DNA from: Ferrimicrobium sp.
GTDB taxonomy: Bacteria; Actinomycetota; Acidimicrobiia; Acidimicrobiales; Acidimicrobiaceae
Assembly: GCA_022690815.1 (NCBI GenBank)
Contig: JALCZJ010000029.1
Coordinates: 1-32,015, forward strand
Reading direction: 5' to 3'
Length of the DNA: 32,015 nucleotides
The notes under the pieces were generated by a model. It saw nothing but the letters and a program-made list of their open reading frames with translations, was not told the DNA's origin and did no database searches. Below are positions 1-32,015 of this stretch, piece after piece. Both the position numbers and the translations under genes were made by a program. Each line of letters begins with the position of its first letter. The stretch's first letter is position 1.

Positions 1-127
1 GTCGGCACTAAGCGTTCTAAATGTAGCGCGGATGCGAGTTCTGCACAAAAGACGAGAACTGCAGAGGACGTTAGAACCCATCCTCTCAACGCTCGGATAC
101 CTCTGGAGAGGTGAACTCCAGCAAATC
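1..127. other. Left-edge sequence outside the IS21 element
   Basis: No gene is supported here. Two small inverted repeats can be seen: agttct/agaact around 38-60, and acctct/agaggt around 110-123. Two of the three minus-strand frames are open through this short piece, but neither reads like the continuation of the IS630-type transposase cut off at the other end of the IS21 element. The sequence therefore does not look like the missing half of that gene. Confidence 0.4.
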
Positions 128-143
128 TGACTTTTCTTATATC

Positions 144-289
144 TCTGGACCAACGATTCGCGTAACTCTGGACCAATGGATCGCTGATCTTTGGACCAGG
201 AGTTCGCGAAACTCTGGACCGCAGATTCGTGCATCTTTGGACCAACGATTCGCGTAACTCTGGACCAGGAGTTCGCGAAACTCTGGACC
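144..289 (+). repeat. Seven 23-bp phased repeats, IS21 left end
   Basis: The core tctggacc (or tttggacc) starts at 144, 167, 190, 213, 236, 259 and 282, exactly 23 bp apart each time. The 23-bp units at 149-171 and 241-263 appear identical, as do the units at 195-217 and 264-286, which suggests part of the array was duplicated as a block. A decayed core (tctaggac) may follow at 312. In IS21 elements, repeats at the ends are transposase binding sites; that role is inferred here from position and from the inverted copies at the right end. Confidence 0.85.
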
Positions 290-333
290 ACCCAGAAGAA
301 GCTGCCGAAACTCTAGGACATCGTTTCCTAGAT

Positions 334-339
334 GGAGGT
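334..339 (+). promoter_or_regulatory. Shine-Dalgarno of istA
   Basis: A ggaggt run lies about 8 nt ahead of the ATG at 348 and fixes the istA start. It lies just downstream of the repeat array, so transposase bound to the array could affect istA expression (inference). Confidence 0.6.
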
Positions 340-347
340 AAACAGAG

Positions 348-1920
348 ATGAAAAACAAGACAAGAAAAGGAAGTTGGACATTGCAACCAGATCAGATTCG
401 AAAAGTTATCGCCTACCTCGAACGACACCCGGATGCCTCAGCTCGCACCATCGAGGCAGCGACTGGAGTATCGCATCAGTCAGTCACGAGACTACGCAAG
501 AAGTTGGCTGAGGTCACCATCACCGAGGAGGACTTGTCAAAGGATTCGGCCCTCCTGGCGGTTCTCTATCCCACGAGGGCTGGGCGCACGAGCACGAAGG
601 TAGCCCCTGACTACGAGGTACTCGTTAAGGAGTTGAGGGATACCCCGCATCTCACCCGAGAGCTCCTTTGGGAAGAGTACTGCCATATCAATGGTGAGAA
701 CTCCTACTCATACTCCGAGTTCTGTCGCAAGCTTGCTCGAGTGGTGGACCAAGGAGAGCTCACCATGTTGTTGGCCCATGAAAAGGGGAGCGCTCTCATG
801 GTCGACTATGCAGGTGATACCGTCCCCATATGGGACCGAGACACTGGGGAGATCGCCCTCTACGCCCAGGTCTTTGTCGCCGCCCTGGCCTACTCGGGCT
901 ATACCTTTAGTGGGGTCTATGAGTCCCAGCGCATCGATGACTTCCTCTTGGCCATCATGGATGCCTTTGAGTTCTTCGGCGGTCTTGGGGCCAAGGTCAT
1001 CCCCGATAATCTCCGGAGTGCGGTTACCAAGCACACCCGTGACGAGCTCATCTACAACGCGACCTTCACCGAGTTCTGCACCCATTATGCAATTGAGCCC
1101 GCGGCTACTCGCGGCGTATCGGCCAAAGGATAAGGCAAAGGCCGAGGGTGCGGTCTACCGGGTTGAGACGAGGATCCTGGCCCGACTCCGTCATGAACGC
1201 TTCTTCAGCGTTGCCGAAGCCAACGAACGCGTCAGAGCCATGCTAGGAGATCTCAACGAGGCTCCCTTTAAGTACCTAGCTGGGTCCAGGGCTACTCGAT
1301 TCGTTGAGGAGCTGCCCTCTTTGAGACCCCTACCCACGAGTCGCTATGAGCTCGCCGAGTTCTTAACCCTCCCCGTTTCACCTGACTATCACTTCATGGT
1401 CCATACCAACCGTTACTCGGTTCCGGTTCGCTTTCGCAACACCAAGGTACGTGTCAAGGTTGGCAAACAGAGCATCGAGGTCTTTAGCGATGGTGAGAGC
1501 ATCGCTATCCATGACCGCGCAGGTGGTGAGAACCAGATCATCACTAATCCAGCTCACCGACCACCTGAGCACCAGGGCTATCTGGAGGCAGAAGAACTGC
1601 TCTACAGTCAAGCCCGTGCCATTGGAGAGAGCACAGAGAACGTCATTCGCTCCGTCGTTGCGTCAACTCCGTTCCGATCGGTTGCTCAAGCATCAGCCAA
1701 GGCACTCCTGCGTCTGTTACGGGCCTATCCACAGGCTGAGGCAGAACTTGCCTGTCACAGAGCCCTCATGATTGGCTCTGCGACTCGAGAGTCCGTAGAG
1801 TCTATCTTGACCAAGGGACTCGCCGACGTCGGACTGGGCGTTGAACCCGAGATGAGCTATGAGCCCCATGCCAACCTACGGGGTCCAGAGGCCTTTCGTA
1901 TTGGAGGTACCGATGAGTAG
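348..1920 (+). pseudogene. istA: IS21 transposase IstA, single frameshift
   Basis: This is the DDE transposase of the IS21 element. The first frame (348-1133) carries an N-terminal helix-turn-helix (about residues 20-50) and the first two catalytic acidic residues, in MVDYAGD and VIPDNLRSA. Reading then shifts +1 near 1112-1115: the first frame ends in VSAKG and stop, while the next frame continues as [19 protein letters not shown] and runs to 1920. The segment after the shift holds the catalytic Glu (KAEGAV) and the C-terminal domain. Removing one G in cgcggcg restores the usual IS21 reading. No slippery heptamer is evident, so a mutation or sequencing error is more likely than programmed frameshifting. 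The stop overlaps the istB start. Confidence 0.85.
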
Positions 1921-2689
1921 GGCCACCAACCTTGAGCACTTGAGCACTCTGCGACTCTCTCATGCCAAGGCCCAGTACCGTGCCCAATTCGAGGATTCCT
2001 CAATCATCGACCTGGACTTTGATGAACGTCTTTGTCGCATCCTTGACTATGAGATCGCGATGCGAGCCAATGCCAGGGTGCAAAGGAGAACCCGAGAGGC
2101 TGGCTTTAGCATGCGTGCAAGCCCTGAGGACTTTGAACTCACCGAAGGACGAGGGCTTACCCGTGAGCGCTATCGCTCACTGGTCTCCCTTGCCTGGTTG
2201 AGTGCTCATCACCACCTCGCCATCACCGGCCCCACTGGGGTGGGCAAGACCTACCTCGGGATCGCCCTTGGGGTGAGTGCGATTCGTGCGGGCTACCTGG
2301 TGCGCTACTACAAGCTCTCCAAGCTCTTAGAGAAGGTAGGGATCGCCCGGGCGGATGGAACCTACCCGTCCTTTGCGGCCATCCTTGCCAGAACCCATCT
2401 ACTCATCCTCGATGACTGGGGGATCTCCCCGATCTCACCACTGGGTTCCAGAGAGATCCTTGATCTCTTAGATGACCGAGGAGAGAACGGTTCACTCATC
2501 ATCTCCTCGCAGTTGCCCGTCTCACAATGGTACGAGAGTCTTGGAGAGCGAACTGTCGCTGATGCCATCATGGATCGCATTGTCCATAACGCGATCCCCG
2601 TCGAACTCAAAGGAGAATCCATGCGTAAACACGGGAGCCAACGAAAGGAGGGGAACGGACTCAAAGAGCCTGGTCCAGAGATAGAGTAA
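1913..2689 (+). CDS. istB: IS21 helper ATPase IstB
   Basis: IstB is the AAA+ ATPase that IS21 elements need alongside IstA to assemble the transposition complex on target DNA. The predicted protein is 258 aa, normal for the family. It has a Walker A motif GPTGVGKT near residue 103, a Walker B LLILDDWG near 165, and downstream ISSQLP and DRIVHN motifs. I start it at the ATG at 1913, which overlaps the istA stop (gATGAgTAG) and suggests translational coupling; an ATG 54 nt upstream is in frame but would add a non-homologous leader inside istA. The innermost right-end repeat (2672-2679) lies inside the last codons of this gene. Confidence 0.92.
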
Positions 2690-2725
2690 CAGGTGGTCCA
2701 TGGTTGCGCGAAACCGTGGTCCAGG
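2672..2725 (-). repeat. Three 23-bp phased repeats, IS21 right end
   Basis: Inverted copies of the left-end core (ggtcca plus variable bases) start at 2672, 2695 and 2718, again exactly 23 bp apart. The outermost copy, read on the minus strand, aligns with the outermost left copy over roughly 30 nt (core plus the ttcgcg block). These form the right terminal inverted repeat of the IS21 element. Confidence 0.8.
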
Positions 2726-2737
2726 GTACGAGAATAG

Positions 2738-3001
2738 CTAGGTGAATCTCTTGATCCACTTTTGCACCGTAAAGGTAGAGATATCCAGTTCATCGGCGAT
2801 ATCACAAAGCCTGACGCCTTCGTTGGCCAAGAGGGCGATCTTTGCTTGCGTCACCTGAGCTGCTGGTGCATTACGTTTGGCGATAAAGGAAGTGAGGAAC
2901 TCTTTCTCCTCATCGCTCAGGGTGACGACATACGTTGGTTTGCGTCCAGTACGCTTCTTGGTCCCTTCGGAATCTCTCGCTCTCGATATCTGCTTGGCCA
3001 T
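2738..3001 (-). pseudogene. IS630-type transposase, N-terminal remnant
   Basis: This 87-aa remnant keeps only the N-terminal DNA-binding domain of an IS630-type transposase. It shows the family pattern VTLSDEEKEFLTSFI, then APAAQVTQAKIALLANEGV, and a helix-turn-helix ending DISTFTVQKWIKRF. The DDE domain is absent because the frame runs into the right end of the IS21 element, which supplies the stop codon at 2738-2740. I use the ATG at 3001 (MAKQISR), preceded by an agagg-like sequence; an upstream TTG is possible. The missing C-terminal half is not recognisable at 1-127, so more than a simple insertion may have happened. Confidence 0.75.
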
Positions 3002-3398
3002 TGTCATTGCCTCTTGCCCCAAGAGAGTAGATCTACAGTGAGGTCAACAGGGGCCAAATCTTGAAAGTTCCTGAATTAGCGCAAACTTACGGCTAGGGAC
3101 ACTATTTGTTCTAGTATCCTGGACCGTTCTTTCCGGCTTGGTGATGTACTAGACGAGATGCGCGGAGAGCGACATGAAGCGGTCTGGCAAGGCGGAGCTA
3201 GAATGATATGGATAACAGCTTCCCGGCTATCATGAACGATATGGGGTGTTTTTGTTAAATAATCGATTCTCACTTGTAAAGAGGTGAGATCGAGATAACG
3301 AGTGCTTGCGACCCTCTTTGAGGAGCTCTTGCAATTTGTGTTTAGCGAGGTGCACGAGGTGAGCTACAGGAGGTCCGCTACAGTGGAGGAGTTGTCAG
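3002..3398. other. Intergenic, no supported gene
   Basis: This stretch probably contains the outer flank of the IS630-type remnant and the upstream region of the SnoaL-like gene. A short minus-strand frame (3076-3273) has no ribosome binding site or recognisable content. I see no tRNA, clear terminator or long repeat. Confidence 0.4.
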
Positions 3399-3794
3399 GT
3401 GGGTACTAGTGACGATATTAAGGTAGCGGCGCAGCGCGTAATTGATGCTTTTGGGCATTTCGATCGAGAGGCGTATTTTGGCTGCTTCGATCCTGACGCC
3501 ATTGTCTCGTTCTACTACGAACCTAAGGTTTTGACGTTGGTCGAGTATCGGGCGATATGGAGGGACTGGGAGCAAAGTGGGTTTCGGGTGCTCACATGTG
3601 AGTCGTCAAATCAACTGATCGTAGAGGTCGCGGATAACGTTGGCCTGTTGGTTCATGATGTTCGCACTGAGGTAGTGGAGCGAGGGGAGAATAAGACGCT
3701 TAATGAGCGCGAGAGTATCCTATTGCGCAAGCGAGATGGAGCTTGGCTTGTGATCCATGAGCATCTGTCGAGTCCAGAAGCATCGCCCTCATAA
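3399..3794 (+). CDS. SnoaL/NTF2-like fold protein
   Basis: The predicted 131-aa protein fits the SnoaL-like/DUF4440 group of the NTF2-like superfamily. It starts with an amphipathic helix (IKVAAQRVIDAFGHFDREAYFGCF), continues with DPDAIVSFYYEP and a YRAIWRDWE helix, and ends with strands finishing in RERE-type and DGAWLVIHEHLS segments. The C-terminal W-x-V-I-H-E-H-x-S pattern is typical of this group. Members are small cone-shaped enzymes or ligand-binding proteins, so the substrate cannot be told from sequence. The GTG at 3399 is chosen because ggagga (3385-3390) lies 8 nt upstream. It runs convergently to the dehydrogenase operon, with 29 nt between the two stops. Confidence 0.75.
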   Translation: MGTSDDIKVAAQRVIDAFGHFDREAYFGCFDPDAIVSFYYEPKVLTLVEYRAIWRDWEQSGFRVLTCESSNQLIVEVADNVGLLVHDVRTEVVERGENKTLNERESILLRKRDGAWLVIHEHLSSPEASPS

Positions 3795-3823
3795 AATGAT
3801 GTTCCTTTGTCACGGAAGGCGGG

Positions 3824-4957
3824 TCAGGGGGCAGGTGCCGCATTGTTCGTTGTTGGTATGAGGAGCTGACGCAGCCCGATGCCCTTTGCCAGGTTCTCAA
3901 GGGCTATTGCGGCCTCGCCCAGAGGGAACTCTGCGGAAACGAGCGGGACGACATCAACCACACCATTGGCGATGGCGTTGATAATGACCGGTATGTCGAC
4001 TGCTGGATCGATCGATCCATAGTTCGATCCGAGGATCCGTTGGTTATTCATAGCTAGTGCTAGCGGATCAACTGTTAGACGGGAGCCAGCTCGGGTCAGG
4101 CCGATGATAACGAGTGAGCCCGCAGGTGCAAGCAACTTGAGCCCCATTTCCATGGTGGTGATTGACCCGACTGCATCGAATACCGCATCGAATCCGCCAG
4201 GGTATTGATCCGCGAGGTGGCTAAGAATTGCGTTATCCGTCTCGTGGGTTGAGGTTGCGCCGAGTTGTCGGGCTAGTTCGAGTCGCGATGCATCCTTGTC
4301 GGTTGTGGCAATGACCTCTGCCTTGCTCAAACGCGCACCTTGTACGCAGGAGAGGCCCACACCGCCGCAGCCTATTACGAGCACCCGCGAACCAGCTGAA
4401 ATGGCAGCGGTATTACGGACGGCACCGATCCCGGTTGGGAGTGCACAGCCAGCCAAGGCGGCGTGCACCAAATTCAACTCAGTCGGTACCTTGATGGCGC
4501 CAGTTGCGGGCACCACAACGGCCTCTGACCAGGATGAGACGCCAAGGTAATGATGGATTGATTTGCCGTCTTTGTGAAAGCGAGTGGTTCCGTCGAAGAG
4601 GAAACCCCCTTCATCGAGATAGGCTGTAGCTCGCTCGCAAGCGTAGGGCTTCCCGGAAAGACATAAGCGACACTGCCGACACGGAGCATTCCAACTCAAG
4701 ACAACTGGGTCGCCGATCTCGAGGTTCTGGACACCAGGGCCGACCTTTGAGATATACCCTGCACCCTCGTGTCCCATCACCATCGGGTAGTGGATATCCC
4801 AGTCGCCGCGAAATACATGGAGGTCGGAGCCACAGACTCCGGCGGAAGCTATTTGGACTTCAACCTCACCTGGGCCAGGATCGTCCAGTTCGATCTCGGT
4901 CAATCGGATATGTCCAGGCTCTTGGATAACGATCGCATGTGTGAGGCGAGCTGTCAT
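3824..4957 (-). CDS. Zinc-dependent alcohol dehydrogenase (MDR family)
   Basis: The predicted 377-aa enzyme oxidises an alcohol or reduces an aldehyde/ketone with NAD(H). Catalytic zinc ligands are visible as C42 (GVCGSDLH), H63-E64 (GHE) and C171 (GCALPTG). The structural zinc site is complete: C93, C96, C99, C107. The Rossmann motif GCGGVG lies at 196-201, and an acidic residue (D220) after the second strand suggests NAD rather than NADP. The longer upstream in-frame reading is rejected because the ATG at 4957 has ggagga about 11 nt upstream and overlaps the preceding stop as ATGA. It is the third gene of an operon with an NCS1 permease and a cupin regulator. The substrate is unknown; it may be derived from the imported compound (inference). 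Confidence 0.88.
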   Translation of the reverse strand: MTARLTHAIVIQEPGHIRLTEIELDDPGPGEVEVQIASAGVCGSDLHVFRGDWDIHYPMVMGHEGAGYISKVGPGVQNLEIGDPVVLSWNAPCRQCRLCLSGKPYACERATAYLDEGGFLFDGTTRFHKDGKSIHHYLGVSSWSEAVVVPATGAIKVPTELNLVHAALAGCALPTGIGAVRNTAAISAGSRVLVIGCGGVGLSCVQGARLSKAEVIATTDKDASRLELARQLGATSTHETDNAILSHLADQYPGGFDAVFDAVGSITTMEMGLKLLAPAGSLVIIGLTRAGSRLTVDPLALAMNNQRILGSNYGSIDPAVDIPVIINAIANGVVDVVPLVSAEFPLGEAAIALENLAKGIGLRQLLIPTTNNAAPAP

Positions 4958-5586
4958 GATGTCTGCTCTCCTCCGGTGGCCGACCTCGTAGTCCAAGTCT
5001 CGGTTTCGCTGCCAATTGCTCCGTGAACCCAAGGGTTAGGTAGCGCCGGTGCGAGGATCCAGATGACCCGGACCTCAGCGAAGAGTGAGGCATTGTTCCA
5101 CGTGTGCGGAGTAGTGCCATTAAACGTCACGGCGTCGCCGGGTCCGAGCGTGATGATCTCGGTGTTCAGTATCAACTCGAGACTGCCTGCAACGACGTAA
5201 CACACCTCAGACTCGGAAGGCACTGTATAGAGGTCGACACCACCACCACCTCCCGGTACTGCAGTTGTTTCGATGACTGTGACATGTTGTTCGGTTGTTG
5301 CCGTTAAGAGAGTGTCGATTACTTGTCTACCGGGGAGGTTGGCGACAGGACGCTCGGCAGCCCTTGTTAGTACAAATGTTGGGCTTGCGAAGAGCTCTGC
5401 CATGGGCAGGCCGATAACCTCACATATCGTAATCAGGGAGTCGACGGATGGGCTGACGAAACTGCGCTCAACCCGAGAAAGAAACCCCTTTGACAAGCCA
5501 CTTTTGGCGGCGACATCACCTAACGAAAGCCCACTTGCCTCCCTTGCTATCAGGATCCGTGGTCCGATTGGGTACAATGTCGCCAT
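4954..5586 (-). CDS. HTH-cupin transcriptional regulator
   Basis: The 210-aa protein has an N-terminal XRE-type helix-turn-helix (about residues 10-65: LIAREASGLSLGDVAAKSG, FLSRVERSFVSPSVDSL) and a C-terminal cupin barrel (about 110-185: SEVCYVVAGSLELIL, GPGDAVTFNGTTPHTWNN). This architecture is common in local regulators of amine, amino-acid and alcohol catabolism, where the cupin senses a small molecule. The start at 5586 has ggagg 7 nt upstream. It begins 17 nt after the permease stop and ends in an ATGA overlap with the dehydrogenase, so the three genes are almost certainly co-transcribed. It probably controls its own operon; the operator is unknown, but short palindromes at 7101-7111 near the predicted promoter are candidates. 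Confidence 0.87.
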   Translation of the reverse strand: MATLYPIGPRILIAREASGLSLGDVAAKSGLSKGFLSRVERSFVSPSVDSLITICEVIGLPMAELFASPTFVLTRAAERPVANLPGRQVIDTLLTATTEQHVTVIETTAVPGGGGGVDLYTVPSESEVCYVVAGSLELILNTEIITLGPGDAVTFNGTTPHTWNNASLFAEVRVIWILAPALPNPWVHGAIGSETETWTTRSATGGEQTS

Positions 5587-5603
5587 CAGCGATCCTCCCG
5601 GCC

Positions 5604-7064
5604 CTAGCCGAACTCTGCCTCGAGCTTTTCCTGACTGTCTGCGATGGCCTGTTCTTCACTATGCGGATCGAATCCACGGGTGATAATAAGGTAGGCGATC
5701 GACGTTACGACAAGACCGACCAGCCAAGAGATGTCGGTGTCGTGGAGTAGCTTTGCTACGGGCCCGATGTAGCTTAACGAGCCAAGCTGAGGCAGGACCA
5801 TGAAGGGAATCTCGGCAGCAAAGCCAATGGCATAGGCAGTGATCCCGCGCCAGTTCCAACGGTGGTAGATGCCATCTAGGGAGAACAGGTCGGTGATCGC
5901 GTAGTGTCCTCTACGGACGTAGAAAAAGTCGATGAGATTTGTTGCGGTCCAAGGAACGAGTAGATAAAGCATAAGCGTCAGAGCGGTTGAGACTGTGTTG
6001 ACGGCGCTGGTGGTGATCACGTCACCGATAAGGTACCACACTACGGCCAGCCCGATGATAGATACGACTCTCGCTGTGCGAGTTGGGTTAACCTTCTTAA
6101 AGCAATCGATACCAGTGAGTAGGGTCAAAGACGCTCCATAAGCATTCATTCCCATGGTGGCCAGCAATGCCAGTGCGGATGCAAGGGCGGCAACCGATCC
6201 GAGACCACCGAACACGTTGTTGCCAGCGGTCTTTAGTCCCAGTAGGCCATCATTGGCGTTCAGGTGAATTGCCAGCCAAGCTCCCAGCGCGATGAGCCAG
6301 GCGGCTGATGAGGATGCTCCGAAGAAGACGGAAAAGATGACCGAACGGCTCTTGGTTTTGGTGGGGAGATAGCGTGAGTAGTCGGAGACGTAGGGTGCGT
6401 AGGTAATGTTGTAGGCTGCGGCAGCAGAGAATTCTGCCATGAATGCAGTGAAGGTGAAACCGTAGTGCGCCTTTGGTGCGAATCCGCCAGCATGCCCAGT
6501 GATGATCGCGATGGTGATGATGGTGACCAGTGGGAACGAGATGACGAGTAGCACGCGGAAGATTCGGTGGACCCAATCGTGACCGAAGATGGCCAGTAGC
6601 GCTGCCGCCACCACGGTGACGAATGCGATTGCCGTCGGATTCCAACCATAAGCCCCAGAGATCCCCTGTGCCAGCAATACCTGGTCGGTCACGTTAAATG
6701 CCATGTAGGTAAAGAGCGCGACGAAGAGGACGATGATCACACCGCGAAAGCCAAACTGGGCCCGCGACTGAATCATCTGAGGCATTCCCAGCTTTGGTCC
6801 TTGCGAGCCGTGAAAGGCCATGAAGAAGGTCCCAACCACGATCCCTAAAAGACCTGCGAGTGCGGTCCACCAGAGCGATAAGCCCATGGCGGGGCCGATG
6901 AAACCAATAGGGATGGTGAAATACTGAAAATTGCCCAAAAACCAGAGTGGCGCCTGGTGCCAGAGCTTTCCATGGCGTTCTCGCTCCGGGATCCAGTCAA
7001 TAGAGTGGACCTCTATCCCCCGGGTTGGTCGCGAAATTTGTGCTTGACGCGAGTCGGTGTCCAT
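5604..7064 (-). CDS. NCS1-family permease (nucleobase/hydantoin/allantoin-type)
   Basis: This 486-aa integral membrane protein belongs to the nucleobase:cation symporter-1 family (PF02133-type), with about 12 hydrophobic segments. Typical features include the N-terminal PERERHGKLWHQAPLWF region, PQMIQSRAQFGFRG after the second or third helix, the TYAPYVSDYSRYLP loop in the middle, and LIDFFYVRRGHY near helix 10. Family members import purines, pyrimidines, hydantoins, allantoin, thiamin or related N-heterocycles with a cation. The ATG at 7064 has a strong aggagg upstream. It leads the operon with the cupin regulator and alcohol dehydrogenase. A dehydrogenase partner rather than a deaminase or hydrolase is unusual, so I do not assign a substrate. 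Confidence 0.88.
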   Translation of the reverse strand: MDTDSRQAQISRPTRGIEVHSIDWIPERERHGKLWHQAPLWFLGNFQYFTIPIGFIGPAMGLSLWWTALAGLLGIVVGTFFMAFHGSQGPKLGMPQMIQSRAQFGFRGVIIVLFVALFTYMAFNVTDQVLLAQGISGAYGWNPTAIAFVTVVAAALLAIFGHDWVHRIFRVLLVISFPLVTIITIAIITGHAGGFAPKAHYGFTFTAFMAEFSAAAAYNITYAPYVSDYSRYLPTKTKSRSVIFSVFFGASSSAAWLIALGAWLAIHLNANDGLLGLKTAGNNVFGGLGSVAALASALALLATMGMNAYGASLTLLTGIDCFKKVNPTRTARVVSIIGLAVVWYLIGDVITTSAVNTVSTALTLMLYLLVPWTATNLIDFFYVRRGHYAITDLFSLDGIYHRWNWRGITAYAIGFAAEIPFMVLPQLGSLSYIGPVAKLLHDTDISWLVGLVVTSIAYLIITRGFDPHSEEQAIADSQEKLEAEFG

Positions 7065-7099
7065 CGCCGCTTTTCCCCTCCTGCTGGCCGTTGCCTCCT

Positions 7100-7105
7100 A
7101 GTATA
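7100..7105 (-). promoter_or_regulatory. Probable -10 of the permease operon
   Basis: TATACT on the minus strand lies about 35 nt before the permease ATG, giving a predicted leader of about 29 nt that includes the Shine-Dalgarno. No good -35 box is visible. It adjoins the short palindromes gtatac and cgatcg (7101-7111), which may form an operator. Confidence 0.45.
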
Positions 7106-7459
7106 CGATCGTTTTTGGAACTAATACATAGAATCTGGATATTTTTGTTAGTTTCTTTTCAGAGTCTCCTACTTGCCTGGAGCGCTGACCGTTGAGTCAG
7201 TTGACCGCCCCGACAGATCGTTGGTGCAGCGGTGCGCTGCACCTCTTGAGTTGCTTGCAACTCCGTCACGTTGGGACAGGGCTCGCAAGATGCCGGTTGC
7301 CCGATGTCTGTGTGCGACTGACAACCCTGACAACTGATCCGACGATGGACAGGGGATCGTTACCTCCCGAGTATCTCGACTGCGCAACGACTTGGTGAAC
7401 ACAGAGTGCGCTTATCCCAAGACGACGGGCGGGCCTGAGGACGACTTCGATAGGAGCAC
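7106..7459. other. Intergenic between SDR stop and permease promoter
   Basis: No gene is supported. The region contains a cluster of three inverted repeats at 7185-7263 (separate entry) and a direct repeat ctgacaac around 7317-7335. Short frames on both strands lack ribosome binding sites and recognisable content. Confidence 0.5.
7185..7263 (-). terminator. Cluster of three hairpins downstream of the SDR gene
   Basis: Three perfect inverted repeats lie in 79 bp: ctgac/gtcag (7185-7200), a 9-bp stem ggtgcagcg with its complement around a 3-nt loop (7223-7243), and gagttgc/gcaactc around tt (7248-7263). They lie about 200 bp past the SDR stop and before the permease promoter, so together they may end transcription from the SDR gene. 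There is no U-run, as is common for actinobacterial terminators; operator or RNA roles are also possible. Confidence 0.4.
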
Positions 7460-8257
7460 CTAGCCGTGATAGAACGTCGTCGTACAGCCTCCGTCAACTG
7501 TTACGATCGAGCCAGTCATGAAGGAAGCGTCGTCGGAGGCTAAAAATGCGACGACCCTCGCCACCTCTTCGGTCGTTGCTTGGCGCCCCAGTGGTTGCAG
7601 TGCTGCATTGGCCTCGCGCTGCTGTAACATCGCTGCCGCCTGGTCGCTCGGTAAGCTTGCACGCCGCCCACCAAGGTCGGTGTCGATGTAGCCGGGGAGG
7701 ACGGCGTTGACGCGGATCCCGAGAGGTCCATAGTCGACGGCCAGCTGGCGGGTCAGATTCACGATTGCACCTTTGGAGGCGCAATAGGCGGGCGCAAACG
7801 GTGCTCCGATGATCCCGTAGGTTGAGGCGATGTTGATCACCGAAGCGTGGGCCTGCTTGAGCAGCTGCGGGATTGCGAACTTGGTCGTAAGAAACGTCCC
7901 TCGAAGGTTGATGCCGATGGTCCTATCCCAGTCGTCGATGTCGATCTCGTGGAGTCGGCCATGCGCACCGCCGACTCCCGCATTGTTGACGAGGATATCG
8001 AGTCGGCCAAACGCGTTGATCACTTGATCGACGAGATGGGCGGTCTGTTCGGCGTCGGAGATGTCACAACGATAGGGTACAGCCCGCTGGTGCATCGCAT
8101 TGATGGCGCCACTCACGCGATTGGCGCCATCATGGACGTCACAGACGGCGACCGCGACCCCAAGCTTGGCTAATGATACCGCGATTGCTTCGCCGATGCC
8201 GCGACCGCTACCAGTGACGAGTGCCACTCGTCCCTTCATCGCTTCCTGTGTCTCCAC
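7460..8257 (-). CDS. Short-chain dehydrogenase/reductase
   Basis: This 265-aa classical SDR uses NAD(P)H to interconvert an alcohol and a ketone. The cofactor motif TGSGRGIG lies near residue 13, NNAG near 92, the catalytic Ser in VINIASTYG near 140, and the Y-x-x-x-K pair in YCASKGA near 155. The C-terminal VDGG motif is also present. An Asp in the AVCDVHD segment suggests NAD preference. The frame stays open 85 codons further upstream, but that part looks non-coding; the GTG at 8257 is preferred because aaggaggg lies about 6 nt before it. It lies on the same strand as the permease operon but is separated by about 395 bp and hairpins, so it is probably a separate unit. The substrate is unknown. 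Confidence 0.87.
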   Translation of the reverse strand: METQEAMKGRVALVTGSGRGIGEAIAVSLAKLGVAVAVCDVHDGANRVSGAINAMHQRAVPYRCDISDAEQTAHLVDQVINAFGRLDILVNNAGVGGAHGRLHEIDIDDWDRTIGINLRGTFLTTKFAIPQLLKQAHASVINIASTYGIIGAPFAPAYCASKGAIVNLTRQLAVDYGPLGIRVNAVLPGYIDTDLGGRRASLPSDQAAAMLQQREANAALQPLGRQATTEEVARVVAFLASDDASFMTGSIVTVDGGCTTTFYHG

Positions 8258-8634
8258 TGAAGCCCTCCTTGCAAGCTTGTTGTCTAAAGGCTCACCGTAG
8301 CCGCTGGAGCTAGCACATCGAGCTCTGCCAACTTGTGAACGAACTGAACTGCTAACTGGTGTTTTCGTGTGCACGCCTTTACTTGGTGCCCTCGATTGAC
8401 GCATTGGCATCTCGAGTTGTGAGGCCACTGGCACATCGACCTCATTTGGCCTCTGAGACCTCGACTGCCGGCCCCAAAGGCTCGGAACGCCGGTCGGGGT
8501 CCTGATGGTCATTTCGGCTTGTCGTGAGGTGCATTCCCGATGTCTGGCGTCGCAATGGGTGCAGGATGGTGAGGGTCGTCGAAAGTCGGAGGGCTAAAGT
8601 CGCGACTTCCTACACCAGGAACATTAAAGATAGT
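8258..8634. other. Divergent intergenic region
   Basis: This region separates the SDR gene (minus) and the membrane protein (plus). The minus frame is open but lacks a start with a ribosome binding site. Otherwise I see nothing defined; it probably carries the SDR promoter. Confidence 0.45.
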
Positions 8635-8640
8635 TACAAT
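8635..8640 (+). promoter_or_regulatory. -10 box placing the transcription start at the ATG
   Basis: TACAAT is followed by exactly 6 nt and then the ATG at 8647, so RNA would start at or next to the first codon. There is no Shine-Dalgarno sequence. This is the layout of leaderless genes in actinobacteria. No -35 box is recognisable. Confidence 0.55.
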
Positions 8641-8646
8641 AGCTTT

Positions 8647-9213
8647 ATGAGTATCTTTGTCCACGATTCGGTTGATCACGAAGCGGCTACGCAGACCGCG
8701 GAGGCGGCAGAGCTGTTGTTTCGGGAGGCCCGCAGGCGCCAGCGACGTCGTCGCCTGATCTGGGCCGCGTGCTTTGCCTTCATCGTTGTGATGATTGCGA
8801 TGGGTGCGTATGGGGAGCATCAGGCGAGCTTGACGTCGCATTCCACCCACCGCATTCGGGCTGTCCCTGTCGTGGATCGCTCTATCGGCCTCCTTGGCTG
8901 CACAGGCAAAACGGTCGTCGAGCCCAAGAGTTTTGTCATCTCGTGCGCAGACGGCAACGCGATGCTGACCAAGACTCACTGGAGTGCTTGGACGTCGAGC
9001 GGGGCCAAGGGCACGACGACTTTTGCGATCAACTTGTGTAACCCATACTGTGCGGCATCACGAACATCATTCTTCCCCAATAGCCTCGTGACGGTTTCCG
9101 GTCCGGTCTCGACCAAGCACGGTGTTCTGTTCTCCTCCTTGGTTGTCACCTATCGAATCAACCACAAGTTAGCGACGTTCCCAATGAGCTGGAAGGGCGA
9201 TCCCTCGTTGTAA
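8647..9213 (+). CDS. Single-pass membrane protein with Cys-containing outer domain
   Basis: The 188-aa product has an N-terminal cytoplasmic segment ending in a basic run (REARRRQRRRR), one hydrophobic helix at about 40-57 (LIWAACFAFIVVMIAMG), and a roughly 120-residue domain predicted outside the cell. That domain has four cysteines (GLLGCTG, VISCADGN, LCNPYC) and a THWSAWTSSGAKGTTT segment. From memory, the spacing resembles a family of secreted actinobacterial proteins of unknown function, in which the cysteines probably form disulfides. The ATG at 8647 is preferred over an upstream in-frame start because of the -10 box directly before it. It converges on a GntR regulator gene 88 nt downstream. 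No function is assigned. Confidence 0.72.
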   Translation: MSIFVHDSVDHEAATQTAEAAELLFREARRRQRRRRLIWAACFAFIVVMIAMGAYGEHQASLTSHSTHRIRAVPVVDRSIGLLGCTGKTVVEPKSFVISCADGNAMLTKTHWSAWTSSGAKGTTTFAINLCNPYCAASRTSFFPNSLVTVSGPVSTKHGVLFSSLVVTYRINHKLATFPMSWKGDPSL

Positions 9214-9301
9214 CCTGCGAATGGCTAGCATGCCGTGTTCAGCTGGTCATCGCACACGCAACGTTGGAGCGGAAGAAGTCGGCGTTTCTCTTGCCTGGGG
9301 C

Positions 9302-9751
9302 CTACTGCAGCGAACCAAGGATCGCGATGAGTTCGTCGCGTTCATAACCTTGGGATCGGGCAAACTCGAGGAGTTCTTTGGTCCGTGTGAGTACCGCGGA
9401 GCGTTCGGGCGTGCCTGCGACGCGGATCGAGCGTCCGCGTCCCATCTCGACCAACCCTTCGTCACGGAGCATGCGCAACGCGCGTAGCACCGTGTTGGTG
9501 TTGACGCCCAGCTCAGCCGCCAGGTCTCTCGCTTGGGGGATGCGTTGCCCGGGTCTGGCTTCGCCGTCGGCAATCGCTCGACGGATCTCGGCTGCCACCT
9601 GTTCGTGGAGCGTGAGAGCACCTGATCGCGATACCTGTGGTAATAATAGATCGATCTCACTCGTGCCGTCATCGGAGCCGACGCTGTCGTACGAATGCTC
9701 ACCCCCATCTGTATGATCGTTCGGGCAATGTGCATGAGAGTTCTCGACCAT
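9302..9751 (-). CDS. GntR-family regulator (YtrA-like, short)
   Basis: The 149-aa protein carries a winged helix of the GntR type at about residues 48-115 (LTLHEQVAAEIRRAIADGE, RIPQARDLAAELGVNTNTVLRALRMLRDEGL, GRGRSIRVAG). Only a short C-terminal helix follows, as in the YtrA subgroup, which often controls ABC exporters or envelope stress genes. About 45 extra N-terminal residues, rich in His, Asp and Gly, precede the winged helix and are unusual. An in-frame ATG at 9763 overlaps the -10-like TACAAT (9762-9767), so the ATG at 9751 is preferred; its leader would be only a few nt. The target is unknown. The sequence tagctttatg occurs both at its own promoter and at the membrane-protein start at 8647. 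Confidence 0.85.
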   Translation of the reverse strand: MVENSHAHCPNDHTDGGEHSYDSVGSDDGTSEIDLLLPQVSRSGALTLHEQVAAEIRRAIADGEARPGQRIPQARDLAAELGVNTNTVLRALRMLRDEGLVEMGRGRSIRVAGTPERSAVLTRTKELLEFARSQGYERDELIAILGSLQ

Positions 9752-9761
9752 AACACTAATC

Positions 9762-9767
9762 ATTGTA
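9762..9767 (-). promoter_or_regulatory. -10-like box of the GntR gene
   Basis: TACAAT on the minus strand lies 10 nt before the ATG at 9751, so the mRNA would have a very short leader of about 4 nt or none. No Shine-Dalgarno is present. Confidence 0.45.
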
Positions 9768-10041
9768 GCTTTATGCGCCGTGGCTCCATGCAGGCAGGGA
9801 GGTGATCCCGGTGGCCCACGGTGGCGGCAGTGAATGGAGGTTAGGATTGCAGGTAGCAGCTACCGCTGTGACCACAACGACGGGAAATCTTGGAGCGCCT
9901 CACCGTCACGTGAACGGTCTACCTGGTGGCTTGACTGCAAAGCGGGGTAATCGATCTTGTTATCGGAGAATGCGAAAGACCTGGCCAAGGCCATGGCCTT
10001 GCAGTGGGGTCTGACCTTAAAAAAAGCTGAGCTTTGAGGTC
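9768..10041 (+). other. Upstream region of the SNF2 locus
   Basis: No clear gene is present. One short frame ending at 10037 reads ENAKDLAKAMALQWGLTLKK and looks coding-like, but it spans only about 25 codons before an upstream stop, so it could be a gene remnant or chance. A seven-A run lies at 10019-10025. Confidence 0.3.
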
Positions 10042-10659
10042 ATGAACCTGATGGCGGAGCAGGGGCTTGCGCACGGGCCAGTCAAGAGGCTGCAGTCAGA
10101 TGCCGCCTGGTCTGAGCTGCAAAACGAGGGGTTGCTCGTCCACGAGGGAGCCTCGGGATACGCCAAGATCGGTGGTCGGCTGGGGAACGACCTCTATTTC
10201 GAGCTGATCGACTCGGTGCCGCACTCCAGGCTTTCGGATATCTTGACGACGGCTCAATATCGCGTCTACTTGATGGACTGGTTTCTCGAAGTCGGTCGCA
10301 TGCGATTGAGCGCCATGCAGGATCCTCGGCAGGCGGCAACCCGTCAGTACTATTCCAGACGGGTGGTAGAGAGTGAAAACTTTTGGGACGCCTTGATTGA
10401 TCGGGCCGATCCCAGGCTTTTACAACATCTGGCGCCCCAATGGCGAGATTGGGTAGCCAATTTGGCGCTGACAAGCTACCTTGGTGAACTCGATGAAGAG
10501 GTACTCATGCTTGTCGATGCGCTGCTAGACGAGCATGCGCTCAATGATGAGATCCAATTTGCACTTGCACAGGTCCTTTTCCTGCGTGGCGATCATGAGA
10601 GGGCCCGAACCTACCTGGCTACTCCGCTGGACGCTATGCACCGTTCTTGGATGCCTTGA
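10042..10659 (+). CDS. SNF2 ATPase, N-terminal part in a separate frame
   Basis: The 205-aa frame is helical and rich in Trp, Leu and Arg (YRVYLMDWFLEVGRM, WRDWVANLALTSYLGELDEE, FALAQVLFLRGDHERARTYL), much like a TPR-type solenoid. It ends at 10659 after an abnormal tail (TPLDAMHRSWMP). The SNF2 frame overlaps it by 13 nt, and upstream of its first TTG it reads AGRYAPFLDALTQIRDG, which continues the solenoid naturally. A one-base change near 10610-10640 would join the two into one protein of about 1,320 aa. I therefore regard this as the 5' part of the SNF2 gene. The ATG at 10042 has only a weak gaggt nearby, and an in-frame ATG at 10051 is an alternative, so the true N-terminus is uncertain. 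Confidence 0.55.
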   Translation: MNLMAEQGLAHGPVKRLQSDAAWSELQNEGLLVHEGASGYAKIGGRLGNDLYFELIDSVPHSRLSDILTTAQYRVYLMDWFLEVGRMRLSAMQDPRQAATRQYYSRRVVESENFWDALIDRADPRLLQHLAPQWRDWVANLALTSYLGELDEEVLMLVDALLDEHALNDEIQFALAQVLFLRGDHERARTYLATPLDAMHRSWMP

Positions 10660-13600
10660 CTCAGATCCGAGATGGCGAATTTGGACGCGGTGCGCATACC
10701 TTTTCAACGGCGCTGACCAGCTACACGAAGAGCACGCGCTCTCGGCTGGCACCGTTATACCCTGCGACCCAATTTTGGTACCCGATGGCCTTGATGACCT
10801 CGGGCAATGCGAGCGATCTCGATCGCGCCATGAAGTTCTGTGTGACCAGCTCACGATCGAAAAATCCGTCGAGGTACAATCTCTTTGGCAAGTGGGTCTA
10901 TGCCATCAGAGTCCGGCTCGGTCAAGAGCGATTCGACCCCAACATTTTCTTCCAACCGCATGCGTTTGGACTCGAAGCGCTGTTTGATCTCCTGCTGATC
11001 AACTGGCTCGCGCCCGAGTTCGAGGCGAACGCCATCACAGACATGGACCTGACTTCGGTGCATCGTCGTAGCGCTATGACGTTTTCGGCTTGCGGGTTTG
11101 TGACCCTCGCAGAGTTGGCCGATCGGGCGTTGGCACATGCAATGGGAGCCGAAAGCACTGCTCCCTTCTTCGTTGGATCTCAGCTCCCACGTTGGCAGCT
11201 CGTGTTGGACTCGCTGCGCTTGCTTGGTGGTGACGTCGAGGAGCGGGAGAGCCGCTACGTGTGGGTGATTGAGACCACAGAGCTGAATAACTTGCGCTCC
11301 ATCACGCCGTTCCTACAGGTCAAGGGTGTCAGGGGTTGGGGAAAGCCCAAGGCGGTCAGCCTTGCCAAACTCATGGCCGACAACGATCTTCCAGGAGAAG
11401 ACGCTCGTGTGTTGCGCTCCAATCATAAGGTCGCTGGAGGGCGGAGAGGTTACGAGTTAGACCTTGGGGCGGCCATGATGAGCCTGGTGGGGCATCCACG
11501 GGTTGCCTTGAGCACCGATCTCGATCGATTTATCGAAGTGGTTGAACGGCGTCCTGAAGTCGTCGTAAGCCGTGGAACGGATGGCTTCGAGGTCGGTATC
11601 GAACCGGCGTCGCTTGCGGATTTGGTCGATGAGACGAATGCGAGGTCGTGGGGGCGGGTTGGCGATGGCCAGTTGTTGTGGATGATGTTCGAGCCACCCA
11701 CACGTCTTGTGGTCATTCGACTGACCAAGGCGCAGCGCCAAGCGATTGCGCTCGTTGGCAAGCGACTGGCGCTGCCTCGAGAGGCCGTAGAAGCCATCGA
11801 CGGTACGCTAGCGGCGCTGAGTGCACACTTTGAGATACAGTCCGACGATGTGGTTGCCGGCCGACTTGTTGATGCTATGTCAAAGTTGCGTTGCCAGCTC
11901 AAGCCATGGGACGAGGGGTTGACGCTGCGGCTCGTGTCGGCACCCCTGGGTCCTGATGGACCCCGATTCGTTCCAGGGGTTGGCCGCGCCAATGTGGTGG
12001 CTCGGATCAACGCTGAGACGGTGGCGACAACTCGTGATCTCGATTGGGAAGCCGATCTGGCCGTCCGGGTTCTTGAGGCCCTCGGTGTTGGTTATGAGGA
12101 CCCAGCGAGTGAGATTGCGTTTGAAACCGCCGACGAGGCACTTGAGGCACTCGAGGCGTTAAATGCCTTTCTGGATGAGCTCGAGCTCGATTGGCCAAAG
12201 GGGAAGGCCGTCCGGGTCCTTTCGCCGGGTCTTGGTGCGCTGCGGATCACCATTGCGAGCCAACGTGACTGGCTCGCGGTCAAGGGTGGTGTCGAGCTCG
12301 ATGACGATAAGGTAATTGCACTCAAGGAGTTGATCGCGGCTGCCAATCGAGGAGCAAAGTTTGTGACCTTGAAGGAGGGGCAGTACCTCGCTCTCGCTGG
12401 ATCGCTGAGAGAGCGAGTACTTGAACTCGCGGCCCTGACGGACGACTCGGGCAAGGAGATCAAAGCGTCAAAGCTCGCGATTGGCCCATTGATGGCCGTG
12501 ACCGAGGGCACGCAAGCGACCTTCGACCTGACTTCACGGCAGCTCATCGAGCGACTGGAACGGAGTCAACAGCTGGAGGTGCCGGTGCCCCCCACGCTTG
12601 AAGCTGAGTTACGCCCCTATCAACTAGATGGGTTTACCTGGGCTATGCGTCTCGCGGAAGCTGATCTCGGAGCTTGTCTGGCCGATGACATGGGGCTGGG
12701 AAAGACAGTCCAAGCGCTTGCGGTTGCCTTGGCCCGTTCGGGTGCAGATCTCGCGCCTACCCTGGTGATCTGTCCGACCTCGGTGGTGGACAACTGGATC
12801 AAGGAGACGCTTCGTTTCGCTCCCACCCTCAACCCCGTCAACTACAGCCGAGCGGATCGTGCTCGTGTGGTCACCGAGGCCAACGGACGGGATCTGCTGG
12901 TGGTCTCCTATAGCGTACTGATCCAAGACGAGGAGATTCTTGCCTCAAGGGTCTGGCGGACGCTCATCGTCGACGAGGCTCAAGCGATTAAGAATCTTGC
13001 AGCCAAACGCACCAAGGCGCTGGCTGGGTTATCGGCAGAGTTCAAAATGGCGCTTTCTGGTACACCGATCGAGAATCATCTCACCGAACTGTACTCCATA
13101 CTTAACTTTCTCAACCCTGGGCTCCTTGGCTCACCAGCGCAGTTCAATCGGCGGTTCGTCACCCCGGTCGAACGCGACAAGGACCAACAGACCAGGCGAC
13201 GTCTGCGCAGGATTGTTGCTCCGTTCGTCCTGCGCAGACTCAAGACCGATGTCTTGAGCGATCTGCCACCGAGGACGGAGTTGACCCTTGTCGTTGAGCC
13301 ACGGCAGGAAGAGCGCTACTTCTATGAGGCACTGCGCCAGCAGGCACTTGAGGCGGCGGAGCTGGCGGTCGCGCAAGATGAAGCACAAGCGAGCTTTTAC
13401 ATTCTCGCCGAATTGACTCGCCTGCGCCGAGGGGCGTGTGATGCTCGGCTGCTTGAACCACGCTTCGGGGCGACGGGCTCAAAGATTGAGGCATTACTTG
13501 ACCTGGCGACCGACATTGGGGAGAACGGTCACCAAGCTCTCGTGTTTTCTCAGTTTGTTGATTTTCTCACGCTGGTTCGTGAGGCTTTTGATGCGGCCAA

Positions 13601-13991
13601 GATTCGGTATCAATACCTTGACGGATCTACACCCGGGCCACAGCGTGCAAAGGAGGTTGAGGCGTTTCAGAATGGCGCCTCAAACTTCTTCCTCATCAGC
13701 ATCAAGGCTGGTGGTGTTGGTCTTAACCTCACCGCAGCCGATTACGTCATCATCACCGATCCATGGTGGAACCCTGCTGTCGAGGAGCAAGCGATGGGGA
13801 GAGCGCATCGAATTGGCCAGAGCCGGCCAGTGACTTCATATCGACTGATTGCCCAAGGTACCATTGAGGAGACGATTACTGAATTGCATGCCTCGAAGCT
13901 CGCACTCGCAGAGGGCATCCTTGGTGATGATGGATCGATTAATACGTTACCTTCAGCACGAGAGCTTGTGGAGCTGCTGCGCTACCAGTAA
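10647..13991 (+). CDS. SNF2-family DEAD/DEAH-like ATPase (helicase-like)
   Basis: The 1,114-aa frame holds a complete SNF2/Rad54-type motor in its last 500 residues. Motif I LADDMGLGKT is near 678, motif II IVDEAQAIKN near 775, motif III ALSGTPIENHLTELYS near 805, and the C-terminal RecA lobe has LVFSQFVDF, YLDGSTPG, AGGVGLNLTAADYVI and QAMGRAHRIGQ. About 640 residues of mostly helical sequence precede the motor. Such proteins translocate on double-stranded DNA and remodel DNA-protein complexes; the bacterial role varies (transcription recycling, repair, some defence systems). No methylase, nuclease or other defence gene lies beside it, so I do not assign it to a defence system. The nominal TTG start lacks a Shine-Dalgarno, supporting a frameshift from the upstream frame. 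Confidence 0.88.
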   Translation: MDALTQIRDGEFGRGAHTFSTALTSYTKSTRSRLAPLYPATQFWYPMALMTSGNASDLDRAMKFCVTSSRSKNPSRYNLFGKWVYAIRVRLGQERFDPNIFFQPHAFGLEALFDLLLINWLAPEFEANAITDMDLTSVHRRSAMTFSACGFVTLAELADRALAHAMGAESTAPFFVGSQLPRWQLVLDSLRLLGGDVEERESRYVWVIETTELNNLRSITPFLQVKGVRGWGKPKAVSLAKLMADNDLPGEDARVLRSNHKVAGGRRGYELDLGAAMMSLVGHPRVALSTDLDRFIEVVERRPEVVVSRGTDGFEVGIEPASLADLVDETNARSWGRVGDGQLLWMMFEPPTRLVVIRLTKAQRQAIALVGKRLALPREAVEAIDGTLAALSAHFEIQSDDVVAGRLVDAMSKLRCQLKPWDEGLTLRLVSAPLGPDGPRFVPGVGRANVVARINAETVATTRDLDWEADLAVRVLEALGVGYEDPASEIAFETADEALEALEALNAFLDELELDWPKGKAVRVLSPGLGALRITIASQRDWLAVKGGVELDDDKVIALKELIAAANRGAKFVTLKEGQYLALAGSLRERVLELAALTDDSGKEIKASKLAIGPLMAVTEGTQATFDLTSRQLIERLERSQQLEVPVPPTLEAELRPYQLDGFTWAMRLAEADLGACLADDMGLGKTVQALAVALARSGADLAPTLVICPTSVVDNWIKETLRFAPTLNPVNYSRADRARVVTEANGRDLLVVSYSVLIQDEEILASRVWRTLIVDEAQAIKNLAAKRTKALAGLSAEFKMALSGTPIENHLTELYSILNFLNPGLLGSPAQFNRRFVTPVERDKDQQTRRRLRRIVAPFVLRRLKTDVLSDLPPRTELTLVVEPRQEERYFYEALRQQALEAAELAVAQDEAQASFYILAELTRLRRGACDARLLEPRFGATGSKIEALLDLATDIGENGHQALVFSQFVDFLTLVREAFDAAKIRYQYLDGSTPGPQRAKEVEAFQNGASNFFLISIKAGGVGLNLTAADYVIITDPWWNPAVEEQAMGRAHRIGQSRPVTSYRLIAQGTIEETITELHASKLALAEGILGDDGSINTLPSARELVELLRYQ

Positions 13992-14328
13992 CGTGACCGG
14001 TCGACCTTGTCTGTATCGCTGTGTTGCGGCGTAAGGATATCTCTGGCATCAACGCATTGGCGTGGTCATTGGCGTGTTTGATGAGGTGGGGGCAGCCATT
14101 CGATCTCGGGCAATCAAGGTTGGCGGCATTAAACCCTTGCTAAGGGTGATTGGCGGGGTACCTTTGACGTGTTCGATGATCACGTCACAAGATGATCATG
14201 TTGGCCCAGGACGTGTGAGATGTCGTCGCTCGCACCCACCGGTGAGCTGAGCGTGTAAGCAGGTACTGCTCGAATCGCTGGAAGGATCAACCGATCCCTG
14301 GTCGGTTATGGTGTGGCGCCCAAATCCA
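13992..14328. other. Convergent intergenic region
   Basis: This lies between the SNF2 stop and the MFS stop. A 62-codon plus-strand frame at 14062-14250 has no ribosome binding site and no recognisable content. The inverted repeat aaccga/tcggtt at 14289-14307 may act as a terminator for one or both genes. Confidence 0.4.
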
Positions 14329-15588
14329 TCACTGCGTCTCACTATAAGGGGTAGGGACCTTTCGGAAAATTGCGAAGATGACCAGGTCGTACGCGGCTTT
14401 CAGCCCCCCAGCGATGATGAATGGGTAACTTAGGAGCCCAGCGCTGGCGAGGAAAGCACCGGCAATGAGAGGGGATGCGCCAGTGCCTAAACTGCGAGCG
14501 CTGTTGGTTGTGGTGGCCAGATAACCGCGATCCTCGGCGTCGACAATCGCCATCGTGTAGGCCTGCCGGGTTGGAACATCCATCTGGGAGAGCATATGGC
14601 GGGCCAGCAACACAATGGCGGCAAGCAGCCCCGTCGGTGCAAACGGCACCAGAATGAGTAAGACGTTGGAAGGTAGATGGGTGAATACCATGGTGTTGAG
14701 CAGGCCGAAGCGCTTCGAGATGGACACCGCGACCAGTGATGACAATGCAGACAAGAGATTGGTGCCAAAGAACAGCAGCCCAATTTGTGTGAGGTCGAAT
14801 CCAAACTTGACTCGGAACCAATAGACCAGGAGTCCCTGCACGATGAGGCCACCTCCGAAGGCGTCGAGCGTGAAGAGTGCTGTCAGCATGCGAACGACGT
14901 TTCGGACCTCTCGCGTTGGCCGATGGGGGCTCGTGTCTTGTTCTGGTTGTAAGGCAGACGGTATCTGTTCGACCGAGTCAGAGATCAGCGCGTAGATGAG
15001 GAGTTGGATAAGCGCAACTCCGCTGTAGGCGAGCACTACAACCCGAAAGAGTCCACTAGAGATCTCGGCTGAATGGCCAAGACCGAAACCGAGAGCCGCA
15101 GCGATCAGTGCTCCCGCTGCTGTCGAGACGTAACCGACCAGGGTGAACCAGGCGTATGCCTTGGTTCTCGCATGCCCCTTCGTGAGTTTGGAGAGCATCG
15201 CCTGTTCGATGCCGAGGAAGAGACCGACCTCCTTGCCAGTCGGGGAGATACTCCCAAAGATGATGATGACCCCAAGGATTAACGGTTGCTTCGTAACCAG
15301 CAGGAACGGGGCTGCGATGAGCCAAAGCAGTGAGCTCAGCATCAGGAGGCGTCGCCGCCCAATGCGATCGACATAGCGACCGATCCACAATGAAATCAGC
15401 GCTGAGCCGAGGAGGGCAACGGTGAACAGGGCGCCGATCTCGAGTGCGGAGATGTGCTGCTCGTGCCAATACAATGGCAACACGATTGCGATGACACCGA
15501 ACGCCACTTCGCGTAGTCCCCTGGCGATGAGTAGGTACCAGGCGGCGCTCTCGTTCATACTCCGTTCTTTGTGCCCGTCTTGGCTCAC
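14329..15588 (-). CDS. Major facilitator superfamily transporter
   Basis: The 419-aa protein has about 12 hydrophobic helices in two halves linked by a polar loop (about 225-245, QIPSALQPEQDTSPHRPTRE). The MFS signature between helices 2 and 3 is visible as GRYVDRIGRRRLLM near residue 75. It exports or imports a small solute with a proton; neither sequence nor neighbours point to a substrate. The GTG at 15588 is chosen because aaggag lies 9 nt upstream; an ATG ten codons later (15558) has only a too-close ggag. It is divergent from the desaturase gene, with about 390 bp between them. Confidence 0.85.
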   Translation of the reverse strand: MSQDGHKERSMNESAAWYLLIARGLREVAFGVIAIVLPLYWHEQHISALEIGALFTVALLGSALISLWIGRYVDRIGRRRLLMLSSLLWLIAAPFLLVTKQPLILGVIIIFGSISPTGKEVGLFLGIEQAMLSKLTKGHARTKAYAWFTLVGYVSTAAGALIAAALGFGLGHSAEISSGLFRVVVLAYSGVALIQLLIYALISDSVEQIPSALQPEQDTSPHRPTREVRNVVRMLTALFTLDAFGGGLIVQGLLVYWFRVKFGFDLTQIGLLFFGTNLLSALSSLVAVSISKRFGLLNTMVFTHLPSNVLLILVPFAPTGLLAAIVLLARHMLSQMDVPTRQAYTMAIVDAEDRGYLATTTNSARSLGTGASPLIAGAFLASAGLLSYPFIIAGGLKAAYDLVIFAIFRKVPTPYSETQ

Positions 15589-15982
15589 GTGGTGGTGCTC
15601 CTTCGTTGGTCCTGGCTTTGCTGCTCAGGACGTAGGCCCTGACCAAGAACAACCTAGCAAATCGTCCTCGGTGTTACGCCGTTTGGTTGGTGTAGTCCAT
15701 GAAAAGCGAACAGTACGTCGAAAATATTCTGGTGCAACGATGCCAATGACGTGCTCGGTTGTCATTGTCGGCTGTAGCAATTGAAAGCGGTACTCTGCAG
15801 CGACGGAATAGATTGTCGTAATAGTATCAACAGGTAAGAAATCAGTGAGCCGACGGCACAGGAAAAGACAGCTCACACTTTTGAGAATATGCTTGCATAA
15901 GCCAAATAAAAGCAACCGAGATTGTCTTAGGGCATGAGAATTGTCAGGTCGTAATAGTCGGTCACTTGCCGCCAGACAAAGT
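15589..15982. other. Divergent promoter region, MFS/desaturase
   Basis: No gene is supported; a long minus-strand frame here is the antisense of the desaturase start. An inverted repeat tatgc/gcata around tt at 15888-15899 lies in an AT-rich stretch and could be an operator. Exact promoters cannot be assigned. Confidence 0.4.
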
Positions 15983-16711
15983 ATGCTTACCAAGGTGCTT
16001 GCCGCTCTCATTTTTGCTTTTCTTGTGACCCAACTATCGATCTTGTTGACCACGGTTTATCTTCACCGCTCCTTGTCGCACAAGGCGGTAAAATTCGCCC
16101 CTTGGGTCGAGATCGTTCTTCGGGCGCTCCTTTGGTTGACAACCGGCATCCAGCGGCGCGAGTGGGTAGGGGTCCATCGAATCCACCATGCTCATACGGA
16201 TGTTCAAGGTGACCCGCATTCGCCTGTAGTCGAAAGCTACTGGAAGATTCAGCTGTTCAACCTCCTCTACTATCGGCGAGCGGCAAAGAATCGTGAGGCG
16301 ATTGAACGTTACACTAAGGATCTCCCGGCTGATCGCTGGGATCGCTATTTATTTTCACACTCATATTTGGGCTTAGGGCTTGGAATCGCTCTCTTGGTCG
16401 CAATTTTCGGTGTGGAACTTGCCCTAGTTATTGCGGTCGTCCATCTTGTTTTGTATCTGACGCTAAGCGCAGCAGTCAATGCCGTTGGGCATCGATTTGG
16501 CAAGAAGCCATTCCAGAATTTGGCCACCAATAACCAATGGCTCGCTTTCCTGACATTCGGTGAGGGCCTTCACAACAACCATCACGAGATGCCGACGTCG
16601 GCAAATCTTGCCTTCGTCCACCCCCAGATTGACCTTGGCTGGTATGTGATTAGGTTCCTTGAGCTGGCACATGTTGCCAAAGTCAGAACCCTGAAGCGCA
16701 AGTTCGCCTGA
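15983..16711 (+). CDS. Membrane fatty acid desaturase
   Basis: The 242-aa protein carries the three histidine boxes of membrane di-iron desaturases: HRSLSH (about 28-33), HRIHHAH (about 65-71) and HNNHH near 195. Hydrophobic helices precede the first box and lie between the second and third. The enzyme inserts a double bond in acyl-lipid or acyl-CoA chains using oxygen and reduced electron carriers. Several family members are longer (about 300 aa), but the core is complete here. The start is uncertain: the ATG at 15983 begins a good hydrophobic helix but has no ribosome binding site, and an in-frame TTG at 15941 would add 14 polar residues. Adjusting membrane fluidity is the likely role. Confidence 0.85.
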   Translation: MLTKVLAALIFAFLVTQLSILLTTVYLHRSLSHKAVKFAPWVEIVLRALLWLTTGIQRREWVGVHRIHHAHTDVQGDPHSPVVESYWKIQLFNLLYYRRAAKNREAIERYTKDLPADRWDRYLFSHSYLGLGLGIALLVAIFGVELALVIAVVHLVLYLTLSAAVNAVGHRFGKKPFQNLATNNQWLAFLTFGEGLHNNHHEMPTSANLAFVHPQIDLGWYVIRFLELAHVAKVRTLKRKFA

Positions 16712-17034
16712 ACCTTTGCGCCCTCTTAGGACGTGAGCTGGAGGATCGGTCGATCCACCTGCGTCAGCGTTGCTACCGATGTTACTGCCTGGTTGGATGC
16801 TGGGGCATCGATGCCGACCTCCTCGATGACGAAGAGGTAGTTGGTCGGTGATTGGGCATTGACCGCCGGTCAAAGGTGCGCTGATGACCGTTGGCTACAA
16901 GCTTGGCTGGGTGATTAGCCACGGAGCTTGCACGAGCTCCGGGGGACCCGATCCTGGAGGTTCGTGAAGCGGAGTCGTTGACATGGCGGGCCGACCGACG
17001 ATGCCGTGGGATCGCTGGAGTCCGAGCTTCATGA
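16712..17034. other. Convergent intergenic region with hairpin
   Basis: This region separates the convergent desaturase and carboxypeptidase genes. It holds a strong inverted repeat (separate entry). No supported gene is present; minus-strand frames here overlap the desaturase 3' end only as antisense. Confidence 0.45.
16922..16941 (+). terminator. Hairpin between convergent genes
   Basis: A perfect 7-bp stem, cggagct/agctccg, closes a six-base loop. It lies about 210 bp past the desaturase stop and 90 bp past the carboxypeptidase stop, so it could end transcription from either side. No U-run follows. Confidence 0.4.
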
Positions 17035-18279
17035 TCAATCGTGTGCTAGGCGCCAGTATGTGCTCGGGATGGGGATCGGTTCGGTGGTTACGACCTTAAT
17101 CTTGTCTCGATGAAGCGGTAATTGAACCAGTAGGTAGCCAACGACCATGTGTGCCCGATCGCCGGGCACGAGATGTCGGGTGTCGATGTGCAGGGCATAG
17201 GTCACTTTTTGGCCGGGCCACATCGATAGCGTAAGAGGTTTGGCCGTCACGATTTTGACGTGATCCTGCCTTGACCAAGGGATTGATAAGGAGCCGACGA
17301 CCTGGTTCTGATTGACGGCGGTGATGGAGGTCACACCAGCCCCGACCCGGTCGGCAAGCAGTTCGGCCAACGAGGCAGCACGGTGCAACGACCCGGGGCC
17401 TTGCTGATCGAGTACGACGGCGACGCCGTCAGTAACGTCACCGGATTTGGTCGGATCTTCGGTGGCGATGGCAGCGCATCCTCCGGACCAGATGGTATAG
17501 CCCGACTTGATTCCGACCACATTGGTGGTACCGATGCGGGCAACGATATTGGGCAGCGTGCCGGCCACGGGGAGCGTGACCATGTGTTCGTCGACGATTT
17601 TGTCAAAGACCGGGTTTCGCATGTCGATTGCCGCAATCGTCGCCACGGCTTGGGCGGTCGCGCGGGTAGCGGGATTGAAGCCACTGGCATCGCTGAAGTG
17701 AGCGCCGTCGAGATTTAACTGCATGGCGGTTCTGTTCATGGCATCGACGAAGTTGGCTTGTGAGCCCGCTACCCAGATAGCAAGGAGCTGGGCAATGTTG
17801 TTGGCTGAACGTGTGAGCAGTGCCTGAAGCAGCTGGTACTCGGAGAGCCGTTCACCGGCGATCACCTGGACGGATGACTGATCTTGGGCGACGTCTAGGT
17901 TGTATTGCTCCACGTCCGTGCTAGAGATGGTGATGATCGGGCCGCTCGACCCAGCCGCTAGCGGGAATCGAGTCAAAACCAGATGAGCCGTCATCAACTT
18001 TGCAAGGCTGGCGATCGGGACTGGGCTCTCGTGTTGGCTCGCCGCAACAGCCCCGGGCGCTATTGATGGGAGGGCCACGGCAGCTTGGCCCTGGCGGGGC
18101 CAAGACAACACAGGTACGACGCCGCGAGCAACAACAGCTTGAGGTGCCATCGCGCTGACTTGGAACCCTGGGAGGCTGGCATGTAGACGCTTGGTGGTCA
18201 CTGCCCCAATGGTCACCAGGATCGCCACGAGGACGACCACGATTGTCAATCGCAAGTACGGGAGTGAGGGGCGCTGCAT
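17035..18279 (-). CDS. D-alanyl-D-alanine carboxypeptidase (PBP5-type)
   Basis: The 414-aa serine peptidase (S11-type) trims D-Ala from peptidoglycan stem peptides outside the membrane. An N-terminal signal anchor (about 10-28, LTIVVVLVAILVTIGAV) is followed by the catalytic set: S91-L-A-K94, S158-A-N160 and K258-S-G260, the last being the KSG variant of the KTG box. The catalytic domain ends near 310, and the last 100 residues form a separate beta-rich tail (QKVTYALHIDTRHLVPGDRAHMVVG), probably for positioning. The mRNA may have a minimal leader, as a TAATCT box lies 9 nt before the ATG and no Shine-Dalgarno is visible. It is divergent from the DUF5318-like gene. Confidence 0.88.
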   Translation of the reverse strand: MQRPSLPYLRLTIVVVLVAILVTIGAVTTKRLHASLPGFQVSAMAPQAVVARGVVPVLSWPRQGQAAVALPSIAPGAVAASQHESPVPIASLAKLMTAHLVLTRFPLAAGSSGPIITISSTDVEQYNLDVAQDQSSVQVIAGERLSEYQLLQALLTRSANNIAQLLAIWVAGSQANFVDAMNRTAMQLNLDGAHFSDASGFNPATRATAQAVATIAAIDMRNPVFDKIVDEHMVTLPVAGTLPNIVARIGTTNVVGIKSGYTIWSGGCAAIATEDPTKSGDVTDGVAVVLDQQGPGSLHRAASLAELLADRVGAGVTSITAVNQNQVVGSLSIPWSRQDHVKIVTAKPLTLSMWPGQKVTYALHIDTRHLVPGDRAHMVVGYLLVQLPLHRDKIKVVTTEPIPIPSTYWRLAHD

Positions 18280-18288
18280 CTGGCCAAC

Positions 18289-18294
18289 AGATTA
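18289..18294 (-). promoter_or_regulatory. -10-like box of the carboxypeptidase gene
   Basis: TAATCT on the minus strand lies 9 nt before the ATG at 18279, predicting a leader of about 3 nt or none. The assignment rests on position only. Confidence 0.35.
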
Positions 18295-18413
18295 GCGGGG
18301 CCTTTGGCAACCCGGCCGCTGGGTGGGTGGTGACGTTTGTGCCTTCCAATGTTGCCCTCGATGAATCTGAGGCTCTGATCGGGTCGGGATGACTAGAGTT
18401 GGCGCTCTCACGG

Positions 18414-18419
18414 TATGGT
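18414..18419 (+). promoter_or_regulatory. -10-like box at the DUF5318-like start
   Basis: TATGGT is followed by exactly 6 nt and the ATG at 18426, the same geometry as at 8635-8647. No Shine-Dalgarno precedes the ATG, so the gene is probably leaderless. Confidence 0.45.
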
Positions 18420-18425
18420 GGACCC

Positions 18426-18818
18426 ATGGGAGAAGCAGACCCGAGTCGCTTGAGACATGCGCGCTTCGATGGTCCTTCACTGGACCTGCGGCTGTTGCGT
18501 GCTCGTGTGCTTGGTGACCTGCGTCGTGGAAATCTTCAGCCGATCGACGTCTGTGACGCCGATCGCCAGTTGGTCGATGCTGCGACGAGCTTTGGGGTTG
18601 TGCTCAGAGATCCCTGTCCGGTCTGTGAGGAGCGTGGCCTTCGCCAGGTTGCCTATGGTTTTGGCAAAGGTCTCCCGGCCAGTGGCCAGGTCGTTGGTGG
18701 TCAGCTCAACGATAGTGCTATGCTCGGTGTGCGCGATCTCAGCGTCTGCATCGTCGAGGTGTGCACGGCGTGTCGCTGGAACTTCATGGTGGAGCGGCGT
18801 TTTAAGCGCGCCAATTGA
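18426..18818 (+). CDS. DUF5318-like small zinc-ribbon protein
   Basis: The 130-aa protein has two Cys pairs, CPVCEERG (about 60-65) and CTACRW (about 115-120), spaced like a zinc ribbon, after a basic helical N-terminus (SLDLRLLRARVLGDLRRGNL). It matches my memory of a conserved actinobacterial family (DUF5318) found near cell-wall and ribosomal genes; the family function is unknown. The ATG at 18426 is preferred over an in-frame TTG at 18399 because the -10-like box overlaps the intervening codons. It lies about 160 bp upstream of rpsF on the same strand. Confidence 0.75.
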   Translation: MGEADPSRLRHARFDGPSLDLRLLRARVLGDLRRGNLQPIDVCDADRQLVDAATSFGVVLRDPCPVCEERGLRQVAYGFGKGLPASGQVVGGQLNDSAMLGVRDLSVCIVEVCTACRWNFMVERRFKRAN

Positions 18819-18973
18819 TTCCACGTTCGCTCGGCATATGAAGTGCAGTGCGACCGATTGGTAACCGCTAGCCTGTGGTGGATCGATTCCTTGTTTGGGG
18901 GTCGTTGTATTGCTTTCCTGCTCTCTATGCCCGTGGGGTAAGGGAGTCCTGGTGAAGAGCCTGGTCCATAGGA

Positions 18974-18979
18974 GGTACC
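18974..18979 (+). promoter_or_regulatory. Ribosome binding site fixing the rpsF GTG start
   Basis: An aggaggt run spanning about 18971-18977 lies a few nt before the GTG at 18982. It rules out the longer open frame that begins at 18895. Confidence 0.6.
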
Positions 18980-18981
18980 TT

Positions 18982-19317
18982 GTGAGAACGTATGAGCTTG
19001 CCCTGATTACCGACTCCTCGCTTGAGGAGTCGGTACGAAATGGCATTACGGAGCGTGTCGAGTCGATCATTACGTCGGCCGGCGGCTCCCTCGGTGAGGC
19101 AGCGATATGGGGGCGTCGTAGTTTGATCTACCCGATCGCCCACCATTCGGAGGGGTTCTACTCCTTCCACCGCTTCCAAGCTGAACCAGCGGCCGTGACA
19201 GAACTTGATCGGGTGCTCTCCATCGCTGACGAGGTCCTCCGCTTCAAGATCGTTCGCTTGCCAGAGCGAGCGATGCAGTCAGGAAAAGCGCCGCTCCTTA
19301 AGGGTGCAGCGCGCTAA
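18982..19317 (+). CDS. rpsF: 30S ribosomal protein S6
   Basis: The 111-aa protein reads as S6 throughout: VRTYELALI at the N-terminus, then EESVRNGITERVESIITSAGG, WGRRSLIYPIAHHSEGFYSF, and RVLSIADEVLRFKIVRLPE. S6 binds 16S rRNA together with S18 on the platform of the 30S subunit. The GTG start is supported by a strong Shine-Dalgarno. It opens the rpsF-ssb-rpsR-rplI-dnaB operon, with 28 nt to ssb. Length and sequence are normal. Confidence 0.96.
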   Translation: MRTYELALITDSSLEESVRNGITERVESIITSAGGSLGEAAIWGRRSLIYPIAHHSEGFYSFHRFQAEPAAVTELDRVLSIADEVLRFKIVRLPERAMQSGKAPLLKGAAR

Positions 19318-19345
19318 CACCGCTACGGGGACAGGAGAAGAGAAC

Positions 19346-19807
19346 ATGTCCGCAGGAAATACTGTTACACTGATCGGCAATCTCACAAAGGAGCCAGAGC
19401 TGCGCTTTACCTCTCAAGGTCTTGCCCAGACGACGTTCTCCATTGCCGTCAACCGGCGCCGAATGAATCAGCAAACCCAAGATTGGGAGGAGTCGACCTC
19501 GTTCTTTGAGGTTGTCTGTTGGAGAGAGCTGGCTGAGAACGTAGCCGAGAGCCTTGAGAAGGGGTCTCGTGCGGTGGTGACCGGACGTCTCGAGCAACGC
19601 ACCTGGGAGACTCCAGAAGGCGACAAGCGATCAAAGATTCAGGTGATCGCTGATGAGGTGGGTCCGTCACTCCGCTGGGCGACCGCGCAGGTGACCAAGG
19701 CGGACCGTCGCACGGGTGGGGCCGACACAGGTGGACGCAACGTCGCCCAAGCGAACGTCCCTGAGCCATCCATTGGAAGTTTTAACTACGATGAGGAGCC
19801 ATTTTAG
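19346..19807 (+). CDS. ssb: Single-stranded DNA-binding protein
   Basis: The 153-aa SSB begins [20 protein letters not shown] and has the OB-fold pattern through [37 protein letters not shown] (to about residue 110). A flexible Gly-rich linker and the acidic tip DEEPF follow; this tip recruits repair and replication partners. It coats single-stranded DNA during replication. The ATG at 19346 has aggag about 9 nt upstream; a longer in-frame reading begins inside rpsF and is rejected. It lies in the classic position between the genes for S6 and S18. Confidence 0.96.
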
Positions 19808-19809
19808 GT

Positions 19810-20226
19810 ATGGGAAAGAATACAACCAAGAAGCGGCCAGTACGCAAAGAGTCTGCTGACGCGCTCAAGAAGTTTAAGAAGAAGCCATGCAGCTTTTGCC
19901 TGAATAAGTCGGAGTGGATCGACTATAAGGATGTCGAGCTGCTGCGCCGATACATCAGTGATCGTGCGAAGATCCGTGCCCGCCGTGTTACAGGTAACTG
20001 CACCCAGCACCAGGCTGAAGTGGCGAACGCGATCAAGGTAGCACGTGAATTGGCGTTAATACCGTATTTGTCCCGACCGACCAGCGATCGGGAGCGTGGA
20101 CCGGGAGCACGAGGCCGTAGTGGTGATCGTCGTGTTCGCAATGACGATGTTGAGAACATAGCTGAGTCCGACGATCTCGATCAGGATGACGGTGCCCGCG
20201 ACGACATGCAAGAGGGTGAGGAGTAG
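19810..20226 (+). CDS. rpsR: 30S ribosomal protein S18 with C-terminal extension
   Basis: S18 partners S6 on the 30S platform. Residues about 20-88 are a standard S18 core ([29 protein letters not shown], then [25 protein letters not shown]). C27, C30, C64 and H67 form the zinc-ligand set of the C+ form. The protein is 138 aa, whereas S18 is usually 75-90 aa. The extra roughly 48 residues begin Arg/Gly-rich ([17 protein letters not shown]) and end strongly acidic ([20 protein letters not shown]). It starts 2 nt after the ssb stop. The tail has no similarity I recognise. Confidence 0.95.
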
Positions 20227-20228
20227 CG

Positions 20229-20678
20229 ATGGAGCTTGTTCTTCGAGAAGCGGTTACCGGGCTGGGCAGACGTGGCGACTATGTCAAGGTAGCAGACGGG
20301 TATGCCCGCAACTATCTTTTGCCGCAAGGTCTCGCCATTGTGGCGACCCCGAAGGTGGCGGCGCAAGCCGAAGCTATGCGCAAGGCCTCAGCCGAGAAGC
20401 ATCAACGCGAGCTGGAAGCGGCGTCCGAGCTGGCCTCGCAACTGGTGGCGATTGAGGTGAGTCTGTCCAAGCGCGCATCCAAGGATGGCAAGCTCTTTGG
20501 CTCGGTCACGACTGGAGAGGTCGCCGAGCGGGTAACAGAGTTGGCTGGTATCGCCATCGATCGCCATCAGGTGAACATGTCAGAGCCAATCAAGACCACG
20601 GGTACGTTTTCGGTTCCGATTCGCCTCCACCCCGAGGTTGAGGTTGCAATCAACGTCGAAGTCGTCGCCGAGTCATAG
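20229..20678 (+). CDS. rplI: 50S ribosomal protein L9
   Basis: The 149-aa L9 has the N-terminal rRNA-binding domain (LREAVTGLGRRGDYVKVADGYARNYLLPQGLA), the long connecting helix (about 45-75) and the C-terminal domain (SKDGKLFGSVTTGEVAERV, ending VAINVEVV). L9 binds 23S rRNA near the L1 stalk. The start follows gaggag and lies 2 nt after rpsR. It is the fourth gene of the operon and shows nothing unusual. Confidence 0.96.
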   Translation: MELVLREAVTGLGRRGDYVKVADGYARNYLLPQGLAIVATPKVAAQAEAMRKASAEKHQRELEAASELASQLVAIEVSLSKRASKDGKLFGSVTTGEVAERVTELAGIAIDRHQVNMSEPIKTTGTFSVPIRLHPEVEVAINVEVVAES

Positions 20679-20690
20679 TCAACGAACGTT

Positions 20691-22454
20691 ATGGCGGCGC
20701 GAGCGTCGAGGTCAAGCAATGAGGCTCGAGTCCCGCCGCACAGCATTGAGGCCGAGGACTCGCTCGTTGGGGCGATGCTTCTTTCTCGCGATGCCATTAG
20801 TGAGGCCGTAGAGCTCGTCAGCGAGGATGATTTCTTTCAGCCCTCGCTGCGCCATATCTATGGAGCGTTGTGGCGGCTTTATACCGCGGGTGATCCGACG
20901 GATGTCGTTTCGGTGTCCGATCAGCTCAAACGAGCCGGGGTTCTCGATCAGGTTGGCGGGACCGAGAAGTTACTACTGCTGCAGGCCTCCACGCCAGCAA
21001 TCGCTAGCGCAGCACGCTACGCCCAGATCGTTCGGGATTACTCGCTCCTGCGGAGGTTGATCGCGGCGGCTACCGAGATTGCCGAGCAGGCGTATGCGTC
21101 GCCGAACGACGTTCAAGAGATCGTTGACTTCGCAGAGGCCCGCATCTTTGATGTTGCCAAGGGCAACAATAGTGACAACGCGGTTGTCATTCGCGATGTT
21201 CTGTGGGAAGCCCTTGAAGAGCTCGAGGAACTCTACGCTCAAGGGGGAAGCCAAACAAAGACTACGTCGACTGGCTTTCGGGATCTTGACGAGAAGCTCT
21301 CTGGCCTACATCGATCGAACCTGATCATCGTCGGTGCACGACCTGGCATGGGCAAGACGTCCTTTGCGCTGTCGATGGCATCCAAGGTGGCGGAGAACGC
21401 CCAAGATCCGGTGTTGATCTTCTCGCTGGAGATGAGCCGTGTCGAGATTGGACAACGCCTGCTCGCGGGTGAGGCGCGGGTGGATTCGATGAAGATCCGC
21501 AGCGGTCGGCTCGTGGAGCGGGAGTGGGATCGAATCTCGCACGCCGCTGGAAGGTTGGCAGAGCGCAAGATCTTCATCGATGACGACCCCAATATCACGG
21601 TCCTCGACATTCGCGCTCGTTCCCGAAGGCTGAAGGCAAATGAGGGCCTATCGCTCGTGATGATCGACTACCTCCAGTTGATGTCCTCACGCCGAAATGT
21701 CGAATCACGCCAGGTGGAGGTCTCCGAGATCTCTCGTGGGTTGAAACTGCTGGCTCGTGAACTTGATGTACCCGTGATCGCCCTGTCTCAGCTGTCGCGT
21801 AACCTCGAAAGTCGAAGCGATAAACGTCCACTGTTAGCAGATTTGCGCGAGTCAGGCTGCCTCGCTTGGGATACTCGAGTTCGACTTGGCGACGGGACAA
21901 GCGAGGCGATTGGCATGCTTTGGGCCAAAGGTCGTACTGATTTTACCGTTCTTTCAGCGACGCCGGGTGGAGCCGTCGCTAGCGCGATAGCCAAGCGAGT
22001 GGTGGCGACCGGTGTCAAGGATCTCGTCCGCATTGAATTTGTTGAGGGTGGATACCTGGATGCTACTCCTAACCATCCGGTCGCGACACCTACTGGTTTT
22101 GTTCCAGTCGACCGTCTCCAAGTGGGAGATCATGTCATGGCTGTCGATGCAGATGGGACCCAACTGTTCAACACGGTGGCATCCTTTGAATCTCTTGGCT
22201 CGGAGCTGGTATTCGACATCGAGGTTATGGAGACACATTGCTTCTGGGCCAATGATGCTTTGGTGCACAACTCACTCGAACAGGATGCCGATATTGTCAT
22301 GTTTATCTATCGCGACGAGGCGTATCGGCCTGACAGTCCCGATCGAGGGGTGGCCGAAATCATCATCGCCAAGCATCGTAGCGGCCCCGTTGGGACCGTG
22401 CATCTGGCGTTCATGGAGAACTGGGCGCTCTTCGCCGACATCGCCCAGGGCTAG
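20691..22454 (+). CDS. dnaB: Replicative DNA helicase DnaB with in-frame intein
   Basis: DnaB is the hexameric helicase that unwinds DNA ahead of the replication fork. The precursor is 587 aa: an N-terminal primase-interacting domain (about 15-120), a linker, then the RecA-like motor with Walker A GARPGMGKT (215-223), Walker B VMIDYLQL (323-330) and the LSQLSRNLESR motif (365-375). The motor is interrupted after LADLRESG at residue 389 by an intein (390-527) and resumes as SLEQDADIVMFIYRDEAY. Without the intein the mature helicase is 449 aa, a normal length. Splicing is therefore needed for a functional replicative helicase. The ATG at 20691 has no convincing Shine-Dalgarno and lies 12 nt after rplI, so translation probably depends on the upstream gene. 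Confidence 0.96.
   Translation: MAARASRSSNEARVPPHSIEAEDSLVGAMLLSRDAISEAVELVSEDDFFQPSLRHIYGALWRLYTAGDPTDVVSVSDQLKRAGVLDQVGGTEKLLLLQASTPAIASAARYAQIVRDYSLLRRLIAAATEIAEQAYASPNDVQEIVDFAEARIFDVAKGNNSDNAVVIRDVLWEALEELEELYAQGGSQTKTTSTGFRDLDEKLSGLHRSNLIIVGARPGMGKTSFALSMASKVAENAQDPVLIFSLEMSRVEIGQRLLAGEARVDSMKIRSGRLVEREWDRISHAAGRLAERKIFIDDDPNITVLDIRARSRRLKANEGLSLVMIDYLQLMSSRRNVESRQVEVSEISRGLKLLARELDVPVIALSQLSRNLESRSDKRPLLADLRESGCLAWDTRVRLGDGTSEAIGMLWAKGRTDFTVLSATPGGAVASAIAKRVVATGVKDLVRIEFVEGGYLDATPNHPVATPTGFVPVDRLQVGDHVMAVDADGTQLFNTVASFESLGSELVFDIEVMETHCFWANDALVHNSLEQDADIVMFIYRDEAYRPDSPDRGVAEIIIAKHRSGPVGTVHLAFMENWALFADIAQG
21858..22271 (+). other. DnaB mini-intein (138 codons)
   Basis: The intein starts at C390 (CLAWDTRVRLG, block A) and ends at H526-N527 before S528, giving the standard Cys / His-Asn / Ser splice set. 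Block B is YLDATPNHPV (T459, N461, H462). Block F is VFDIEVMETHCFWAN, and block G is DALVHN. No LAGLIDADG or HNH endonuclease fits in 138 residues, so this is a mini-intein. The insertion point, RESG followed by SLEQDAD, is the one I recall for the Synechocystis and Mycobacterium DnaB inteins. It splices itself out after translation. Confidence 0.93.
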
Positions 22455-22642
22455 TGTTCATTCCAGGTTTGTCGGGGCAGACCTAACGCGTCAACTAAGC
22501 GTGTCAGCCCGCCAGCCGCCACCGCTTCAGATCCCGTCGGGTCGAGGTGCTGGTGGTACCGTACTCTGGGCGCACGTTGGCCGACGCATGGTGTTGACAA
22601 CGTCAATCGGCGCTTTGGGGGTTACGCCAGTGCCATCATAGG

Positions 22643-23332
22643 TTAGTGGCGTGTCGAATGCAGGTCACGGTCGTGAGCCTGCGTTGGCTGCCCCTCGTCG
22701 GTGTCGAGTGAATAGCCAAGTGTTGGGTGCGCTCCAGTGACGCTCTCGCTCGCTATGTCCTTGGGTCGGTCGACGTCGGTCAGGAGCTGGGAGAGGGAAT
22801 TGAGCAAGAGGATGGCGAAGCCAAATTGGAAGATGACCTCGCCAGGCATTAAAACGTTGATACCGTTGTCAGGCAAGGAGAACATCGCGAGGAGGCCGCC
22901 GACGAACTGAATGGCGATCATGGTCCAGTTGAGGCCACTGCGAACGTATCGCAAGGTGATCCAGATCGAAACGCCAAGCTGCAATACAAAGAGCATCGCG
23001 CCGAGTGTCATGTGAGCCCAGTTGAAAAAGGTATCCCAGGTGTACGGGGTCAGCATGATCCCGGCCATCAAGATACCGATGCCGACGAAGCTCGGGCGCA
23101 GTAATGTGAACGGTTGCGGACTTGGTGGGAGGGTCCTTCCGATGTGGATCACGAGGGCTATACAGACGACAAAGCCCAGAGCGAGTGGGAAGAAGGTCGC
23201 AAGGTGAACGATGTAGTAGCTGATTCCGTAGATGTTCACCTGGTTCGTAGGCCAGACGAGACTGTCAACGAGTAGGGCTCCAAAGAGTGCAGCGTAAGCG
23301 ATCATCAATGTCTTGATCGTGTGCTCACGCAT
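22643..23332 (-). CDS. Membrane protein with about six helices
   Basis: The 229-aa protein has about six hydrophobic segments in the first 175 residues (IKTLMIAYAALFGALLVDSL, YYIVHLATFFPLALGFVVCI, GIGILMAGIML, and three more), then a polar C-terminal tail rich in Asp, Thr and His. It resembles small integral membrane proteins of unknown function; I do not recognise a family. The ATG at 23332 has ggaggt 4 nt upstream, so the start is well supported. It runs away from dnaB (convergent, with 188 bp between the stops) and is divergent from the membrane/lipoprotein pair that follows. Confidence 0.7.
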   Translation of the reverse strand: MREHTIKTLMIAYAALFGALLVDSLVWPTNQVNIYGISYYIVHLATFFPLALGFVVCIALVIHIGRTLPPSPQPFTLLRPSFVGIGILMAGIMLTPYTWDTFFNWAHMTLGAMLFVLQLGVSIWITLRYVRSGLNWTMIAIQFVGGLLAMFSLPDNGINVLMPGEVIFQFGFAILLLNSLSQLLTDVDRPKDIASESVTGAHPTLGYSLDTDEGQPTQAHDRDLHSTRH

Positions 23333-23385
23333 GACTACCTCCAGTCGATCGCCTTAGCTCCTGTTTCTTCGCTCTATACCCTTGT

Positions 23386-23391
23386 AGTATA
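23386..23391 (-). promoter_or_regulatory. Possible -10 and palindrome upstream of the membrane gene
   Basis: TATACT on the minus strand lies about 55 nt before the ATG at 23332. It is part of the inverted repeat ttgta/tacaa (23382-23394), which may be an operator overlapping the promoter. The 8-mer tagtatac also occurs at the permease promoter (7099-7106). Confidence 0.35.
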
Positions 23392-23538
23392 CAACAAAAC
23401 GCGTCAAGGTAACTTCCCGGCCGTACGGAGTTGGTGTGGGTCTGAGCGGACGGCGACCAACGAGGTGAATGGTAGCTTGGCTCCCCAAACCGGCAGCGAA
23501 CGCTGCATGGGCTAGACTCAAAGGCCGGAGGACGTCAT

Positions 23539-23970
23539 TTGAGAGATATATGGGAAAGACTGCGTAGTGAAGAACGAGTGCTTTCTGTCTGCACCGTAGC
23601 CATCGCGATTACTCTCTTTCTCCCGTGGCATACGTACTCTGTCTTGAGCGTCCGTGGGACGACCGATGGGTTTCATAGCTGGGGTTTCTTGACCGCGCTT
23701 GGGGTGTTGCTGCTCGCATTTGTCCTTACATCCGATGGACAGTTCTTTGCGCGTCATACGCCGAAGATCGCCCTCGAAACCTGGCGGGTGATCGGCGCGT
23801 TGGCGATGTTCGCGGGGGCAGCCCTGTATCTGACGATTGGACCAGGGTCCTATCACTCGACGAAGGTCCCAGTGAACTATGGACCTGCGTTTGGCGTTTA
23901 CATTGCCTTTTTAGTTGGATTGGCGGCGTTGTTGTTGACGTTTCGCCAAGGAAGGAAATCGATACAGTGA
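23539..23970 (+). CDS. Small four-helix membrane protein
   Basis: The 143-aa product has about four hydrophobic segments (VCTVAIAITLFLPW, LTALGVLLLAFVLT, VIGALAMFAGAALYLTIG, FGVYIAFLVGLAALLLTF) and a cytoplasmic basic end. I do not recognise the family. The TTG at 23539 is preceded by ggagga about 8 nt upstream. Its stop overlaps the next gene's start as GTGA, so it is translationally coupled to the lipoprotein and probably works with it. Confidence 0.68.
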   Translation: MRDIWERLRSEERVLSVCTVAIAITLFLPWHTYSVLSVRGTTDGFHSWGFLTALGVLLLAFVLTSDGQFFARHTPKIALETWRVIGALAMFAGAALYLTIGPGSYHSTKVPVNYGPAFGVYIAFLVGLAALLLTFRQGRKSIQ

Positions 23971-24674
23971 AAAAGTTGGCTCTACTGCTCCCACTGGGTG
24001 CGGTGCTGCTCGCAGCCTGCGGCTCGACGAGCGCAAGTAACCCGGTCAGCGCGGATGCCGCGACCTTGACGAATCAGGAGGTTCACTTCTGCTTCGTCAC
24101 CCAAGCGACCAGTGGTGCCGATAGCACGGAGCTCCAAGGTTGTGGGGATCAGAACTATCATGCGCATCTCGCGTCAGCGAGCTTGACGAGTTCGGTGAGC
24201 CTCTCTGGCCAGAGCCAAAGTGAAAAGGTTGGCGTTGAACGGATCGGCAACGCCGAGTGGGTCTACTACAAAAACAAGTGGTACGTCCAAAAAGAGCCGT
24301 TCCCTGCGACGTCGCCGGGATCGATCTCCTCGTTGCTCCGAGCGACACCGACGTTCAAGAAGGTCGCTGGCATCAAGGTTTTGGGCCAGTCGACGACAGG
24401 TTACAAGGGCGTCTTTACGGCAGCTGATCTGTCGGCGCACAAGAAGGGTCTCACCTCAGCAATGGCGACTTCACTAACGGGTCTCAAGTCTGACACCTTC
24501 ATTGCCTATCTCAATAACAAGGGTCAGGTTGTGCAAGTCAACCAGACCGAGCTCGTAACATCGTCGACCACCAAGGTGACCGTCACCTCGACGGTCCAGT
24601 TCTCTCACTTTGGCGAGACGGTTGCCATCAAGAAGCCTCCGGCCAATGAGATCTCCAAAGGATCACCGACGTAA
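23967..24674 (+). CDS. Secreted lipoprotein, LppX/LprG-like size
   Basis: The 235-aa protein starts with a lipoprotein signal (KKLALLLPLGAVLLAACG); the lipobox Cys is residue 18. The mature part is rich in Thr, Ser and beta strands, with YYKNKWYVQKEP in the middle and VTVTSTVQFSHFGETV near the end, loosely like the LppX/LprAFG lipid-carrier fold; the match is weak and from memory. The GTG start overlaps the preceding stop (GTGA). The last 12 bp overlap the 3' end of the antiporter gene on the other strand. Confidence 0.72.
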   Translation: MKKLALLLPLGAVLLAACGSTSASNPVSADAATLTNQEVHFCFVTQATSGADSTELQGCGDQNYHAHLASASLTSSVSLSGQSQSEKVGVERIGNAEWVYYKNKWYVQKEPFPATSPGSISSLLRATPTFKKVAGIKVLGQSTTGYKGVFTAADLSAHKKGLTSAMATSLTGLKSDTFIAYLNNKGQVVQVNQTELVTSSTTKVTVTSTVQFSHFGETVAIKKPPANEISKGSPT

Positions 24675-25736
24675 CTGGTTCAGCTTGAGTGCGAGTGCGG
24701 ATATGGCGGTCGAGCCGAGGACGATCGTCATCAAGGTGGCGTAATTGGCGTTCGATAGCACACGCGACTGCAAGAAGACGAGGGCCATGGCGATCGTCAC
24801 CTCGCCCCGCGCAAGCATGCCTGCCCCCACGGCTAGTCGTGTGTGCGCTGCCCCAGGAGCGGCCACGGCGATTGCCAGGCGCGAGATGAAGAGGGCGACG
24901 AGGACAAGGGATCCAGCGACAAGAACGTCAAGATGAGCAAGTAGCGGTAGACGTATCGCATAACCAGCCGTCATGAAGAACATCGTCGGCAGCAGCCTTT
25001 CAACCACCATAACCCAGTGCTTCAGCCGTCGAGTCAGGAGCGATGCGATTGCATGTCCGTCAAAAACGCCCAGGAGTGCGGCAGACACCCCGGTTGCTAC
25101 ACCCGCGGCAGTCAGAACGCTGAGCTTGAAAAGCTTTCCCCGAGAGCGGCTTGGCCGAATGACGATCATGGCAATCGCAATCAAGACAGAGGTGATCAGG
25201 GCGATGGTGGGGGAGCTAAAAAGGTGAAAGACGGCACCAACCGCGAACAAGGGTGCGACGACCAGGAGGGTGATCCCGATGAGATCGTCGGCTACCGCCG
25301 CTGAGATGATGATCGGGTAGCCACTACCTTGCCCAGTCCCGTGTGGTCGCAGAAGACGAGCGGCGATGCCCGCAGAAGTTGGAATACTGCAAAGGACGAG
25401 CGCGAGCACCTTAAGGCTCAATGGTTCAATTACAGCGAGTAACGCGAGCCCCACCCCGCACAGCACCAGGGCACCGATCGAGGCGAGCAGCGCGCCTCGT
25501 GGCGTGAGTGGTCGGTGGCCGAGATCGGCCAGCTCAACGCCGACACCAAAAAGTAACGCAAAGAGTCCGATGTAGGCGCCGACATTGAGGACGCCTTGGT
25601 TGGCTTGTCCACCAAAGAGGACGCGCGCCAGTGCCCCGACGACCAAAAGGGCGATTGGCTCCGGAATCCGTAACCAGCGCGTCGGAATGCCTCCTACAGC
25701 GAATCCCACCGCAAGAACGGCCAACGCCTCAATCAT
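24663..25736 (-). CDS. Cation/proton antiporter (CPA2-type)
   Basis: The 357-aa integral membrane protein fits the sodium/proton exchanger family (PF00999-type). It has about 11 hydrophobic helices, the family pattern LVVGALARVLFGG near residue 32, and an acidic pair in AAVADDLIGITLL near 147, the usual ion-binding site. It exchanges Na+ or K+ for protons across the membrane and has no C-terminal TrkA-N domain. The ATG at 25736 has only a weak Shine-Dalgarno (gagaaagagag). A C-terminal overlap of 12 bp with the lipoprotein gene is tail to tail. Confidence 0.85.
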   Translation of the reverse strand: MIEALAVLAVGFAVGGIPTRWLRIPEPIALLVVGALARVLFGGQANQGVLNVGAYIGLFALLFGVGVELADLGHRPLTPRGALLASIGALVLCGVGLALLAVIEPLSLKVLALVLCSIPTSAGIAARLLRPHGTGQGSGYPIIISAAVADDLIGITLLVVAPLFAVGAVFHLFSSPTIALITSVLIAIAMIVIRPSRSRGKLFKLSVLTAAGVATGVSAALLGVFDGHAIASLLTRRLKHWVMVVERLLPTMFFMTAGYAIRLPLLAHLDVLVAGSLVLVALFISRLAIAVAAPGAAHTRLAVGAGMLARGEVTIAMALVFLQSRVLSNANYATLMTIVLGSTAISALALKLNQLRR

Positions 25737-25854
25737 CGTTGTTGACTCTCTTTCTCGGTATTCCCTTTGCGCGAGCTGAGGGTGAAATCGGGTGGACCCT
25801 TTGAGAGAGGCATGGTCACCACCCGTAGGGTTTAGCCTAGTAGGGGTGTTGGCG

Positions 25855-26520
25855 ATGGGAAAAACAGTTCGAGGTCTCGCGGTTGTCGGTGCGTTGGGGT
25901 TAACCCTTTCGGCCTGTCATTTCTCGAATGGTGAGTATGGACCGGCATCCGCTGGTGCAGCGTTACCTCCGACGAACGGACCGGCTGGCTCCTCGGGCTC
26001 TGGTAACAGCGCGACAGCGAAGCTGCTTGGTGGGTTCGGTGTTCCAAAGACAGCATCGTCCTACGATGGCGCCGGCTTTCCGATCCCCGATTATGGGCCG
26101 GTGAGCTACCACAACTACGTCAACGGCGACCCTAAGTACCCGGCGACGATCGGAGTCCGTAACTCACCCTATGGCCAGATTCTCACCACCGGAAGCGGCT
26201 ACACGCTCTACGTGCGTCTTGGTGACCAGTTCCGCGATAGCAAGTGCTTTAAAATCTGTCTGTACGCCTTTCCGCCTGAGCTGACCAATGGTGCCCCCCA
26301 GGCAGCCCCAGGAATCCTGGCGGCTGATCTTGGGGTTCTGACGGCGAACAACTCGTGGGAACAGGTGTCCTATGGTGGCCGGCCGCTGTATCGCTATCGC
26401 CTCGATACCAAGCCCGGTGAGATCAACGCTGAAGGCAAGGGTGGGATCTGGTACGTCGTTGGTGTCAACGGCCTCCCGATCACGAAGCCGTTGGCGAAGG
26501 CCAAGTCCTCGAAGAGCTAG
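25855..26520 (+). CDS. Lipoprotein with PF03640-like repeats
   Basis: The 221-aa protein begins with a lipoprotein signal (MGKTVRGLAVVGALGLTLSAC; lipidated Cys near residue 21) and a Gly/Ser/Pro-rich linker. The C-terminal 110 residues match the secreted-repeat pattern of PF03640/COG4315 proteins: GYTLYVRLGDQ, a Cys pair (CFKIC), YGGRPLYRYRLDTKPGEINAEG and GGIWYVVGVNGLP. The family function is unknown. The ATG at 25855 is preferred; the in-frame start at 25792 would move the signal sequence inward. The stop codon shares a CTAG with the stop of the opposing gene. Confidence 0.82.
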   Translation: MGKTVRGLAVVGALGLTLSACHFSNGEYGPASAGAALPPTNGPAGSSGSGNSATAKLLGGFGVPKTASSYDGAGFPIPDYGPVSYHNYVNGDPKYPATIGVRNSPYGQILTTGSGYTLYVRLGDQFRDSKCFKICLYAFPPELTNGAPQAAPGILAADLGVLTANNSWEQVSYGGRPLYRYRLDTKPGEINAEGKGGIWYVVGVNGLPITKPLAKAKSSKS

Positions 26521-28517
26521 AGCGAGCTCGTCAGGATCTGAGCAACGTCGAGGACCTGCTTGTTCGGGTCTGCGAGTCCTTCGGCTTGCCGTGCCTTGAC
26601 GGCGTCATCGAGCATGATCATGCAAAATGGGCACGCAGTCGACACCACATCGGCTCCGGTCTCCAGCGCCTGATCGGTTCGTTCGAGATTGATGCGCTTG
26701 CCGATGCCCTCTTCCAGCCACATCCGTGCTCCACCGGCCCCGCAGCAGAACGCCTTTTCACGGCAGCGATGCATCTCTCGTGAGTAGACACCTGGAACCG
26801 CATCGAGTACCGATCGTGGCTCCTCATAGACGTGATTGTGTCGACCGAGGTAGCAAGGATCGTGATACGTAACCGTCTTGTCGACAGATTTCGTGGGTAC
26901 GATACGACCATCGGCGACTAAGCGACTGAGCAGTTGGGAGTGATGGACAACCTCGAAGTTCCCGCCTAGTGCCGGATATTCGTTGGCGATCGAGTTGAAG
27001 CAATGCGGGCACGAGACGACTACCTTACGGATGTTGGCGCCGGTGAGTGTCTCGATGTTGACCTGTGCCTGGGTCTGGAAGAGATACTCATTGCCGATAC
27101 GTCGGGCTGGATCGCCAGTGCAGCTCTCACGGGGACCAAGAACAGCGAATGACACCCCTGCTCCATGCAGGAGGGCCGCGATCGAGCGGGTGACCCGCTG
27201 AGCCCGTTCATCGAGCGCTCCGGCACAACCCACCCAGAAGAGGTACTCGATTTCGTCGTCGATCACGTCCGTGACGATCGGTATATCAAAATCGAGCCCT
27301 GACATCCAATCGGTGCGATGACTGGCTCCGAGGCCCCAGGGATCGCCTTGATTCTCGATGTTGCGTAGCATCGAATTAGCCTCCGTGGGGAAGCTCGACT
27401 CCATCAACACCTGATAGCGGCGGATGTCAACGATCGTGTCGACGTGTTCGATATCCACCGGACACGCTTGCACACAGGCGCCACAGGTGGTGCAGGACCA
27501 CAAGACGTCTGGGTCGATCACGTCGGGGACGAGATTGGTATCGCTTGGTGTGGGGGACAACATCTTCTCACGCAAGCTCATGATCAAGAGCTTTGGCGAG
27601 AGCGGCTTGCCGGTGCCCCAAGCTGGACACTGCTCCTGACAGCGACCGCATTCGGTGCAGGCAAGTAGGTCGAGACGCTGTTTCCAGGTGGTTTGTTCGA
27701 TGGTGCCAACCCCGAAGACGTCGTCCTCTGACAGGGTCTCTGGATCCATGTTGGGGGTGGTGGCTAGCGCTCCGAGGGCAATGGGGCGCCGAGCGAAGGC
27801 GACGTTGAGCGGGGCGGTAAAGATGTGTAAGTGTTTGGAGTGCACCACAAAGATCAGGAAGGTGAAGATGACTGCGATGTTAAGGACCAAGAAGATGGAC
27901 TCAAGGATGTAGTTGGTGTGTGGGCCCATGTGTCGAAATGGAATCGAGAGCGCATGGGACATAAACGCGAAGTCCGAATATGGGAAGTCGCCGGCGTTGA
28001 CCTGGAACGCACGGTAGGCGAGCAGGGTGATGACGACCGCTGCGATCCAGCCAAGGGTGATCCACGCAGTGGTGGTGTGCGAGCCGTAGAATCTAGAGGC
28101 ACGGTCTCGGTGCTCTGGCGCCTCGCGAATACGAATCACGCTAAACACGCAGACAGCGACCAAGACGGCAAGGGCAAAAAAGTCCTCCAGAAACCCAAGC
28201 CAACTGTCGTGGCCGATCAAGGGTATGGCGAAGTGGCGGCTAAAGAGTGAACCGATCGCCTCGATGATGGTGGCGAGCAAGATGGTGAAGCCCCAGAAGG
28301 TGAAGAAGTGTGCGACACCGGGGACGGTTTTTGTCAAGAGTTTGCGCTGGCCGAGAACCTCTACGGCCTCTGCTTTGACACCCTGTTCGGGCGTCGTCCG
28401 TCCACGCTCGACCTTCTTGCCCTTGCGAACAACGCTGTAGAGGTAGATGCCGCGTCGTGCGACAAGGATCAGCGACACAACGATGATCACGAGTCCGATG
28501 ATGAGGCGCTCGCTCAA
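26517..28517 (-). CDS. EtfD-like membrane Fe-S oxidoreductase
   Basis: The 666-aa protein fuses three parts. Residues 1-240 form a membrane domain like the gamma subunit of nitrate reductase, with about five helices and His residues suited to bind heme (GVAHFFTFWGF, VVHSKHLHIF). Residues 280-360 carry two [4Fe-4S] motifs: C287, C290, C293, C297 and C342, C345, C348, C352. The C-terminal half has two CCG domains of the HdrD type (CTGDPARR, SCPHCFN, HDPCYLGRH, CCGAGGARMW). This layout matches the mycobacterial EtfD (Rv0338c), which passes electrons from electron-transfer flavoprotein to menaquinone during fatty acid oxidation. No etfAB genes are in the window. The TTG at 28517 has a strong aggagga just upstream. 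Confidence 0.88.
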   Translation of the reverse strand: MSERLIIGLVIIVVSLILVARRGIYLYSVVRKGKKVERGRTTPEQGVKAEAVEVLGQRKLLTKTVPGVAHFFTFWGFTILLATIIEAIGSLFSRHFAIPLIGHDSWLGFLEDFFALAVLVAVCVFSVIRIREAPEHRDRASRFYGSHTTTAWITLGWIAAVVITLLAYRAFQVNAGDFPYSDFAFMSHALSIPFRHMGPHTNYILESIFLVLNIAVIFTFLIFVVHSKHLHIFTAPLNVAFARRPIALGALATTPNMDPETLSEDDVFGVGTIEQTTWKQRLDLLACTECGRCQEQCPAWGTGKPLSPKLLIMSLREKMLSPTPSDTNLVPDVIDPDVLWSCTTCGACVQACPVDIEHVDTIVDIRRYQVLMESSFPTEANSMLRNIENQGDPWGLGASHRTDWMSGLDFDIPIVTDVIDDEIEYLFWVGCAGALDERAQRVTRSIAALLHGAGVSFAVLGPRESCTGDPARRIGNEYLFQTQAQVNIETLTGANIRKVVVSCPHCFNSIANEYPALGGNFEVVHHSQLLSRLVADGRIVPTKSVDKTVTYHDPCYLGRHNHVYEEPRSVLDAVPGVYSREMHRCREKAFCCGAGGARMWLEEGIGKRINLERTDQALETGADVVSTACPFCMIMLDDAVKARQAEGLADPNKQVLDVAQILTSSL

Positions 28518-28554
28518 ATCTCCTCCTTGGTTTGTGATTCGCGATTGATGTTCG

Positions 28555-28579
28555 TACTGATCATATTACTGATCGGTAA
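28555..28579 (-). promoter_or_regulatory. Possible operator before the EtfD-like gene
   Basis: The direct repeat actgatc occurs at 28555 and 28568, and the inverted repeat ttac/gtaa (28566-28579) overlaps the second copy. This lies about 40-60 bp before the TTG start, in the short gap after dcd. Binding of a regulator is plausible but not shown. Confidence 0.3.
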
Positions 28580-28600
28580 CATAAAGAGCCCAATCATGGG

Positions 28601-29161
28601 TCAGATGTCGAGTTGGTAGCGGCTTGGCGTAGGGCCGTCTTGGCCCTGGTACTTGCTGGCGAGCCCAGCTGACCCATACGGGTTGTCAGCTGGTGTCGTC
28701 ATCTCGAGGAAGGAAATCTGTCCTATCTTCATCCCCGGATAGATCTTGATCGGGAGATTGGCGACGTTGGAAAGTTCTAGCGTGATGGTGCCAGAGAAGC
28801 CAGGATCGATGAAGCCTGCTGTTGAGTGGATGAGAAGCCCAAGGCGTCCAAGTGACGACTTGCCCTCCAAGCGGCCCACCAGGTCTGGGCCGATCGTGAC
28901 ACGCTCGACAGTTGCTCCGAGGACGAATTCGTTGGGGTGGAGCATGAGTGCCCCTCCCTCGTCGACCTCGAGGAGTTCGGTGAGGTCGTCCAGTGGTTCC
29001 CTGACGTCGATCATGCCCTTCGAATAGTTCCGAAAGACTCGAAACTTGTGGCCAATACGCAAGTCAATCGAGGACGGTTGCACGGCTCGTTCGGCCAGGG
29101 GGTCGATGACGACCCGGCCTGTCTCGAGGGCTGTCATGATAGATCGATCGGACAAAATCAT
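28601..29161 (-). CDS. dcd: dCTP deaminase, probably bifunctional
   Basis: The 186-aa enzyme deaminates dCTP to supply dUMP for thymidylate synthesis. It closely follows the mycobacterial type, which also hydrolyses dUTP: VQPSSIDLRIG near 27, EGKSSLGRLGLLIHSTAGFI near 100-120 and PYGSAGLASKYQGQDGPTPS at the C-terminus. Length is normal for the family. Combining both activities in one protein is inferred from that similarity. The ATG at 29161 has no Shine-Dalgarno; a TGTAAT box with a 6-nt gap precedes it. The gene is divergent from tRNA-Gly. Confidence 0.93.
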   Translation of the reverse strand: MILSDRSIMTALETGRVVIDPLAERAVQPSSIDLRIGHKFRVFRNYSKGMIDVREPLDDLTELLEVDEGGALMLHPNEFVLGATVERVTIGPDLVGRLEGKSSLGRLGLLIHSTAGFIDPGFSGTITLELSNVANLPIKIYPGMKIGQISFLEMTTPADNPYGSAGLASKYQGQDGPTPSRYQLDI

Positions 29162-29167
29162 ACTGCA

Positions 29168-29173
29168 ATTACA
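29168..29173 (-). promoter_or_regulatory. -10-like box at the dcd start
   Basis: TGTAAT on the minus strand is separated by exactly 6 nt from the ATG at 29161, as at 8635 and 18414. The second base departs from the TANNNT consensus, and an overlapping TAGTGT 3 nt further upstream is an alternative. Either predicts a leaderless or nearly leaderless mRNA. Confidence 0.4.
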
Positions 29174-29236
29174 CTAACCTTTGGGGATTGCTTCAAGTGA
29201 CGCACATGGAAGGTTGATGGAGGAATCTCGAAAAAC

Positions 29237-29307
29237 GCGGGCGTAGTTCAGCGGCAGAACATCAGCTTCCCAAGCTGAGAACGCGGGTTCGATTCCCGTC
29301 GCCCGCT
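29237..29307 (+). tRNA. tRNA-Gly, anticodon CCC
   Basis: The 71-nt cloverleaf is complete. The acceptor stem gcgggcg pairs with cgcccgc, followed by discriminator T. The anticodon stem tcagc/gctga encloses ttcccaa, giving anticodon CCC (reads GGG, Gly). The T arm has the ttcgatt loop. No 3' CCA is encoded. Confidence 0.96.
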
Positions 29308-30160
29308 CTTTCAATCAGTAGTTCGGTTTTTAACCGAGCGGGATTGTTATCTCTGGTTGATAGCGACCGCTATCGCTGTACGGCATGGACCACATGGTAG
29401 GGCCGGTTCATGGGCGTGGCAAGCACCAAAGAGCCAACACGACGTGCTGAGGATATTGCAGGCACTTTGTCAGGGTCGCCTTGGGTGCACGTGGCCAAGC
29501 TCATCACCTCGTCGATCAGGAGGGGAGCCGAGGGCTTAGTGCCAAGCAGAAGCACGATGCGGCCTGGATACGATGCTCTTGAGGCCGACAACGCAGGGCG
29601 GAACTGGGGAACACCGATGCTGCCGGCGATACAGAGGTCACCATACTGGATCCCAGCGCTGGCATGGTCGCGTTCTCGGTACACCGCTAGATGGATCTAG
29701 CACTCCTCGGTCGGTTGCTGGCGCTTTCGTGCCATCATCGACCACACCCCAAGAACGGATGGTGACATCATCAGCTGGTCAACGATGAAGCGATGGATTT
29801 GTCCTCACATGGAGCGTAGCCTCTTGGGTATCAATGACTAAGAAGTCTTGGCTCATCTGCGCATCTCCACGGTTCCAGAGGCCATCCAACGAACGAGCGT
29901 AGTCGTTGTTGGTGACAAGGTCACAGTGTGGAGAGTCTGGGCGAATGCAACGTCTTTCGGGTGTCAATGTGTAACTCCACGAGCCCACTGAGCTGGAAAG
30001 ATATGACGTTTACACAAACAGGGCAAGAGCGGGCACGGACACCTGGTCCACCCCACTCCAGCCCTGTTGCTGCTGAGTTGTGCGTTACACCTGGCTTGTG
30101 TCGGCTAGGACCAATCTAGCGTATCGCTCGACCAAGAGGCATACCGAGATGTTGCGCTCC
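29308..30160. other. Gene-poor region, possibly with a decayed gene
   Basis: No frame here is convincing. A hairpin tcggtt/aaccga (29333-29347) lies shortly after the tRNA and may be its terminator. On the minus strand one frame (about 29810 down to 29370) reads HRFIVDQLMMSPSVLGVWSM, meets a stop, and goes on as IHLAVYRERDHASAG and a long Ser/Pro-rich stretch; a different minus frame just upstream (29988-29779) has NDYARSLDGLWNRG. This pattern could be a broken gene on the minus strand. An overlapping plus-strand frame (29410-29700) has no better support. Confidence 0.3.
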
Positions 30161-31453
30161 TCACGACTGATAGTGCATCGGCGCCGCAGGTGGCATCGGT
30201 GGATTACCTACCGGTCCCGCAGGTGGCATCGGTGGATTACCTACCGGTCCCGCAGGTGGCATCGGTGGCATTGGTTGCGGATCTGCTAACGAGTCCAGCG
30301 TACTTGTGTTGGAATCGTCAAAGTAGAGACCAAGCCGATGCATCGGACCGGGACCTGCCTGTGTATAAGTGGCAATGCCGAACAGCGCACCCGCACCTCC
30401 CTGATCGAGGCTGCGGGTTGCCACCTGTCGTCCCTTGGGGGTCACCTCCACGAGGTTGTTGTTCCCAGCGCCGTTGACCACCAAGAGATTGTGGTTGATT
30501 GGGTCGATCACAATTCCCTGTGGTGACATCAATGCGCCACCCTCTGACACCAGAACCGGTGTCACAGGACCAGTCGCTGTGAGCGCGTGAGGTATCGCAT
30601 AGATTGCGTTGTTGTCGTCGTCAGTGACATAGAGCGTGCTGTTCCTCATGTCGTATGCCATTCCTTGCGGACCGGCAACCGTCGAAGGGGTTGGTGGAGT
30701 GCCAGCGATGTCTGAGGTTGGAAGATCCGTTACGAGCGGTGTGTACGTCGAGTTCAACGGCTGTCCGTTCGAGGAGCCGCCAGGGTTTGGGTTTAAGCGC
30801 CACACCTGTCCGGTCGTTCCGGAGGAGTTGGGCATGCTAGAACCAGCATTTGTCCAAAAGAATGCTCCATTCGCATAGGTCGCACCCCACACACCCTCGA
30901 AGAGATTATGGTAACCCATGTAGGACGAATTTTTATTAGTGAAGTTCACTGGCAGAGTGCCTTCGGGAGAGATAACTGCGTAACCCGATTGACTACCGTC
31001 ACTGGCCTGACCGTAGTAGGCCAGCCAGACAAAGTCGTTGTTGGGGTTGATCGCGATGGCCACCGGACCGGTAATCGCATTCGAACTAAAGAAGGTCGTG
31101 GTTTGGCCGGTCTTTGGGTTGACTTGGACGATGCTAGTCCCTTCACCCATTGTGGATGTGTTGTTAAAGTCAGCGACCAAAACATTGCCAGCTTTTAGCG
31201 AACCGATCGTCTTCGGGACCACCGCGATACCGTAGGGGTTGGTATCTCCATTCGCGGCATTGGTCTGGGCGACCGTAGCGATCATCTTTTGTGGGAAGAG
31301 TGGGCCTGGGGCAGGCATGCCGGGCTTGGGAGGCGCAGGAGGAGCGAGAGGCTGGGCAAAGGCAGTTGCAGGTGTTACAACCAGCGCCAAAGCTCCAAGT
31401 GATGCCCCCAACCCTGCGAGTCCGAGGAGCGGTTTGGTGATTCTTGCTTTCAT
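30161..31453 (-). CDS. Secreted propeller-like protein with Pro-rich repeat tail
   Basis: The 430-aa protein has a signal peptide (cleavage predicted after TPATAFA, residue 33), a Pro-rich linker (PLAPPAPPKPGMPAPGP), and then repeated strand motifs like NHL/SMP-30-type beta-propellers (NPYGIAVVP, GPVAIAINPNNDFVWLAY, GPQGMAYDMRNSTLYVTDDD, SPQGIVIDPINHNLLVVNG). Such folds bind ligands or proteins outside the cell. The last roughly 30 residues are repeats of MPPAGPVGNPP, encoded by 33-bp DNA repeats. The ATG at 31453 is preceded by gaaagggga about 7 nt upstream. The function is unknown. Confidence 0.78.
   Translation of the reverse strand: MKARITKPLLGLAGLGASLGALALVVTPATAFAQPLAPPAPPKPGMPAPGPLFPQKMIATVAQTNAANGDTNPYGIAVVPKTIGSLKAGNVLVADFNNTSTMGEGTSIVQVNPKTGQTTTFFSSNAITGPVAIAINPNNDFVWLAYYGQASDGSQSGYAVISPEGTLPVNFTNKNSSYMGYHNLFEGVWGATYANGAFFWTNAGSSMPNSSGTTGQVWRLNPNPGGSSNGQPLNSTYTPLVTDLPTSDIAGTPPTPSTVAGPQGMAYDMRNSTLYVTDDDNNAIYAIPHALTATGPVTPVLVSEGGALMSPQGIVIDPINHNLLVVNGAGNNNLVEVTPKGRQVATRSLDQGGAGALFGIATYTQAGPGPMHRLGLYFDDSNTSTLDSLADPQPMPPMPPAGPVGNPPMPPAGPVGNPPMPPAAPMHYQS
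30186..30268 (-). repeat. 33-bp tandem repeats in the 3' end of the propeller gene
   Basis: Two identical 33-bp units (30186-30218 and 30219-30251) plus a 17-bp partial third unit (30252-30268) encode the 11-residue repeat MPPAGPVGNPP on the minus strand. Exact identity of the units points to recent slippage or unequal exchange, so copy number may vary between strains. Confidence 0.9.
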
Positions 31454-32015
31454 TTAAGGTCCCCTTTCAGGAGTTCGGTCAGTAGCAAGTACGTATCGAA
31501 GCGGCGATTTGTTCAACGGGGTTGCAAAATTTTTACTCCACGCTGGAGGTGAGCGCACTTCTTCGAGTCAATGTCGAAGGATTGGCCGTCCACAACGAGC
31601 TACGACTGTTCGCGTTTCGTAGCCTCTTGGCTGAATTCAAGTAGCGTGGCCTCTAGGGCGTAGCTCAGTCCGGCTGTAGCGAGAGGGTCGTCTGCCTCAG
31701 CGGATGTCAAGCTGTCCAGAAGGTAGCTCGCTGTGGTTGCGATGGGGGCGCAAGTTTGAGTCCTGAGGTTGATTGGGTGAAAGCGCTGTGAGGCATACAA
31801 CGCAATACTGGTGGATCGGTCGGTTATGAAGAGAATTGGTGATTGAAACATGGTATGTCGATTGGCACAGGTGCGTGGTCAGTACGAACACCCACCCCCG
31901 CTTATGGGAGTGCTCACCAACAAACACACGGTTCTCATCCACAGTGTTTGGCCGTCGCTAGCGTTGTGGACGTGAGGTAGGGAGGTTCAGATTGAACTGG
32001 ACACCAGCCATGCGA
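31454..32015. other. Right-edge region, no firm gene
   Basis: Apart from a weak candidate frame at 31600-31851, I see no gene, repeat or RNA. The stretch next to 31453 should contain the propeller gene promoter; the AT-rich run around 31527-31536 lies too far upstream to assign. Confidence 0.35.
31600..31851 (-). CDS. Possible small hypothetical protein
   Basis: The 83-codon frame has a balanced composition, with a helical C-terminal half (ASYLLDSLTSAEADDPLATA, then ALEATLLEFSQEATKRE), unlike the surrounding shadow frames. No ribosome binding site precedes its ATG and no family is recognised. An overlapping minus frame (31697-31942) is less protein-like. It is reported only as a candidate. 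Confidence 0.25.
   Translation of the reverse strand: MFQSPILFITDRSTSIALYASQRFHPINLRTQTCAPIATTASYLLDSLTSAEADDPLATAGLSYALEATLLEFSQEATKREQS

Follow-up and report, generated by a model that had tools for sequence, protein, structure and literature searches.

An insertion sequence (IS) of the IS21 family, 2613 bp long and carrying istA and istB, occupies positions 128-2740 (+) of the window, by which we mean the whole 32,015-nt stretch of DNA that was analysed. Its features are listed below.

128-2740, +: IS21-family insertion sequence; left terminus TGACTTTTC, right terminus (other strand) TAGCTATTC
128-142, +: left terminal segment TGACTTTTCTTATAT, preceding the first site
143-303, +: left array of seven 23-bp units, starting at 143, 166, 189, 212, 235, 258 and 281
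146-175, +: 30-bp tract with an exact copy four units on (units 1 and 5)
192-220, +: 29-bp tract with an exact copy three units on (units 3 and 6)
304-347, +: leader of istA, containing a Shine-Dalgarno-like GGAGG; the relative in genome G312 matches it at 43 of 44 bases
348-1133, +: istA, first part, cut short by a frameshift; NF033546, E = 1.4e-40, profile positions 5-224
1093-1920, +: istA, second part, read in a different frame; carries the remainder of the DDE domain and Mu-transpos_C_2 (PF22483)
1859-2689, +: istB, AAA+ helper ATPase; NF038214, 221.2 bits (cut-off 200); PF01695, E = 2.4e-56
2658-2726, -: right array of three inverted 23-bp units, R1 2726-2704, R2 2703-2681 and R3 2680-2658
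2727-2740, -: right terminal segment TAGCTATTCTCGTA

The istA gene of the window copy is broken by a one-base frameshift near position 1100. Because the gene is split, both of its pieces fell under the NF033546 cut-off of 160 bits when scored singly. Positions 214-294 of this profile match the second part at 1093-1338 (E = 4e-17), and the reading frame of that part formally opens at 691. The first part additionally gave an rve match (E = 1.5e-5) which is under the Pfam cut-off. Programmed frameshifting of istA was considered and is disfavoured, since the first part of istA in a relative (L177, described below) reads in one frame beyond the same place. The frameshift is more likely to be a mutation or a sequencing error. 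With istA frameshifted, the window copy is probably inactive at present.

Assignment to the IS21 family, as made in the original prediction, is borne out by the IstA and IstB family matches. The element encodes an IstA-type DDE transposase (NF033546 matched in two frames) with an IstB AAA+ helper ATPase directly downstream, and each end has multiple direct repeats that are inverted between the ends (seven left and three right, at 23 bp). TG...CA termini are the rule for the whole family; here the left TG is present and the right end is TA, as it also is in all eight of the other right ends of the subfamily that were found. The transferred strands of IS21 are described as ending in CA (PMC11208146). 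Since the proteins and the repeats place the element, we keep it in IS21 despite the TA, which is a minor departure, and regard it with this reservation as a variant member of the family.

The left terminus is common to the stretches L003, L177, L178 and L185, and the right terminus, of the TAG-N-TATTCTC type, is common to eight other right ends. A right end at 2744 with the target-site duplication AATC was considered and rejected. The terminus is placed at 2740 because the eight other right ends agree and because 2741 is precisely where the right flank starts to be homologous to contigs C6, C9 and C11. Target-site duplications of 5 bp are reported for numerous IS21 members (PMC11208146); none is visible at the window copy, where the flanks are AAATC and GGTGA. 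Window positions 1-127 are an exact 127-mer of contig C12, which runs into other DNA precisely at the left border of the IS. This is probably an assembly branch, and it may perhaps represent two states in the culture (IS-free and IS-bearing) or a rearranged insertion. As C12 has the left flank in a second context, the window copy may be rearranged.

Both ends carry evenly phased two-box units

The original prediction counted seven left cores and three inverted right ones, all 23 bp apart. Our recount agrees: all six left and both right steps between units are 23 bp, with no irregular spacing, and the left core positions given there fall one base after the unit starts found here (144 versus 143, and so on). 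The inverted right cores start at 2672, 2695 and 2718, and the third right core overlaps the 3' end of istB (stop codon 2687-2689). Each unit consists of two boxes, C-TGGACCA and then TTCG about one helical turn further in. Left units 1-6 have both boxes, the second being imperfect in units 2 and 4, and unit 7 has the first box only. At the right end, the second box of R2 is imperfect and R3 is limited to the first box.

To describe the unit, columns were counted over 25 outer units, 21 of them distinct, from five arrays (window L1-6 and R1-2, L177 L1-6, L214 R1-6 and L213 R1-5); the units of L178, L181, L184, L185, L002 and L003 and all innermost or cut units were omitted. Columns 1, 4-9 and 16 are invariant, and the TGGACC core is thus the same in all 21 distinct units. 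Columns 10, 15, 17 and 18 are strong at 1.4-1.7 bits and columns 11-14 weak at 0.02-0.59 bits. The invariance of the core could reflect recent copying between units instead of selection.

A search of the 2.54-Mb assembly for exact TGGACC-N17-TGGACC gave nine matches, of which six lie in the left end of the window IS, two in its right end and one in a left-end remnant on contig C2. When up to two mismatches were allowed, there were 138 + 151 matches in the genome versus 150 + 169 for a reversed-pattern control (289 versus 319). As the mismatched pattern is no commoner than its reversed control, it is the exactness that carries the signal.

Cryo-EM work on IS5376 (PMC10122671) describes a pair of conserved stretches in every repeat, separated by about 10 bp, with a distance of 23 bp from repeat to repeat; the two stretches are bound by the two helix-turn-helix domains of one IstA subunit. 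By analogy, the two-box unit looks as would be expected for two such domains of a single IstA subunit, and the units fit the known two-box IstA site, for which a 23-bp repeat has already been published (PMC10122671). At 10.5 bp per turn, a step of 23 bp makes 2.19 helical turns by arithmetic, so that each unit is rotated by about 69 degrees relative to the last. The suggestion that bound proteins would lie on nearly the same face of the helix therefore holds for neighbouring units and fails beyond them as the drift of about 69 degrees per unit adds up. Structural work has read the 23-bp spacing as favouring supercoiled wrapping (PMC10122671).

Seven left units are the highest count among the elements surveyed

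To place these counts, 69 IS21 elements were scored in the same way for phased repeats with steps of 20-26 bp. These were the window element and 68 of the 80 loci from an IstB similarity search; 70 of the 80 had a long upstream reading frame and 68 had zones of sufficient length. The window element scored 7 + 3, and its left count is the highest of the 69. The next left counts were 6 (L049) and 5 (L040 and L059), and the highest right count was 6 (L109). A left count of 4 was reached by 12 of the 69 elements, of 5 by two and of 6 by one, while left counts in resampled controls came up to 4 in 10 of 414 and to 5 in 2 of 414; left counts of 2-3 are at the level of noise. Totals of at least six phased sites were seen in 32 of the 69 elements (the window included) versus 6 of the 414 controls. 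With a stricter count, the next best left end had 5. A chain was obtained for 23 of another 30 IstA loci from the phylum, while four had none and three were too short; the best chain was 6 in G043 (steps of 24-25 bp; about five by eye) and the next 4, a count that controls for this survey reached in 8 of 135.

Phased arrays are thus a trait of the family, and seven is the top of the observed range, continuous with 5 and 6. The original prediction was right to call seven left repeats unusual, and its statement that IS21 ends usually have two or three was slightly low. As long arrays occur elsewhere (left 6 in L049, right 6 in L109), the expansion is a matter of degree. Within an open-licence subset of the IS21 literature, which included portions of PMC10122671, PMC11208146 and PMC3281130 and lay outside ISfinder, no longer arrays were named; this is short of proof that none exist.

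Comparison with described systems places the element close to IS5376 and IS21, with which it shares the istA-istB order and two-box direct repeats 23 bp apart at both ends (PMC10122671). IS5376 is described with two repeats per end (L1/L2 and R1/R2), and the family usually with at least two (PMC10122671), in contrast to 7 + 3 in the window IS and at least seven at a right end of one of its relatives; the 5'-TA of the right terminus is a further difference. A copy of ISAs29 on an Aeromonas plasmid (L209) has an istA that is 36.7% identical over 94% of the query piece. As in the window IS, its repeated core lies in phase upstream of istA, although in about four left copies (by eye) versus seven. 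The sites at the ends of Tn7 are unevenly spaced. Several transposase sites per end are likewise found in phage Mu and Tn7 (MuA and TnsB), and the L1-L2 spacer of Mu is longer, giving an uneven spacing as opposed to the uniform 23 bp here (PMC10122671).

Relatives of the element have expanded and shuffled arrays

A DNA search with the left end matched seven of 397 genomes of the order, the source genome included. A complete left array was among the matches, in an element on contig C46 of G312 (L177), a different species of the same genus. The element is 89% identical to the window over 1009 bp, with 664 of 733 bases of istA identical, and is cut within istA near a serine recombinase gene. Seven left units at 23 bp adjoin its istA. 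The original prediction had allowed that other copies might show only the usual two or three repeats and make the window copy a one-off. This is contradicted by the seven units of G312:C46, though other copies have about three. The unit order differs between the two arrays: window unit 1 is nearest to unit 3 of G312:C46 and window unit 3 to its units 2 and 5, whereas the positions of units 6 and 7 are the same in both. Terminus and array together are identical at 144 of 176 positions versus 43 of 44 in the leader, and we conclude from this difference that shuffling makes the array change more quickly than the sequence around it.

The other left ends are shorter or incomplete. There are at least four units in G312:C41 (contig end), four in the left-truncated G310:C102, three in G311:C4, and two before truncation in both G311:C3 and C2 of the source genome. 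A remnant on C45 of the source genome, 82% identical to the window IS, has four left units before its truncation; it aligns with the window only through units 1-4, in the same order, and three of its four cores are mutated, so that it serves as a control for decay. Right-end cores of the relatives were counted by eye in unit listings, and chains on the opposite strand over the arrays, which are shadow matches to the inverted motif, were excluded. The right end of G312:C8 has seven cores, with the contig beginning inside the seventh unit, and resembles window R1, four extra units, R2 and R3. That of G312:C17 has five cores and a cut sixth; R1 and an R2-like unit keep their places between the window and G312. 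G311:C70 has two clear cores and a decayed one; on G310:C111 two precede the end of the contig, and a single core is present in each of four short solo right ends. Seven units are not required, since a left end in G311 has three and the right ends here and in G311 have about three.

Exact duplications vary from one well-read left array to another. The window has one of 30 bp at a distance of four units and one of 29 bp at three, L177 one of 56 bp at three units and L178 one of 25 bp at two. The claim that two units of the window array are duplicated exactly is valid from core to core, where the 30-bp and 29-bp tracts are exact; the base preceding the core differs in both pairs (units 1/5 and 3/6). 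These patterns fit arrays that grow, shrink and shuffle in whole 23-bp units with the phase kept. Such changes may proceed via unequal exchange, slippage or conversion between units. Recent block growth thus stands as a process, with the exact tracts recent or recently homogenised. It does not account for the whole array: units 1-4 stand in the same order in the C45 remnant (82% identical), which dates at least four units to before the split from it.

Possible roles of the extra sites

We propose, from comparison of sequences, that the element represents a small IS21 subfamily with expanded arrays of predicted IstA sites, up to seven per end, that turn over; we give this reading a probability of about 0.72. 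IstA would bind each 23-bp unit, and only the two outermost sites per end would be needed for the synaptic tetramer. In IS5376, the IstA tetramer uses two sites per end and two complete repeats are needed for integration (PMC10122671). Sites 3-7, located before istA, would hold further IstA over the istA leader, and this extra IstA would damp istA expression or help loading. The binding of IstA occludes promoter regions of the IS5376 ends (PMC10122671), and PMC11208146 suggests that multiple terminal repeats serve, among other roles, to hold transposase in an autoinhibited state until the helper has arrived. A putative function of the extra sites has in our estimate just under an even chance. 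A scan of 60-420 for sigma-70-like promoters found 0 with 0.2 expected; this null result lends no support to such a role, which may nonetheless exist. The array could further be a tunable dial, where the number of units would set how much IstA is held over the leader, the cooperativity of loading and the rate of transposition, and would evolve fast by exchange between units, an extension that we consider doubtful.

A serious rival accepts that the units are IstA sites and denies any function to the extra ones. The two outermost sites would do all the work, and the others would be by-products of slippage or unequal exchange whose number drifts. The variable copy number (left 7, 7 and 3; right about 3, about 3, at least 7 and at least 5), the exact tracts of 25-56 bp that differ between arrays, and the requirement of IS5376 for only two repeats per end in vitro (PMC10122671) are all as such drift would have it. 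However, the core is invariant in 21 distinct units while the spacers vary, the truncated C45 remnant lost three of its four cores, and both complete left arrays adjoining istA have seven units despite their shuffled order. Weighing these, we grant neutral expansion a substantial chance, if clearly short of even.

The remaining alternatives are much weaker. The exact 30- and 29-bp tracts inside the array, and the alignment of the 82% C45 remnant through units 1-4 only, might point to a recent amplification in the window copy alone, but G312:C46, with 664 of 733 istA bases identical, has seven units as well and right ends are expanded in G312; unless the G312 copies arose wholly independently, these contradict a one-off event, which we consider improbable. 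That a short-read assembly mis-counted the tandem array is suggested by contigs L178, L213 and L214, which end inside arrays, and by the exact 127-mer shared with C12, which looks like a k = 127 assembly branch. The array is 161 bp long with units that differ from one another, however, and seven units were assembled separately in two genomes in different order, which makes such an artefact very improbable. As the IstA sites are predicted from sequence, the units could also be sites of a host regulator or an unrelated repeat, but they recur in inverted orientation at the opposite end of the element, and in the rest of the assembly exact phased pairs occur only in a remnant of the window IS; we give this reading scarcely any credence.

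On the proposed reading of expanded IstA-site arrays, what is new here is the expanded and fast-changing end arrays; the IS21 kind of element is known. The natural ends with about three to seven evenly phased units are a ready-made copy-number series, and the subfamily shows concerted change of transposon ends at the resolution of single units. The role of additional terminal repeats in the related Tn7 is stated as an open question in PMC10122671.

Solo ends, distant relatives and neighbouring features

Short solo ends matching the window IS over 33-57 bp were seen in five genomes of the genus (L003 1501-1557 on C2, L185 and L215-L218); their outer terminus is intact, and they have no more than one or two cores. 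They may be deletion footprints or one-ended events. The solo end on C2 is 98% identical to the window IS and lies inside a reading frame that we take by eye to be an IS1634-like transposase; a Pfam scan of L003:1000-1479 gave no match.

Contigs C53, C37, C40 and C4 of the source genome hold four further, distant istB relatives (29-48% identity). An IstA scan of a collection of genome contigs confirmed no relative (44 stretches matched a pattern), and an IstB scan of viral contigs gave one partial match. No IstA or IstB match at E = 1e-3 was obtained on the stretches with 22-bp arrays in G301 (L186) and G214 (L187) or with a left-like end of two units in G377 (L188), which were excluded for this reason. 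On G301:C30 (L186, about 1940-2028) a similar terminus accompanies four units of 22 bp, of which three are identical, in a 4500-bp stretch without an IstA or IstB match. In G377, IstB was matched on another stretch (L189), which has three phased units at a right end.

Elsewhere in the window, at 20691-22454, a dnaB replicative helicase gene is interrupted by a small intein. Two profile scans of the intein gave no homing-endonuclease family at E = 0.001; TIGR01445 is just above its cut-off and PF14890 below. A truncated HTH transposase-like gene (2741-3043, -; PF13384, E = 1.7e-7), presumably IS630-like, abuts the right end of the IS21 element. Related stretches lie on C6 and at the contig starts of C9 and C11, each with a first base that corresponds to 2741.
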